From Collinsella tanakaei (GTDB taxonomy: Bacteria > Actinomycetota > Coriobacteriia > Coriobacteriales > Coriobacteriaceae): 64,000 nt of DNA. Where the stretch lies: positions 248,001-312,000 of the forward strand of contig NZ_JAUDCO010000001.1 in the NCBI RefSeq assembly GCF_030373545.1, in the 5' to 3' direction. The position numbers were made by a program, and so were the translations under genes. This document shows, in pieces, positions 1 to 64,000 of the stretch (positions are counted from its first letter, which is position 1; the number at the start of each line of letters is the position of its first letter). The notes below the pieces were generated by a model, which was given only the letters and a program-made list of their open reading frames with translations, ran no database searches and had not been told where the DNA came from.

Positions 1-598
1 CGTACATGGTCAACAGCACACCGAATGTATCGAGACTCTTGTTGATACGCCCTTTCACCATCTTCATGGATTCAAGAAGTTTCGTTACGCCCTCAAGTGC
101 GTAGTACTCGCACTGAATGGGAATCAGGACGCTATCTGCAGCAGTCAACGCGTTGATGGTCAGAAGACCAAGCGATGGCGGGCAATCGATAAAGATGAAA
201 TCGAAGTCATCGACAACCGGAGCAAGAAGGTCCTTCAAACGCGTTTCACGCGCCATGGTGGAAACGAGTTCGATCTCTGCGCCTGCAAGCTGAATCGTTG
301 CTGGAACGACAAACACTTTTTTGCACTCGGTCGACTGAATGATGTCCTCAACCGGCACATCGTGAAGCAATGCATCGTACACGCAGTTCTCAAGCTGCTC
401 TTTTTCGATACCAAAACCGCTGGTTGTATTTCCCTGCGGGTCAAAATCAACCACAAGCACCTTATACTTCAATTCGCTGAGTGCGGCAGCGAGATTCACA
501 GCGGTTGTAGACTTACCTACCCCGCCTTTTTGGTTGATTATTGCGATAATGCGTGTGTCGATACCAGTTTTCGAACGCTTAACGTCGCGAAAGCCCAC
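1..598 (-). CDS. parA: ParA/Soj chromosome-partitioning ATPase (3' end outside window)
   Basis: MinD/ParA-type ATPase that works with ParB and parS to segregate the origin and modulate DnaA. About 199 codons are visible; the C-terminus runs off the left edge. The deviant Walker A motif (NQKGGVGKSTT) lies near residues 22-32 and the Walker B region (FIFIDCPPS) near 134-142, followed by the SLGLLTINAL segment typical of Soj. The start chosen is GTG at 598, because GGAGGG (603-608) precedes it at normal spacing and there is no in-frame ATG nearer the Walker box. ParB would be expected just left of the window. Three parS sites lie immediately upstream, which fits a parA-parB locus. Identification is secure. 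Confidence 0.95.
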   Translation of the reverse strand, partial: MGFRDVKRSKTGIDTRIIAIINQKGGVGKSTTAVNLAAALSELKYKVLVVDFDPQGNTTSGFGIEKEQLENCVYDALLHDVPVEDIIQSTECKKVFVVPATIQLAGAEIELVSTMARETRLKDLLAPVVDDFDFIFIDCPPSLGLLTINALTAADSVLIPIQCEYYALEGVTKLLESMKMVKGRINKSLDTFGVLLTMY

Positions 599-644
599 TT
601 CACCCTCCAATAGTTCAAATATGCTTCATTCCGGAGTGAATCAA

Positions 645-660
645 TGTTTCACGTGAAACA
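645..660. promoter_or_regulatory. parS: parS site 1
   Basis: Perfect 16-bp palindrome TGTTTCACGTGAAACA, identical to the classical bacterial parS (ParB-binding) consensus, in the parA upstream region. Confidence 0.93.
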
Positions 661-684
661 CGACCGTGTCTCACGCTCTCATTA

Positions 685-700
685 TGTTTCACGTGAAACG
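685..700. promoter_or_regulatory. parS: parS site 2
   Basis: TGTTTCACGTGAAACG, one terminal mismatch to the parS consensus, 24 bp beyond site 1. Confidence 0.88.
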
Positions 701-820
701 TCCATGCAAGATTGAATATGAGAAAACTTACGACTGTCTCGAATGCAGCTGATAAGAGATAACGGAATGAAAGACATCGACTGTATGAAAGGAAGCTTGC
801 TATCTATATATTGACGCAAT

Positions 821-855
821 AAAAAGGGCTCGGATCCAAGCCTGAAACCGAGCCC
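821..855 (-). terminator. Intrinsic terminator downstream of rsmG
   Basis: Read leftward, an 8-bp stem (GGGCTCGG at 826-833 pairing with CCGAGCCC at 848-855) is followed by TTTTTATT. It closes the rsmG transcript and separates it from parA. Confidence 0.85.
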
Positions 856-898
856 TACTTATATATATGTGGAAGAGGTATCTTAGTGGGAATAACAG

Positions 899-914
899 TG
901 TTTCACGTGAAACA
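899..914. promoter_or_regulatory. parS: parS site 3
   Basis: Perfect TGTTTCACGTGAAACA abutting the rsmG stop codon. With sites 1 and 2 this makes a three-site parS cluster within 270 bp. Confidence 0.93.
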
Positions 915-1685
915 TCAGGCCAACGGCTTCCGTTTCGCCACCCCAGCAGCACGAGGAAGCTTAAGCGACGGCTCAGCAGTCTTAACAAAAGACAGAAGCT
1001 CTCGATGTCCAAGGTCACGAGGAAGATCGAAGGAGATATGCTGATTGAGCGTCAGCCCACAGATCTCTGCGGCGCGCAAGCCGGCCTCAAGCTCCTGAGA
1101 ATCAAGCTGACCCTTGGACACCAAAAGGGACCCGTCCTGCTTCAAGAGCGGCGTGGCGTATTCAATCAAGATGGGCAGCGACGCCATCGCACGTGCCATC
1201 ACATGAGCGAACTCACCCTTATGGTCACCGGCGTAATGCTCGACGCGCGCATGAGCAAACTGAAGCCCATCGAGATGGAGGGCATCAGCGATAGCAGCAA
1301 CCGCCTTGACCTTCTTCCCTACCGAATCGAGTAAGACGCCAGACAAATTCGTCAGCACATGGAAAGGAATACCGGGGAACCCAGCACCAGTTCCCATATC
1401 GAGGAACCGACCTTCAGACTCATGAGTCAACAGACCGAAGAGCAGTGAGTCGAGAATATGAAGCACCAGGGCGTCGTGCAGATCGGTGATGCGGGTGAGG
1501 TTGATAAAGTCATTAATCTGCTCAACATAGAGCAGGTGCCCAACAAGCGTCTCGAGGTCTACACGTGAGACCTCGAGCTCAGTATCGGATACAAGCATCG
1601 CAAGCTCGTCGGTCAAAGACACGATCAACCCCTGCTGGTCATCCAGAGAAGTCAGAATAATAGGGCGTTCGGCATGTTGAGACAT
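915..1685 (-). CDS. rsmG: 16S rRNA (guanine527-N7)-methyltransferase RsmG (GidB)
   Basis: Cytoplasmic SAM-dependent methyltransferase that makes m7G527 in 16S rRNA; loss of this family is known to give low-level streptomycin resistance. The SAM-binding glycine motif FLDMGTGAGFPGIP lies near residues 94-107, preceded by the family segment NLTRITD and followed by the RAMASLPIL segment and a C-terminal KLPRAAG block. ATG at 1685 is preferred over the TTG one codon upstream because AGAGG then sits at the usual six-base spacing. The protein has about 256 residues, normal for the family. A terminator at 1788-1812 separates it from jag, so it probably has its own promoter in 1686-1787. Confidence 0.95.
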   Translation of the reverse strand: MSQHAERPIILTSLDDQQGLIVSLTDELAMLVSDTELEVSRVDLETLVGHLLYVEQINDFINLTRITDLHDALVLHILDSLLFGLLTHESEGRFLDMGTGAGFPGIPFHVLTNLSGVLLDSVGKKVKAVAAIADALHLDGLQFAHARVEHYAGDHKGEFAHVMARAMASLPILIEYATPLLKQDGSLLVSKGQLDSQELEAGLRAAEICGLTLNQHISFDLPRDLGHRELLSFVKTAEPSLKLPRAAGVAKRKPLA

Positions 1686-1783
1686 CAAGCACCTCTTTGC
1701 TCAATCGTGACTGAAATCAGTGTATCAAGAATGTGAGTCAGAACATCGCGTAGTGCACATGCCGACTCAAAGACAGAGGATAT

Positions 1784-1812
1784 AAAAAGAGGGTGGGACG
1801 AACCCACCCTCT
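1784..1812 (-). terminator. Intrinsic terminator downstream of jag
   Basis: Ten-bp GC-rich stem (1788-1797 with 1803-1812, five-base loop) followed, read leftward, by a T run. It ends the rpmH-to-jag transcript. Confidence 0.88.
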
Positions 1813-1835
1813 AGCAGCATCGTATGTCAGAAACC

Positions 1836-2390
1836 CTACAGCACCGTGATGACCACACGGCGCTCGGGATCGCTGCCCTCGGAGTGCGTATCTACGCGGT
1901 CGTTGTCGCGCAGAGCGATGTGCACGAGACGGCGCTCGTAGGCGCTCATCGGAGGCAGGCTCACGGAGCTGTGCTGACGGACAGCACGTGAAGCCGCGGA
2001 GTGAGCCATAGAGATAACCTTGTCGTGACGACGGCTCTTATAGCCCTCGACATCGACAGCGACCGGATAGCGGAAGCCAAGCTTGCGGCTGACGAGCAGC
2101 GAGAAGATGGTCTGCAGCGACTCGAGCGTGCGGCCATGGCGACCGATGAGCACAGCAAGGTCGGGAGCGGTCACGTCGAGGATCAGCTCCCCCTCATCGC
2201 CCTCGTACTCGTCGATCGGGGTCTCGCGGGCATCAAAGAAGGAGAGCAGGTCGCGCAGGACAGACACCGCAACATCAGCGATCGTGTCGAGTTCCTCGTC
2301 GGTCAGCTCCTCGCCGGCCTTATAGCGCTCAGCAATAGCGGTGAACTCACCCGCCGGAGCCTCTTCGACCTCTTGAATCTCTTCAGACAT
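1836..2390 (-). CDS. jag: Jag/KhpB RNA-binding protein (KH-R3H)
   Basis: RNA-binding protein of the Jag (SpoIIIJ-associated, KhpB) family, which acts with KhpA on mRNAs linked to cell division and envelope growth. The order is an acidic N-terminal segment, a KH domain with the GxxG-like loop IGRHG near residues 82-86, and an R3H domain whose RRLVH (Rx3H) signature lies near 153-157. The Met at 2390 is preferred over an upstream in-frame ATG at 2402 because GGAG lies six bases before it. The 184-residue length is normal. It follows yidC by 50 bp, the usual arrangement, and is the last gene of the leftward ribosome/membrane-insertion operon. Confidence 0.93.
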   Translation of the reverse strand: MSEEIQEVEEAPAGEFTAIAERYKAGEELTDEELDTIADVAVSVLRDLLSFFDARETPIDEYEGDEGELILDVTAPDLAVLIGRHGRTLESLQTIFSLLVSRKLGFRYPVAVDVEGYKSRRHDKVISMAHSAASRAVRQHSSVSLPPMSAYERRLVHIALRDNDRVDTHSEGSDPERRVVITVL

Positions 2391-2440
2391 GGCACACTCC
2401 ATTAGTTAGGTACCTAATAACCTGTCAGAACGGCAGGTCG

Positions 2441-3211
2441 TTACTTCTTCTTGTGCGGACGCTGCTTGCGCTCGCGGCGGACGACGTCGACCTCGATCGG
2501 AGCGTTCTTCATGCGCTCCTCCTCCTCGGCCTTCGCCTTCTCGATGACCTTCTGGGTCACGAACAGCTGCTGGGCAACCTGCCACGCGGAGGAGACGTCG
2601 TAGTACAGCAGAACGCCGGCGGGGAGGCCCCAGCCGATCCAGAGCATCATGACAGACATGACGACGGCCATCATGCGCATGGTGGACGCCTGCTCGCCGG
2701 TCTGGTTGCGGGACATGTAGATCTGCGGGATGAGCGTCAGGACCGCAAACAGGATGAGGGCAATCAGGTACGGAAGAGCGACCTCGATACCCTCGCCAAA
2801 CGTCGCGGACGCGGACGTGGTCAGGTCGGGCAGGATGCTGTAGAACGAGAAGTTCTCGCCCGAGAAGTAGTTCGGCAGGTTGTTGAGCAGCGTGAACAGC
2901 GCAAACAGGATGGGCATCTGGATGAGCAGAGGCAGGCAGCTACCGAACGGGTTGAACTTGTTCTCAGAGTAGAACTTCTGCATCTCCTCAGCCTGACGCT
3001 GGGGATCATCGGCGTAGCGCTCCTGGATCTCCTGCATCTTGGGCTGCAGGACCTGCATGCGCGCCGTGGAGCGCGAAGACTTGATCATCAGCGGCGTCAG
3101 AAGCAGACGGACGATGACGACCAGGATGATGATGGACAGGCCCCAGTCCACCGCGAAGCCCTGAATAAGCCTCAAGACCTGGAAGAGGATGTTGACGATC
3201 CAGTCCCACAT
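2441..3211 (-). CDS. yidC: Membrane protein insertase YidC/OxaA
   Basis: Polytopic insertase that integrates proteins into the cytoplasmic membrane, alone or with SecYEG. It is the short Gram-positive type (256 residues, no large periplasmic domain). Visible features are an N-terminal hydrophobic segment (IIILVVIVRLLLTPL), the cytoplasmic hairpin rich in MQEIQERY-like residues, the FNPFGSCLPLLIQMPILFAL signature block, two or three further membrane segments, and a basic C-terminal tail ending HKKK. The start at 3211 has GGAGG at nine-base spacing; the longer in-frame extension upstream overlaps yidD and is rejected. The Arg in the hydrophilic groove (VIVRLLL) is present. It follows yidD and precedes jag. 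Confidence 0.95.
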   Translation of the reverse strand: MWDWIVNILFQVLRLIQGFAVDWGLSIIILVVIVRLLLTPLMIKSSRSTARMQVLQPKMQEIQERYADDPQRQAEEMQKFYSENKFNPFGSCLPLLIQMPILFALFTLLNNLPNYFSGENFSFYSILPDLTTSASATFGEGIEVALPYLIALILFAVLTLIPQIYMSRNQTGEQASTMRMMAVVMSVMMLWIGWGLPAGVLLYYDVSSAWQVAQQLFVTQKVIEKAKAEEEERMKNAPIEVDVVRRERKQRPHKKK

Positions 3212-3242
3212 GTGAATAAACCTCCGAAATAAGCAGCGCGCC

Positions 3243-3485
3243 CTACGGTACGGGGTCGTACCCGCCGGCGCGCCATGGATTGCAGCGCACAATACGTCGC
3301 AAACCGAGCCAGCAGCCCTTGATTACGCCGTATCTCGAGATTGCCTCGACAGCATATTGCGAGCAGGTCGGCGTGTAGATACATGACGCGGGCAGCAGCG
3401 GGGAAAGGTACCGTTGGTAAAAGCGCACCGCAGCGACGGCAAGACGTCGCGGCAGGTGCGCCAAAGAGGTGCCTTTATATTCCAT
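3243..3485 (-). CDS. yidD: Membrane protein insertion efficiency factor YidD
   Basis: Small (80 residues) membrane-associated protein encoded between rnpA and yidC in most bacteria; it aids YidC-dependent insertion. The conserved core with TPTCSQYA and the C-terminal [14 protein letters not shown] are present. The chosen ATG at 3485 lies inside the 3' end of rnpA (11-bp overlap), indicating translational coupling; a much longer in-frame N-terminal extension is only the shadow of rnpA. Confidence 0.94.
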
Positions 3486-3807
3486 CGATGCCCGCCCGCT
3501 TGCACAGCGACCTGAGCGCAGATTGCATCTCGTCGGGTGAGGACGTCTTGGTCTTGCGAGTCGCGAACAAGATGACGTCAAACCCCTCGCGCGGGAACGC
3601 ACAGGCACGTGCGGCCTCGCGCAGGACGCGCTTCGATCGATTGCGAACCACCGCGCAGCCGAGTCGCTTTGCGGCAACGAAGGCGACCCTTCCGGAATCG
3701 CCTTCGTCTACGGAGTCGCACACGATCATGCGCATCAGGGGATGCTTGAAACTTTTCCCCTGGTGGAAGACGCGCTCGAAGTCCTGATGAGACTTGATCG
3801 TCCTCAT
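3475..3807 (-). CDS. rnpA: Ribonuclease P protein component
   Basis: Protein subunit of RNase P, which removes 5' leaders from tRNA precursors with the rnpB RNA. Its 110 residues include the family helix [13 protein letters not shown] near residues 55-67, which contacts the catalytic RNA, plus the N-terminal F-x-x-V-F-x-x-G-K-S-F segment. The start at 3807 has no good Shine-Dalgarno motif and lies 15 bp from the rpmH stop, so translation is probably coupled to rpmH. The 3' end overlaps yidD. Confidence 0.94.
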
Positions 3808-3822
3808 GCGAGATGCATGCGA

Positions 3823-3966
3823 TTATTTATCGCTAACGGTGAGGCGATGACGACCCTTGGCACGACGACGAGCGAGCACGGCACGGCCGCCCTTGGTGGC
3901 CATACGGGCGCGGAAGCCGTGAGTCTTGGCGCGCTTGCGCTTGTTGGGCTGATACGTACGCTTCAT
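3823..3966 (-). CDS. rpmH: 50S ribosomal protein L34
   Basis: 47-residue basic ribosomal protein beginning [18 protein letters not shown], the hallmark L34 sequence. GGAGG lies nine bases before the ATG at 3966. It is the first gene of the leftward rpmH-rnpA-yidD-yidC-jag operon and is driven by a strong promoter at 4030-4059. Confidence 0.97.
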
Positions 3967-4029
3967 GGTAGATGTCCTCCTGCTACATTTAGTGTGCTGT
4001 ACGCACGATATAGACACGTGAGCTTTCAG

Positions 4030-4059
4030 ATTGTAGGGAATGTAGTGCGCGAATGTCAA
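4030..4059 (-). promoter_or_regulatory. rpmH operon promoter
   Basis: Read leftward, TTGACA (4054-4059), an 18-bp spacer and TACAAT (4030-4035): near-consensus housekeeping -35/-10 about 65 bp before the rpmH start. Confidence 0.8.
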
Positions 4060-4149
4060 TGAAAGAGCGCTGAAAGCACGCAACCTTTTCACCGAGAGCG
4101 CATAACCGTTGAGGCACACCTATGCGGCCTCAAATCCTTTCAGAATCTT

Positions 4150-4250
4150 TCACCGACTTTTCCACAGGTTACGTTGAAAGTGTTAATAACTTTTCAGCGC
4201 TTTTCTGAACTTTTCAACAGATTGGGAAAAGTTGTTGAAAACTGCGCGGC
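4150..4250. other. oriC: oriC, left half (DnaA-box cluster upstream of the GHKL-dnaA unit)
   Basis: AT-richer 100-bp patch with DnaA-box-like 9-mers: TTTTCCACA at 4158-4166, TTTTCAACA at 4211-4219, and the reverse complement of TTTTCAACA at 4233-4241. Genes diverge here (rpmH leftward, dnaA rightward), as expected at a replication origin. The rest of 3967-4306 holds the rpmH promoter and the upstream region of the GHKL gene; a TATCCT at 4265-4270 could be part of that gene's promoter but lacks a well-spaced -35. Confidence 0.7.
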
Positions 4251-4306
4251 GGGGCGGGCGATGCTATCCTGTAAGGACTTGAACCCCTCATAGATTGCGA
4301 TGCTCC

Positions 4307-5554
4307 ATGTCGGATGACTTCTACCCGTTTGTAGACTCGGGAGACCCCGCTCCCGACAACGCCCATCTGACGGGCGTGTCGGACGCGCTTGCGGCAGACG
4401 GCGGCACTACGCAGGAGACATCCCCTCAGCCGGACGCCGAGCGGGCGAGCTACGCCACCCGCATCGCCGTGTACGACGACATGCTCTCCACGCCGCGCGT
4501 CATCGTGGTGTCGCCCAAGGACGTGCGCACTTATCTGGAGGAGATCACCAACACCGTCTATCGCTGCATGAAGGAGCAGGGCGGCGGCATCTCCCTCATG
4601 GTCATCCGCGAGATTGTGGAAAACTTCATCCACGCCGACTTCGTCGAGCCCATCATCTCCATCCTGGACGACGGCAACACCATCCGCTTTGCCGACCAGG
4701 GACCGGGCATCGACGACAAGGAGCGGGCGTTTGAGTTCGGTGTCACGAGCGCCGACCGCAACCAGAAGCGCTACATCCGCGGCACGGGCGCGGGTTTTCC
4801 CATGGTCCAGCAGTATCTGGAAAACGCCGGCGGCGCCATATCGATCGAGGACAACCTCCATCAGGGCACCGTGGTGACGGTGACGATCGACCCGGTCCGC
4901 GCCGGCGAGGTCGAGGCGGCAGCAGCCCGCGGAGCGGCGGTCCGCAGCTCGCATGCACACGACGCACGCGGGGCTGCGCAGCCCGCCGCCGCGTCCGCGC
5001 AGGTCGCGCCCATGATGCCGCAGCAGACAGCCTACCCGACGGCCCAGCAGGCGTATCAGGCAGCCCAACAGCCGTACCCGGCGGCGCAGCAACCCTATCC
5101 GACAGGATGGGGATACCCCGGGGCCGGGGCCATGCCCGCCGCCCCACAGCCGTGGGGTGCCATGCCGAGCGCCGTGCCAGGTGCCGGAACGCCTTGGGGC
5201 GTCGAGGGCGGCGCGCAGCCGTGGGGCGCGGCGGCACCGGCGCAGGCATGGGGAGCCGCCCCCAGCGCGGGCGCCATGCCGGGCGCACCCGTACCGTCAG
5301 CGACGCGGGCCGGCGTATACGTCTCCGAGCGCGGCGCGCAGGCCCTCTCCTACCTCGCCGCGGGCGGCAGCGCCGGACCGACGGACCTCGCCGGGACTTT
5401 CGGCTCGTCTGCGCCCACGTGGTCGCGCGAACTCAAGGCGCTGGCGCAAAGCGGTCTGGTGGTAAAGCACGGCCAGAAATGGTTTGCCACCGAGGCGGGC
5501 GGCGCGTGGATTCGCCAGCAGCACACGGAAGGCGGAGAGGTGACCCATGGATAA
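4307..5554 (+). CDS. GHKL (histidine-kinase-type) ATPase fused to a C-terminal winged helix, coupled to dnaA
   Basis: 415-residue protein of unknown function. Residues about 60-195 form a stand-alone GHKL ATP-binding domain: N box REIVENFIHADF near 101-112, G1 box DQGPGI near 130-135, G2 box GTGAGFP near 159-165. No dimerisation/phosphoacceptor domain or membrane segment is seen. A long Ala/Pro/Gln/Tyr/Trp-rich linker (about 215-330) with repeated QQPYP and QPWG motifs follows, then a C-terminal segment (about 335-405) that looks like a winged-helix DNA-binding domain. The ATG at 4307 is chosen over an upstream TTG (4295); neither has a clear ribosome site. The 3' end overlaps dnaA by 8 bp, so the two are almost certainly cotranslated. 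It could be an RsbW-like anti-factor, but no partner is visible here. I do not assign a function. Confidence 0.8.
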   Translation: MSDDFYPFVDSGDPAPDNAHLTGVSDALAADGGTTQETSPQPDAERASYATRIAVYDDMLSTPRVIVVSPKDVRTYLEEITNTVYRCMKEQGGGISLMVIREIVENFIHADFVEPIISILDDGNTIRFADQGPGIDDKERAFEFGVTSADRNQKRYIRGTGAGFPMVQQYLENAGGAISIEDNLHQGTVVTVTIDPVRAGEVEAAAARGAAVRSSHAHDARGAAQPAAASAQVAPMMPQQTAYPTAQQAYQAAQQPYPAAQQPYPTGWGYPGAGAMPAAPQPWGAMPSAVPGAGTPWGVEGGAQPWGAAAPAQAWGAAPSAGAMPGAPVPSATRAGVYVSERGAQALSYLAAGGSAGPTDLAGTFGSSAPTWSRELKALAQSGLVVKHGQKWFATEAGGAWIRQQHTEGGEVTHG

Positions 5555-7214
5555 CGAAGCGAGGCTTCTGCTCGACGACGCGATCGCGTGCTGCCAGCGC
5601 GACGGGCTCGACGCGCGCCTTATCAATATGCTCGCGAGCGCACGGGCGCTCACGCTGACCGAAGACGCCCTCACCATCGAGGCGCCGAGCCGGTTTGCCT
5701 ACTCCTACCTGGTTAAACAGCGGGACGTCATCGAGCGCTACCTCTCTGAGATTGCGTTTGCGCAGCTCGCGCTCAACGTGACCGTGCCGGAGGCACCCGC
5801 GGGCACCCCCACGTCGCGCACGGAGGCCGTGCCGGCCGCAGCAGAGGGAGCCGCCGAGGCCACCGCGACGGCGGGCAGTACCGCACCGGCGCGCCATGCG
5901 GGGCCGCTGCTCGCCGATACGCGCGAGGCGGCGGACCGCAAGGTCAACGTGACCAAGACCATGTCCGAGGCCGATTTCCGCACCATGATGGAGCGGATGA
6001 AGCAGGACGGCGGCACGGGCGCGAGCGCGGGACCTGCCGCACCGGCCCCCGCACCGGCCGAACCTGCCGCCCCGAGCGCAGCCGAGGATGCGACCGAGTA
6101 CCCGTCGGTCGGCGTCAACTCCAAATTCACCTTCGACAACTTCGTGCTCGGCGACGAGAACCGCCACGCCTACCAGTCCGCCGCGCGCTTCGCGGCCTTT
6201 GCGGACGAGCCGGGGCAGTGCACGAGCCTGTTCATCTACGGCAACTCGGGCCTGGGCAAGACCCACCTGCTGTTTGCCATCAAAAACTACCTGGCGGCGG
6301 AAAAGCCCTACATTCGCGTGAAGTACGCCAACAGCCAGGCCTATATCGACGACTACATGCGCGACCTGGGAGCCCAGCGCGGCCCCGGCGAGCCGATCAT
6401 GCGCGAGTACCGCACCGCGGACGTGCTGATCATCGACGATATCCAAAACATCATCGGCCGCCAGGCCTCCATCGAGTTCTTCTTCCAGCTGGTCGACGAG
6501 TTCATCCGCGAGAACAAGAAGATCGTCATCGCGAGCGACCGCGCGCCCAAGAAACTCGGCATGGACGAGCGCCTGACGAGCCGCTTCAACTCGGGCATGC
6601 TCTGCCTGGTGTCCGAGCCGAGCTTTGAGACCAAGTACCGCATCCTCAAGTACTACTACGAGAACATGATCTGCTCGGCGACGAACGTCCCGGCAAGCGC
6701 CGGCGACCTGTCAATTCTGGACGGCATCGCGCTCGAGGAGGGCAAGCTGACCGACGACCACCTGCGCCACATGGCCGAGATCTCGGGCAACAACATCCGC
6801 GAGCTCGAGAGCTTCTGTGAGCGATGCGCCGGACTCTCCTTCGAGAAGGAGCAGGCGGGGCGCGAGCTCACCGCGACCGACATCGACGCGATCGCCGACG
6901 AGTACTTCGACACCGCCCACAAGGTTGTGCGCGTCGAGACGATCCAAAGTGTCGTCGAGGAGTTCTACCATGTGAGCCACGAGGATATGATCGGCCGTAA
7001 GCGCTCGAAGAACATCGTGTTCCCGCGCCACGTGGCCACCTACCTCGTCAACTCGATGTGCGAGATGTCGCTCAAGGCGGTCGGCGCGGCGTTTGGACGC
7101 GACCACACCACCGTCATCCACAGCATCGAGAAGGTCGAGACCAAGATGAAGGAGGATGCCCGCTTTAAGGAAGAGATCCAGCAGCTCAAGAACATCATCC
7201 TCATCAAGTCGTGA
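5547..7214 (+). CDS. dnaA: Chromosomal replication initiator DnaA
   Basis: AAA+ initiator that binds DnaA boxes and opens oriC. The 555-residue protein has an N-terminal domain I (about 1-80), a long Ala/Glu/Pro-rich domain II (about 80-195), the AAA+ core with Walker A GNSGLGKTH near 233-241, Walker B VLIIDD near 294-299 and the Arg-finger segment LTSRF, and domain IV ending with the DnaA-box-binding signature GRDHTTVIH. Several core positions differ from textbook DnaA, matching the non-canonical TTTTC(C/A)ACA boxes around it. It overlaps the preceding GHKL gene by 8 bp and is flanked by the two halves of oriC. Confidence 0.97.
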   Translation: MDNEARLLLDDAIACCQRDGLDARLINMLASARALTLTEDALTIEAPSRFAYSYLVKQRDVIERYLSEIAFAQLALNVTVPEAPAGTPTSRTEAVPAAAEGAAEATATAGSTAPARHAGPLLADTREAADRKVNVTKTMSEADFRTMMERMKQDGGTGASAGPAAPAPAPAEPAAPSAAEDATEYPSVGVNSKFTFDNFVLGDENRHAYQSAARFAAFADEPGQCTSLFIYGNSGLGKTHLLFAIKNYLAAEKPYIRVKYANSQAYIDDYMRDLGAQRGPGEPIMREYRTADVLIIDDIQNIIGRQASIEFFFQLVDEFIRENKKIVIASDRAPKKLGMDERLTSRFNSGMLCLVSEPSFETKYRILKYYYENMICSATNVPASAGDLSILDGIALEEGKLTDDHLRHMAEISGNNIRELESFCERCAGLSFEKEQAGRELTATDIDAIADEYFDTAHKVVRVETIQSVVEEFYHVSHEDMIGRKRSKNIVFPRHVATYLVNSMCEMSLKAVGAAFGRDHTTVIHSIEKVETKMKEDARFKEEIQQLKNIILIKS

Positions 7215-7445
7215 GCATGTTGAAAACTGTTGGAATAGGACGGGAAAAGATGTTGGAAAGCTCGCCGGCACCGTGGAAAGCAACCCCGAGCGATAGCGCC
7301 GGTGGAAAACATGGGGAGTTTTCCACAGCATGCCCGTGCGTCCGACAATATCCTGACGCAGGCAAAACGACAGTTTTCCACAGCGTCGACACGCTTATTA
7401 CTATTGTTTGTTAGATATATATACAGAAGATAGAAAAGAAGGGAC
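7215..7445. other. oriC: oriC, right half (dnaA-dnaN intergenic DnaA boxes and AT-rich element)
   Basis: Contains TTTTCCACA at 7319-7327 and 7374-7382, the reverse complement of TTTTCAACA at 7218-7226, and a one-mismatch reverse box at 7301-7309. It ends in an AT-rich stretch at about 7392-7440 (including TTAGATATATATAC) suited to duplex unwinding. The arrangement with dnaA between two box clusters resembles the bipartite oriC of Bacillus. Confidence 0.78.
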
Positions 7446-7454
7446 CCGAAGGAC

Positions 7455-8558
7455 ATGAGATTCACCGTAAGCCAGCCCGCCCTCGCCGAGGCACTCACCA
7501 CCGTCATGAAGGGCGTCGCAAGCGCGAGTACCCTCCCCATCCTCTCGGGCGTGCTCATCCGCGCGACCGAGGGCGTGCTGGAGTTCCACACCTCCAACTA
7601 CACGATCTCGATTCGTCACCGCATCGCCGCGCGCGTGGACGAGGAGGGCGAGATCGTCATCCCGTGCAAGATGCTCTCCAACATCACCAAGACGTTGCCC
7701 GACGCACCCGTCTCGTTTGAGGTTGTGGACCGCCAGGTGTCCATCGCCTGCGAGAAGAGCTCGTTTAGCCTCAACACCCTCGATCCGAGCGACTTCCCCG
7801 AGTTCCCGACCATCGCGCTCGAGCGCTCGGTCGAGCTGCCGTGCGACATCCTCTCCGAGATGGTCTCACGCGTGTGGCGCGTCACCTCCACCGACAAGAA
7901 CCGCCCGGTGCTGAACGGCGTGTACATGACCGTGGAGAACAACACGGTGCGTCTGGTCGCCACGGACTCCTACCGTCTGGCGGTGTGCGACACGCAGGTC
8001 GAGACCTCGTCGCTTGACGGCAGCTTTGCCCTCAACGTGCCGGCCGAGGCCCTGAACGACGCGCTGAGCATCATGGGCAGCCAGAACACCATCATGATCG
8101 GCTCCACCGATACGCAGGTCGTCTTCGCTGCGGGCAACACCACCTACGTGTCGCGCCGCATCGAGGGCACCTACCCCAACTACAAGGCGCTTCTGCCGCC
8201 GACCTGCGCCACGACCGTCAAGATCGACGTCGAGGCCTTCACGGCCGCGCTCAAGCGCGTCGCCGTCGTCGCCCAGGCCAACTCCGCGGTCAAGTTTGAG
8301 ATCTCGGCCGAGACCGGCACCATGGGCCTGTCCGCCATCTCCAACGACCAGGACCGCGCGCAGGAGACCATCGATGTCGAGGTCGAGGGCGCATCGGGCG
8401 TCATCGCCTTCAACTATCACTACATCTTCGGCTGCCTGAACGTCCTATCGCGCGAGAAGGAGATCACGCTCGAGCTGCAGTCCTACAGCCAGGCGGGTAT
8501 CTTCAAGTCCTACGACAAGATCAACTACCTGTACCTGGTCATGCCCGTCCGCATCTAA
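7455..8558 (+). CDS. dnaN: DNA polymerase III beta subunit (sliding clamp)
   Basis: Ring-forming processivity clamp for DNA polymerase III, also a docking platform for repair factors and regulatory partners. 367 residues in three clamp repeats; it begins MRFTVSQPALAEAL and ends with the conserved hydrophobic tail LYLVMPVRI. Other family landmarks are the central LVATDSYRLAV segment and SRRIEGTYPNYKALLP. Position after dnaA and before recF is canonical. The ATG at 7455 follows a purine-rich GAAGGGACCCGAAGGAC leader. Confidence 0.97.
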   Translation: MRFTVSQPALAEALTTVMKGVASASTLPILSGVLIRATEGVLEFHTSNYTISIRHRIAARVDEEGEIVIPCKMLSNITKTLPDAPVSFEVVDRQVSIACEKSSFSLNTLDPSDFPEFPTIALERSVELPCDILSEMVSRVWRVTSTDKNRPVLNGVYMTVENNTVRLVATDSYRLAVCDTQVETSSLDGSFALNVPAEALNDALSIMGSQNTIMIGSTDTQVVFAAGNTTYVSRRIEGTYPNYKALLPPTCATTVKIDVEAFTAALKRVAVVAQANSAVKFEISAETGTMGLSAISNDQDRAQETIDVEVEGASGVIAFNYHYIFGCLNVLSREKEITLELQSYSQAGIFKSYDKINYLYLVMPVRI

Positions 8559-8679
8559 TCGCTTTCGCGTGATGCGAGGTCGGGGGCGCCCCAGCGCGCC
8601 GTTTCGCGCGCTGGATAGTCCTCCGGCCTCGTTTCATCTGCAGGAGTATCGACGAGTCGGGATGAGGGGGTGATGCGCC

Positions 8680-9807
8680 GTGGGCATCTTCGCGCAGCGT
8701 CTGGTCGCACATGATTTTCGGAGCTACGAGTCGTTTGAGCTGGAGCTCGACGAGGGCATCACCGTGCTTGTCGGGCCCAACGCCGCCGGCAAGACCAATC
8801 TGGTCGAGGCGCTGCAGCTGCTCACGGCCGGTCAGTCCTTCCGCCGTCCCTCCCCTGTCGACCTCGTGCGCGACGGAGCCACCCGCGCCGAGCTCGCGCT
8901 TTCGCTTGCGGGTGACGGCCGCCGCCTCGACATGGGGATGGTTTCCGAGCGCGGCCGCCGCGCCTTTACCCGCAACGGCAAGCGCGTCCCCGCCTCCGGC
9001 ATCCGCGGCGTGCTGCCGAGCGTGCTGTTCTGCCCCGACCATCTGGACATGATCAAGCGTTCCGCGAGCGTGCGGCGTGCGGCTCTCGATGACTTCGGCG
9101 TGCAGCTCAACGAGAGCTACGCGCAGCTCGTCTCGACCTACGAACGCGCGCTCGAGCAGCGCAACAACCTGCTGAAGGACCGGTTTGCACCGCGCGACCT
9201 GCTGAGCGCGTGGGACGAGACGCTCATCACCGCCGGCGCCTCGGTGCTGGTACACCGTCTGGCGCTCCTCGAGCGCGTCCGCGCGCACCTCGTTGAGGTC
9301 TACGCTTCCATCGCTCCACGTGAAACGGTCGACGTCCGCTACCGCGCGTCGGTGGGCGATATCCCGACTGAGTCATCGCGCGATCGTGACGCGGTCGCCG
9401 GCTATCTGGCTGCGGCGTTGGCAGAGACGCGCGAGGAGGAGACGCGCCGCGGTATGACGTTGGTCGGACCGCATCGCGACGAGATCGTGTTTTTGATCGA
9501 CGGCCGCGAGGCGCGCTCGTTTGCCAGCCAGGGGCAGCAGCGCAGCCTGGTGCTGGCGTGGAAGATCGCCGAGGTCGAGGTGACGCGCGACATTCTGGGC
9601 TACAACCCCCTGCTGCTGCTCGACGACGTGATGAGCGAGCTGGATGCATCGCGCCGCGAGGCGGTCGTGCGCTTCATCGCCGACGAGATTCAAACCGTCA
9701 TCACCACGACCAACCTCGGGTACTTTACCGACGAGCTGCTGCGCCGCGCCCACGTGGTGCGCATCGGCGCGACCGAACCGGAGCACGAGGGTGGTGAGCT
9801 GGGGTGA
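8680..9807 (+). CDS. recF: DNA replication and repair protein RecF
   Basis: SMC-like ATPase that helps load RecA at single-strand gaps. 375 residues: Walker A GPNAAGKTN near residues 32-40, ABC-type signature region GQQRSLVLAWK near 285-295, Walker B LLLLDDVMSELD near 310-321. The start is GTG at 8680 preceded by GGGGG at nine bases. Its stop overlaps the next gene by 4 bp (GTGA), so the pair is translationally coupled. Confidence 0.96.
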   Translation: MGIFAQRLVAHDFRSYESFELELDEGITVLVGPNAAGKTNLVEALQLLTAGQSFRRPSPVDLVRDGATRAELALSLAGDGRRLDMGMVSERGRRAFTRNGKRVPASGIRGVLPSVLFCPDHLDMIKRSASVRRAALDDFGVQLNESYAQLVSTYERALEQRNNLLKDRFAPRDLLSAWDETLITAGASVLVHRLALLERVRAHLVEVYASIAPRETVDVRYRASVGDIPTESSRDRDAVAGYLAAALAETREEETRRGMTLVGPHRDEIVFLIDGREARSFASQGQQRSLVLAWKIAEVEVTRDILGYNPLLLLDDVMSELDASRREAVVRFIADEIQTVITTTNLGYFTDELLRRAHVVRIGATEPEHEGGELG

Positions 9808-10364
9808 CGCAGTCGAGGCGGTTCGGTGAGACGCATTCTTTGGCGGACTTTCTGCCCGCCGAGCGCCATCGTATCCTCGATCAGGCGAGCGAGACCCGCC
9901 GCGCCCAGATGCATGCCGCCGAGGCGAGCCGCGACGTGTACCGCGCGTGGAACGAGGTCTGCGCCGGCACGCGCGAAGGCGCGCATGTGACCGGCCTGCA
10001 CTACGTGCCCGAGAGCAACGAGCTGATCGTGTACGCCGACGGTTCCTCATGGGTGGCCGAGCTCACCATGATGCGGGAGATCATCCGTGCGCGCATGTAC
10101 CGCCGCGGTGTGGATATCGCAAACATAAAAGTGCAGCTCACACGTCCGGGCTACACGCCGCATCGCATAAAAAGCGCCCGCGCCGCCGGTGCGGCGACCT
10201 CATCGCGTAAGCAGGCTGCCCCTGCCTGCCCGCTGACGCCCGCCGAGGAGACGGCGCTGGAGGGCGAGGTCTCCCCCATCGAGGACCCGCGCCTGCGCGA
10301 CGCCCTCAAAAAAGCGATGAAAGCCAGTCTCGAGCACAAAATCATCAACAAGGACCAAACATAG
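9804..10364 (+). CDS. DUF721/DciA-like protein
   Basis: 186-residue protein of the DUF721 family. Relatives encoded after recF in actinobacteria are related to DciA, a loader or partner of replicative helicase DnaB; that role is inferred here from family and position. The conserved part is the middle segment (about 40-110) with W-N-E-V, GLHYVPESNELIVYAD and SSWVAELTMMREIIRARM. The C-terminal third is basic and low-complexity. The start is GTG at 9804 overlapping the recF stop. It sits between recF and gyrB. Confidence 0.82.
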   Translation: MTQSRRFGETHSLADFLPAERHRILDQASETRRAQMHAAEASRDVYRAWNEVCAGTREGAHVTGLHYVPESNELIVYADGSSWVAELTMMREIIRARMYRRGVDIANIKVQLTRPGYTPHRIKSARAAGAATSSRKQAAPACPLTPAEETALEGEVSPIEDPRLRDALKKAMKASLEHKIINKDQT

Positions 10365-10371
10365 GTCTTAA

Positions 10372-12498
<2,127 letters not shown>

Positions 12499-12507
12499 CT
12501 TCGGGCC

Positions 12508-12596
12508 CCCAAGCGCCCGACCTTGCCCTTCAAGCCCTCGGGCGCCGCACGCCAGGCGTGCGCCCTCGGCTTTCAGGGCAATCTCGGGCACTTGGG
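12508..12596. repeat. Family F multi-tier hairpin (copy 1)
   Basis: 89-nt element between gyrB and gyrA folding as concentric stems: CCCAAG/CTTGGG, GCCCGA/TCGGGC, TTGCCCT/AGGGCAA and an inner GCACGCC/GGCGTGC. The CCTTGCC...GGCAATCT core recurs in three tandem copies before fabF. Confidence 0.7.
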
Positions 12597-12613
12597 AAAC
12601 CCGAAGACCGTAT

Positions 12614-12646
12614 GCGACAAGATGGTGCCAGGTACAAACTTGTCGC
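12614..12646. repeat. Family A 33-bp repeat
   Basis: 33-bp unit with inverted ends GCGACAAG/CTTGTCGC around a 17-bp core ATGGTGCCAGGTACAAA. The same unit occurs elsewhere in this window, always in intergenic DNA or touching a gene end. It lies about 50 bp upstream of gyrA. Confidence 0.88.
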
Positions 12647-12696
12647 TTCTTGTCGCTGAATGCACTGAACCACGACCGAACCACAGGAGGTAGTAC

Positions 12697-15486
<2,790 letters not shown>

Positions 15487-15518
15487 CCTTCCGGGTCTGG
15501 TCGATTTTGCGATGCTGA

Positions 15519-15560
15519 GCGGGCTTTCCGGAACTGCAGCCGGAAAGCCCGCTTTGTTTA
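15519..15560 (+). terminator. Intrinsic terminator downstream of gyrA
   Basis: 13-bp stem (15519-15531 with 15540-15552), 8-nt loop, then TTTGTTTA. Confidence 0.88.
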
Positions 15561-15594
15561 TAGGGAGCCGGGTGTCCCGGAGTTAAAGCGCCCA

Positions 15595-15735
15595 GCGAGG
15601 GGTTAGGCACCCAGGGGTCGGAGTTGCCTGCGAGGGATAGGCGCCCACGGGTCGGAGCGGAGCGCGAGGGGTAGGAGCCCAGGGGGAGGTACGGGACAGC
15701 GAGGGGTTAAGGCGCCCAGGGGGAGGCGCGGGACA
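15595..15735. repeat. Degenerate ~35-bp tandem repeat
   Basis: Four imperfect units beginning near 15595, 15631, 15663 and 15699, each GCGAGGG(G)(T)TAGG followed by a (G)CCCAGGGG-like block. The last unit runs directly into the left arm of the long palindrome. Confidence 0.6.
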
Positions 15736-15850
15736 GGGTTAAAACACCCTAGGGATTATTTTACACAGCATATGTATAAACATATGCTGTGTAAAATAAT
15801 CCCTAGGGTGTTTTAACCCTGTCCCGCGCCTCCCCCTGGGCGCCTTAACC
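15705..15850. repeat. Family D perfect palindrome (71-bp arms)
   Basis: Left arm 15705-15775 and right arm 15780-15850 are exact reverse complements over 71 bases with a four-base loop (ATAA). The middle of the arm carries GGGTTAAAACACCCTAGGGA, shared with a second palindrome at 17803-17886. It is far longer than a terminator needs and is not followed by a T tract. Confidence 0.95.
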
Positions 15851-15917
15851 GCCGGGGATCGGATTGTCGTTTGGATTCGCTAACGCCCCATGGCTCCCAA
15901 CCGACTGCGTCACTGCA

Positions 15918-15959
15918 GCTCAACCGCATCGTCAAGAACATTTGACGATGCGGTTGAGC
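15918..15959. repeat. 18-bp inverted repeat upstream of the XRE gene
   Basis: Perfect stem 15918-15935 with 15942-15959 and a six-base loop. No convincing T run; it may be a weak terminator or structural element. Confidence 0.7.
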
Positions 15960-16062
15960 CTTCTGCGCCCCGATGTCCGCACCCTTTGATGGTACGATGC
16001 GACGCGTCATGGCAACGTCGATGGCGTACGGGATACGTCCAGAACAGTCGGAAAGGAGGGCT

Positions 16063-16692
16063 ATGGAAATCGGGAATCGCATCAAGAGCTGCCGAGCGGA
16101 CGTCGGCATGTCCCAAGATGATCTGGCGGCGCGCATATACGTGTCGCGCCAGACGATCAGCTCGTGGGAAAACAACAAGACCTACCCCGATGTCCAGAGC
16201 CTACTGCTCCTTTCCGAAACCTTTGACGTGTCCGTGGACAGCCTGATCAAAGGAGATGTGGAAGCCATGACGAAGACGGTTGATTCAGACGTTCGCACCA
16301 TGAAGCGGTTGGGGAATGTGATGCTGGTGTTTCTCATCCTCACGGCTCTTGCGTGCGGCTGGTTCACATTTCAGGTTGCCGTGTGGGATTGGCCTTTAGA
16401 GCATGCGATTCCCACCATAGTCATCGCATTGGTGATGTGGGGCATCTCCATGTTTGCGGCAATCTGGGTTGATCGCATCAAGAAGCAGCATGACTTAATC
16501 ACCTACAAAGAGATCCTGTCCTATTGGCGCGGTGAGCCGGTCGACCGTGATACCGAGCGCGGTCGCCGCGAGCGGGCTATTCCCTCGTGGATGAAGACGG
16601 TTCGAACTATCGGGTGGATCATAATCGCCTTGGCTGTCGGAGCTGCCTTTGGTTTCTGCGTCTCAGGCGCCATCGCAACGCTGTTCGGTTGA
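16063..16692 (+). CDS. XRE-family regulator with C-terminal membrane domain
   Basis: 209 residues. The N-terminal Cro/CI-type helix-turn-helix (about 5-60) includes the recognition region SRQTISSWENNKTYPD. Three predicted membrane helices follow: about residues 85-106, 118-140 and 177-205. This layout suggests a membrane-tethered transcription factor that senses envelope or membrane state; the target is unknown. ATG at 16063 has AAGGAGG three bases upstream; a longer in-frame reading back to 15973 lacks a ribosome site. Codon use is less GC-biased than in the neighbouring housekeeping genes, consistent with an accessory origin. Confidence 0.85.
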   Translation: MEIGNRIKSCRADVGMSQDDLAARIYVSRQTISSWENNKTYPDVQSLLLLSETFDVSVDSLIKGDVEAMTKTVDSDVRTMKRLGNVMLVFLILTALACGWFTFQVAVWDWPLEHAIPTIVIALVMWGISMFAAIWVDRIKKQHDLITYKEILSYWRGEPVDRDTERGRRERAIPSWMKTVRTIGWIIIALAVGAAFGFCVSGAIATLFG

Positions 16693-16726
16693 TGTAGGGG
16701 GTCCTATACGGCTTCCATAAAACAAA

Positions 16727-16762
16727 GCGCACGGCTTCGCGTCATTATGCGAAGCCGTGCGC
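16727..16762 (-). terminator. Intrinsic terminator of the bifunctional-nuclease gene
   Basis: 14-bp perfect stem (16727-16740 with 16749-16762); read leftward it is followed by TTTGTTTTA. It also sits at the 3' side of the rightward XRE gene, between convergent genes. Confidence 0.85.
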
Positions 16763-16790
16763 GTACACGTTCATGTCGCGGTGCGGTCCG

Positions 16791-17291
16791 TTAGAAGTCG
16801 TCAGGCGAGACGGAGCGCGCGAACTCGTCGAAACGCTCAAGCTCCTTTTCGGTGTCCTCGTCGGAGCGGTACGAGATATTACCCGCGCGGTTCATGACAT
16901 CGTCCTCGACGTAGATGGGCGCGTTGGCGCGCACGGCCAAAGCGAGCGCGTCGCTCGGGCGTGCGTCCAGATGCTTCTCGCTCCCCTCTTTGTCGGCAAC
17001 GATGACGGTCGCATAGAAGATGGGGGCGTCGACGCGGTTGATCTCAATGCGCTCGAGCTTGGCGCCAAGCTCCTTGATAGCGTCGAGCATAAGGTCATGG
17101 GTGATGGGGCGCGGACCGTCGTTTCCGTCGACGCCGCGGCCGACCGCTGCAGCCTCGAAGGAGCCGGTCTGGATGGAAAGGGCCCTCAGCGGAGCATCCG
17201 ACGTTCCGTCAGCGCTGCGCTCGCGCAGCACGATGACAGAGGGGACGGGCCCGGCGGCCATAATAATGGTCTCGATATCAACGCGAATCAT
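16791..17291 (-). CDS. Bifunctional nuclease (BFN/DUF151) family protein
   Basis: 166-residue protein of the DUF151 family, whose plant members have RNase/DNase activity; bacterial roles are poorly defined. The diagnostic segment is A-P-I-F-Y-A-T-V-I-V, then HLDARPSDALALAVRA and PIYVEDDVM (about residues 80-130). ATG at 17291 has GGAGG at seven bases; the long in-frame upstream extension crosses the tRNA promoter and is rejected. The gene runs opposite to the tRNA genes and ends at its own terminator. Confidence 0.87.
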   Translation of the reverse strand: MIRVDIETIIMAAGPVPSVIVLRERSADGTSDAPLRALSIQTGSFEAAAVGRGVDGNDGPRPITHDLMLDAIKELGAKLERIEINRVDAPIFYATVIVADKEGSEKHLDARPSDALALAVRANAPIYVEDDVMNRAGNISYRSDEDTEKELERFDEFARSVSPDDF

Positions 17292-17425
17292 TATGGCACC
17301 TCCTGGTCGATGATCGCGAAGCCGGGAAACCCGGCGATTGACTGGTAAGTTATAGTACCCAAAACGCGTCGTATGTGAAGTTTCGCACGTTCTCTTCATG
17401 TTGTCAGATTTACCGAAAAAAGTTG

Positions 17426-17455
17426 TTGACGCGCGACGTCGACCCGCGCTATTAT
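17426..17455 (+). promoter_or_regulatory. Promoter of the tRNA-Ile gene
   Basis: TTGACG (17426-17431), 18-bp spacer, TATTAT (17450-17455), 13 bp before the mature tRNA 5' end. Confidence 0.85.
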
Positions 17456-17468
17456 TTCCTAGCGCGAT

Positions 17469-17545
17469 GGACCTGTAGCTCAGTTGGTTAGAGCGTCCGG
17501 CTGATAACCGGGAGGTCACAAGTTCGAATCTTGTCAGGTCCACCA
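17469..17545 (+). tRNA. tRNA-Ile (GAT anticodon)
   Basis: 77-nt cloverleaf with acceptor stem GGACCTG/CAGGTCC, D-loop AGCTCAGTTGGTTAGAGC, anticodon loop CTGATAA (GAT) and T-loop GTTCGAATC; CCA is encoded. Confidence 0.97.
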
Positions 17546-17557
17546 CTTTCTTTCGCA

Positions 17558-17600
17558 ATAAACACCCCAGCGAGAGCCGAGTCGCCGCTGGGGTGTTTAT
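17558..17600. terminator. Hairpin terminator between the two tRNA genes
   Basis: Perfect 15-bp stem (17558-17572 with 17586-17600), 13-nt loop; the right arm ends GTTTATTA. It may partly uncouple tRNA-Ala from tRNA-Ile. Confidence 0.75.
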
Positions 17601-17608
17601 TACTAGAT

Positions 17609-17684
17609 GGGGGTTTAGCTCAGCTGGGAGAGCGCGGGCTTTGCAAGCCTGAGGTCAGGGGTTCGATCCCCCTAACCTCCACCA
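17609..17684 (+). tRNA. tRNA-Ala (TGC anticodon)
   Basis: 76-nt cloverleaf with acceptor stem GGGGGTT/AACCTCC (one G-U pair), anticodon loop TTTGCAA (TGC), T-loop GTTCGATCC and encoded CCA. Confidence 0.97.
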
Positions 17685-17697
17685 TAGAATCCTTCGA

Positions 17698-17719
17698 CCT
17701 CGCCACGGCGAGGTTTTTT
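17698..17719 (+). terminator. Terminator of tRNA-Ala
   Basis: CCTCGCC/GGCGAGG stem with two-base loop followed by TTTTTT. Confidence 0.92.
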
Positions 17720-17802
17720 CTTATCAAGGAAGTGCAAGAGGACGTCCGGTGTATCGGGGCTGCTCGATGTGGCAGGGCCGCCAGGTGTGGCAAGGCCGCT
17801 GT

Positions 17803-17886
17803 GGGTTAAAACACCCTAGGGATTTTTTTACATGGCGTGTGTTTTTACACACGCCATGTAAAAAAATCCCTAGGGTGTTTTAACCC
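17803..17886. repeat. Family D perfect palindrome (40-bp arms)
   Basis: Exact 40-base arms (17803-17842 and 17847-17886) with a TTTT loop. The outer half of each arm is the same GGGTTAAAACACCCTAGGGA found in the arms at 15705-15850; the inner half differs. Confidence 0.95.
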
Positions 17887-17927
17887 CCGGGCGGCCCAGC
17901 GTGGACACCGGGCGGACCCGAGCGAAG

Positions 17928-18446
17928 TTACTCGCCGGACTCGAGCAGGCCTTTGAAGCCGGTGAGGCGTTCCCAGACGCCGGCGCTGGCCATGAGCAGG
18001 ACGCGGTCGTGCGAACGGCGCGTCTCTTCCTGCGCGTCCTTGGCGGCGCTCTGCGCGTTGTCCAACGCGGTCGACAGCTCGCGGATCTGGCTGTCCTTAG
18101 CGGCAAGCTGGGCGTTCAGCCCTTCGATCTGTGCCTTCAGGTCCTCGATCCGCTCCTTGTAGACAGAAACCACCGCATCGATATCAATACCGGCCGTCGG
18201 CGCCGCCACACCAGCGGGCTCGGCTTCGCTCGTCTCCCCCGCAGGAGCCGCCCCCGGCTTGTTTTCGACGTTCTTAGTCAGATAGTCGGCAAGCATCGAC
18301 GCGCCCTCGGCATCGATGATCAGTGCGCCGCGGGCACCGTCAGCCTTGGCGTGCCCGTTCTCGCGCAGACCAAGCTCCTTGACCGCACGGCTTACCGTCG
18401 ACTTGCCGCGCCCGGTGGCGTCAGCGATCTCTTTGATAGTCGGCAT
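17928..18446 (-). CDS. Helix-turn-helix/coiled-coil DNA-binding protein
   Basis: 172 residues. An N-terminal HTH (about 3-27: IKEIADATGRGKSTVSRAVK) resembles replication- or plasmid-associated DNA-binding proteins of the DUF536 type in layout. A short Ala/Pro/Glu-rich linker (about 60-90) leads to a long C-terminal coiled coil (about 95-150) rich in A/E/K/Q heptads. The Met at 18446 is chosen because it opens the HTH and has GGGGAG just upstream; an in-frame ATG at 18464 is possible. A TATAAT promoter and a perfect inverted repeat lie upstream, suggesting autoregulation. Its function is not known; nucleoid binding or a single-operon regulator are both possible. Confidence 0.75.
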   Translation of the reverse strand: MPTIKEIADATGRGKSTVSRAVKELGLRENGHAKADGARGALIIDAEGASMLADYLTKNVENKPGAAPAGETSEAEPAGVAAPTAGIDIDAVVSVYKERIEDLKAQIEGLNAQLAAKDSQIRELSTALDNAQSAAKDAQEETRRSHDRVLLMASAGVWERLTGFKGLLESGE

Positions 18447-18506
18447 GCGCTCCCCTATCTGCATCAGACCGCGCCAAACAAAGCAGGCAGCAACGGTCCC
18501 AAGCAA

Positions 18507-18534
18507 TCAAACCAAAATCATTGGTTCGATTATA
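18507..18534 (-). promoter_or_regulatory. Promoter -10 and inverted-repeat operator of the HTH/coiled-coil gene
   Basis: Read leftward, TATAAT (18529-18534) is followed immediately by the inverted repeat AACCAA-N5-TTGGTT (18510-18526), flanked by ATC/GAT. An operator over the transcription start is what an autorepressor would use. The -35 is weak. Confidence 0.65.
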
Positions 18535-18830
18535 GCGTCATTGGCGCGGTTGCATGAATCGGTCACGATACGGTGTGAAGCAATCCAAAACCAACAACGT
18601 CACACCGCACCGTTCTCACCCAAGCACCGCCTCGCGACACCCCGGCAGATCGCTCCGCCGCTCCCCCACCGCACCACACATCGTCTACCGGACAAATCGT
18701 CCTTCGGGCGGTATGTCGGGTCAAACTTTACCCAAATGGCGTAAGATGCGAGTGGGTCCGCGCATTCGACGAACCCCTCCGCGGGCATGCGGAGAACTCG
18801 CTGGTTACAAGCCAAGGGAAAGGTTCACAC
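18535..18830. other. Intergenic region before the phosphoglucomutase gene
   Basis: No convincing gene. A TAAGAT at 18742-18747 could be the -10 of the downstream gene, but its -35 is poor. AAGGGAAAGG (about 18813-18822) serves as the ribosome site region. Confidence 0.4.
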
Positions 18831-20525
18831 ATGGCAGACGTACATGAGCTTCTTGACACATGGATCGCCAACGTCAAGGACGAGGAGCTTCTGGCTGAGC
18901 TTACGCAGATGAAGGACTCCGGCGACGAGAACGCCATCACCGATGCGTTCTTCCAGGATCTGGCTTTTGGCACCGCGGGCCTGCGCGGAACCATCGGCGC
19001 CGGTACCAACCGCATGAACATCTACACCGTGGGCCGCGCCACGCAGGGCTTCGCCAACTACCTCAACGACACGTTCGAGAACCCCACCGTCGCCATCGCG
19101 CGCGACAGCCGCAACAAGGGCGAGCTGTTCGTCAAGACCACCGCGGCGATCCTTGCCGCCAACGGCGTGACGGCCTATGTCTATCCCAAGATCTCGCCGG
19201 TGCCCACGCTGTCCTGGGCTACGCGCTACCTGCACTGCTCCGGCGGCATCTGCATGACCGCGTCGCACAACCCCGCGCCGTACAACGGCTACAAGGCCTA
19301 CGGTCCGGACGGTTGCCAGATCACCAGCGAGGCCGCGGCTGCCATCTCTGCAGCTATGGAGGCCACCAACCCCTTCACCGACGTCAAGACCATGGACTTT
19401 GACGAGGCGGTCGAGCAGGGTCTGGTCAAGTGGATCGATGACTCGGTCCTTGACGCGTACTATGACGCGGTCGTGGACAAGTCCGTGAGCAACCTCACGC
19501 CCGAGCAGGTCGCAGGGGCGCCGCTCAAGCTCGTGTATACCCCGCTCAACGGCACCGGCCTCATCCCGGTGACCACGGTCCTCAACAAGGTGGGCATCTC
19601 TGACATTACCATCGTTCCCGAGCAGAAGGACCCGGACGGCAACTTCCCCACCTGCCCGTATCCCAACCCCGAGATCCGCGAGGCCATGCAGAAGGGCATC
19701 GACCTGTGCCAGGAGGTCAAGCCCGACCTGCTGCTGGCCACCGACCCGGATGCGGACCGCGTGGGCGTGGCCTGCGCCGACGGCGACGACTACACGCTGC
19801 TCACCGGCAACGAGATGGGCGTTTTGCTGCTCGACTACATCTGCAAGATGCGCGCCGAGCGCGGCGAGGACCTGTCCCGCAAGGTTGCTGTCACCACCAT
19901 CGTGTCCTCCGCCATGGTCGATGCGCTGGCCGAGGAGTACGGCTTTGAGCTGCGCCGCTGCCTGACCGGCTTCAAGTACATCGGCGACATCATCACCGGC
20001 CTGTCCGACGCCGGCGAGGTCGACCGCTTCATCTTTGGCTTTGAGGAGAGCTACGGCTACCTGTCCGGCGACCACGTGCGCGACAAGGACGCTGTCAACG
20101 CCTCTATGCTCATCTGCCAGATGGCGCAGTACTACAAGCTGCAGGGCATCAACCTCGTTCAGGCCATGCGCGCCCTGTACGAGAAGTACGGCTACTATCA
20201 CAACCGCACCATCTCGCTGAGCTATCCCGGTGCGGACGGCGCCGCCAAGATGGCCGGCATCATGGCCGACCTTCGCGCGACCGCACCGACCGAGATCGCC
20301 GGTGCAAAGGTCGAGGCGGTCGTGGATTACGAGACCGGCGTGAACGGTCTGCCTAAGGCTAACGTGATCGAGTTCGATCTTGAGGGTGGCGACAAGGCCA
20401 TCGTCCGTCCGTCCGGCACCGAGCCCAAGATCAAGCTGTACATCTTCGCCAAGGGCGTGGATGCCGCTGCGGCTGACGCGCAGCTCGACGCGATCGAGGA
20501 GAGCGGTCGTAAGCTGCTGAGCTAA
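18831..20525 (+). CDS. Phosphoglucomutase/phosphomannomutase family enzyme (PgcA-like)
   Basis: Alpha-D-phosphohexomutase that interconverts hexose 1- and 6-phosphates, feeding glycogen or cell-wall sugar synthesis. 564 residues, normal for the PgcA/PGM2-like branch. Motifs: N-terminal AFGTAGLRG near 44-52, active-site phosphoserine Ser145 in TASHNP, metal-binding DPDADR at 305-310, sugar-binding GFEESYGYL near 402-410, and phosphate-binding RPSGTEPK near the C-terminus. It is monocistronic, with its own terminator. The exact substrate (glucose or mannose phosphates) cannot be read from sequence. Confidence 0.93.
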   Translation: MADVHELLDTWIANVKDEELLAELTQMKDSGDENAITDAFFQDLAFGTAGLRGTIGAGTNRMNIYTVGRATQGFANYLNDTFENPTVAIARDSRNKGELFVKTTAAILAANGVTAYVYPKISPVPTLSWATRYLHCSGGICMTASHNPAPYNGYKAYGPDGCQITSEAAAAISAAMEATNPFTDVKTMDFDEAVEQGLVKWIDDSVLDAYYDAVVDKSVSNLTPEQVAGAPLKLVYTPLNGTGLIPVTTVLNKVGISDITIVPEQKDPDGNFPTCPYPNPEIREAMQKGIDLCQEVKPDLLLATDPDADRVGVACADGDDYTLLTGNEMGVLLLDYICKMRAERGEDLSRKVAVTTIVSSAMVDALAEEYGFELRRCLTGFKYIGDIITGLSDAGEVDRFIFGFEESYGYLSGDHVRDKDAVNASMLICQMAQYYKLQGINLVQAMRALYEKYGYYHNRTISLSYPGADGAAKMAGIMADLRATAPTEIAGAKVEAVVDYETGVNGLPKANVIEFDLEGGDKAIVRPSGTEPKIKLYIFAKGVDAAAADAQLDAIEESGRKLLS

Positions 20526-20577
20526 CGGACCGATTCACACTGCACCAAACGCACCGCGCGGCGCGTGCATGTAAGGA

Positions 20578-20613
20578 AGCGGGGCGCTCGCACAGGCGGG
20601 TGCCCCGCTTTTT
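20578..20613 (+). terminator. Terminator downstream of the phosphoglucomutase
   Basis: AGCGGGGC (20578-20585) pairs with GCCCCGCT (20602-20609), followed by TTTTT. Confidence 0.88.
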
Positions 20614-21188
20614 GTATGGCGCGAGTGTATGCGGCGGAGTTGGTGCGGTGGGGGAGTGCGCCACGGGAAATGGTTCGCACCGCATCGCAGACACGGCGCG
20701 GTGCGTACACCTATATATAAGTGAATCAAACCGGACCGATAATGAATCGGACCGCGTGAGCGTGCATGGGAGGGCCATGGTGCAATTGGCGCGCGGCGCG
20801 GTCGGTCTGCGCCTGACCGAACCGGGAACGGCGACCACGAGTGGTCGGTGGGGGAGTGTTGGGGTTTGCGCAGCTAGATGTTGGCATTTTGTCGGGAAAA
20901 TGTCGGCTTACGACCGTTCACCCGGAAATTACGAACGCCCGGTGTTTTCCATGTGTGCAAAAACATTTATAAACACGCGGTAAAACCGCAGGTAGACAGC
21001 GGTATCCGACAGGGGTCAAACAATTCGTTTATAAATTTCAAGGTAAACTTGAACCTTAAGCCATCCTTAAGTGATAGAGTCCCATGTGTATATCTCTGTA
21101 CATGACGGGAGAGCTATGCCGCTTTTGCCCCGTGCGAAAACGGCATCTTCGGTCGGGAAATGCAGCTTAATTGCAGCAGTAGAGAAGG
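20614..21188. other. Long upstream region of the giant adhesin gene
   Basis: About 575 bp with no believable gene. It becomes AT-rich from about 20960. Candidate control elements are the inverted repeat TTCAAG-N5-CTTGAA at 21037-21053, overlapping a -35-like TTGAAC (21049-21054), and paired CTTAAG motifs at 21055-21060 and 21066-21071. A 5'-leader hairpin (ATGCCG/CGGCAT, 21116-21146) lies 40 bp before the start codon. The motif AAACCGCAGGTAGAC (about 20984-20998) resembles the core of the family C repeats. Confidence 0.5.
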
Positions 21189-24100
21189 ATGGTTGAGATG
21201 GGTCGGCACTTCAAGAACAATGCAACGGGTGGAGGTTGCTCCGAGCGAGTAACCACCAAGAGGCTCAAAAAGCCTGTAGCCGCACTGGTCGCGCTGGTCG
21301 CGACCTGCGTAGTCGCCGTGAGCGCCTACGCGACGGTTCCCGCAGTCCGCAACGCGGTCGACACGGTGAGGGATAACCTCGTCGCCGCGGTCACCGGTAG
21401 CAACGCGGCGCAGACGCGTGCTGTGGGTGATACGGTTGAGAACTCGGCCGTTGCCGACCGTGACTCGACGAACGACTGGAACACCGTTCTCACGCAGGAC
21501 GGTCAGGTGTCCACCCAGAACATCGGTCGCATCTGGACTGACAAGTCGGTCTTTACCGATTCTTATAAGTTCCAGGGATCCATCGAAGACACCATCACCA
21601 AGGCCAAAGGCTCTGACTTCCTCGTCGGCCTCTCCGCCCTCTCCTCAACTTCCAACCTAAAGACTGTCACCACCACGACCACGCCCCTCGACATCGTCCT
21701 CGTCCTCGACGTGTCCGGTTCTATGGACGATCCGATGGGCGGGGCATACACCGAGACTTATAGCATTTCTACCAATCGCAGCTACTACGTCAACGTTGAT
21801 GGTGAGTGGCACGAGGTGGAATATTCTAGGAGGCAGGGGTGGTATTACCAAACCGGTTTTGGTATGTGGGCGGAGACCCACTATGTAACTCCCAAGACAT
21901 CCGCATCTGACTCGAATCCTGATCATGTTCAGTTCTATACCTATCAGACCGTGTCCAAGATGGATTCGCTGAAGAGCGCGGCTAATCAGTTCATCGACTC
22001 GGTCAACACAATGAATGAGGCAATTCCCGAGGGCGGCGAGCAGCATCGCATCGCCATCGTGAAGTATGCTGACGATAGCTATCACTACACGATTGGTAAC
22101 AACAGGGGTGCCGGTGGTAATGGGGAATACAACTACACCCAGGTTATGTCTGACTTCTCCACCAACGCGGCCGACCTGAAAGACGGCATTGACTCCATCA
22201 ATGCGGGCGGTGCGACTGCGTCTGACTACGGTCTTACGATGGCGCAGCACGTGTTTGATGGTGGAACGTATGAAGCTGGCCGGTATGATGACAATGAGGG
22301 AAGCGGAACCTACGTTGGCGCACGCGCCGAGGCCAAGAAGGTTCTGATTTTCTTTACCGACGGTCAGCCCAACCACAGCAGCGGCTGGAGCGATAGCGTC
22401 GCAGCCACGTCTGTTAACCTGGCACACGACATGAAGGCGGCGGGTACGACCATCTACACTATCGGTGTGGTGGACGGTGCCAACCCCGACAATACGACGA
22501 CTAATCTCAACCGCTACCTCCATGGTGTTTCGAGTAACTACAAGGATGCAACCGCCACTGGTTGGTGGGGAGATGCGGATTGGGGTAGCCTTGATCTTGG
22601 CACCCGCACCCCTGCTCCCGAGGGAAGCACGGAGGTTCCGCAGTATTACTATGCTGCTGAGGACGCCGCTCAGCTCGATCAGGTTTTCCAGGACATCACC
22701 ACGTCCATTGGTCAAGACAACGCCTCCGGTTCGCCTATTGAAGATGTGACCACCGAGGGAGAGACCAACCCTGGCAACCTGACGTTCAACGATGAGCTCG
22801 GCGCCTATATGGAGGTTGCCGGCAATACGATGCAGATCGTCTATGCGGACCAGACCTTTACGAGTGGGAACCGTACGTCGCAGAACATCGAGGGCGGCGT
22901 GGTGTATACCTATCCGTTCTCCGGTACGGTTCATGCCAATGAGGCGTATGGAGATAGGGTCGCTAACCTGAGCGGTCTCCAGATTAAGGTCACGCACTAC
23001 GATGACCCCGCCAAGGGCGATCTTGTTGAGGCTGTCATCCCTGCCGACCTGATTCCGATGCGCAACTACGAGGTGGATACCGAGAACGGCACCATGACCG
23101 TCTCCTCGACCTATCCCGTGCGCCTTTTCTATAGCGTTCAGGTGAAGGCGGAGGCTGCCGAGCAGCTGGCCGACCCGTCGAGCGCCATCTACACGAGCGA
23201 CTATGTCAAGAACAACACCAACGAGGACGGTACGGGTGTCGAGTTCTACTCGAACCTCTATACCAACAGCAATGGTGACGGTTTTGTCGGCGATACGACC
23301 GCGACCTTCAAGCCGAGCAACGGCAACCGCTTCTACTACTTCACGGCCAATACGCCGCTGTACACGAGCAATGACGGTTCCGATGCGCAGGCCGATCGCA
23401 GCTTCATCAATGGTGACAACACCGTTTACTACAAGGACACCTACTGGGTTCAGACCGATAAGACGGTGGAGGACCCCGAGACTGGTGAGCAGATTCCTGT
23501 TGCCGAGGAGAAGACGGAGTACATCCCTCTGTCCACGAGCGACATTCGTGACAGCGTGAAATACACGGCCTCGGGCGCTTATCTGCCCCCGCAGACCCAC
23601 AACGAGGATAAGATCGACGACCTGTATGCCGTCAAGGGCGATGATGGCAACCCGACCGAGACTGCCAAGGACACTCTGAACCCGACATGGACCGTTATTC
23701 AGGACGATAATGGCGACAACGTCTCCGTCATCTCCGCCCGCATGGGCAACAATGGTCGCCTGGCCCTCGAGCTGCCCGGCACGCTTGCCGTGAGCAAGAA
23801 CGTTGCCTTCGGTGACCAGTACGGCAACACCGGCTTTGATGCGTCGGCTTACACCCAGAAGAAGGACTACGCCATCAACATCACGCTGACCGGCGAGGAC
23901 AACCGGCCTGTTTCCGGCACGTACAAGGCGCAGGTCAAGAATGCCCAGGGTGCCGTGGTGTCCAACCCGACCAATGGCTACTTTGACATCACCTTCACGA
24001 ACGGTAAGGCTACCCAGTCGATTAAGCACGGCGAGACGCTGTACATCTACGGCCTTGACGCCGGCGCTACGTACGAGGTGACGGAGACCGCCCCGGGCGA

Positions 24101-27100
24101 TGGCTTCACCACCGCGTATGACGACAACGCCAAGGGTACGATTGAAATCAATAAGACCTCCAGCACTACGGTGACCAACACCTACACGCTGCAGTCCACC
24201 GAGCTGACCGGTTCCACCGACCTCAAGGTGTCCAAGACGCTGAGCAATCGCGATTGGCGTGAGGGTGACTCCTTCACGTTCAGGATTGCTGCCGGCCAGT
24301 CGACACCCAACGCTCCTATGCCGGAGAAGACTACCGTTACGATTGACAGCACCAACAAGGATGCTGGCGCGAGCTTCGGCAACATTTCCTACAGCACGCC
24401 GGGTCAGTACGTCTACATCATCTCCGAGGTCGTTCCCACCGAGGATGCGCTGACGGGCGTCACCTACTCCCGCGCACGCTATCGTGTCTTGGTTGATGTT
24501 GAGGACAATGGCGACGGCACCATGACCGCCACCTCCACCATGACGCAGATCATGGACGATGCGGGCACCAACGTCGAGAATGGCCCCGCCATCGAAACGC
24601 ACACCGCCGCGTTTACTAACACCTATCGCACGAGCGACGAGGGCGGTACTGCGAACCTCGGCGGCACGAAGCGCTTCACTGATGCTACTGGCGCAACGGA
24701 GCTTGCCGACTGGACGTTCGACTTCACACTCACTGCTGTCGGCGGCTATCCGTCCGATGAGAAACCTGGCGAACCGGGTGCTGGGGAAACGGTCTATCCC
24801 ATCTCTGCGGCTGACGTTCCCATGCCCGCCGATGCTCAGGGTACGAGCAAGACCGTTACCTTGAGTGGCGGTGCCCAGGTCTTCAACTTTGGTGAGATGA
24901 CCTACGACGGCAACGACGTGGACAAAACCTACGTGTATGCAATCACCGAGGTTGCTGGCGACAACGACAAGATGACCTATGACGGCGACACCGAGTACGT
25001 CACGGTTACTGTGACCGAGGCTCAAGACGGCAACGTTGCCGTCATCAATGCGATTGCCAATCGCAACGCTGCTGACGTCGTGTTCGAGAACAGCTATACT
25101 CCCGAGTCGGCTAAGCTGGCCGGCGACACCGCTCTGGGCGGTACCAAGACCATTACCGGCCGTGACATGGTCGAGGGCGAGAGCTACGACTTCACACTCG
25201 AGTACACCGACGGCGTTGACGGCACGACGCCTGCTGAGGACAGCTGGATTGTGCTGCCTGATGCTGATGACATGACCGCCCGCGTGACCGGCGCCCAGAA
25301 GGGTGACAAGACTGCATTCACCTTCGGCGACATCACGTTCAACCATGTTGGTGTGTACACGTTCACCATCTCCGAGAACGTGCCCACCGGCGAGGATGCT
25401 CTTGGTGGCATGACGTATGACAACCACAAGTGCACCGTGACGGTTGACGTTACGTACGACAAGGACAACAACAGGCTTGTTGCTTCCACTGACTACGGTA
25501 CTTTCGACAATCGCGCGAGCAACGAGTTCGTGAACGAGTATGAGTCCAGCTTCAACTATGGCACTACTACTGCGGGCGGCCTGAACGTGAGCAAGACGCT
25601 CACCGGTCGCGACATGCTCGACGGCGAGTTCAGCTTCACGATTACCGCGGCAAATGTTGAGGGCAATCCTGCTTTGACGGACAACAAGCTCGCCGAGGCT
25701 GATGAGAACTTCAGCAACGGCGGTGCCAACGACGGCGTTGCCAACGTCATGAGCAAACTGCGCGGCATCACGTTCGATCAGGATGACGCCGGCAAGACCT
25801 TCATCTACACCGTTGCCGAAACCAAGGGCGATCTGGCCAACGTTGACTACGACGCCAACGTGTATACTGTCGAGATCAAGGTTGTCGACGACAACGACGG
25901 CACCATGCACACCGAGACCACGGTGAAGAACGCCGACGGCGAGCAGGTTGGCGAGGTTGCGACCTGGGATGACCAGGCAACCGAGGGCAGCACCGTTGCG
26001 ACCGTTGCGTTCAAGAACACCTATACGCCTGACGAGGCCGAGCTGACCGAGGGTACCGATACTGGTCTCAAGGTGACCAAGAAGGTTACTGGTGCGCCGA
26101 CGGATGCCGACTTCAACTTCACGCTCGTGCTGACCGGCCAGCCCGAGGGCTCCAAGGTTGGTGGTGTGACCGAAGATGGTGAGGGCAACATGATTGCCAC
26201 CACCAAGGTGGACCACAACTTCACTGCCGATGAGGTCGCCGCTGGCACGACGGCCGAGGCGCTCTTTGGCACGCTGACCTTTGATAAGGCCGGTACCTAC
26301 ACCTTTGACGTGATTGAGAACGAGGCTCAGGGCGAGGGCGCCGAGGACAACTGGCCCGCTGGCTGGAAGTACGACACCAGTACGCGCCAGTACACCGTTG
26401 TCGTGACCGACGAGAACCCGGCGCATGCCGAGGACGAGGGCCAGCCGCTCTACGACGGCAAGCTCCACATCCAGAGTGTGAATCCGAGCAGCCGGAACCA
26501 GACCTTCACCAATAGCTACGATCACGGCACCGTCACCATCGGCGGCGACGCCGAGGAGGCCCTGACGGTCGAGAAGACCGTAAAGGGTTGGTCCACCGAT
26601 GCCGACTTCCACTTCACTTTTACCCCCGTTGAGGAGGAGGGTGTCGATTGGAGCACCATCGAGATCGCTAATGGCGCCGACAAGACCACGGTAACCGAGA
26701 ACTTTGCCGACGGCGATACTCACAGCGCTCAGTTCGGTGAGATAACGTTCACCAAGCCCGGCACCTATAAGTTCAACGTGACCGAGGACGAGGCTCACGA
26801 CGAGACCGCCGATCCCGCTGGCTGGACCTACGATGACAGCACTCAAACCATCACGGTGATCGTGTCTGAGACCGATGCCGACGGCAACTACGACGGCAAG
26901 CTCCATGCTACCGTTGACGGTCCTGCCAAGTTCGAGAACACCTACAAGGCCGGTACGGCTACCGTCGAGGGCGGCGAGGCTAACTTCGCAGGCACAAAGA
27001 TGATCGACGGCCGCGACTGGCTCGACAGCGAGACCTTCGGCTTCGAGCTGACCAAGGGCGACGTGTCCGAGCGCGCTTCGTGGGATAACGTGACGTATCT

Positions 27101-30100
27101 CCCCGTCGATGCGGCCGAGGATGCCGAGCCGGTTGCCTTTGAGAGCGCCACCGCCACGGCTAATGAGAAGAACGACAAGAACGGCACCTTCTGGTTCGCC
27201 GGTACTTACCTGTTCTCCGAGCCCGGTACGTACACCTTCAACGTGACCGAGAAGCAGCACAACGGTGACGCTCTGCCCGAGAAGGGCGCTGAGCCCGTCA
27301 ACGGCATGACTTACGACCGCCACGTCGGTACCATCACCGTTGAGGTGACCGATAACGGTTCCGGCACGCTGCAGGCCAAGGTGACTCCGGGCACGGACGA
27401 TGCCTCCGTCGAGTTCGTCAACACCTTCGAGGGCAAGCCCTACACCTTTGGTCTCGAAGCCGACGAGATGCTGAGCGGCCACAAGACGGTCGAGGACAAC
27501 GTTGGTTCGTTCCAGATGGCCGACGATCAGTTCACGTTCGTCATGCGTGCGCAGGCTGAAGCCAATCCGATGCCCGACAACCTGACGGTTGAGACTGACA
27601 CTAACGGCTACAAGGTCGTGTCGGTTAAGAATACGAACACCGACGCGCAGGCGTATACCGCCGACTACAGCTTCGGCAGCATCACCTTCGACCATGATGA
27701 TCTGGCTGGTGTGACCGACGACGACAACGACGGCAAGATCAGCAAGGCGTTCCAGTACAACGTGTACGAGAACGAAACCGATATGCCCGCTGGCGTGAGT
27801 GCCGTGAATCCTGGCTGCACGTACACGGTTACCATCACGGTGACCGAGGACCTAGCAACCGGTGAGATCACCGCCGAGGGCGAGGCCGTTCTGGTGAACC
27901 CGGGCGATGCCGAGAATGATCCCGCGACTTTGGGTAGCCTCGACTTCGTCAACAAGTACGACGCCGGCACGATTACGGGCGGCATTCAGATTTACAAGAC
28001 GCTGAGCGGCCGCAATTGGCAGCAGGGCGATACCTTCACCTTCGATGTGACGATGAAGGCTGATGGGGTTGCCAAGGACGATCTGCCGGAGTTCAACTTC
28101 GACAACCTGGCGGGCACCGTTGCCGACTACACCGAGGCCGACGGCGAGCTGAGCTACAACATCACCATCAACCCCTCGCGAAGTGCGACAGGCAACAGCT
28201 ATGCGTTTGGCACGGGCATTCCCACCTACACGCACGAGGGCACCTATGTCTACACCATCACCGAGCGCGACAGCACGGTGGCGGGCGTTACCAAGGACAG
28301 CTCGACCTACGTCGTGACCGTCGTGATCGAAGACGTTGAGCAGGGCGGCGAGCATGTCCTGAACCGCACTGCTACCATCGAGCGCGATGGTGTGCCGTAC
28401 GAGAACACCGGTCGTGTAGACTTCACCAACACCTACACTGCCGCGGGTACGCTCGACGGTGCGACGGTACTCGATGTTCAGAAGACCTTCACGGGCCGTG
28501 AGAACAACGAGTGGACCGACAACGATGTGTTCACCTTCAAGCTGACTGGCTCTGAGGGTGCTCCGATGCCTAAGAACGACCAGGGCGATGTGGTGGATAC
28601 CATCACACTGACCAAGAACGAGCTTGCCGACGGAGTGGCCACGGGCAGCTTCGGCGACATCGCTTACGGCAACGCCGACCGTGGTAAGAGTTACACCTAT
28701 ACCATCACTGAGGTTGCGGGCAACGTCTACGGCGTTGACTACTCCGAGGCTGAGTACAAGGTGACGGTGACGGTCAACGATAAGGCCACGCCTGATGGCA
28801 CGCTGGTCATTGTGTCTACCGTCGAAAAGACCAAGGACGACAACGGCGCTGCGGTTGATCCCGCTTCCGCTGCTAACGTTGCTGCCTTCACCAACACCTA
28901 CAAGGTGAACGACGACACCAAGACGGTCGACCGCGTTGACGAGGACGTTAAGACCGACGTCGACGGTAAGCTCGTGGGCGTGGGCGATACGCTCGAGTAC
29001 ACCATCCACTGGGTGAACGACGCGATTAACGAGACCGGCGTCGCTCAGGATGCTACTGTGACCGTTGTCGACAAGCTGCCTGCTGGCGTGACCCTGGACC
29101 AGGATTCCATCGGCGAGGGCGTCTACGACGCCGACGCCGGCACGATCACTTGGACCATCAATGCCAAGGCTGCCCAGGAGGGTGACATTACCTACAGCGT
29201 TACCGTCAACGACGAGGCGCTGCAGACCGACGAGCTGACCAACACCGCGCAGGTGACGGTTGGTGACAACAACCCGCACCAGAGCGTTGAGACCACGGTC
29301 CACGTCCCGCAGAAGTCCGTCGAGAACGATCGCGAGGACGCCGATGCTGGTGATCTCAAGGTCGGAGACACCCTGACCTACACCATCGAGTACACCAATG
29401 ATGCCGACGAGCCGGCGACCATCACGGTGACCGACCCGGTTCCCGCGGGTCTGACGGTGACCCAGGACGACATCCAGGACGGCGGTACGCTTGCCGATGG
29501 CACCATCACCTGGGTCATCGAGAACGTGCCTGCTGGCCAGAGCGGTGAGGTGCACTTCAGCGGTGTGGTGAACGAGACCGCGCTGGCCGAGGGCGCCAAT
29601 AACCAGGCAACCATTGAGGTTGGCGAGGACGGCCCGGTTATCAAGACCAACACGGTGCCCGGCACGCTTAAGACCGGTACCATGTCCATCTCTAAGACCG
29701 TCCAGGTTGATGAGGCCGAGGGAACCGAGATTGACACCAAGAAGCTCTTTGAGTTCACTGTCAATCTGACCGACACCAAGGACAACGCGCTGACCGGTAC
29801 GTACGCCATCGAGGGCGCGTTCGACAAGGACGGCAATGCTCTCACTTCCGTCACCGATGGCACCAAGGTCTACCTGCACCATGGTGACAGTGCGACCGTG
29901 AAGGGCCTGCCTGCAGGAACGCAGGTCAAGGTGACCGAGACGGTGCCTGATGGCTACACGGCCGACAGGGCCGAGCGTACAGGTGCGATTATCGCTGACG
30001 CTAACACTCTGTTCGCGTTCACGAACACCTACAGCACTGATCCCGGTACGGTTTCTGAGGGTACCGAGTCTGCCTTCAACCTGACCAAGCAGCTGACCGG

Positions 30101-33029
30101 TCGCGACGAGAACAATTCGTGGGCCGCGGGTGACGAGTTCACCTTCACGCTGACCCCTGGTACGGCCACCGACCTCGAGGGCAACCCGGTCGAGGACCTG
30201 ACCGTCCCGATGCCTGCCGATTCCGCGGATGGCATCAAGAAGGTGACGGTCGGTGCCGTCAAGGCCGGCGAGAACGGCGTCGCTCCGATTGACTTTGGCG
30301 AGATCAGCTACGAGCGCACGGGTATCTACACCTACACGGTGCAGGAGACTGGCGCTGACGGCGAGCTCGGTACGGGCGGCTACGCGGACGGCATCACCTA
30401 CGATGGCCGCACCGTAAACATCAGGGTGACCGTGACCGACAATGGCACCGGCGGCTTGGTTGCTGCTGTGGAGAAGACCGACGAGGCTGTTCCCGCCACT
30501 GACGATGTGGCCGCCGTGTCCTTCCAGAACACCTACAACTCCACGTTCGACTACGGCGCCAACGGCCAGGGTGGTATCGACATCACCAAGATGCTTCAGA
30601 ACCGCGATATGACCGAGGGCCAGTTCACCTTCAAGGTGACTGCGGCAGACGAGCTCGCTGCCGGGAAGATCGGTGGTCAGACGGTCGAGTTGAAGTCCGC
30701 TGCGGCTGCCGCCGATACGGCGCAGTCCGTGATCGGCAACCCGTTCGGCAACGTGACGTTCGATCGTGCCGATAGTGGCAAGACGTTCACCTATACCATC
30801 GAAGAGACCGGCACGGCGCCTGATGGCTATACCTACGACTCCGATGTCTTCACGGTTGAGATTACGCCGGACGACAAGGGCGACGGCACCATGAGTGTGA
30901 CCACGGATGTGTCCAGCAAGAATGGCTACAGCCAGACGGTGACCAGCACCGCGGCTGATCCGCAGAAGGCCACCGTGTCCTTCGTCAACACCTACGACGC
31001 GGGCGACGTGACCGTGGGCGCCAATGGCGACGCGACCATCGTTGCCACCAAGACGCTCAAGAACGACGACATCGCTGAGTACGACGGCGAGTTCACGTTC
31101 AAGGTGACGAGTGGCGACACCGAGGTTGCCACCGGCAGTAACAACGCTGACGGCTCCATCACCTTCGACACGATCACCTACACGAGCGAGAACCTCTATG
31201 CGGCCGCCCACGGCGGATCCGATGAGGTCGGCACCGCCTCGCTCGCCACTGAGGGCGATGAGGACGTCTACACCTTCGTGTACAGCGTTTCCGAGGATGA
31301 GCCGACCGCCGATGGCGTCAGCATCACGAACGGTAAGGGCTCCGTGACCATCACGGTGACCGACGATCGTGCCGGCAAGCTTTCCATCGACGTTGATTAC
31401 GGCTCGGACGCCAACGGCCTGGAGTTCGTCAACACGTACGGTACGGGCGAAGCGGCTGAGGTGACGCTCGGCGGTAACAAGACGCTGACCGGTATCGATG
31501 GAGCTGTCGCTCCGGCGCTTGAGAGCGGTATGTTCGAGTTCACCATCACCGGTAAAGACGGCGCTCCGATGCCTGAGACCACGAAGGTTACCAACGAGGG
31601 CTCTGCCATTAGCTTCGGCCCGATCAAGTACACCATGGAGAACGTCTTTGGTACCGATACCGCCGATGAGACGACGGTAACCGAGGATGATGCCGCCGAG
31701 CAGACCGATGAGGCTGTCGAGACCGAGGGTGCCGAGCTTGAGGGCGAGGCCACCGAGGTCGAGACCACGGATGAGGCCGCAACCGAGTCCGAGACCACCG
31801 ACGAGGTCGTTGCCGGCGAGGCCGCACCCGCCGAGGACGAGGGCATCGAGCTCTACACCGCTGGACGCACCAAGACCTTCACCTACACCATCAGCGAGAC
31901 CCATGCTGGCGACACCATCAAGGGCATCACCTACGACGGTAGCTCCAAGACCGTTAAGGTTACGGTGACCGACAACGGTGATGGCACGGTTTCCGCTGCG
32001 GTGACCGCCGACACCGATGCCGACGAGAATATGGACTTCACGTTCGACAACACCTACTCGGTGACGCCCGAGGAGAGCACGCCGACGGGCGAGGGTGCCC
32101 TGACCTTCACCAAGGTTTGGGATCGCCAGGGCGGCTCGCGTGAGCTGGCTGCCGGTGACTTCACCTTCCAGCTGGTGAGCAAAGCCGACCCGGAGACGGT
32201 CTACACCGCCACCAACGACGCTGACGGCAACGTGGCGTTCGAGTCGATCACGTTCGACCGCGCGGGCGACTACACCTACACGCTCAGCGAGGTTGTGCCC
32301 GAGGACGCCACACCGGTCGACGGCGGATACGAGAAGGACGGTGTGCTCTACCTGAACACGTCCTACACGGTGACCGCTCACGTGACCGACAACCACGACG
32401 GCACCCTGAGCGTTGAGTGGACCATGACCGACGCCGACGGCGCCGACGCGACGACGGCCACCTTTGTCAACACGTACTTCGTCGAGGGCACCTCGGTGAC
32501 GTTCGGCGCTGCCAAGGCGCTCGAGGGCCGCGCGGTCAAGGACGGCGAGTTCACGTTTGAGCTGCGCGACGCCGAGGGCAACGTACTCGGCACCGCCACC
32601 AACGACGAGACGGGTCAGATCGTCTTCGCTGATGCGGTTCAGAGCTTCGGCAGCGTGGGCGAGTACGACTTCGTGATCGCCGAGGTTCTGCCCGAGGATG
32701 ACGACGCCACCACCGAGGGTATCCAGAAGGACGGCGTGACCTACGACGAGACCACCTACACGGCTCACGTCGTGGTGAGCGACGACAACAAGGGCAAGCT
32801 GTATGTCTCCGAGCTCACCTACAACGGCGAGGCTGCGCTGCCGACCTTCAAGAACTCCTATGAGGAGCCGAAGGAGCCGGTGACGCCCGAGAAGCCTGCG
32901 AAGCCCGAGGAGAACATCCCGCAGACCGGCGACAACACCATCGCCATGGTCGGTGGATGCGCGCTCGCGGCTATGGCGCTAATCGGCGGCGGCATCTTCC
33001 TGCGCCGTCGCAACAGCGACCAGCAGTAA
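21189..33029 (+). CDS. Giant LPXTG surface adhesin with VWA domain and about 16 pilin-type repeats
   Basis: 3946 codons. Order: basic N-terminus and signal segment (about residues 30-60, VAALVALVATCVVAVSAYA); VWA domain with MIDAS DVSGS from Asp174 and FFTDGQPN around Asp391; a connecting region to about 1000; then about 16 Cna-B-like/streptococcal pilin isopeptide-linkage repeats of 100-130 residues, each ending (F)xNTY and opening with a K-x-L-x-GRD(W/M) block. Two DUF11-like domains (about 2580-2825) and a DUF5979-like domain interrupt the array. An acidic Thr/Glu insertion lies near 3490-3560. The C-terminus has IPQTG (3910-3914), a hydrophobic helix and RRR, a sortase anchor. The start may be ATG 21189 or 21198. 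No sortase gene is in the window. Likely host or mucus adhesion; ligand unknown. Confidence 0.93.
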   Translation: MVEMGRHFKNNATGGGCSERVTTKRLKKPVAALVALVATCVVAVSAYATVPAVRNAVDTVRDNLVAAVTGSNAAQTRAVGDTVENSAVADRDSTNDWNTVLTQDGQVSTQNIGRIWTDKSVFTDSYKFQGSIEDTITKAKGSDFLVGLSALSSTSNLKTVTTTTTPLDIVLVLDVSGSMDDPMGGAYTETYSISTNRSYYVNVDGEWHEVEYSRRQGWYYQTGFGMWAETHYVTPKTSASDSNPDHVQFYTYQTVSKMDSLKSAANQFIDSVNTMNEAIPEGGEQHRIAIVKYADDSYHYTIGNNRGAGGNGEYNYTQVMSDFSTNAADLKDGIDSINAGGATASDYGLTMAQHVFDGGTYEAGRYDDNEGSGTYVGARAEAKKVLIFFTDGQPNHSSGWSDSVAATSVNLAHDMKAAGTTIYTIGVVDGANPDNTTTNLNRYLHGVSSNYKDATATGWWGDADWGSLDLGTRTPAPEGSTEVPQYYYAAEDAAQLDQVFQDITTSIGQDNASGSPIEDVTTEGETNPGNLTFNDELGAYMEVAGNTMQIVYADQTFTSGNRTSQNIEGGVVYTYPFSGTVHANEAYGDRVANLSGLQIKVTHYDDPAKGDLVEAVIPADLIPMRNYEVDTENGTMTVSSTYPVRLFYSVQVKAEAAEQLADPSSAIYTSDYVKNNTNEDGTGVEFYSNLYTNSNGDGFVGDTTATFKPSNGNRFYYFTANTPLYTSNDGSDAQADRSFINGDNTVYYKDTYWVQTDKTVEDPETGEQIPVAEEKTEYIPLSTSDIRDSVKYTASGAYLPPQTHNEDKIDDLYAVKGDDGNPTETAKDTLNPTWTVIQDDNGDNVSVISARMGNNGRLALELPGTLAVSKNVAFGDQYGNTGFDASAYTQKKDYAINITLTGEDNRPVSGTYKAQVKNAQGAVVSNPTNGYFDITFTNGKATQSIKHGETLYIYGLDAGATYEVTETAPGDGFTTAYDDNAKGTIEINKTSSTTVTNTYTLQSTELTGSTDLKVSKTLSNRDWREGDSFTFRIAAGQSTPNAPMPEKTTVTIDSTNKDAGASFGNISYSTPGQYVYIISEVVPTEDALTGVTYSRARYRVLVDVEDNGDGTMTATSTMTQIMDDAGTNVENGPAIETHTAAFTNTYRTSDEGGTANLGGTKRFTDATGATELADWTFDFTLTAVGGYPSDEKPGEPGAGETVYPISAADVPMPADAQGTSKTVTLSGGAQVFNFGEMTYDGNDVDKTYVYAITEVAGDNDKMTYDGDTEYVTVTVTEAQDGNVAVINAIANRNAADVVFENSYTPESAKLAGDTALGGTKTITGRDMVEGESYDFTLEYTDGVDGTTPAEDSWIVLPDADDMTARVTGAQKGDKTAFTFGDITFNHVGVYTFTISENVPTGEDALGGMTYDNHKCTVTVDVTYDKDNNRLVASTDYGTFDNRASNEFVNEYESSFNYGTTTAGGLNVSKTLTGRDMLDGEFSFTITAANVEGNPALTDNKLAEADENFSNGGANDGVANVMSKLRGITFDQDDAGKTFIYTVAETKGDLANVDYDANVYTVEIKVVDDNDGTMHTETTVKNADGEQVGEVATWDDQATEGSTVATVAFKNTYTPDEAELTEGTDTGLKVTKKVTGAPTDADFNFTLVLTGQPEGSKVGGVTEDGEGNMIATTKVDHNFTADEVAAGTTAEALFGTLTFDKAGTYTFDVIENEAQGEGAEDNWPAGWKYDTSTRQYTVVVTDENPAHAEDEGQPLYDGKLHIQSVNPSSRNQTFTNSYDHGTVTIGGDAEEALTVEKTVKGWSTDADFHFTFTPVEEEGVDWSTIEIANGADKTTVTENFADGDTHSAQFGEITFTKPGTYKFNVTEDEAHDETADPAGWTYDDSTQTITVIVSETDADGNYDGKLHATVDGPAKFENTYKAGTATVEGGEANFAGTKMIDGRDWLDSETFGFELTKGDVSERASWDNVTYLPVDAAEDAEPVAFESATATANEKNDKNGTFWFAGTYLFSEPGTYTFNVTEKQHNGDALPEKGAEPVNGMTYDRHVGTITVEVTDNGSGTLQAKVTPGTDDASVEFVNTFEGKPYTFGLEADEMLSGHKTVEDNVGSFQMADDQFTFVMRAQAEANPMPDNLTVETDTNGYKVVSVKNTNTDAQAYTADYSFGSITFDHDDLAGVTDDDNDGKISKAFQYNVYENETDMPAGVSAVNPGCTYTVTITVTEDLATGEITAEGEAVLVNPGDAENDPATLGSLDFVNKYDAGTITGGIQIYKTLSGRNWQQGDTFTFDVTMKADGVAKDDLPEFNFDNLAGTVADYTEADGELSYNITINPSRSATGNSYAFGTGIPTYTHEGTYVYTITERDSTVAGVTKDSSTYVVTVVIEDVEQGGEHVLNRTATIERDGVPYENTGRVDFTNTYTAAGTLDGATVLDVQKTFTGRENNEWTDNDVFTFKLTGSEGAPMPKNDQGDVVDTITLTKNELADGVATGSFGDIAYGNADRGKSYTYTITEVAGNVYGVDYSEAEYKVTVTVNDKATPDGTLVIVSTVEKTKDDNGAAVDPASAANVAAFTNTYKVNDDTKTVDRVDEDVKTDVDGKLVGVGDTLEYTIHWVNDAINETGVAQDATVTVVDKLPAGVTLDQDSIGEGVYDADAGTITWTINAKAAQEGDITYSVTVNDEALQTDELTNTAQVTVGDNNPHQSVETTVHVPQKSVENDREDADAGDLKVGDTLTYTIEYTNDADEPATITVTDPVPAGLTVTQDDIQDGGTLADGTITWVIENVPAGQSGEVHFSGVVNETALAEGANNQATIEVGEDGPVIKTNTVPGTLKTGTMSISKTVQVDEAEGTEIDTKKLFEFTVNLTDTKDNALTGTYAIEGAFDKDGNALTSVTDGTKVYLHHGDSATVKGLPAGTQVKVTETVPDGYTADRAERTGAIIADANTLFAFTNTYSTDPGTVSEGTESAFNLTKQLTGRDENNSWAAGDEFTFTLTPGTATDLEGNPVEDLTVPMPADSADGIKKVTVGAVKAGENGVAPIDFGEISYERTGIYTYTVQETGADGELGTGGYADGITYDGRTVNIRVTVTDNGTGGLVAAVEKTDEAVPATDDVAAVSFQNTYNSTFDYGANGQGGIDITKMLQNRDMTEGQFTFKVTAADELAAGKIGGQTVELKSAAAAADTAQSVIGNPFGNVTFDRADSGKTFTYTIEETGTAPDGYTYDSDVFTVEITPDDKGDGTMSVTTDVSSKNGYSQTVTSTAADPQKATVSFVNTYDAGDVTVGANGDATIVATKTLKNDDIAEYDGEFTFKVTSGDTEVATGSNNADGSITFDTITYTSENLYAAAHGGSDEVGTASLATEGDEDVYTFVYSVSEDEPTADGVSITNGKGSVTITVTDDRAGKLSIDVDYGSDANGLEFVNTYGTGEAAEVTLGGNKTLTGIDGAVAPALESGMFEFTITGKDGAPMPETTKVTNEGSAISFGPIKYTMENVFGTDTADETTVTEDDAAEQTDEAVETEGAELEGEATEVETTDEAATESETTDEVVAGEAAPAEDEGIELYTAGRTKTFTYTISETHAGDTIKGITYDGSSKTVKVTVTDNGDGTVSAAVTADTDADENMDFTFDNTYSVTPEESTPTGEGALTFTKVWDRQGGSRELAAGDFTFQLVSKADPETVYTATNDADGNVAFESITFDRAGDYTYTLSEVVPEDATPVDGGYEKDGVLYLNTSYTVTAHVTDNHDGTLSVEWTMTDADGADATTATFVNTYFVEGTSVTFGAAKALEGRAVKDGEFTFELRDAEGNVLGTATNDETGQIVFADAVQSFGSVGEYDFVIAEVLPEDDDATTEGIQKDGVTYDETTYTAHVVVSDDNKGKLYVSELTYNGEAALPTFKNSYEEPKEPVTPEKPAKPEENIPQTGDNTIAMVGGCALAAMALIGGGIFLRRRNSDQQ

Positions 33030-33032
33030 CGA

Positions 33033-33063
33033 CAGGGGAGGCCGAGCTGCCTCGGCCTCCCTG
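33033..33063 (+). terminator. Hairpin directly after the giant adhesin gene
   Basis: CAGGGGAGGCCGAG pairs with CTCGGCCTCCCTG (one bulge), CTGC loop. No T run, so it is a weak or Rho-assisted terminator or an mRNA-stabilising hairpin. Confidence 0.55.
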
Positions 33064-33125
33064 CCTACGAAAGTAGGTAACCACGGTTGTCGCTGCGGGA
33101 AATCCCGACCTTTCCGCAGAGGCAT

Positions 33126-33172
33126 ATAAAAGACCCGGTCCCTCCATTCCGATTTAGGGGGACCGGGTTGCT
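33126..33172. terminator. Probable bidirectional terminator between convergent genes
   Basis: ACCCGGTCCC (33133-33142) pairs with GGGACCGGGT (33159-33168). Read leftward the stem is followed by CTTTTATAT, so it should stop the leftward membrane-protein transcript. A second perfect 12-bp stem (33188-33199 with 33208-33219) lies next to it. Confidence 0.65.
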
Positions 33173-33235
33173 TTGTATAGATGGGTGACAGCCCGACGCG
33201 GTGCACGGCGTCGGGCTGTTGTGTGGTTGGTGGGG

Positions 33236-33619
33236 TTAACGCAGGAAAACGAACCAGATCAAGAAGGCAACCACCACGACGATGGCCACGAGGGCAAGGA
33301 TCAGGTGGGTGCGGCGCTGCGCCTGCTCACGTCTGATGAAGATGGACTTGCGCGAGGTGGGTGTCTCGATATAGCGCTCAAAGTGCAGGTTTTGGGTGCC
33401 GGGGTTCTGGGAGCGGGGGTGTGCCGGCTGCAAGGGCGCGTGTCCTTGGCGGCCGGCATTTACGGGAGGCAGATAGTCGGGGTCATTGGTGGCGACGCCC
33501 ATGTGACGGCGACCCGAAGTCGCTTGAGGGGGTTGCTGCGGCGACGCCGGGCGCTCGCGATAGGCGGAAGGCGCGGCGTGTGGGGAAGAAGAGCGATGAT
33601 CTTGTAGCTGATCGTCCAT
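33236..33619 (-). CDS. Small tail-anchored membrane protein
   Basis: 127 residues, not recognised. Residues 1-80 are hydrophilic and Pro/Gln/His/Arg-rich and look disordered; a basic patch SRKSIFIRREQAQRR (about 89-103) precedes a single C-terminal membrane helix (about 104-126, LILALVAIVVVVAFLIWFVF). This topology puts the N-terminal part in the cytoplasm with a tail anchor. It is convergent with the adhesin gene. The start lacks a strong ribosome site, so the N-terminus is tentative. Coding status rests on the clear membrane helix and the good ORF. Confidence 0.6.
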   Translation of the reverse strand: MDDQLQDHRSSSPHAAPSAYRERPASPQQPPQATSGRRHMGVATNDPDYLPPVNAGRQGHAPLQPAHPRSQNPGTQNLHFERYIETPTSRKSIFIRREQAQRRTHLILALVAIVVVVAFLIWFVFLR

Positions 33620-33934
33620 GGAACATCCCTGCGTAGAACCCTATATACGACCATTGTACGCAGGGCGATGTACCTGCGAGCGAGATTTAAGGAATGGTGT
33701 ACGCGTAGGGAGTTTGTAAACGAAGTGTCCATAAAGTCAGCTTGGCGTAAGCAGGGGCGTGTCGAGTGATTGGATATCTTAGTCTAATGGACTTAGATTT
33801 GATGATAGTGTGACGCTTAAAAAATCTGTCTAACACGGAATAGAGCCGGTCCGTGCGGGAATAACTACAAGCGACCAAAGAAGTCCTCGCCTCCCAGAAG
33901 GGGAGCGCGGCACGTCACCAAAGGAGTGATAGAT
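33620..33934. other. Upstream region of hsp20
   Basis: AT-rich, with no gene. It contains an inverted repeat TCTAA-N5-TTAGA at 33783-33797 that might bind a heat-shock repressor. It matches neither the CIRCE nor the HspR (HAIR) consensus. Confidence 0.4.
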
Positions 33935-34363
33935 ATGGCAAGCATGGTTCCTTATCGTTCGGTTTTCGGTCTTCGTCCCGCTACGTCGCTGCTCGACGCG
34001 TTTGACGACATGATGGACCTGGCGTCCACCCCGCTTTCGACCAAGGCGTTCCCGATCGATGTCGAGGACACCGGCACCGGCTACGAGATCAAGGCGTATC
34101 TCACCGGCGTGAGCAAGGATGACATCGATGTCGAGCTCAACGAGGGTCGTCTGTCCATCTCCGTCAAGGTTGAGGAGAGGGAAGAGGACAAGGGCAAGAA
34201 CTACCTGCAGAAGGAGTTCACGTCCTACAGCGCGACCCGCGGCGTGTATCTGAAGGACGCGGCGTCCGAGGGCCTGTCCGCGCGCTACGCCGACGGCATC
34301 CTGACCGTCACCGTTCCGAAGATCGTCGAGAAGAAGAACGTTACCAAGATCGCGATTGACTAG
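33935..34363 (+). CDS. Hsp20/alpha-crystallin small heat-shock protein
   Basis: 142-residue ATP-independent holdase that binds unfolding proteins. The alpha-crystallin domain spans about residues 35-135: FPIDVEDTGTGYEIKAYLTGV, then DIDVELNEGRLSISV, and the terminal strand DGILTVTVPK. The final I-A-I resembles the C-terminal IxI anchor. ATG at 33935 has AAAGGAG eight bases upstream; a GTG at 33926 is rejected. It is monocistronic, with a strong terminator. Confidence 0.92.
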   Translation: MASMVPYRSVFGLRPATSLLDAFDDMMDLASTPLSTKAFPIDVEDTGTGYEIKAYLTGVSKDDIDVELNEGRLSISVKVEEREEDKGKNYLQKEFTSYSATRGVYLKDAASEGLSARYADGILTVTVPKIVEKKNVTKIAID

Positions 34364-34387
34364 CTTTACCTGCGTATATGAAGCAAA

Positions 34388-34424
34388 GGAAGGGTCCGGG
34401 GTTTCACCCCGGACCCTTCCTTTT
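34388..34424 (+). terminator. Terminator downstream of hsp20
   Basis: Perfect 15-bp stem (34388-34402 with 34406-34420), three-base loop, TTTT. Confidence 0.93.
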
Positions 34425-34436
34425 GGGTTGGTTGGG

Positions 34437-34467
34437 GGGTTGTTTGGGGACGTGTTCGTTTCAACCC
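34437..34467. repeat. Family B 31-bp repeat
   Basis: GGGTTG...CAACCC unit of 31 bp with inner TTTGGGGACGTGTTCGTTT, starting 13 bp after the hsp20 terminator. Confidence 0.75.
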
Positions 34468-34499
34468 ATTTGGCGCTGCATTTTCGACCCGAATACCAC

Positions 34500-34638
34500 T
34501 ACCCCCGTTTACAGTTCGGTTTTGCGAGGGGTGTCCGAGTACGCCAGCCTTCGGGCTCGCAGAAACCGCAGGTAATGGCTCTGTCTTTTTTCGGGCTACT
34601 CTGAGGGTGACGGCAAAACCGTCCCCTAAACGGGGGTA
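34500..34638. repeat. Family C 139-bp palindromic repeat (copy 1, mismatched arms)
   Basis: TACCCCCG...CGGGGGTA. The left arm is GTTTACAGTTCGG but the right arm is CCGTCCCCTAAAC, so the arms are of different types and pair imperfectly. It carries the core GAAACCGCAGGTA. Confidence 0.88.
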
Positions 34639-34699
34639 TGGTTTTGAGAGCTCCGCTTTAGGGGGTCTGACCGAGGGAACGGCGCGCCTCGTTGCGAAT

Positions 34700-34730
34700 G
34701 GGTTGAAATGAACCTGTCCCCGATTGTCCA
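34700..34730. repeat. Family B repeat, degenerate
   Basis: GGGTTGAAATGAACCTGTCCCC followed by a decayed right end, lying between two family C copies. Confidence 0.6.
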
Positions 34731-34769
34731 GAAATGAACCTGCCTATCATTATCGGCCCGAAATATCAC

Positions 34770-34908
34770 TACCCCCGTTTACGGTTCGGTTTTGCGAGGG
34801 GTGTCCGAGTACGCCAGCCTTCGGGCTCGCAGAAACCGCAGGTAGCGGCGTTGTCATTTTTCAGGCTACTCAGAGGGCGTCCTCAAAACCGAACCGTAAA
34901 CGGGGGTA
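34770..34908. repeat. Family C 139-bp palindromic repeat (copy 2)
   Basis: Exactly 139 bp; arms GTTTACGGTTCGG/CCGAACCGTAAAC are perfectly complementary but differ in sequence from copies 3, 5 and 6. Core GAAACCGCAGGTAG. Confidence 0.92.
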
Positions 34909-34938
34909 CCGCTCCTCAGGGGAGAAGACGGTCAAAAT

Positions 34939-35041
34939 GGGTTGGATGGAACACGTCCCCAATCAACCCAAAATGGGTTGGATGGAACACGTCCCCAATC
35001 AACCCAAAATGGGTTGGAGGGAACACGTCCCCAATCAACCC
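34939..35041. repeat. Three tandem family B repeats
   Basis: Units at 34939-34969, 34975-35005 and 35011-35041, each 31 bp, period 36 bp, nearly identical. The last unit ends 2 bp from the stop codon of the leftward MBL-fold gene. Confidence 0.93.
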
Positions 35042-35043
35042 AT

Positions 35044-35874
35044 TTAGGCGATGGTGATCGGTCGGTTTTGGCCGGCGGCACGAATGTGCAGGTCGGAGCC
35101 ACTCCCGCCGCGTGCGAGCGTGGCGGTGGAACCGAGTTCGTCATCAAGTTCGGCTCCCAGCGCGGCGGCAAAGGAGCGCACCGCCAGGCTGGGGCGGTTG
35201 TTCTCCTGCGAGATATGCATGGCGACAAGCTGCTCGGTGTGCGACCCAACAATGCGCTCGGCGGCTTCGGCTGCCTGGTCGTTGGAGAGGTGCCCCGCAT
35301 CCGAGATGATGCGGTCCTGCAGGTAGCGCGGGTAGGAGCCGGTTCTCAGCATGGGGACGTCGTGGTTGCTCTCGAGCGCGATGACCCGCGCGTCGCTCAA
35401 GGCATCGAGCGCGAAATCGCTCAGGCAGCCCGTGTCGGTCGCGTAGCCTATGGAGTCGCCGCCGCAGTCAAACCGAAAACCGACGGGGTTCACCACGTCG
35501 TGCGAGGTCGCAAAGGTCTGCACGTCGACACCCGCCACTTCAAAGCGCAGGCCGGGTACGAACTCGCAGAAATCGAGCTCGTTCAGGTACGCGCGCGTCT
35601 CGGGTGTGCCGATGCTCGCGTACAGCTCGACGTCAAACGCCCGGCACCACACGCTGATGCCGCTCACGTGGTCGGTGTGCTCGTGGGTGAGCAGCAGGGC
35701 GCGGACGTCATGCTCGTCGAGCCCCAGCTCGTGCATGCGCCGAAGCACCTCGCGCCGCGAAAAGCCGTTGTCGATCATGATGAGGCCCTGCGGTCCCTCG
35801 ATCAGCGCGCAGTTGCCCTTCGATCCGCTGCCCAGCACGTGCAGGCGCAGGGCGTATCCGTTGTGTTCCGACAA
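35044..35874 (-). CDS. MBL-fold metallohydrolase (YycJ/WalJ-like)
   Basis: 276-residue cytoplasmic metallo-beta-lactamase-fold hydrolase. Motifs: N-terminal LGSGSKGN near residues 15-22, metal-binding THEHTDH near 62-68, further ligands in SHDV and DAGHLSN. YycJ-type relatives are linked to cell-wall control or DNA-end processing; the substrate is not predictable. TTG at 35874, with GGGAG upstream, is my preferred start; the reading frame continues upstream across the divergent tilS start and is probably not translated there. It is divergent from tilS, with about 50 bp between starts. Confidence 0.85.
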   Translation of the reverse strand: MSEHNGYALRLHVLGSGSKGNCALIEGPQGLIMIDNGFSRREVLRRMHELGLDEHDVRALLLTHEHTDHVSGISVWCRAFDVELYASIGTPETRAYLNELDFCEFVPGLRFEVAGVDVQTFATSHDVVNPVGFRFDCGGDSIGYATDTGCLSDFALDALSDARVIALESNHDVPMLRTGSYPRYLQDRIISDAGHLSNDQAAEAAERIVGSHTEQLVAMHISQENNRPSLAVRSFAAALGAELDDELGSTATLARGGSGSDLHIRAAGQNRPITIA

Positions 35875-35925
35875 ACCTACCGGCTCCCTAATGGCTACAA
35901 TGAAACGGTTCCCAAGGAGGTCAAG

Positions 35926-37533
35926 ATGCCCACAGTCGCACAGCACTTTGCGCAAAGCGGCGCAGCTGCAGACCTGCGCTCCCGCGACGACGCCGCGCGG
36001 ACCGCTGCCCCCGTGGTGCTCATGGTATCAGGTGGCGCGGACTCCACGGCGCTGCTCGTCATGGCGTGCACATCCAAACTGAATTTGCGCGACGGCCGCG
36101 GGCCCGCCCGCATCGCCCGCGAGCGCCTGCACGTGCTGCACGTCAACCACCACCTGCGCGGGGCCGCCTCCGATGCCGACGAACAGTTCGTGCGCGACCT
36201 GTGTGAGCGCTACGGTGTTCCCCTGTGCGTGGAGCATGCCTCGTTCTCGGAGTTCAACGGCCAAAATCTCGAAGCCGCGGCGCGCGAGGTGCGCTATGCC
36301 GCGGCGCGGCGCTACGTGCGCGAGCTCTGCCAGCAAACGGGCGCCCCCCGGTCGGTGGCACGCATCCTCACCGCGCACACAGCAAGCGACCGCACCGAGA
36401 CCTTCTTCATGAATGCCATCAAGGGTTCGGGACCCGCCGGCCTGTCGAGCATCCCGCGCCGGCGCAACATCATCGTGAGGCCTCTGCTCGACATGACACA
36501 TGCCGAGCTTACGCGCTACCTGGAGGTCGCGGGCATCGCCTGGCGGGAGGACGAGAGCAACAAGGACACCTCGTACCTGCGCAATTTCATCCGCCATCGC
36601 GTCGTTCCGGTGGCCGCCGAGCGCAACGTCAACCTGGAGCAAGCCATCGGGTCGACCTGCGATATCCTGGGCGATGAGGACGCGTTCATGTCGCAGCTCG
36701 CCGCGCGCGCCCTGCGCACCTGCATCCGCCGGGAGCAAGACGGGCTGGTGGTGCTCGACGCCGCGCGCCTGGCATCGGCCGAGGTGGCCATCGCGCGCCG
36801 CATGATCCGCATGGCTTACAAGCAGATCGCGCCCGAGGAGCGTCTCGAGATGCGCCATGTCGAGGCCGCGCTTGCCTGCGTGGCGGCAGGGGAGGGGTCG
36901 CTCACCCTGCCGGGCGGGGTCGACGCGCGCATGGAGTTTGGCACGTTCACGCTGCGCACCGTGATGGCGCGCGAGCACCTGGCTGCCGGATGGCTCCCCG
37001 TTCCGGGATCAATGCCGCTGGCGAACCAGATGGTCATCGAGTCGCAGATCGTCCGCGTGCCGCGCGGCGTGGACCCCATCGCCTTCGTGCGCGCGGGCGG
37101 TGTCGTGTCGGACGGGGCGGCCGACCAGGGCGGGACCCCCGACAGCGCTCCGACAGACAGCCCGGCGCCTTCCAACACGTCCCAAACCGCCTACGTGGAC
37201 GCCGCCGCGCTGGGATACGCCGAGCGCGACCTGGAGCTGCTCTCGCAGGGCACCTCTGCGCTGCCGGCCGAGGTCCTCAACGCCCGCCTGTGGGTCGATG
37301 CTCCCGTTCCCGGTGATATCATGTGTCCGCTGGGCATGCACGGCCGGTCCAAGAAGCTGTCGGACATCTTGGGTGCCGCCCATGTGCCGGTAGCCGAGCG
37401 CGCGAACGTGCCGGTGGTGCGCACCTCGCCAGGTGGCGCCGTTGTGTGGGTTGGCGGTATTCGCCTGGACGATCGCTTCAAGTGCACGGCCGCCAGCAGG
37501 CTGCTGATAAAATTAGACATTCACGCACTGTAG
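35926..37533 (+). CDS. tilS: tRNA(Ile)-lysidine synthase TilS
   Basis: N-type ATP pyrophosphatase that converts C34 of the CAU tRNA-Ile to lysidine, so it reads AUA. The PP-loop SGGADSTAL starts at Ser35; the LHVLHVNHHLRG segment follows, and later the LTAHTASDRTETFFMNAIKGSG block. The C-terminal region (about 440-535) matches the TilS substrate-binding end, with an insertion rich in Ala/Ser/Pro/Gly near 395-425. 535 residues is on the long side. ATG at 35926 has AAGGAGG five bases upstream. First gene of the canonical tilS-hpt-ftsH cluster. Confidence 0.94.
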   Translation: MPTVAQHFAQSGAAADLRSRDDAARTAAPVVLMVSGGADSTALLVMACTSKLNLRDGRGPARIARERLHVLHVNHHLRGAASDADEQFVRDLCERYGVPLCVEHASFSEFNGQNLEAAAREVRYAAARRYVRELCQQTGAPRSVARILTAHTASDRTETFFMNAIKGSGPAGLSSIPRRRNIIVRPLLDMTHAELTRYLEVAGIAWREDESNKDTSYLRNFIRHRVVPVAAERNVNLEQAIGSTCDILGDEDAFMSQLAARALRTCIRREQDGLVVLDAARLASAEVAIARRMIRMAYKQIAPEERLEMRHVEAALACVAAGEGSLTLPGGVDARMEFGTFTLRTVMAREHLAAGWLPVPGSMPLANQMVIESQIVRVPRGVDPIAFVRAGGVVSDGAADQGGTPDSAPTDSPAPSNTSQTAYVDAAALGYAERDLELLSQGTSALPAEVLNARLWVDAPVPGDIMCPLGMHGRSKKLSDILGAAHVPVAERANVPVVRTSPGGAVVWVGGIRLDDRFKCTAASRLLIKLDIHAL

Positions 37534-37590
37534 GCAATGTGTAAGCCCGCGGTGCGCATGGCACGTCAACGCCGAGCAGAAAGGTCTGTC

Positions 37591-38139
37591 ATGGAAGCCC
37601 TGCATCCCGATATCGAACGCGTCCTGTTTGACAAGGAGCATATCGCGAGCATCGTCGAGCGCATGGGCGCCGAGATCACCCGCGATTACCAGGGTAAAGA
37701 CCTGGTGCTCATCGCGGTGCTGCGCGGCGCGGTGGTGTTCATGGGCGACCTGATGCGCGCCATCGACCTCCCGCTCGCCATCGACTTCATGGCGGTGTCC
37801 AGCTATGGCGACCGCGCCAAGTCCTCGGGCATCGTGCGTATCGTCAAGGACCTGGACATGGACATCAAGGGTCGCGACGTCCTGATCGTCGAGGACGTCC
37901 TCGACTCAGGCCTCACCCTCAACTACCTCATGAAGAACCTGGCGAGCCGCCACCCGGCCTCGCTCGAGGTCGCCACGTTTTTGTGGAAGGACGTGGCGGG
38001 CAAGCAGGCGGCCGTCGATCCCAAGTACGTGGGAACGCACTGCCCCGATGCCTTCGTCGTGGGCTACGGCCTGGACTTTGCCGAGCGCTACCGCAACCTT
38101 CCCTATATCGGAGTTCTTAAACCGGAGGTTTATTCGTAG
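37591..38139 (+). CDS. hpt: Hypoxanthine phosphoribosyltransferase
   Basis: Purine-salvage enzyme that converts hypoxanthine or guanine plus PRPP to IMP or GMP. 182 residues; PRPP-binding signature VLIVEDVLDSGLTL with the acidic pair Glu101-Asp102, and the flexible-loop region SSYGDRAKSSG near 71-81. ATG at 37591 has AGAAAGG at six bases. It lies between tilS and ftsH; its stop codon directly abuts the ftsH ATG. Confidence 0.95.
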   Translation: MEALHPDIERVLFDKEHIASIVERMGAEITRDYQGKDLVLIAVLRGAVVFMGDLMRAIDLPLAIDFMAVSSYGDRAKSSGIVRIVKDLDMDIKGRDVLIVEDVLDSGLTLNYLMKNLASRHPASLEVATFLWKDVAGKQAAVDPKYVGTHCPDAFVVGYGLDFAERYRNLPYIGVLKPEVYS

Positions 38140-40317
<2,178 letters not shown>

Positions 40318-40367
40318 CCTGACGCGGGGGAGTGCCGCGCCGTTCTGGCTGAATACGCCATGCATGA

Positions 40368-40406
40368 AGAGCCGGGCTGGAGTGCGGACTCCAGCCCGGC
40401 TCTTTG
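40368..40406 (+). terminator. Terminator of the tilS-hpt-ftsH operon
   Basis: Perfect 16-bp stem (40368-40383 with 40388-40403), four-base loop, then TT. Its T run is short, but the stem is very strong. Confidence 0.83.
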
Positions 40407-40415
40407 CTGTCTGAT

Positions 40416-40443
40416 GGGTCGGTTGGGGACGTGTTCCCAACCC
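40416..40443. repeat. Family B repeat (shortened)
   Basis: GGGTCGGTTGGGGACGTG...CAACCC, 28 bp (three bases shorter than other copies). It is inverted relative to the next copy at 40517, with a 73-bp spacer whose ends are also complementary (TGCGGG/CCGCAA). Confidence 0.75.
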
Positions 40444-40516
40444 ATCTGCGGGCCCCCTTCGCCCGTGCTCCCTGGCCTCGTTTTCGCAAAGGGGGGCGAC
40501 GCGCCTTGCCGCAAAT

Positions 40517-40547
40517 GGGTTGAACGGAACACGTCCCCAACCGGCCC
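40517..40547. repeat. Family B 31-bp repeat
   Basis: GGGTTGAACGGAACACGTCC... ending CCGGCCC; partner of the inverted copy at 40416. A family C element starts 9 bp later. Confidence 0.82.
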
Positions 40548-40555
40548 ATCGGCAC

Positions 40556-40694
40556 TACCCCCGTTTAGGGGACGGTTTTGGAGGGACCCCTCGAGTAGAC
40601 GGCGCCCTCGCCCCGTGAAACCCGCAGGTAGACGAGGTGTTCGTTTTCGGTCTACTCGGGGCCCCGCGGCAAAACCGTCCCCTAAACGGGGGTA
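40556..40694. repeat. Family C 139-bp palindromic repeat (copy 3)
   Basis: Arms GTTTAGGGGACGG/CCGTCCCCTAAAC, second-tier GAGTAGAC/GTCTACTC, core GAAACCCGCAGGTAGAC. The palindrome continues outward as GGCAC/GTGCC. Confidence 0.93.
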
Positions 40695-40722
40695 GTGCCC
40701 CAAGGCCCCCCGCGACATGATG

Positions 40723-40755
40723 GCGACAAGATGGTGCCGGGTACAAACTTGTCGC
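40723..40755. repeat. Family A 33-bp repeat
   Basis: GCGACAAG...CTTGTCGC with core ATGGTGCCGGGTACAAA, 28 bp after a family C element and about 105 bp before the aminotransferase start. Confidence 0.88.
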
Positions 40756-40802
40756 GGGCGTGTCCGCGGCGCTTGTTACCATGCCAAAACGGCACGCCTT
40801 GC

Positions 40803-40833
40803 TTGCCGGAGCCTTACCGAAGGCGAGTACAAT
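40803..40833 (+). promoter_or_regulatory. Candidate promoter of the aminotransferase gene
   Basis: TTGCCG (40803-40808), 19-bp spacer, TACAAT (40828-40833), 28 bp before the start codon. Confidence 0.45.
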
Positions 40834-40860
40834 GACTCAAACGGCAAGAGGGAGGCAACC

Positions 40861-42042
40861 ATGATCAACGAGACCATGTACGCACGCGGGGCCGAGAGCT
40901 CCGTCATTCGCGAGATCTTTTCCTACGGGCTGGAGCGCAAGGCCCAGATCGGTGCGGACAAGGTGTTCGACTACTCGCTGGGCAATCCCAGCGTCCCGGC
41001 GCCGCCGGCCGTATGCGCCTCCATCGAGCGCTCCCTCGAGCTGCCGTCCGACCAGCTTCATGGCTACACCCCCGCGCCCGGCCTGCCCGAGGTGCGCACG
41101 GCGGTCGCCGAGTCGCTCAACCGCCGTTTCGGTACGGCCTACACGATGGCCGACGTGTTCATGACCGTGGGCGCGGCGGCGTCGGTCTCCATGACGCTGC
41201 ACGCTGTCACCAACCCCGGCGACGAGGTCATCGTCATCGCCCCGTACTTCCCCGAGTACGCCGTGTGGATTGAAAACGCCCAGGCCACCTGCGTGGAGGT
41301 CCTGGCCGACCAGACCACGTTCCAGATTGATCCCGCGGCGGTCGCGGCGGCCATCACGCCCAAGACCGCGGCCGTCATCATCGACTCGCCCAACAACCCC
41401 ACTGGCGCAGTCTACACCCGCGAGACCCTCGAGGCGCTCGCCGATGTACTCAATGCCGCCAACGAGGGTCGCGAGCAGCCGATCTTCCTGATCTCCGACG
41501 AGCCGTACCGCGAGATCGTGTACGGCGCCGAGGTGCCGTGGGTGCCCTCGATCTACGACGACACCATCGTGTGCTACTCCTACTCCAAGTCGCTCTCGCT
41601 GCCCGGCGAGCGCGTGGGCTGGGTGCTCGTGCCCAACACCATGGAGCTCGCGGGCCGCGTCATGCCCGCTGTTGCCGGCGCCGCCCGCACGCTCGGCTTC
41701 GTGTGCGCCCCGGCGCTGTTCCAGCGCGTGGTGGTCGACTGCGTGGACGAGCCCTCCGACGTCGAGGCCTACGCGCGCAACCGCACGCTGTTGACCCGCG
41801 CGCTGTCCGAGTACGGCTACACCTATGTCGAGCCCGACGGCGCCTTCTACCTGTGGGTCAAGGCCCTCGAGGACGACGCCGAGGCCTTCTGCGAGCGCGC
41901 GAAGGCCTACGAACTGCTTCCGGTGCCGTCCAACAGCTTCGGCGTGCCCGGCTGGTTCCGTCTGGGCTACTGCATCGACTACGACGTCATCGAGCGCTCT
42001 TTGCCCGCATGGAAGCGGCTCGCCGAGGACTATCGGGTATAA
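40861..42042 (+). CDS. Pyridoxal-phosphate aminotransferase (class I/II)
   Basis: 393-residue fold-type I PLP enzyme. The Schiff-base lysine is Lys243 in SYSKSLSLPGERVGW; other landmarks are SPNNPTGAVYT near residue 178 and SDEPYREIVY near 210. It resembles aspartate/branched aminotransferases of the subfamily often annotated as pyridoxal-dependent aminotransferase; the amino donor cannot be told from sequence. ATG at 40861 has AGGGAGG at five bases; the ORF extends upstream through repeat DNA but is not coding there. The PHP phosphoesterase follows after 75 bp and may be cotranscribed. Confidence 0.9.
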   Translation: MINETMYARGAESSVIREIFSYGLERKAQIGADKVFDYSLGNPSVPAPPAVCASIERSLELPSDQLHGYTPAPGLPEVRTAVAESLNRRFGTAYTMADVFMTVGAAASVSMTLHAVTNPGDEVIVIAPYFPEYAVWIENAQATCVEVLADQTTFQIDPAAVAAAITPKTAAVIIDSPNNPTGAVYTRETLEALADVLNAANEGREQPIFLISDEPYREIVYGAEVPWVPSIYDDTIVCYSYSKSLSLPGERVGWVLVPNTMELAGRVMPAVAGAARTLGFVCAPALFQRVVVDCVDEPSDVEAYARNRTLLTRALSEYGYTYVEPDGAFYLWVKALEDDAEAFCERAKAYELLPVPSNSFGVPGWFRLGYCIDYDVIERSLPAWKRLAEDYRV

Positions 42043-42117
42043 GAAATGCAAATCCGCAGCCGCCCGGTCCCGTGCCGCATCAGGCTGGGGCGGGCGCGCG
42101 AAGGCAAGGAGGCGCCC

Positions 42118-42957
42118 ATGGCCTATCAGATCGCCTGCGATGTTCACACTCACACGCTGTTTTCGCGTCACGCCTACTCGACGATCGCCGAGAACGTGGC
42201 CGCCTGCCGGGAGTACGGCGTCGAGCTGCTGGGGTCGACCGACCACTTCAGCGAGATGCTCTTTCCCGAGCAGCATCTGCGCAACTTCCAGTATTTCCTG
42301 AACCAGACCGTCTGGCCGCGCGTATGGGATGGCGTCGTGGTGCTGCGCGGTGCCGAGGTCGACATCGTCTCGCTCGATGGCGCGCTGTTCGGGCAGGATA
42401 TCGACGTGCCCGACACCATCGTGGGCAGGCGCTACGCCGCTGACGGCAGCCTGTTTGACCGCGTGACCGGCGGCATGGACTACCTCATCGCCAGCGTGCA
42501 CAACGGCGACTTTACCAAGGGCGCCCCCATCGCGCGCACAACCAACATGTACGTGCAGGCGCTCGAGAATCCCAAGGTGTTCATCCTCGGCCATACCGGC
42601 CGCTCCGGCGTGCCGTTTGACTACGACGAGGTCCTGACCGTCGCCAAGGAAAAGGGCAAGTGCATCGAGATCAACGAGCACAGCCTGGAGATCGACGCAC
42701 GCGGATGGTTCCATAGCGTGTGCTCGCGCATCGCCCAGCGCTGCGCCGAGATGGGCGTGGGAATCGTCGTGTCCACCGACGCCCATCTTGCGCCGACGAT
42801 CGGGCATTTCAACCACGCCATGAACATGCTCGAGTCCATCGACTTCCCCGAGGAGCTCATCATGAACCGCGATCGCCGCACGCTGCTGGGCGCGCTTGCC
42901 GACGCGGGCATCTGCAATCTGACCGAGCTCACCGATCTAGCCGATTACGAGGAGTAA
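42118..42957 (+). CDS. PHP-domain phosphoesterase (YcdX-like)
   Basis: 279-residue metal-dependent phosphoesterase of the PHP family. Metal-binding motifs appear in order: DVHTHTLFSRHAY near residues 8-20, STDHFSE near 40, ASVHNGDF near 128, GHTGRSG near 160 and VSTDAHLAPTIGHF near 221. YcdX-type proteins are trinuclear-zinc phosphatases; the substrate here is unknown. ATG at 42118 has AAGGAGG at five bases. The last 13 bp overlap the 3' end of the convergent rRNA methyltransferase gene. Confidence 0.9.
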   Translation: MAYQIACDVHTHTLFSRHAYSTIAENVAACREYGVELLGSTDHFSEMLFPEQHLRNFQYFLNQTVWPRVWDGVVVLRGAEVDIVSLDGALFGQDIDVPDTIVGRRYAADGSLFDRVTGGMDYLIASVHNGDFTKGAPIARTTNMYVQALENPKVFILGHTGRSGVPFDYDEVLTVAKEKGKCIEINEHSLEIDARGWFHSVCSRIAQRCAEMGVGIVVSTDAHLAPTIGHFNHAMNMLESIDFPEELIMNRDRRTLLGALADAGICNLTELTDLADYEE

Positions 42958-44264
42958 CGCGTCAGCACCGCGACCGTCTCGACGTGCTCGGTGTGGGGGA
43001 ACATGTCCACGGGGGCGAGGCGCACCAAGCGGTAGCCGCCGCGGGCGAACAGCTCGACGTCGCGCGCCTGCGTATCGGGATTGCAGCTGACATACACGAT
43101 GCGGTGCGGTCCGATCGCGCAGGCGGCCTCGATGAAGCGGGGCGTGGATCCCGCGCGCGGCGGGTCGATGCACAGGACGTCTGCGCGCTCGCCGCGCTGT
43201 GCGGCGCGCAGCAGGTAAGCGGTGGCGTCTTCCGCCACGAAGTGAGCGCGTTCCTGCAGGTCGTTGAGGTCGGCGTTGCGCTGCGCATCGGCGATGCCGG
43301 CGGCGTTGCGTTCGACGCCGAGCAGGCGAACGGAGTGGCCCTGCCGCACAGCGTCCCGCACGGCGCACAGGCCGATGGTCCCACTGCCGCAGTAGGCGTC
43401 GAGCAGGGTGTCGCCATCGCGCAGGTCCATGCCCTCGATTGCCAGGCGATAGAGGGTTTCGGTCTGTTGGGGATTTGTTTGATAGAACGCGGTGGGCGAG
43501 ATTTCAAACGTGCAGTCCAACAGCTCATCGCGCATGCGCTTCGGTCCGCGCAGGATGTGCGTCTCGCTGCCGAGGATGGCGTTGGTGGCGCGGCCGTTGA
43601 TGTTTTGGGCGATGGTGGTCACGCGCGGGTCGATGCGAGAGACCTCGCCCAGAAACGCGCGGAAACGCGGGATGTTGCGCTGCGCGGTCACCAGGGTGAG
43701 GATGCCTTCCTCGCGCTTCCACCCCAGGCGCAGGACGGCGTAGCGCAAAAGGCCGTGGCGCTCGTCCTCGTCGTAGGCGGGGATGTGCATCTGCTGGGCA
43801 ATGCGCCCGACCTCGTTGAGGATGTGCCGGGCGCCGGGCGCCTCGACGGGGCAGTCGTCCACGCGCACGATGTTGTGTGTGCCCCGAGCGAAAAAGCCGC
43901 TGCGCACGGCGTTGCGCGGGCCGGGGGCAAACGGGGTGATCGCCTTGTAGCGAAACTGCCGAGGTGCGGGAAGCGAGCCTTCGCCGGCGCGTCCTCCCAT
44001 GCCCCAGACGGGTTCGACCTCCACGTCCCAGCGATGGCGGGCAATCAGGGGCGCGAACAGCTCCTCCATCGCCTGCTGCTTGCGCGCAAGCTGCTTGTGG
44101 TAGGGAAGTCCCAGGTTGGCGCAGCCGCCGCAGGAGCGCATGACCGGACAGGGCCCGTCAGCACGCTCGGCGCGGCGCTGTTGCGACGCCGGCGCGGATG
44201 CGCGGTTTTGCTGCTTGCGCGGATGCTTGTTGCTGCGGTGCCTGGTGCTGGGCGTAGAGGACAT
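42945..44264 (-). CDS. 23S rRNA (uracil-C5)-methyltransferase, RlmD/TrmA family
   Basis: 439-residue SAM-dependent m5U methyltransferase. An N-terminal basic tail is followed by the iron-sulfur cysteines C39, C45 and C48 (CPVMRSCGGC), with a fourth probably in DDCPVEAPG. SAM-binding LLDAYCGSGTIGL, DPPRAG and the nucleophile Cys394 in YVSCNPDT follow, then MFPHTEHVE. The cluster favours RlmD/RlmCD over the Fe-S-lacking TrmA; exact target (U1939 or U747) is not resolved. ATG at 44264 has AAGGAG upstream; a Met nine codons earlier is possible. Tail-to-tail overlap of 13 bp with the PHP gene. Confidence 0.92.
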   Translation of the reverse strand: MSSTPSTRHRSNKHPRKQQNRASAPASQQRRAERADGPCPVMRSCGGCANLGLPYHKQLARKQQAMEELFAPLIARHRWDVEVEPVWGMGGRAGEGSLPAPRQFRYKAITPFAPGPRNAVRSGFFARGTHNIVRVDDCPVEAPGARHILNEVGRIAQQMHIPAYDEDERHGLLRYAVLRLGWKREEGILTLVTAQRNIPRFRAFLGEVSRIDPRVTTIAQNINGRATNAILGSETHILRGPKRMRDELLDCTFEISPTAFYQTNPQQTETLYRLAIEGMDLRDGDTLLDAYCGSGTIGLCAVRDAVRQGHSVRLLGVERNAAGIADAQRNADLNDLQERAHFVAEDATAYLLRAAQRGERADVLCIDPPRAGSTPRFIEAACAIGPHRIVYVSCNPDTQARDVELFARGGYRLVRLAPVDMFPHTEHVETVAVLTRYSS

Positions 44265-44341
44265 GGCGCTCCTTGGGTTTTCGGGTGCCATCTAGTATAG
44301 CGACCGGGGTCGCGCGGGGCGCACCGCACCTTGCCGCAAAC

Positions 44342-44372
44342 GGGTTGGTTGGGGGCGTGTTCCGTTCAACCC
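44342..44372. repeat. Family B 31-bp repeat
   Basis: GGGTTGGTTGGGGGCGTGTT...CAACCC; inverted relative to the copy 9 bp downstream. Confidence 0.8.
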
Positions 44373-44380
44373 ATTAAAAG

Positions 44381-44411
44381 GGGCTGGATGGAACACGTCC
44401 CCAACCGACTC
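44381..44411. repeat. Family B 31-bp repeat (diverged ends)
   Basis: GGGCTGGATGGAACACGTCC... ending CGACTC; core intact, ends partly decayed. Confidence 0.7.
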
Positions 44412-44462
44412 CAGAGTCGTTTGCCCGCGCGTTCGCTGACTGCGCGGACCGGCTGATTGCGG

Positions 44463-44601
44463 TACCCCCGTTTACGGTTCGGTTTTAGGGCGGGGGTCCG
44501 GGTAGAAGGATTACGCGCGCCGATAAACCTGCAGGTAGCCGGGATGCGGCTTTCACTCCCACCCGGTGGGCCCCGCCAAAACCGAACCGTAAACAGGGGT
44601 G
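44463..44601. repeat. Family C 139-bp palindromic repeat (copy 4)
   Basis: Arms of the GTTTACGGTTCGG/CCGAACCGTAAAC type, as in copy 2; right end AGGGGTG instead of GGGGGTA. Core TAAACCTGCAGGTAG. Confidence 0.88.
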
Positions 44602-44660
44602 CGGTTCCGGGCTCCGTTTCCAGGGGGCTGACCGAGGGGGCGGCGCGCCTTGCCGCAAAT

Positions 44661-44691
44661 GGGTTGGACGGAACACGTCCCCAACCAACCC
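44661..44691. repeat. Family B 31-bp repeat
   Basis: GGGTTGGACGGAACACGTCC...CAACCC, located between family C copies 4 and 5. Confidence 0.82.
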
Positions 44692-44699
44692 GTTTTCGG

Positions 44700-44838
44700 T
44701 ACCCCCGTTTAGGGGACGGTTTTGGAGGGGCCCCTCGAGTAGACGGCGCCCTCCCTCCGTGAAACCCGCAGGTAGACGGGGTGCGCGTTTTCGGTCTACT
44801 CGGGACCCCGACGCAAAACCGTCCCCTAAACGGGGGTA
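44700..44838. repeat. Family C 139-bp palindromic repeat (copy 5)
   Basis: Nearly identical to copy 3: arms GTTTAGGGGACGG/CCGTCCCCTAAAC, core GAAACCCGCAGGTAGAC at 44761-44777, same orientation. It ends about 95 bp before the ABC exporter start. Confidence 0.93.
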
Positions 44839-44931
44839 GTGCCGTATTGCGCTGCCCCGAACGGGTAGGATAGGCTCATTGGAAACGATATGCGCGCCCT
44901 CCGCGCGCCGGCGATACAGAAGAAGGCTTCC

Positions 44932-47607
44932 GTGCTCGAGCTCAAAGGCATCACCAAGGACTATCCGTCGGGCGACAGCGTCGTCCACGCGCTCAAAGGC
45001 GTGTCCGTCACCTTTCGCGACCAGGAGTTTGTCAGCATCCTCGGCCAGTCGGGCTGCGGTAAGACCACGCTGCTCAACATCATCGGCGGTCTCGACCAGT
45101 ACACCCGCGGCGACCTGGTGATCAACGGCCGCTCCACCAAAAGCTATCGCGACCGCGACTGGGACACCTATCGCAACCATTCGGTTGGCTTCGTCTTCCA
45201 AAGCTACAACCTCATCCCGCACCAGAGCGTCATCGCCAACGTCGAGATGGCGCTGCTGCTGTCGGGCGCGCCCAAGGCCGAGCGCCGCCGCCGCGCCGCC
45301 GAAGCGCTTGAGCAGGTCGGCCTCGCCGAGCAGATGAACAAGAAGCCCAACCAGCTCTCGGGCGGCCAGATGCAGCGCGTCGCCATCGCGCGCGCCATCG
45401 TCAACGACCCCGAGATCATCCTGGCCGACGAGCCCACCGGCGCGCTCGACACCGACACCTCCGTCGAGGTCATGGAGATCTTGAAGCGCCTGTCGCGCGA
45501 CCGCCTCGTCATCATGGTCACGCACAACCCGCAGCTCGCCGAGGAGTATTCCGACCGCATCGTCCGCATCAAGGACGGCCTGCTCACCAGCGACACCGAC
45601 CCCGTCGACCCCGCGCGCGAGCGCCTGACCGACGAGCAGATCCAGGCCCACGCCGTGGCCGACGCGCGCAAGGGCAAGCGCGGCATGAGCTACCTGTCCG
45701 CCATCGCGCTGTCGTTCACCAACCTCATGACCAAGAAGGGCCGCACGTTCCTCACGGCGTTTGCCGGCTCCATCGGCATCATCGGCATCGCGCTCATCCT
45801 ATCGCTGTCCGACGGCGCGCAGAACTACATCGCCGACACGGAGGAATCCACGATGGGCAGCTACCCGCTGACCATCCAGAAGACCTCGATGGACATGGCG
45901 AGCATGATGACCGCCATGATGGGGACGAGCGACGAGGCGAGCGCCGAGAACACGTCGGGCGCCGTGGAGTCCAAGGACCTCGTGACCGACATGGTGTCGG
46001 GGGTGGCCAACGGGGCGACGGAAAACGACATGAAGGCCATCAAGGCGTGGCTCGATACCGATCCTGACGACCTTTCAAGCTACGTGACGGACATCCAATA
46101 CTCCTACGACACGCCCCTCAACGTGTTCAAGTCCGACACGAGCGACGGGGCGGTGCAGGTCAATCCCGCGACCGTCATGGATGCGCTCGGGTTCTCGATG
46201 AGCGGGTCCACGCAGACCGAGATGCTCACGAGCATGTCGGGCGGGAGCGGCTCGGCCTATGACGTGTGGACGCCGCTTCTGGCGAACCGCGAGACCTGGG
46301 AGCGCGACTACGACGTCGTCGCCGGCCGCATGCCCGAGAGCTGGGACGAGGTCGTGGTCTACGTGGACAAAAACGACCGCATCTCGGACTACACGCTCTA
46401 TGCGCTCGGCCTGCTCGACCAAGACGAGCTGCGCGGCATGATGAGCGACGTCCTTGCCGGCGAGAAGGTCGAGGGCCACGAGAAGACCTCCTACACCTAT
46501 GACGACCTGCTGAACCTGACGTTCAAGCTCGTGCCTGAGAGCTCCAAGTACGCCGAGGGCGACGACGGCGTGTGGGAGGATATGAGCGAGGACAGCTCCT
46601 ACATGCGCGATGTCGTGGACGATGCGGAGGAGATCCGCGTCGTGGGCATCGTGCGGCCCAGCGAGGACAACGAGTCCGGCAGCAACTGGGGCGCGGTCAT
46701 GTACACGCCCGAGCTCATGGCGCACCTGATCGAGGAGGTCGACGCGAGCGCGGCGGTGAAGGCCCAGCGCGACAACCCGTCAACCGACATCTTCACCGGG
46801 GTGCAGTTCCCCGATGACGTCGAAGTCGAGCTGGACATGGAGTCCATCGAGGCCATCATCGCGCAGATGCCCGCCGACCAGGGTGCGCAGATGCAGGAAT
46901 ACGTCGACCAGCTGCGTGACGAGGGGATGAGCGACGAGGCGATCGCCAGCGCGTTCTCGCGCCAGCTGTCCGCGCAGACCGACAACGCCACCTACGAGGG
47001 CAACCTTGAGAAGCTCGGCGTGGCGGACCTCGACGAGCCGTATTCCATCAGCATCTACCCGGTGGACTTCGAGGCCAAGGAGCGGGTCGACCAGATCATC
47101 GAGGACTATAACGAGCAGATCTGCGCCGACGGCGAGGGCACCGAGATCCAGTACACCGACATCGTCGGAACCATGATGTCGAGCGTGACCGACATTGTGA
47201 ACTCCATCACCTACATCCTGATCGCCTTCGTGGGCATCTCGCTCGTGGTGAGTTCCATCATGATCGGCATCATCACCTACATCAGCGTGCTCGAGCGCAC
47301 CAAGGAGATCGGCATCCTGCGCGCCATCGGCGCGAGCAAGCGCGACGTGAGCCGCATCTTCACGGCCGAGACGTTCATCATCGGCTTCGTGTCGGGCGTG
47401 CTGGGCATTTTGGTGACCGTGCTGTTGGACATCCCGGTCAACATCATCATCGAGCAGGTGTCCGGCGTGGCCGACCTCGCCGCCGTGCCCGCGGGCGCGG
47501 GCGTGACGCTCGTGCTCATCTCGGTCGTGCTGTCGCTCGTGGCCGGCTTGGCGCCGAGCCGCATGGCCGCCAAGAAAGATCCGGTCACAGCCCTGCGCAC
47601 CGAGTAG
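44932..47607 (+). CDS. MacB-like ABC transporter, fused ATPase and permease
   Basis: 891-residue half-transporter of the MacB/FtsX-like class, which uses ATP hydrolysis for mechanotransmission or export of peptides, lipoproteins or drugs rather than transport through the membrane channel itself. The N-terminal ATPase has Walker [10 protein letters not shown] from residue 38, signature LSGGQMQR near 142 and Walker [13 protein letters not shown]. One membrane helix near 271-290 precedes a large extracytoplasmic domain (about 300-750), and three helices lie near 765-885 (FtsX fold). GTG at 44932 with AGAAGG at five bases is preferred over ATG at 44890, which lacks a ribosome site. Substrate unknown. 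Confidence 0.9.
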
Positions 47608-47639
47608 CGACAAGTTCGTGCCAGGTACAAACTTGTCGC
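47607..47639. repeat. Family A 33-bp repeat
   Basis: Starts on the last base of the transporter stop codon; ends GCGACAAG/CTTGTCGC with core TTCGTGCCAGGTACAAA. Confidence 0.88.
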
Positions 47640-47657
47640 CTCGGCCTGCCGCTGTGA

Positions 47658-47722
47658 GCGACAAGAATGAACCCGGCGGCATCTTGTCGGTGACAAGTTT
47701 GTACCTGGCACCATCTTGTCGC
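47658..47722. repeat. Two abutting family A repeats
   Basis: Units 47658-47690 and 47690-47722, each 33 bp. The second has the core in reverse orientation (TTTGTACCTGGCACCAT) relative to 47607-47639. The first has a different core, with GAATGAACCCGG. Confidence 0.87.
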
Positions 47723-47772
47723 TTGGCGGTAAAGCAACCTGCCATTTTGCTGTATTGTGCAGTTCCTGCGTA

Positions 47773-47829
47773 GAGATGTTACGTCGTCAACATCTCAAAA
47801 CTTTTAACTAAAATGCTTTAGCTAGTTTT
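47773..47829. promoter_or_regulatory. Palindromic control region upstream of acpP
   Basis: Two adjacent dyads: GAGATGTT/AACATCTC (47773-47780 and 47789-47796) and CTAAA-N4-TTTAG (47808-47821), the latter within AAAACT...AGTTTT. They sit 106-162 bp before acpP, the first gene of the fatty-acid cluster. They are candidate binding sites for the MarR/FabT-like regulator encoded at the cluster's end; the sequence does not match the known FabT consensus closely. Confidence 0.5.
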
Positions 47830-47934
47830 ACGGGAAGGCGCATCTGCCGACAGCCGCCAGCTGCGCCGAACTCCGATGCACGACATACACAGCATCGGTC
47901 AGAAGGCGCCGCGTGCGCCGGGAAAGGAGCTGTC

Positions 47935-48165
47935 ATGGATTTCGAGAAGATGCGCGAGGTTATCTCCGAGACCGTCGGTTGCGACCTTGAGAAGGTCACC
48001 CGCGAGGCCAAGCTCGAGGAGGACCTGGGCGCCGACTCCCTGGCCGCCATGGAGCTGGTTATGGCTCTCGAGGAGGCCTTCGACTGCGAGATCGACGACG
48101 CCGAGCTCGACCAGTTCAAGACCGTTGGCGACCTGGCCGACTACCTGGAGAATAAGGCCGCCTAA
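47935..48165 (+). CDS. acpP: Acyl carrier protein
   Basis: 76-residue acidic carrier for growing acyl chains. Ser35 in LGADSLAAMEL is the 4'-phosphopantetheine attachment site. AAAGGAG lies five bases before the ATG. It opens the fatty-acid cluster but has its own terminator, so it can be made in excess over the enzymes. Confidence 0.97.
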   Translation: MDFEKMREVISETVGCDLEKVTREAKLEEDLGADSLAAMELVMALEEAFDCEIDDAELDQFKTVGDLADYLENKAA

Positions 48166-48178
48166 ACAAGGGGCTTTC

Positions 48179-48217
48179 AACCGGGCAGGGCCACGCGCTC
48201 TGCCCGGTTTCTCTTTA
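48179..48217 (+). terminator. Terminator after acpP
   Basis: AACCGGGCAG (48179-48188) pairs with CTGCCCGGTT (48200-48209), followed by TCTCTTT. Confidence 0.85.
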
Positions 48218-48218
48218 C

Positions 48219-48284
48219 GTGACAAGTTGGGGACGGGTTCAAGCTTGTCACGCGACCGGAATGAACCTGGCCCCAACTTGTCAG
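48219..48284. repeat. Two tandem family A repeats with family B-like core
   Basis: Units 48219-48251 and 48252-48284, each 33 bp with GACAAG/CTTGTC-type ends. The first core (TTGGGGACGGGTTCAAG) matches the interior of family B rather than the usual family A core. Confidence 0.8.
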
Positions 48285-48309
48285 TTCGAATGTACAGGAG
48301 GTCATACCT

Positions 48310-48792
48310 ATGGCTATGAAGACTCAGGACATCCTCGACCTTATGGGCCGCTTCGACACGAGCGGCATCGGCCGCATGAAGGTCACGAGCGGCGACACCA
48401 CCATCGAGCTCGAGAAGCCCGGCTGCATCCCCGCGCCCGCGGCCATCGCCGCCGCGCCGGTCGCCGCCCCCGTTGCGGCCCCCGCGCCCGCTGCCGCCCC
48501 GGCCGCCCAGGAGGCGCCCGCTGCTGCCGCGCCCGCTGCCGCCGAGGCCGAGGGCCAGTTCATCACCGCCCCGCTCGTGGGCACCTTCTACGTGGCGCCC
48601 TCGCCCGACAAGGACCCCTACGTCCAGCCCGGCGACCGCGTCAAGAAGGGTGACACCGTCTGCCTGCTCGAGGCCATGAAGATGATGAGCGACGTCACCG
48701 CGCCCTGCGACTGCGTGATCGACGAGATCATGGCCGTCGACGGCGAGCTCGTCTCGTTCGGCGCCCCGCTGATCCGCTACCACGAAGCCTAA
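48310..48792 (+). CDS. accB: Biotin carboxyl carrier protein of acetyl-CoA carboxylase
   Basis: 160-residue subunit carrying biotin on Lys124 in EAMKMM. A flexible Ala/Pro linker (about 40-80) joins an N-terminal helix region to the biotinyl domain (about 84-158). GGAGG lies eight bases before the ATG. It is followed after 15 bp by accC. Confidence 0.96.
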   Translation: MAMKTQDILDLMGRFDTSGIGRMKVTSGDTTIELEKPGCIPAPAAIAAAPVAAPVAAPAPAAAPAAQEAPAAAAPAAAEAEGQFITAPLVGTFYVAPSPDKDPYVQPGDRVKKGDTVCLLEAMKMMSDVTAPCDCVIDEIMAVDGELVSFGAPLIRYHEA

Positions 48793-48807
48793 AGCAGCAA
48801 GGGAAGC

Positions 48808-50205
48808 GTGACCGCCATGTTCAAGCGAATCCTCATCGCCAACCGCGGCGAGATCGCCGTGCGCGTGTTCCGCGCGTGCCGCGAGCTCGACATCGAGCCG
48901 GTTGTCGTGTACTCGGAGGCCGACCGCGAGGCGCTGCACGTGCAGCTCGCCGAGCACGCCTACTGCATCGGTCCGGCTCCGTCCGCCCAGAGCTACCTCA
49001 ACACCGAAGCCCTGCTCACGGTGGCCAAGGCCGCGCACTGCGACGCCATCCACCCCGGCTATGGCTTCCTGTCCGAAAACGCCGAGTTCGCCGACGAGTG
49101 CGAGCGAAACGGCATCAAGTGGATCGGACCGTCGGGCGACGTCATCCGCACGATGGGCAACAAGGCCGCCGCGCGCGAGCTCATGAAGAGCGCCGGCGTG
49201 CCGGTCGTGCCCGGCTCCGACGGCTCGGTCGCCGACGTCGCCGAGGCCAAGCGCATCGCCGACGAGATCGGCTACCCGGTGCTCATCAAGGCGGCTGCCG
49301 GCGGCGGCGGCCGCGGCATGCGCCGCGTCTTTGACCCCGAGCAGTTCGAGGACCTGTTCGAGGAGGCCCGCGCTGAGGCCCGCGCCTGCTTCAACGACGA
49401 CGAGATGTACCTCGAGAAGCTCGTCTTGAACCCGCACCACATCGAGTTCCAGATCATGGCCGACACCCAGGGCCACGTCGTGCAGCTGGGCGAGCGCGAC
49501 TGCTCCATCCAGCGCCGCGGCCAGAAGATGATCGAGGAGACGCCGGCGCGCGTGCTCAGCCCCGAGCTGCGCGAGCGCATGGGCGAGGCCGCCGTTGCCG
49601 CCGCACGCGCTGCGGGCTACGTCAACGCGGGCACCATCGAGTTTGTCCTCGACCCCTCCGGCGAGTTCTACTTCATCGAGATGAACACTCGTATCCAGGT
49701 CGAGCACCCCATCACCGAGTGCGTGACGGGTATCGACCTGGTGCGCGAGCAGCTGCGCGTGGCCTCCGGCCTGCCGCTGTCCTTCACCCAGGACGACATC
49801 GCCCTGCGCGGCCACGCCATCGAGTGCCGCGTGAACGCGGAGGACCCGGCGCACGGCTTTATGCCCTCGCCCGGCGCGGTGGACTTCGTCCACATCCCCG
49901 GCGGCTACGGCGTGCGCGTCGACACCGGCCTGTACGCCGGCTGCGAGCTGCCGCCCTACTACGACTCGCTCGCCGCGAAGCTCATCGTCTGGGCGCCCAC
50001 GCGCCTCGAGGCCCTGCGCCGCATGCGCCGCTGCCTCGAGGAGTTCGTCATCGACGGCCCCACGACCAACATCGACATCCTCCATCAGATCATGTACCAC
50101 CCCGGCTTCATCCGCGCCACGTACAACACGTCGTTCATCGACGAGAACATGGACACGTTGCTCGCGTGGACCAGCGCTGCGGACGGCGCCGCGAAGGAGG
50201 CGTAA
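48808..50205 (+). CDS. accC: Biotin carboxylase subunit of acetyl-CoA carboxylase
   Basis: ATP-grasp enzyme that carboxylates biotin on AccB. 465 residues: the N-terminal segment FKRILIANRGEIAVR, the glycine loop KAAAGGGGRGMR near residue 160, the EFQIMAD and MNTRIQVEHP segments, and the C-terminal biotin-carboxylase domain. The start is either GTG 48808 (AAGGGA just upstream) or ATG 48817; family alignments favour the Met three residues further in. It lies 3 bp before accD. Confidence 0.96.
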   Translation: MTAMFKRILIANRGEIAVRVFRACRELDIEPVVVYSEADREALHVQLAEHAYCIGPAPSAQSYLNTEALLTVAKAAHCDAIHPGYGFLSENAEFADECERNGIKWIGPSGDVIRTMGNKAAARELMKSAGVPVVPGSDGSVADVAEAKRIADEIGYPVLIKAAAGGGGRGMRRVFDPEQFEDLFEEARAEARACFNDDEMYLEKLVLNPHHIEFQIMADTQGHVVQLGERDCSIQRRGQKMIEETPARVLSPELRERMGEAAVAAARAAGYVNAGTIEFVLDPSGEFYFIEMNTRIQVEHPITECVTGIDLVREQLRVASGLPLSFTQDDIALRGHAIECRVNAEDPAHGFMPSPGAVDFVHIPGGYGVRVDTGLYAGCELPPYYDSLAAKLIVWAPTRLEALRRMRRCLEEFVIDGPTTNIDILHQIMYHPGFIRATYNTSFIDENMDTLLAWTSAADGAAKEA

Positions 50206-50208
50206 CGC

Positions 50209-51075
50209 ATGGCAGGAATCCTTGCCGAGCGCCGCAACCGGCTGCTCGCCCTCAAGAAGATGCGCCAGCAGGGCACCGCGCCCGCGGTCGAGGAGAAGAC
50301 GTGCCCCCAGTGCGGGCGCGCCCTGAACGACACGGACCTTGCCGACAACCAGCACGTGTGCCCCTACTGCGGCCATCACTTCGCGATCTCGGCGCGCGAC
50401 CGCGTGGCCATGATCGCCGACGACGGCCAGTTCCGCGAGCTCGACGCCGCGCTCGTGTCCACCGATCCGCTGGAGTTCCCCGGCTATCCCGACAAGCTCG
50501 CGCAGCTGCGTGCCAAGACGCGCCAGGGTGACGCGATCGTGACCGCCATCGCCAAGGTCGGCGGCGTGCGCGTGGCCGTCGCCGCGCTCGACACGCGCTT
50601 CCTCATGGCGAGCATGGGCGCCGTGGTGGGCGAGCGCCTGACGCGCCTCATCGAGCGCGCGACCAAGCAGCACCTCCCGCTCATCGTCTTCTCCGCCAGC
50701 GGCGGCGCGCGCATGCAGGAGGGCATCATCTCGCTCATGCAGATGGCCAAGACCTCCGCGGCCATCCAGCGCTTCTCCGATAAGGGCGGGCTGTACATCT
50801 CTGTGTTCACCAACCCCACGACGGGCGGCGTGACGGCGAGCTTCGCGAGCCTGGGCGACATCCACCTGGCCGAGCCCGGCGCGTTGGTGGGCTTTGCCGG
50901 CCCGCGCGTGATCGAGCAGACCATCGGCCAGAAGCTCCCCGAGGGCTTCCAGAGCGCCGAGTTCCAGCTCGAGCACGGCTTCATCGACGCGGTGGTGCCG
51001 CGCGCCCGCATGCGCGCGACCCTCATCCGCCTGCTTATGCTTCATGGAAAGGGAGGTGCCGAGCATGTCGGATAA
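50209..51075 (+). CDS. accD: Acetyl-CoA carboxylase carboxyltransferase beta subunit
   Basis: Zinc-ribbon carboxyltransferase subunit; Cys32, Cys35, Cys51 and Cys54 (CPQC/CPYC) bind zinc. The crotonase-like core has SASGGARMQEG near 165 and a TNPTTGGVTASF segment. With AccA it transfers the carboxyl group from biotin to acetyl-CoA. 288 residues; the 3' end overlaps accA by 11 bp. Confidence 0.96.
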   Translation: MAGILAERRNRLLALKKMRQQGTAPAVEEKTCPQCGRALNDTDLADNQHVCPYCGHHFAISARDRVAMIADDGQFRELDAALVSTDPLEFPGYPDKLAQLRAKTRQGDAIVTAIAKVGGVRVAVAALDTRFLMASMGAVVGERLTRLIERATKQHLPLIVFSASGGARMQEGIISLMQMAKTSAAIQRFSDKGGLYISVFTNPTTGGVTASFASLGDIHLAEPGALVGFAGPRVIEQTIGQKLPEGFQSAEFQLEHGFIDAVVPRARMRATLIRLLMLHGKGGAEHVG

Positions 51076-51907
51076 CCTGCCTGTGACCGTTGACGTGCTG
51101 ACCGCCGCGCAGCGCGTGGCCATCGCGCGCCATCCCGGCCGCCCCGGTGTGGCCCAGATCATCGACGCGCTGTTCACCGACTTCTTCGAGCAGCGCGGCG
51201 ACCTGTCCAGCACCGACGACCCGAGCATCATGGGCGGCATCGCCCTGTTCCACGGCCGTCCCGTCACCGTGCTGGGCAACCGCAAGGGCTCCGATATCGA
51301 GGAGCGCGTGGCCTGCAACTTCGGCATGGCCTCGCCCGAGGGCTACCGCAAGGCGCAGCGCATCATGCGCGCCGCCGAGAAGTTCGGCCGCCCCATCTTC
51401 ACCTTTGTCGACACCTCCGGCGCCTATCCGGGCATGGAGGCCGAGGAGCACGGCCAGGGCGAGGCGATCGCCCGCTCCATCGAGCTCATGAGCTCGCTCA
51501 CCGTGCCGGTGATCTGCGTGATCTGCGGCGAGGGCGGCAGCGGCGGCGCCCTGGCGCTCGCCGTGGGCAACCGCGTCATCATGCTCGAGAACGCCGTGTA
51601 CTCCGTGCTTTCGCCCGAGGGCTTCGCGAGCATCCTGTGGAAGGACTCGAGCCGCGCCGACGAGGCCTGCGAGGTCATGAAGCTCACTGCTGACGACCTG
51701 CTGGAGCTCGGCGTCATCGACGGCATCATCCCCGAGCCCGCCGGCGGCGCGCACGAGAACCCCGCTGCGCTGTTCCAGATCCTGGATACCCAGCTTTCGC
51801 GCGAGCTCGAGACGCTGTCCAAGATGAGCCCGACCGCGCTGGTCAACGACCGCTACCGCAAGTTCCGCGCGATGGGCGCGACTGCCGTGAAGAGGGGCCG
51901 CATATGA
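51065..51907 (+). CDS. accA: Acetyl-CoA carboxylase carboxyltransferase alpha subunit
   Basis: 280-residue crotonase-superfamily partner of AccD. Landmarks are FTFVDTSGAYPGMEAEE near residues 113-127 and GEGGSGGALALAVGN near 154-168. ATG at 51065, inside accD, has GGGAGG at eight bases, indicating translational coupling. The stop overlaps the fabH start (ATGA). Confidence 0.95.
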   Translation: MSDNLPVTVDVLTAAQRVAIARHPGRPGVAQIIDALFTDFFEQRGDLSSTDDPSIMGGIALFHGRPVTVLGNRKGSDIEERVACNFGMASPEGYRKAQRIMRAAEKFGRPIFTFVDTSGAYPGMEAEEHGQGEAIARSIELMSSLTVPVICVICGEGGSGGALALAVGNRVIMLENAVYSVLSPEGFASILWKDSSRADEACEVMKLTADDLLELGVIDGIIPEPAGGAHENPAALFQILDTQLSRELETLSKMSPTALVNDRYRKFRAMGATAVKRGRI

Positions 51908-52860
51908 TGGGCGTCAAGATTGTCGGCACCGGCTCAGCTGTGCCCAGCCGCCTGGTGACCAACGACGATCTGGCCAAGATCGTCGAGACCTCCGACGAGT
52001 GGATCTCCACGCGCACGGGCATCCGTTCGCGCCGCTACTGCGATGCGCAGGCGGGGGAGAGCCACCGCACGCTCGTGTGCGATGCTGCGACGCGCGCGCT
52101 CGAGGCCGCCGGCATCGCCGCCGAGCAGGTGGGCGTGTGCCTGGTCGCCACGTTTACGGCCGATACCTGCACGCCGTCCGCTGCGTGCTTGCTCCAGGCC
52201 GACCTGGGCATGCCCGAGGACACGCTGTGCCTTGATCTCAACGCCGCCTGCGCGGGCTTTGTATACGGCCTGCATGTCGCCGAGTGCCTGCTGCCGGGCG
52301 CCAAGCGCCCCTACGCGCTCGTCGTCGGCGCCGACACCCTGTCGCGCGTCATGGATTTCGAGGACCGCACGACCTGCGTGCTGTTTGGCGACGGTGCGGG
52401 CGCCGCGGTGCTCGAGGGTGCCGAGGGCTACCCCGCACTGCATGCCGTCTGGGGCTCGCGCGGTGACGACACGTCGCTGTTCGCTCCCGGCGTGGGCTGC
52501 GACGAGCCGTCCTACCTGCACATGGACGGCCGCGCGGTGTTCCGCTTCGCGACCGAGGTCATGCCGCGCTGCACGCGCGAGGTGCTGGACGCCGCCGGGC
52601 TTTCCGCCGACGACGTCGACCGCTTCGTGTACCACCAGGCCAACAAGCGCATCGTGGACTACTCCGTGAAAAAGCTCGGCCTCGACCCCGCCAAGTGCGA
52701 GGGCAACATCGACCACACCGGCAACACGTCTGCCGGCAGCGTGCCCATCCTGCTCGACGAGCTCGTGCACGCCGGCAAGATTGGCGCGGGCGACCGCGTC
52801 CTCATGGCGGGCTTCGGCGCGGGCCTCACCTGGGCCGGCGCGCTGGCCGAATTCGCCTAG
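51904..52860 (+). CDS. fabH: 3-oxoacyl-ACP synthase III
   Basis: Initiating condensing enzyme that joins acetyl-CoA or a branched acyl-CoA to malonyl-ACP. Catalytic triad Cys116 (NAACAGFVYG), His244 (YHQANKRI), Asn274 (HTGNTSAGS). 318 residues. ATG overlaps the accA stop by 4 bp; GAGGGG lies six bases upstream. Confidence 0.96.
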   Translation: MMGVKIVGTGSAVPSRLVTNDDLAKIVETSDEWISTRTGIRSRRYCDAQAGESHRTLVCDAATRALEAAGIAAEQVGVCLVATFTADTCTPSAACLLQADLGMPEDTLCLDLNAACAGFVYGLHVAECLLPGAKRPYALVVGADTLSRVMDFEDRTTCVLFGDGAGAAVLEGAEGYPALHAVWGSRGDDTSLFAPGVGCDEPSYLHMDGRAVFRFATEVMPRCTREVLDAAGLSADDVDRFVYHQANKRIVDYSVKKLGLDPAKCEGNIDHTGNTSAGSVPILLDELVHAGKIGAGDRVLMAGFGAGLTWAGALAEFA

Positions 52861-52870
52861 ATACGCGCAG

Positions 52871-52947
52871 CCGACAAGATGGTGCCAGGTGCAAACTTGT
52901 CGCCAACTTGTCAGCCGATAAGTTTGCACCTGGCACCATCTTGTCGC
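52871..52947. repeat. Inverted pair of family A repeats
   Basis: Units 52871-52903 (core ATGGTGCCAGGTGCAAA) and 52916-52947 (reverse orientation) form a roughly 32-bp-armed hairpin between fabH and fabK. Both copies share the GGTGCAAA variant, suggesting they duplicated or corrected together. Confidence 0.9.
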
Positions 52948-52967
52948 TTGAGAAAGGACAGGCAGAT

Positions 52968-53897
52968 ATGAAGAAGCTGAACGAGATTCTGGGAACCGAG
53001 TTCCCCATCATCCAGGGCGGCATGGCCAACATCGCCACCGGCGAGTTCGCCGCCGCCTGCTCCAACGCCGGCGCGCTCGGCCTTGTTGCCGGCGGTGGCC
53101 TGGACGGCGAGAGCCTGCGCGCGCAGATCCGCCGCGCCAAGGAGCTTACCGACAAGCCCTTCGGCGTGAACCTCATGCTCATGAACCCCAACATCGATGA
53201 CTGCGCCCGCGTGGTCGTCGAGGAGGGCGTGAAGGTCGTCACCACCGGTGCCGGCAACCCCGCCAAGTACGTCGCCGCCTGGAAGGAGGCCGGCATCCGC
53301 ATCTTCCCCGTGGTCGCCGCCCCGATCCTGGCCAAGCGCCTGGCGCGTCTGGACATCGACGGCATCATCGCCGAGGGCACCGAGTCCGGCGGACACGTGG
53401 GCGAGGCCACCACGATGGCGCTCGTTCCCGCGGTGGTCGACGCTGTCGACCTGCCCGTGATCGCCGCCGGCGGCATCGCTGACGGTCGCGGTATGGCGGC
53501 CGCCTTCGCACTGGGCGCCTGCGGCGTGCAGGTGGGCACCTGCCTGCTCGCGAGTGAGGAGTGCCCCATCCACGCCAACTACAAGGAGAAGGTCGTCAAG
53601 GCCGGCGTGAACGACACCGTCGTGACCGGCCGTCCCGCCGGCGCTCCGGTGCGCTGCCTCAAGAACAAGATGACCAAGAAGTACCTGGAGCTCGAGCAGG
53701 AGGGCACCAAGCGCGACGAGCTCGAGGCGCTCACCCTCGGCAGCCTGCGCCGCGCCGTGCTCGACGGCGACGTGGACACCGGCAGCTTCATGTGCGGCCA
53801 GATCGCCGGCATGGTGCACGAGGTCCGTCCGCTGCGCGCGATCTTCGAGGACATGATGGCCGGTTGCAAGACCACGATCGAGGGGCTGAGTGCATAA
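52968..53897 (+). CDS. fabK: Enoyl-ACP reductase II (FMN-dependent)
   Basis: Flavoenzyme reducing the trans-2-enoyl-ACP double bond, the last step of each elongation cycle. 309 residues of the nitronate monooxygenase-like TIM barrel: PIIQGGMANI near 14-23, EGTESGGHVGE near 136-146, AAGGIADGRG near 169-178, and QVGTCLLASEE. FabK enzymes are intrinsically triclosan-tolerant, unlike FabI. ATG at 52968; the ORF's upstream part is repeat DNA. The stop overlaps the fabD start (TAATG). Confidence 0.93.
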   Translation: MKKLNEILGTEFPIIQGGMANIATGEFAAACSNAGALGLVAGGGLDGESLRAQIRRAKELTDKPFGVNLMLMNPNIDDCARVVVEEGVKVVTTGAGNPAKYVAAWKEAGIRIFPVVAAPILAKRLARLDIDGIIAEGTESGGHVGEATTMALVPAVVDAVDLPVIAAGGIADGRGMAAAFALGACGVQVGTCLLASEECPIHANYKEKVVKAGVNDTVVTGRPAGAPVRCLKNKMTKKYLELEQEGTKRDELEALTLGSLRRAVLDGDVDTGSFMCGQIAGMVHEVRPLRAIFEDMMAGCKTTIEGLSA

Positions 53898-54832
53898 TGG
53901 CGACCGCGTTTCTGTATGCAGGCCAGGGCTCGCAGCATGCGGGCATGGGTGCCGATCTGTACGAGGCGTATCCCGCGTTTGCCGCGGTGATCGACGAGGC
54001 CGCCGAGGCGGTCGATTTCGACCTCAAGACCCTGATGTTCGAGGGTCCCGACGACCAGCTGAGCCAGACCGAGTACACCCAGCCGTGCATGGTCGCCTTC
54101 GCCTGTGGCGTGACGGCGATCCTGCGCGAGCAGGGCATCGAGCCCGATTACGTGGCCGGCCTTTCGCTCGGCGAGTATTCGGCGCTGGCCGCCGCCGGCG
54201 TGTTTGACGCCCGTACGGCCGTCGAGCTCGCGGCGTTCCGCGGTGCCGCCATGGCGAGCGCCGCCGCCGGTCGCGACACGGCGATGATCTCCATCCTGGG
54301 CCTGGACCGCGAGACCGTGGAATCCGTCGTGGCCACCGCTGCCGCCGAGGCCACCGATGGCCTGACCGTCGAGGTTTCCAACTACAACTGCCCCGGCCAG
54401 ATCGTGATCGCCGGCGACCGCGAGCCCGTCGAGGCCGCTGCCGCCGCCGCCAAGGAGGCCGGCGCCCGCCGCTGCATCCCGCTCAAGGTGAGCGGCCCGT
54501 TCCACACCTCGCTGCTGCACCCGGCCGGTGACGCCCTGCGCGAGCGCCTTTCGGGCCTGGAGCTGGGCGAGATGCGCGTGCCCGTGCTGTTCAACACCCT
54601 GGGCCGCGAGATGGGCGAGGGCGACGATATCGTCAGCCTGCTCGAGCGCCAGGTGCAGTCGTCCGTGCGCATGGAGGACACCATCTGCCGTCTGGCCGAG
54701 CTGGGCGTCGACCGCGTGATCGAGATCGGCCCGGGCAAGGTCCTGTCCGGTCTGGTGCGCAAGACCGCCAAGGAGATCTCCTGCACGCCCGTCGAGACCG
54801 TCGAGGACCTGCAGAAGCTGACCTGCGCGTAA
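53897..54832 (+). CDS. fabD: Malonyl-CoA:ACP transacylase
   Basis: Transfers malonyl from CoA to ACP. 311 residues; opens with FLYAGQGSQHAGMG, nucleophile Ser90 in GLSLGEYSALA, active-site histidine in the GPFHTSLL segment. One-base overlap with the fabK stop implies coupling. A family A repeat directly follows its stop codon. Confidence 0.95.
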   Translation: MATAFLYAGQGSQHAGMGADLYEAYPAFAAVIDEAAEAVDFDLKTLMFEGPDDQLSQTEYTQPCMVAFACGVTAILREQGIEPDYVAGLSLGEYSALAAAGVFDARTAVELAAFRGAAMASAAAGRDTAMISILGLDRETVESVVATAAAEATDGLTVEVSNYNCPGQIVIAGDREPVEAAAAAAKEAGARRCIPLKVSGPFHTSLLHPAGDALRERLSGLELGEMRVPVLFNTLGREMGEGDDIVSLLERQVQSSVRMEDTICRLAELGVDRVIEIGPGKVLSGLVRKTAKEISCTPVETVEDLQKLTCA

Positions 54833-54865
54833 CCGACAAGTTTGTACCTGGCACCATCTTGTCAC
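54833..54865. repeat. Family A 33-bp repeat
   Basis: CCGACAAG...CTTGTCAC, reverse-orientation core TTTGTACCTGGCACCAT, filling the space between the fabD stop codon and the fabG ribosome site. Confidence 0.9.
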
Positions 54866-54879
54866 AGAAGGGATTCCTC

Positions 54880-55620
54880 ATGGATTTGACCGGTAAGACC
54901 GCTATCGTCACCGGCGGCAGCCGCGGCATCGGCCGCGCCATCTGCCTCGAGCTTGCCCGCCTGGGCGCCAACATCGTGTTCTCCTACGCCGGCAACGCCG
55001 CCGCTGCGGAGGAGACCGCGAAGCTCGTGGAGCAGACGGGTGTTGCCGCCCGCGCCATTCAGGGTGACGTGACCAGCGCCGACGCTGCTAAGGAGCTCGT
55101 CGAGGCCGCGCGTGAGCTCGGCGGCGTGGACATTCTCGTCAACAACGCGGGCATCACCCGCGATAAGCTGGCCGCCCGCATGAGCGAGGACGACTTCGAC
55201 GCCGTCATCGCCACCAACCTCAAGGGCGCCTTCCTCATGACCAAGGCCGTGCTCCGTCCGATGATGCGCGCCAAGAGCGGCGCCATCGTGAACATGGCGA
55301 GCGTCGTGGGCATCATGGGCAACGCGGGCCAGGCCAACTACGCCGCGAGCAAGGCCGGCCTGATCGGCATGACCAAGTCGATTGCCCGCGAGGTCGCCAG
55401 CATCGGCATTCGCGTGAACGCCGTGGCGCCCGGCTATATCGAGACCGATATGACCGCCGCCATGCCCGAGGCCGCGCAGCAGGCCATGTGCTCCGCCATT
55501 CCCGCCGCCCGCCCCGGCAAGCCCGAGGATGTCGCCCATGCGGTGGCGTTCCTGGTGTCCGACGAGGCCGCCTACATTACCGGGCAAGTGATTGCCGTCG
55601 ACGGCGGCATGGCCATGTAG
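54880..55620 (+). CDS. fabG: 3-oxoacyl-ACP reductase
   Basis: NADPH-dependent short-chain dehydrogenase that reduces 3-ketoacyl-ACP. 246 residues: nucleotide motif TGGSRGIG at 11-18, NNAG at 88-91, catalytic Ser141, Tyr154 and Lys158 (YAASK). AGAAGGG lies seven bases before ATG 54880. Family F hairpins begin one base after the stop codon. Confidence 0.96.
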   Translation: MDLTGKTAIVTGGSRGIGRAICLELARLGANIVFSYAGNAAAAEETAKLVEQTGVAARAIQGDVTSADAAKELVEAARELGGVDILVNNAGITRDKLAARMSEDDFDAVIATNLKGAFLMTKAVLRPMMRAKSGAIVNMASVVGIMGNAGQANYAASKAGLIGMTKSIAREVASIGIRVNAVAPGYIETDMTAAMPEAAQQAMCSAIPAARPGKPEDVAHAVAFLVSDEAAYITGQVIAVDGGMAM

Positions 55621-55723
55621 CACCGGCTATCTGGCGGGCGATCTGCCCCTCATTCGTCGCTTGCGTGCCTTAAGCACGCGGCGCTCCTCTTTCGGGGCAC
55701 CTCGCCTCGCCAGATAGCCGGTG
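55621..55723. repeat. Family F multi-tier hairpin (copy 2)
   Basis: 103-nt element with a perfect 16-bp outer stem (from CACCGGCTATCTGGCG), starting immediately after the fabG stop. Inner stem around GCGTGC/GCACGC. Confidence 0.75.
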
Positions 55724-55724
55724 T

Positions 55725-55821
55725 GCGCCCCAGGCACGCCACCTTGCCGCTCAGCTTCGTCGGCATGGCCTTTAAGGCCTATGCCTCCTCGCTTCGCGGC
55801 AATCTGGCGCACCTGGAGCGC
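55725..55821. repeat. Family F multi-tier hairpin (copy 3)
   Basis: 97-nt element: GCGC, CCAGG, CGCCA, TTGCCGC, GGCAT and GCC segments on the left each have their complement in mirrored order on the right. Confidence 0.75.
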
Positions 55822-55845
55822 CCGCTTGTAATGCGCCGCCGCTGC

Positions 55846-55943
55846 GCGGGCATCTGGCGGGCACCTTGCCGTTCAATCGTCGGTCGCGTGCCAAAGCACG
55901 CTTCCCTCCTCTTTCACGGCAACCTGCCTCGCCAGCCGCCCGC
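55846..55943. repeat. Family F multi-tier hairpin (copy 4)
   Basis: 98-nt element with GCGGG/CCCGC, CTGGCG/CGCCAG, TTGCCG/CGGCAA and GCGTGC/GCACGC stems. Third tandem copy between fabG and fabF. Confidence 0.72.
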
Positions 55944-56048
55944 TCGCTGACTGAGTACTCGACCTACAAGGGTGCGTGAAGGGAAAAAGTGCCTGTCCCT
56001 CTTTTCCCGCCCGCCTTTTCACATGTCCTCTCCCGAAAGGAGCTTTCC

Positions 56049-57293
56049 ATGTCCAAACGCAGAGTTGTCATCACCGGTGTTGGCGCCCTGACGCCTATCG
56101 GCAACACCGCGGCCGAGAGCTGGGACGCCGCACGCGCCGGCAAGCTCGGCATCGACACCATCACGCAGTTCGACGCGAGCGCTCAGAAGGTTAAGCTCGC
56201 TGCCGAGGTCAAGGGTTTCGAGCCCAAGGACCACTTCAGCGCGCCCGAGGCCAAGCACAAGTCGCGCTTCACGCAGTTCGCGATCGTGTCCGCCCGCGAG
56301 GCCATCGCCCAGAGCGGCCTTGATCTCGCCTCCGAGGATCTCACCCGCGCCGGCGTCATCGTGTCCTCCGGCATCGGCGGCGTCCGCGAGACCGAGACGC
56401 AGCAGACCAGCTGCCTGAAGCGCGGCTTCGATCGTTGCTCGCCCTTCTACATCCCCATGGGCATCTCCAACATGGCTGCCGGCGAGGTCGCCATCGAGTT
56501 CGGCTTCAAGGGCATGTGCACCTGCCCGGTCACCGCGTGCGCCGGCGGCTCCAACGCCGTGGGCGACGCGTTCCGCCACATCCGCGACGGCTACGCCGAC
56601 ATCATGCTGACCGGCGGTACCGAGGCTGCCATCACCCCGCTGTCCATCGGCGGCTTCACCACCATGCGCGCCCTGCACGTGGGCGATGACCCCCAGGCTG
56701 CCTCCGTGCCCTTCGACGCCCGCCGCAGCGGCTTCGTGATGGGTGAGGGCGCCGGCATGCTGGTCCTCGAGGAGCTCGAGCACGCCCAGGCTCGCGGCGC
56801 GAACATCATCGCCGAGGTCGTCGGCTACGGCGTGACCTGCGACGCCTACCACATCACCGCGCCCGCACCCGACGGCGAGGGCGGCGCCCGCGCCATGGCC
56901 CAGGCGCTCGCCGACGCCGGCGACGTCGCGCCCGAGGCCGTGGGCTACGTCAACGCGCACGGCACCTCCACGCCGCTGAACGACAAGGGCGAGACCGCGG
57001 CCATCAAGACCGTCTTCGGCGAGCACGCCTACGACATGGCCGTCTCCTCCACCAAGTCTATGACCGGCCACATGCTCGGCGCTGCCGGTGCGGTCGAGGC
57101 CATCTTCACCGCGCTCGCGCTGCGCGATTCGTTCCTGCCGCCGACCATCGGCTACGTCGAGCCCGATCCGGCGTGCGACCTGGATTGCGTGCCCAACGAG
57201 GGTCGCGCGGCCGATATCGAATACGCGCTGTCCAACTCGCTGGGCTTCGGCGGGCACAACGCGTGCGTCCTGTTCAAGAAGTGGAACGGCTAG
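56049..57293 (+). CDS. fabF: 3-oxoacyl-ACP synthase II
   Basis: Elongating condensing enzyme. 414 residues with the catalytic triad Cys164 (TACAGGSNA), His304 (NAHGTST) and His341 (TGHMLGAAG). ATG at 56049 has AAAGGAG at six bases. 428 bp of family F repeats separate it from fabG, so it may have a second promoter; fabZ follows after 9 bp. Confidence 0.96.
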   Translation: MSKRRVVITGVGALTPIGNTAAESWDAARAGKLGIDTITQFDASAQKVKLAAEVKGFEPKDHFSAPEAKHKSRFTQFAIVSAREAIAQSGLDLASEDLTRAGVIVSSGIGGVRETETQQTSCLKRGFDRCSPFYIPMGISNMAAGEVAIEFGFKGMCTCPVTACAGGSNAVGDAFRHIRDGYADIMLTGGTEAAITPLSIGGFTTMRALHVGDDPQAASVPFDARRSGFVMGEGAGMLVLEELEHAQARGANIIAEVVGYGVTCDAYHITAPAPDGEGGARAMAQALADAGDVAPEAVGYVNAHGTSTPLNDKGETAAIKTVFGEHAYDMAVSSTKSMTGHMLGAAGAVEAIFTALALRDSFLPPTIGYVEPDPACDLDCVPNEGRAADIEYALSNSLGFGGHNACVLFKKWNG

Positions 57294-57302
57294 GAGGCCG
57301 AC

Positions 57303-57743
57303 ATGCAGCTTGATTCGAATCAGATCGCCCAGATCCTGCCCCATCGCTATCCCTTTGCGCTCGTCGACCGCATCACCGACGGCGAGGAGGGCTCCTGGGC
57401 CCGCGGCCGCCTGTGCGTGAGCAACATGAGCCCGGTGTTTTGCGGCCACTTCCCGCAGTACCACGTGCTGCCCGGCGTGCTGATCGTCGAGGCGCTCGCC
57501 CAGGTGGCGGCTGTGGCCATGCTGTCGCTGCCCGAGAACCGCGGCAAGCTGGGCTTTTTCGCCGCCATCAAGGACGCTAAGTTCCGCGCCCAGGTGCGCC
57601 CCGGCGACGTGCTCGAGCTCGAGAGCCGCATCACGCGTGTGCGCGGCTCGTTCGCCTTCGTCGAGGCCGAGGCCCGAGTGGACGGCAAGGTTGCCTGCTC
57701 CGCCACGCTGACGCTTGCGCTCGGCTCGGCCGACCAGGCGTAG
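57303..57743 (+). CDS. fabZ: 3-hydroxyacyl-ACP dehydratase
   Basis: Hot-dog-fold dehydratase of the elongation cycle. 146 residues; ILPHRYPFALVDR at 11-23, catalytic His49 (GHFPQYHVLPG) and Glu63 (VEALAQ). With FabK and no FabA/FabB visible, nothing here indicates unsaturated fatty-acid synthesis by the FabA route. Confidence 0.95.
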   Translation: MQLDSNQIAQILPHRYPFALVDRITDGEEGSWARGRLCVSNMSPVFCGHFPQYHVLPGVLIVEALAQVAAVAMLSLPENRGKLGFFAAIKDAKFRAQVRPGDVLELESRITRVRGSFAFVEAEARVDGKVACSATLTLALGSADQA

Positions 57744-57755
57744 GAGCGAAACACC

Positions 57756-58241
57756 GTGGCAGCACAGGAGGAGCATTCAGAGTTGGATGAGAAGTTCGAA
57801 AGCGTGTATAACAAGTTCAAGCTCCACTTTTACCAGGAGACCTTCGCCCGGTTCGCGAACCGCGAGGCCAGCCTGACCACGGTCGAGGCGTTTGCCATGG
57901 AGGCCATCTACGCGCTGGGTTCGCCCACCGTGCACGAGTTTGCCGACTTCATGCGGATCTCGTCGTCAAACGCCGCCTACAAGATTGGAAGCCTGATCCG
58001 CAAGGGTTACGTGACCAAGGTCCAGTCGACAAGCGACGGCCGCGAGTACCACTTGCAGCCCACGCAGAAGTACCTGGACTACTACAACATCAGCTCGTCG
58101 TATATCCACGACGTGATGGACCGCATCAAGCGGCGTTTTTCCGACGATGACCTGACGCTTCTGGAGGATATCCTGGGCGTCATGGGCGAGGAGCTCATGC
58201 CGGAGGTGGCGCTGCCTGCGCCCGCTGGAGCCGAAGGCTAG
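57756..58241 (+). CDS. MarR/FabT-like transcriptional regulator
   Basis: 161-residue winged-helix protein: HTH near residues 58-85 (PTVHEFADFMRISSSNAAYKI), wing DGREYHLQPTQKY near 97-109, and flanking dimerisation helices. As the last gene of the fatty-acid cluster, starting 12 bp after fabZ, it is a good candidate for its regulator, like FabT of streptococci; this is inference from position. GTG start with AGGAG at nine bases. The target may be the dyads upstream of acpP. Confidence 0.85.
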   Translation: MAAQEEHSELDEKFESVYNKFKLHFYQETFARFANREASLTTVEAFAMEAIYALGSPTVHEFADFMRISSSNAAYKIGSLIRKGYVTKVQSTSDGREYHLQPTQKYLDYYNISSSYIHDVMDRIKRRFSDDDLTLLEDILGVMGEELMPEVALPAPAGAEG

Positions 58242-58270
58242 AAGCAGCGAGCCGATAGAGCTATGCGCGG

Positions 58271-58310
58271 AATCGGGGCAGCGAGGTTTCGCTGCCCCGA
58301 TTGCGTTTGG
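58271..58310 (+). terminator. Terminator of the fatty-acid synthesis cluster
   Basis: Perfect 14-bp stem (58271-58284 with 58289-58302), GGTT loop, followed by GCGTTTGG. The T tract is modest. Confidence 0.78.
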
Positions 58311-58321
58311 ACGTGAATGCG

Positions 58322-58383
58322 CCCCAGGGGTTTTCCTGCATCGGGCGGGATAAGTCCCGCCCGATGCAGGAAAACCCCTGGGG
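58322..58383. repeat. Family E perfect palindrome (29-bp arms)
   Basis: Arms 58322-58350 and 58355-58383 are exact complements with loop TAAG. It directly follows the operon terminator. Confidence 0.93.
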
Positions 58384-58422
58384 TGCAGGCCCGTCATCCC
58401 CCGGGATGGCGGGCCTGCACCC
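58381..58422. repeat. Family E second hairpin (20-bp arms)
   Basis: Arms 58381-58400 and 58403-58422 pair with one G-T mismatch and a two-base loop; overlaps the previous palindrome by 3 bp and shares a TGCAGG motif with it. Confidence 0.85.
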
Positions 58423-58632
58423 GGCCAGTCCCCCCGACGTCGCGAAGTGAGTGCTTTGTTTCGGAACCGCTTTGTATACCGCGGCGGTCGCAATTCCTGT
58501 ACCAGCGGTTTTGTGCTTCACCCGAACTCGTCTACTTGGTCATTCCAGATCGAAGCACACACTTCGTAAGCCTTGGGGTGAATTCACGTCCCGCGCGGCC
58601 CGGTCGGCCTATCGTATTGCTCCATTTGCAAC

Positions 58633-58691
58633 AAACTGGCAATGAACCACTGCCAATATATCTATAATTGGCAGTAAAGTGTTGCCAGTTT
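58633..58691 (+). promoter_or_regulatory. Nested palindromic operator with -10 box, upstream of the DUF4143 ATPase
   Basis: Two concentric dyads about one centre: AAACTGGCAA (58633-58642)/TTGCCAGTTT (58682-58691) and ACTGCCAAT (58649-58657)/ATTGGCAGT (58667-58675). A consensus TATAAT (58663-58668) lies at the centre, and GGAGG for the gene starts one base after the palindrome. Four TGGCA-type half-sites surround the promoter. Confidence 0.85.
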
Positions 58692-58701
58692 GGAGGTGCT
58701 T

Positions 58702-60048
58702 ATGAACGAAGTGATCGCTTCTACCCTGCGAGACTTCTCCATCGATGCATACCGCCCTATTGTGCTCCGCGACTTGGACCTGGGTGAACCTCTTGAGCCT
58801 CGTATCGGAAACCTGGTCAAGGTCGTGACCGGCATCAGGCGCTGCGGAAAGTCCTATCGCCTTTTCCAAGAAATCGATCGGCTCATGAACGATGGGGTGC
58901 CTTTAGGCCACATCTGCTACTTCAATTTCGACGACGATCGCCTGAAGCCCATCACCCCGCGGATAGGGGATGAGGTGCTCGAGGCGTTCTATGCACTCAA
59001 TCCCTCCGCCCTGTCCGAAGGAGCCTATCTCTTCTTTGACGAACTGCAGGAGATGGAGGATTGGGCCGCTTGGCTGAGGCGTATCGTTGACACACGGAAG
59101 GCGACGATTTACGTAAGCGGGTCTTCTTCGAAGATGCTGTCGAAGGAGATTTCGACTGAGTTCAGGGGCCGCGCGCTCGATATCGAATTGCTCCCATTTT
59201 CCTTTAGGGAATATGCAGCGGCGCACGGCGTCAAGAACCTCGACCCCAGAGCATGCTCTACGGAGGAGCGGTTGCATGTGGAGCGTGCCTATCGGTCGTA
59301 TCTCGAGGATGGGGGCTTTCCAGCGACGTTCAACCTTCCGCGCGCGCAGTCGATTTCACTGCTCCAATCGTATGCTCAGCGCGTCGTGGCGCGCGATGTC
59401 GTCGAGCGTCACAGCGTAAGCAAGCCGAAAGCGGCGTCGCTGCTGTCCCAGCGGCTCCTCGGCCTCAATGCGCGTCAGCTGTCGTTACGTAAGCTGACGA
59501 ACGATTTGAAAGCGGCGGGAATTGCGACGTCTCGAGAGGCCCTGGGCGAGCTATTCGAGTATTTCCAGGAAGCCTATCTCGTATTTTCGGTCAAGGAGCT
59601 GTCGTTTGCCCTGTCAGAGAAGACGACGGCACAGCCGAAGGTCTACGCGGTCGATCCGGGTCTTGCCTTGGCCTGCGGCACCGCGCGGGCAAACGACGTC
59701 GGTCAACGGCTTGAGGACGTCGTGTATCTCGAGCTTCGACGCCGATCGGTGGGTATGCGCAGGGACGGCATCTCATCATTGCGCACGAAAGCACATGGCT
59801 ATGAGGTCGACTTCGTAGTCGGCGATGCGCTCAGCGGCGAGGTTTACGAGCTGTATCAAGTGGCCGCCGACGTGTCCGATGCAAAGACGCGCGAGCGGGA
59901 GATCCGCGCCCTTTGGGAGGCTCTCGAGCAGAGTGAGCAGACGGTGGGCTATCTCATCACCGGCAACGGGGCGGAAGAGGCGATCGAGCGTGGGGGCAAG
60001 ACAATCGTCCAGGTTCCTGCGTGGAAATGGCTGCTGGGCACCGTCTGA
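58702..60048 (+). CDS. AAA ATPase with C-terminal DUF4143 (AAA_14 family)
   Basis: 448 residues. Walker A variant GIRRCGKS at 44-51, Walker B YLFFDELQEMEDW near 109-121, sensor segment VSGSSSKMLSKE near 154. The C-terminal half (about 200-440) is DUF4143 with the KVYAVDPGLA and ENV/LEDVVYLELRRR landmarks, then a possible restriction-endonuclease-like strand (EVDFVV). Such proteins are widespread in gut anaerobes and of unknown function; defence or mobile-element roles have been suggested but not shown. ATG at 58702 has GGAGG at five bases. Codon use is less GC-biased than in the fab cluster. It is flanked on both sides by palindromes, and its promoter is embedded in a nested operator. Confidence 0.87.
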   Translation: MNEVIASTLRDFSIDAYRPIVLRDLDLGEPLEPRIGNLVKVVTGIRRCGKSYRLFQEIDRLMNDGVPLGHICYFNFDDDRLKPITPRIGDEVLEAFYALNPSALSEGAYLFFDELQEMEDWAAWLRRIVDTRKATIYVSGSSSKMLSKEISTEFRGRALDIELLPFSFREYAAAHGVKNLDPRACSTEERLHVERAYRSYLEDGGFPATFNLPRAQSISLLQSYAQRVVARDVVERHSVSKPKAASLLSQRLLGLNARQLSLRKLTNDLKAAGIATSREALGELFEYFQEAYLVFSVKELSFALSEKTTAQPKVYAVDPGLALACGTARANDVGQRLEDVVYLELRRRSVGMRRDGISSLRTKAHGYEVDFVVGDALSGEVYELYQVAADVSDAKTREREIRALWEALEQSEQTVGYLITGNGAEEAIERGGKTIVQVPAWKWLLGTV

Positions 60049-60071
60049 GACGAGCGTCTCGCGGGATGATG

Positions 60072-60145
60072 GCGACAAGAAGGGGCCGGGCGCAATCCTG
60101 CCATCCGTTGGGATGACAAGTTTGCGCCCGGCCCCTTCTTGTCGC
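60072..60145. repeat. Family A-type palindrome with 24-bp arms
   Basis: GCGACAAGAAGGGGCCGGGC... with an exact complementary right arm (60122-60145). The GACAAG/CTTGTC ends and the GCGCCCGG/TTTGCGCCC core relate it to family A, here as an inverted pair. Confidence 0.83.
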
Positions 60146-60381
60146 CTGCGGGCCCTTTGCCGCACTGCAGTGCGCCGTCTGGCGAAAGGCCGTTATGGCC
60201 ACCCGTCTGCCGGGGTAGGCTCGTTTCATACGGCTGTTATGCGGAAGGCGGCGAGGTCGTCGCCCGCGCGCGCAAACCCCTGCGACTCGGGTGATGCGAC
60301 CAGCGCGAGGCACGCGGCACCTTGCTTCCGCCTCCGTATGAACCCGGCGGCATGTGTTATGCCGCAGAAAGGAAGGTCATC
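60146..60381. other. Intergenic region before the EF-G-like gene
   Basis: No convincing gene or strong promoter seen; GGAAGG (60369-60376 region) is the ribosome site for the next gene. Confidence 0.4.
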
Positions 60382-62448
60382 ATGGGTGCACCGAAAACCG
60401 GCAATGTGAGGAACGTCGTCTTGGTTGGCCAGGGAGGAGTAGGAAAGACCTCCCTGGCAGAAGCGATGCTGCATCTTTCAGGCAAGACTGCGCGCTTGGG
60501 CGGTCATGCGGGCACCAAGCCCACGCTCGATTACGACGCCGAGGAGGTCAAGCGCGAGTTCTCCATCTCCACCTCCATCGCGCCGATCGACTGGAAGGGC
60601 GCCCGCATCAACGTGCTCGACGCCCCGTGCTACCCGGACTTCATCGGCGACGCCTATGCGGCTATGAGCGTGTGCGAGACGGCGCTGTTCGTCGTCGACG
60701 CCACCGAGGGCCCGCAGCCCACTACCGTCAAGCTCTGGTACGCCGCCGAGGACCTGCGCCTGGCCCGCGCCGTCTTCATCAACCGCATCGACAAGGAAAA
60801 CGCTGACTACGACACCTGCATGGAGCAGCTGCGCGAGCGCTTCGGCATGCGTCTGGGCGCTGTCACCCTGCCGTGGGGCACGGGCGACGCGTTCGAGGGC
60901 GTCATCGACGTCGTCCGCATGAAGGCGCGCCACTGCGAGGGCACCACGCAGACCGAGTACGACATCCCCGAGGAGTACCGCGCCGCCGCCGAGGCCGCGC
61001 GCGAGCAGCTGTGCGAGGCCGTCGCCGAGGCCGACGACGAGCTCATGATGAAGTACCTCGAGGGCGAGCCGCTCACCCAGGACGAGATCGAAGGCCTGCT
61101 GTCCAAGGCGATCGCCGAGCGCCTGTTTGTCCCCGTATTCGTGGGTTGCTGCACGCGCGAGCTGGGCGTTCACTCCGTCATGGACGACATCGCCACGTAC
61201 TTCCCCGCGCCGACCGACTACGGCGAGATGCCGCTCATGGACGGCGACACGCTCAAGATCTCGGCCGAGGACGAGCGCCCGGTGGCCTTTGTGTTCAAGA
61301 CCCTGAACGACGCCCAGCAGGGACGCATCTCCTTCCTCAAGGTGCTCACCGGTACGCTGACGCCCGGCATCGAGCTCATCAACGCGCGCACCCGCAAGGG
61401 CGAGCGCCTGGCGCACCTGTACGTGATGTGCGGCAAGGAAATGACCGAGGTCGGCATGGCCGAGGCGGGCGACATCATCGTCACGACCAAGATCTCCGCC
61501 GACACGGGCGACACCCTGTCCGTCTCCGGTAAGGTCGAGGCCGCGGCGTTCAAGTTCCCCAACAGCCAGTACCGCATCGCGATCGAGGCCGTCAACCGCA
61601 GCGAGGAGGACAAGCTCTTCACCTTCATCGACAAGGCGTGCGAGGCCGATCCGACCATGAAGATCGAGCGCGACGAGGAGACGGGCCAGACCATCATCTC
61701 CGCCGTGGGCGAGGCTCAGGTCTCCGTGCTGCTCAACCGCCTGGAGGAGCGCACCCGCGTCGAGGCCCACATCGTGCCGATCCGCATCCCGTATCGCGAG
61801 ACCATCCGCCGCGTGGCGAGCGCCCAGGGCCGCCACAAGAAGCAGACCGGCGGCGCCGGCCAGTTTGGCGACTGCTACCTGCGCGTCGAGCCGCTGCTTG
61901 ACGGCACCGACTACGAGTTTGTCGACGAGGTCGTGGGCGGCCGCATCCCGCGCGCCCTCATTCCCGCCGTCGACAAGGGCGTTCAGGAGACCATGAAGGA
62001 AGGCGTCATCGCGGGCTACCCGCTGACCGGCATCCGCGTGGCGTGCTACGACGGTTCGTATCACCCGGTCGACTCCAACGAGATGGCGTTCCGCGCCGCC
62101 GCGCGCATCGGCCTGAAGAAGGCGTGCGCCGACGCCGACCCGGTGGTTCTTGAGCCCATGGAGAACATCACGGTCACCATTCCGGAGAGCTACGCCGGCG
62201 CCGTGATGGGCGACGTGTCCGCCAGCCGCGGCCGCGTGACCGGTATGGACACCGACGACCGCGGCAATACCGTGGTCACCGCGACCGTGCCGTATGCCGA
62301 GCTCGTCGACTACGCGACCCGCCTGCGTTCGCTCACCCGCGGCACGGGCGACTTCACGATGGAGCCCGCCGGCTATGAGCAGGTTCCCTACGATGTGCAG
62401 AAGCACCTCGTCGAGTTCTACGAGGAGTCGCGCGCCCAGGGTAGGTAA
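60382..62448 (+). CDS. Elongation factor G-like GTPase (FusA2-type)
   Basis: 688 residues with EF-G domain order. G1 GQGGVGKT at 16-23, G4 NRID at 134-137, and a domain IV loop GGAGQFGDC. The G3 motif is DAPCYPDF (80-87) instead of DTPGHVDF: the residue equivalent to the catalytic His of translational GTPases is Tyr84, and the following Val is Pro. This marks a paralogue distinct from canonical fusA; related actinobacterial FusA2-like proteins are of uncertain role (ribosome recycling, rescue or stress). ATG at 60382 has GGAAGG at five bases. Canonical fusA is not in the window. Confidence 0.9.
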   Translation: MGAPKTGNVRNVVLVGQGGVGKTSLAEAMLHLSGKTARLGGHAGTKPTLDYDAEEVKREFSISTSIAPIDWKGARINVLDAPCYPDFIGDAYAAMSVCETALFVVDATEGPQPTTVKLWYAAEDLRLARAVFINRIDKENADYDTCMEQLRERFGMRLGAVTLPWGTGDAFEGVIDVVRMKARHCEGTTQTEYDIPEEYRAAAEAAREQLCEAVAEADDELMMKYLEGEPLTQDEIEGLLSKAIAERLFVPVFVGCCTRELGVHSVMDDIATYFPAPTDYGEMPLMDGDTLKISAEDERPVAFVFKTLNDAQQGRISFLKVLTGTLTPGIELINARTRKGERLAHLYVMCGKEMTEVGMAEAGDIIVTTKISADTGDTLSVSGKVEAAAFKFPNSQYRIAIEAVNRSEEDKLFTFIDKACEADPTMKIERDEETGQTIISAVGEAQVSVLLNRLEERTRVEAHIVPIRIPYRETIRRVASAQGRHKKQTGGAGQFGDCYLRVEPLLDGTDYEFVDEVVGGRIPRALIPAVDKGVQETMKEGVIAGYPLTGIRVACYDGSYHPVDSNEMAFRAAARIGLKKACADADPVVLEPMENITVTIPESYAGAVMGDVSASRGRVTGMDTDDRGNTVVTATVPYAELVDYATRLRSLTRGTGDFTMEPAGYEQVPYDVQKHLVEFYEESRAQGR

Positions 62449-62480
62449 GTGCGCAAAGATAAGATCCGGCTGATCGCAGC

Positions 62481-62521
62481 GGGCGCGGACCTTGCACAAG
62501 CGGGTCCGCGCCCGTTTTTTG
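62481..62521 (+). terminator. Terminator after the EF-G-like gene
   Basis: 12-bp stem (62481-62492 with 62504-62515), then TTTTTT. Confidence 0.93.
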
Positions 62522-62543
62522 CGCTGTTCCGGTCGGGTGAAAT

Positions 62544-62574
62544 GGGTCGGTTGGGGACGTGTTCCGTTCAACCC
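62544..62574. repeat. Family B 31-bp repeat
   Basis: GGGTCGGTTGGGGACGTGTT...CAACCC, inverted relative to the copy at 62650; the enclosed spacer again has complementary ends (TTTGCGGGC/GCCGCAAA). Confidence 0.85.
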
Positions 62575-62649
62575 ATTTGCGGGCCTTCTTCGCCCGCGCC
62601 TCCTGGCCCCGTTTTTTTTGCAGAGGGAGCGGCGCGCCTTGCCGCAAAT

Positions 62650-62680
62650 GGGTTGAACGGAACACGTCCCCAACCGACCC
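62650..62680. repeat. Family B 31-bp repeat
   Basis: GGGTTGAACGGAACACGTCC...CGACCC; family C copy 6 begins 8 bp later. Confidence 0.85.
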
Positions 62681-62688
62681 ATTTGCAG

Positions 62689-62827
62689 TACCCCCGTTTA
62701 GGGGACGGTTTTACGCCGGGGTCCCGAGTAGACCGAAAACGCGCACCCCGTCTACCTGCGGGTTTCACGGGGCGAGGGCACCCTCTACCCGAAGGGTCCC
62801 TCCAAAACCGTCCCCTAAACGGGGGTA
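62689..62827. repeat. Family C 139-bp palindromic repeat (copy 6, inverted core)
   Basis: Arms GTTTAGGGGACGG/CCGTCCCCTAAAC; the core motif is on the opposite strand (GTCTACCTGCGGGTTTC at 62750-62766) compared with copies 1-5. Confidence 0.93.
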
Positions 62828-62845
62828 GTGCCCCCGAGGTCCCTT

Positions 62846-62878
62846 GCGACAAGGTTGCATCTGGCACCATCTTGTCGC
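62846..62878. repeat. Family A 33-bp repeat
   Basis: GCGACAAG...CTTGTCGC with reverse-orientation core GTTGCATCTGGCACCAT, 18 bp after a family C element. Confidence 0.86.
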
Positions 62879-63183
62879 GGATGGGGGAGATTGCCCTGCG
62901 GCTCGAGTGAGCGAGCCGGCGCGCCTGCGTTCATTCAAGCAACGGGATTCGCCGGATCGCAATAAAAGACTTACGGGGTCGTTAAATAACCTATGAAACG
63001 CATAGGAAAATATGGACGTACGGTGAATCGTGCATCGAAGTGGCAGGGCGGGGCATCAAAAGTGGCATAGTTGCGCAACTGGCGATGATATGTGACCGAT
63101 TGGTTGCCGTTTCGTGTTATCATGCAAATTGCTGGTTGAAACGCACTTTATTTATCCCACGATGCTGGCAAAGCAGGTCTACC
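62879..63183. other. Upstream region of the orphan HTH gene
   Basis: AT-richer than its surroundings, with no other gene. A TATCAT at 63118-63123 may be the -10 of the downstream gene; the -35 is unclear. No IS-type terminal inverted repeats were recognised. Confidence 0.4.
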
Positions 63184-63579
63184 ATGGTTGAAAGCAAAAG
63201 CGGTTCCAAGTACGACGCGAAGGTCCGCCGTCGTGCGGTCAAGATCCTTTCGACGGGCGTGGGGCATCGCGCCCTCGCGGTCGAGCTCGGTATCCCCGAG
63301 GCGACGGCGCGCCAGTGGGCGCGCGCCTATGCGGTGGGCGGTTCGGGCGCCGTCATGAACGCAGGGTCGACCCATCGCGTGTATCCGTACGACCTGAAGC
63401 TCTCCGTCGTGCACGATCGCCTGGACAACGGCATGTCGGTGCGCGAGGTCATGGTCAAGCACGGCGTTCCGAGCGAGTCTTCGGTCAAGACCTGGTGCCG
63501 CCAGTACCGCGATGGCGGTGCCGAGGCGCTGGTTGCCAAGCCGCGCGGCCGCAAGCCCAAGACGCGCAAGATCAACTAA
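63184..63579 (+). CDS. Orphan IS3 OrfA-like double helix-turn-helix protein
   Basis: 131 residues with two HTH segments: about 14-45 (ALAVELGIPEATARQWARAY) and about 73-105 (VREVMVKHGVPSESSVKTW), ending in a basic KPRGRKPKTRK tail. This is the layout of IS3/IS150-type OrfA (InsE-like) DNA-binding proteins. No OrfB (DDE integrase) follows: within 55 bp there is a terminator, then a flavodiiron gene. It may be a domesticated regulator or a transposon remnant. ATG at 63184 has a weak AGG ribosome site. Confidence 0.75.
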   Translation: MVESKSGSKYDAKVRRRAVKILSTGVGHRALAVELGIPEATARQWARAYAVGGSGAVMNAGSTHRVYPYDLKLSVVHDRLDNGMSVREVMVKHGVPSESSVKTWCRQYRDGGAEALVAKPRGRKPKTRKIN

Positions 63580-63628
63580 CGTCCCGCTCAGGAAGCACGC
63601 ACCTCCGCTTTCCAAAGCACAGTTCACC

Positions 63629-63680
63629 AAAACCGGCCCCGTTTGCGCGGCAGCTCGCGCGCAGGCGGGGTCGGTTTTGT
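63629..63680 (+). terminator. Terminator after the orphan HTH gene
   Basis: AAAACCGGCCCCG (63629-63641) pairs with CGGGGTCGGTTTT (63666-63678) with one G-T pair; the right arm ends in TTTTG. Confidence 0.82.
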
Positions 63681-63757
63681 CCGCATGCTAATTGATGCCT
63701 TTTTTATAACAATTGACACCGCGCCGCCGAGCCAGCCTCCAAGCCCTAAACGCGTGG

Positions 63758-63763
63758 TAGAAT
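63758..63763 (+). promoter_or_regulatory. Candidate extended -10 of the flavodiiron gene
   Basis: TGGTAGAAT places a TAGAAT hexamer with an upstream TGG, 46 bp before the start codon. A TTGACA at 63713-63718 is too far away (39 bp) to be its -35. Confidence 0.4.
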
Positions 63764-63808
63764 CGCAGGTATCCGAGTTGTTTTGGATGTCTGAGGAAAG
63801 GAATATCC

Positions 63809-64000
63809 ATGCTCAACGCTATCGAGATTTCGCCCAAGGTCTGGTGGGTCGGCGGCATCGACTGGAACGAGCGCTCGTTCCACGGCTACACCACCGAGAA
63901 GGGTATCACCTACAACGCCTACCTCATCATGGACGAGAAGATCACGCTCATCGACACCGCCAAGGCGACGTTTACCGATGAGTTCCTGCAGCGCATCTCG
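63809..64000 (+). CDS. Flavodiiron protein (A-type flavoprotein), N-terminal part only
   Basis: 64 codons visible; the gene runs off the right edge. The start of the metallo-beta-lactamase-like diiron domain is clear: VWWVGGIDWNERSFHGY near residues 11-27, ITYNAYLIMDEKITLIDTAK near 33-52. Flavodiiron proteins reduce O2 or NO to protect anaerobes, receiving electrons from rubredoxin or a fused domain; which applies cannot be seen here. GGAAAGG lies seven bases before the ATG. Confidence 0.88.
   Translation, partial: MLNAIEISPKVWWVGGIDWNERSFHGYTTEKGITYNAYLIMDEKITLIDTAKATFTDEFLQRIS

Follow-up and report, generated by a model that had tools for sequence, protein, structure and literature searches.

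Gene layout at the dnaA locus

In the window, the whole 64,000-nucleotide stretch of Collinsella tanakaei DNA that was analysed, the minus-strand genes jag, yidC, rnpA, and rpmH precede a non-coding stretch, which is followed on the plus strand by an ORF for a protein with a GHKL ATP-binding domain and a winged helix (the GHKL gene), dnaA, dnaN, recF, a DciA gene, and gyrB/gyrA (Table 1). The stop codon of the GHKL ORF ends at position 5554 and the ATG of dnaA lies at 5547, giving an overlap of 8 bp. An ORF overlapping dnaA to this extent and located between oriC and dnaA had been described in the sequence-only reading, and both the ORF and the overlap were confirmed. The position of the ORF start (4307) is backed by an alignment of 26 Coriobacteriaceae proteins in which the initial residues are conserved. 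The home genome contained one full match to the protein, together with three weak ones (4.6e-6 or higher) to the ATP domain found in other proteins, and with an improved profile, exactly one match at 1e-20 was found in each of the 15 genomes tested. Long combined frames (1035 aa, with a stop inside) had suggested a GHKL–DnaA gene fusion, which was ruled out because in the loci concerned (L014, L016, and L018) the two genes share a frame but are distinct, a stop codon lying between them. Farther downstream, the ORF after recF (9804–10364) encodes DciA of the helicase-loader type (PF05258, 3.7e-6, over the cut-off).

Table 1. Features of the GHKL gene, dnaA, and the flanking origin region (window coordinates)
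Feature	Position	Strand	Description and basis
Upstream array	4083..4245	+	DnaA-box-like sites and TTTCA repeats; conserved in Coriobacteriaceae
Upstream DnaA-box-like sites	TTTTCCACA 4158; TTTTCAACA 4211 and 4233	minus strand	strand given for 4211 and 4233; near-match scan
GHKL–winged-helix gene	4307..5554	+	415 aa; sequence, ORF call, Pfam, orthologues
N-terminal tail, residues 1-20 (MSDDFYPFVDSGDPAPDN..)	4307..4366	+	modelled as disordered, pLDDT <50
GHKL ATP-binding domain, residues about 50-195	4454..4891	+	PF02518, models, folds
N box, residues 102-110	4610..4636	+	EIVENFIHA; 118-protein comparison
G1 box, residues 130-135	4694..4711	+	DQGPGI; 118-protein comparison
G2 box / ATP lid, residues 157-165	4775..4801	+	IRGTGAGFP; 118-protein comparison
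Low-complexity linker, residues about 217-334	4955..5308	+	Pro/Ala/Gln/Tyr-rich; model
Winged-helix domain, residues about 338-409	5318..5533	+	model, folds, 118-protein comparison
Shine-Dalgarno-like stretch for dnaA	5531..5540	+	purine-rich, within the end of the GHKL gene; sequence
dnaA	5547..7214	+	555 aa; its first 8 bp belong to both genes
DnaA boxes between dnaA and dnaN	7218..7382 (+)		7218 minus, 7301 minus, 7319, 7374
Candidate origin unwinding element	7374..7435	+	DnaA box, GC-rich spacer, TTATTACTATTGTTT (7395-7409), AT-rich stretch

Domain structure and ATP site

The proposed architecture, a GHKL domain joined to a winged helix by a Pro/Ala/Gln/Tyr linker, was borne out by a PF02518 match, a disordered linker in the model, and a confidently modelled winged helix. 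The HATPase_c family (PF02518) matched residues 99–195 of the window protein (7.3e-12; 46.2 bits against a cut-off of 26.4) and all 42 aligned members at E 0.01 or better, and no NCBIfam model reached its cut-off among the matches listed. When the ATP site was compared in 118 distinct proteins, N106 and H109 of the N box and D130 and G132 of the G1 box were present in all of them, E102, A110, and G134 in 117, the lid glycines G159, G161, and G163 in 117 (with one gap), and R or K158 in 116. Thirteen columns were invariant in the 42-member alignment. Degradation of the ATP-binding residues in homologues was thus looked for and not seen among the 118 proteins, and the near-invariance of the site is a strong sign that ATP binding is under selection. 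The E102-x-x-x-N106 pattern is that of GHL ATPases and SpoIIAB rather than of histidine kinases. The GHKL gene itself contains a perfect DnaA box (4615–4623, minus strand), which is spelled out by the codons for the conserved N-box residues V-E-N.

In the AlphaFold model built with 26 sequences, the winged helix had a pLDDT of about 97, which answers the call for a structure prediction of the C-terminal domain, and the GHKL domain mostly 70–93 with a poor lid. The full model had a mean pLDDT of 63.5 and a pTM of 0.44, with both the N-terminal tail and the linker disordered (linker residues 236–334 under pLDDT 50). The GHKL domain modelled alone gave a moderate model (mean pLDDT 70.6, pTM 0.72, ATP lid <50). 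The linker is long in Coriobacteriaceae, and measures 19–24 residues at the 10th–25th percentile of the 118 proteins. In the window protein, the winged helix scored below the Pfam gathering scores (HTH_IclR, 17.9 bits vs 22), whereas in other members it was clear, with TrmB (best 4.1e-9) and HTH_IclR each matching 29 of 42. It aligned to MarR-type winged helices with Z of 11–13 over roughly 70–90 residues and matched a PhiH1 repressor-like protein in a profile comparison (8.6e-7). Its conserved positions include T371 (102/118) and R374 (109/118), which are recognition-helix positions, as well as L379 (114/118), and its net charge has a median of only +1 (range −6 to +6). The GHKL protein is probably DNA-binding.

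Eleven of the first 20 residues of the N-terminal tail were invariant in the 26 Coriobacteriaceae sequences (alignment A3), which makes the tail a candidate short interaction motif; as it is invariant yet modelled as disordered, it suggests that the protein has a protein partner as well. The DDFYPF in this tail is similar to the tip of SSB tails, which we treat as a lead only.

Linkage to dnaA

The sequence-only reading would have fallen had the gene been missing beside dnaA in relatives, but the adjacency turned out to be maintained across Coriobacteriia and far outside that class. The gene downstream of the GHKL gene, on the same strand, was dnaA in 147 of the 157 loci fetched and in 108 of the 118 that were left after duplicates were removed. 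The other ten distinct loci were unreadable, nine of them stopping ≤368 bases from where the contig ends and one being interrupted by a scaffold gap (a run of N); in two of the ten (from genomes G341 and G374), dnaA lay at the opposite end of that contig. The readable loci represent 31 families, 12 in the class and 19 outside. In Coriobacteriia, for which a check of the conservation of the pair had been proposed, dnaA was the next gene in every readable locus that has the GHKL gene.

The spacing between the two genes, counted with automatically chosen starts, was short (median 16 bp): among 107 distinct loci, the genes overlapped in 14, were 0–30 bp apart in 55, 31–100 bp in 31, and >100 bp in seven, which means that 69 of the 107 overlapped or lay ≤30 bp apart. 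The exact 8-bp overlap occurred in three distinct loci, namely in the window genome, L006, and L043. Because the genes overlap in only 14 of the 107 loci, strict translational coupling is not a family trait, and the stoichiometric work with DnaA that had been suggested on its account is weakened with it. The pairwise distances of the GHKL proteins and the DnaA proteins were correlated (Spearman 0.69, 65 proteins), which fits joint vertical descent and would equally be produced by shared phylogeny alone.

Distribution among genomes

We searched for the gene in genomes of the Actinomycetota, which is the taxonomic scope of the results below; because these searches scored only the first 4–6 candidates per genome, some members may have been missed. 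In the near relatives, 32 of 39 genomes (own genome included) matched at E 1e-40 or better; at E 0.001 the number rose to 36, including four weak or partial matches. In Coriobacteriia, 272 of 296 genomes matched at 1e-12. The matches in the 32 near relatives and the 272 class genomes show that the GHKL ORF is not a chance ORF. Named loci carrying the gene come from Collinsella, Enorma, and their kin. In the Actinomycetota sample, 155 of 396 genomes matched at 1e-10 (44 within the class and 111 outside), and at least one of the 111 outside-class matches is not the dnaA-linked gene, since the dnaA locus of that genome (L203 of G459) lacks a GHKL gene.

Absence was checked in 24 genomes without a match, comprising 20 of the 24 class negatives (those listed) and four from the near-relative set. 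Sixteen of them also had no DnaA match at 1e-20, and their assemblies therefore probably lack the locus. Of the eight with a DnaA match, one was cut off at a contig end and seven truly lacked the gene; because these seven Coriobacteriia genomes retain rpmH and dnaA without it, the GHKL gene is evolutionarily dispensable. Outside the class, 16 negatives were picked among those listed and 15 regions were fetched, none of which contained a GHKL gene of this family before dnaA (dnaA was seen in 14 and rpmH in 12; in the fifteenth, L212, dnaA was not found by the script). Judged from these sequence comparisons, the GHKL gene is of old origin, has been retained widely, and has been lost on occasion. 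In genome G305, a weak ATPase-like ORF that is divergent and matches the family profile at 2.8e-6 lies before dnaA (L200:2006–2683, in the orientation of dnaA).

Organization of the origin region

The motif TTWTNCACA occurred nine times in the window, against 0.97 expected, and no shuffle reached nine. DnaA-box arrays lie on either side of the GHKL–dnaA pair and both are conserved in Coriobacteriaceae, which places the GHKL gene inside a bipartite origin region. The stretch between dnaA and dnaN ends with a DnaA box, a GC-rich spacer, TTATTACTATT, and then an AT-rich run, and TTATTACTA was found in 18 of the 26 aligned dnaA–dnaN intergenic sequences. TTATTACTATTGTTT is DnaA-trio-like, the whole arrangement corresponds to that of the basal unwinding system in Bacillus subtilis, and an unwinding element is likely to lie between dnaA and dnaN. 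The GHKL gene had been placed between oriC and dnaA. This holds as far as the upstream DnaA boxes are concerned, but boxes and the likely unwinding element are also present on the far side, between dnaA and dnaN. GC skew, computed within the window, did not locate the origin.

A search for a winged-helix operator, based on 8-mer enrichment upstream of the gene in four groups, yielded none apart from DnaA boxes and gene-start or family signals. In the genomes without the GHKL gene, which form too small a set for a test, the DnaA-box array was still present, and the idea of an operator lost together with the gene was dropped.

Comparison with known protein families

The closest description of the GHKL protein is a regulator of the DIP2311 type, with a GHKL domain and a winged helix, minus the extra N-terminal domain of DIP2311. 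DIP2311 of Corynebacterium diphtheriae (3lmm) shares the GHKL-like fold followed by a winged helix; it is an AlbA_2/Schlafen, HATPase_c_4, and winged-helix protein of the COG2865 type, and its N-terminal AlbA_2 domain is absent from the window protein according to Pfam. The comparisons gave no connection between DIP2311 and dnaA. With a second-look aligner, whose ranks hold among the matches listed, DIP2311 was the clear best match for the GHKL domain (Z 12.5, 3.3 A, 142 residues; next 8.4), and with the full model (Z 12.4 over 146 residues), it shared the top with MarR-type winged helices. Foldseek placed histidine kinases first (EnvZ chimera, 8.5e-5; 3lmm, 4.9e-3).

The two-domain combination also appears in member L131, in which the phage family phrog_12156, named 'DNA helicase', covers both the GHKL domain and the winged helix (1.1e-6). 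Some other readings were set aside. A phage origin was rejected, as no phage match at 1e-3 was found for L131. Plasmid matches covered <60% of L131 and look like the ATP domain only, and the PADLOC matches that would have made this a defence gene concern the winged helix only.

In terms of a candidate role at DnaA and the origin, the protein can be likened to known DnaA regulators such as Hda, SeqA, YabA, SirA, Soj, and DiaA/HobA, none of which is known to be a GHKL protein. No paper on a GHKL gene beside dnaA was found in the open-licence literature, and the passages found in PMC13270200, PMC4148983, and PMC4255298 mention no such gene.

Proposed role and alternative explanations

The analysis shows the two domains, an ATP site that is intact, conservation of the winged helix, and a lasting one-directional, short-spaced linkage to dnaA. 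Of the interpretation given in the sequence-only reading, the GHKL and winged-helix assignment, the preserved ATP residues, and the adjacency to dnaA have therefore stood, but strict coupling has not and the placement relative to oriC was only half right. The reading that we prefer, with an even chance of being correct, is that the protein is an ATP-switched regulator that belongs to the dnaA operon and binds DNA of the origin or the dnaA promoter. The GHKL gene would be cotranscribed with dnaA; the GHKL domain would bind ATP and probably hydrolyse it, or close its lid and dimerise; the winged helix would bind DNA close by, most likely in the origin and promoter region from rpmH to dnaA; and the nucleotide state would set, in one direction or the other, the expression of dnaA or the assembly of DnaA at the bipartite origin. 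This regulator is supported by the linkage to dnaA, the short spacing, the ATP site, the winged-helix fold, the single copy, and the upstream DnaA-box array. It is weakened by the lack of a singled-out DNA target and the survival of the box array after gene loss, by the seven class genomes and 14 outside-class genomes that have dnaA without the gene, and by the low charge of the winged helix and the moderate GHKL model. A bolder and rather doubtful version is that a GHKL ATPase dedicated to DnaA constitutes a previously undescribed class of initiation regulator, shared by deep Actinomycetota and lost in others, whose ATP state, read via an origin-bound winged helix and the N-terminal tail, would license or block the assembly of DnaA at the bipartite origin.

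The protein could instead be a kinase or anti-factor similar to RsbW and SpoIIAB, in which the GHKL domain would bind, or phosphorylate on serine, a partner such as DnaA or a sigma factor, with a secondary part for the winged helix. Like these proteins, it has a small stand-alone GHKL domain with an E-x-x-x-N box. In addition, the lid is preceded by a basic residue (R or K158), the protein aligned to SpoIIAB folds (Z 8.1 and 7.5–7.8), the anti-sigma F model TIGR01925 matched 17 of 42 members (up to 4.2e-7), and the invariant, disordered tail suggests a protein partner. We nevertheless consider this unlikely: with TIGR01925, the window protein reached 15.8 bits, far short of the cut-off (135), with histidine-kinase models doing equally well or better, the C-terminal winged helix is absent from RsbW and SpoIIAB and is the better conserved second domain here, and, in the window and the readable relatives, the flanking genes are rpmH and dnaA, with no sigma or anti-anti-sigma gene of an RsbW/SpoIIAB-type operon. 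It is also quite unlikely that the protein is a transcription factor, local or global, that takes no part in replication and is carried as a passenger in a very stable chromosomal region. The rpmH–dnaA–dnaN neighbourhood is generally stable and linkage alone can thus outlast function, and real losses have occurred, as in the seven class genomes; against this, it is the only gene kept in this slot across 31 families, always on the dnaA strand and mostly at ≤30 bp.

Two further explanations were weighed. A remodelling ATPase or clamp of the MutL/GyrB kind, which would load or unload DnaA or the helicase at the origin and not be a sequence-specific regulator, might be suggested by the MutL chains among the sequence-profile matches to solved structures (1.3e-5 and weaker) and by the E-x-x-E-N box, which resembles that of MutL. 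It is very unlikely, as the best profile and fold matches were kinases and DIP2311, not MutL or GyrB, and no transducer domain was seen after the GHKL domain in Pfam or the model, the linker and winged helix being there instead. Lastly, the HATPase_c fold and G boxes are shared with two-component histidine kinases (KinB, HK853, EnvZ, and PhoQ), and the best sequence-profile match to a solved structure was the sporulation kinase KinB (2.8e-11). An orphan catalytic domain of such a kinase is nonetheless highly improbable, given that no HisKA/DHp phosphoacceptor domain was matched by Pfam in the window protein at E 1 or among the 25 families listed for the 42 members, that no receiver gene lies next door, and that the first N-box position is E, whereas histidine kinases have N there.

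Carried in front of dnaA by numerous deep-branching Actinomycetota, the GHKL gene is a good candidate for a novel factor that regulates the start of chromosome replication. Control of initiation is poorly known outside Escherichia coli, Bacillus, and Caulobacter, and to our knowledge it is almost unstudied in Actinomycetota outside the class Actinomycetes. A single-copy ATPase beside dnaA in many families offers one gene to study, with the lineages that lack it as natural controls. Should it act on DnaA, GHKL domains would be added to the AAA+ and ParA-type ATPases among the switches of initiation in bacteria; should its action be confined to the dnaA promoter, it would be a dedicated regulator of dnaA in gut and soil bacteria.

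DnaA domain I and SOS-box-like elements

DnaA domain I (PF11638) was considered as a partner of the GHKL protein. It was undetected in the window DnaA (residues 1–85, 5547–5800) and in L034, which both come with the GHKL gene, and in L161, L163, and L164, which do without it; it was present in L141, L116, L114, and L127, which carry the GHKL gene, and in L162, which does not, and just below the cut-off in L159, again without the gene. There is no clean link, domain I being both absent and present with and without the GHKL gene, and this candidate was dismissed; the uneven detection indicates that domain I has diverged within the class.

In the window, no SOS-box-like palindrome was found near dnaA. 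Elsewhere, the LexA/SOS-box-like palindrome CGAACNNNNGTTCG was found upstream of the GHKL gene or dnaA in 13 of 82 regions (shuffled sequences predict 1.2), being exact in L167, L178, L180, and L181 and having one mismatch in nine further loci. These are mostly from Coriobacteriia outside the order of the window genome, and several then carry a conserved AAAACCGCAGGTCAGA-like element. The palindrome or the AAAACCGCAGGTCAGA-like element was also seen in L163 and L164, which lack the GHKL gene. As a sequence pattern, this hints at SOS control at some origins.
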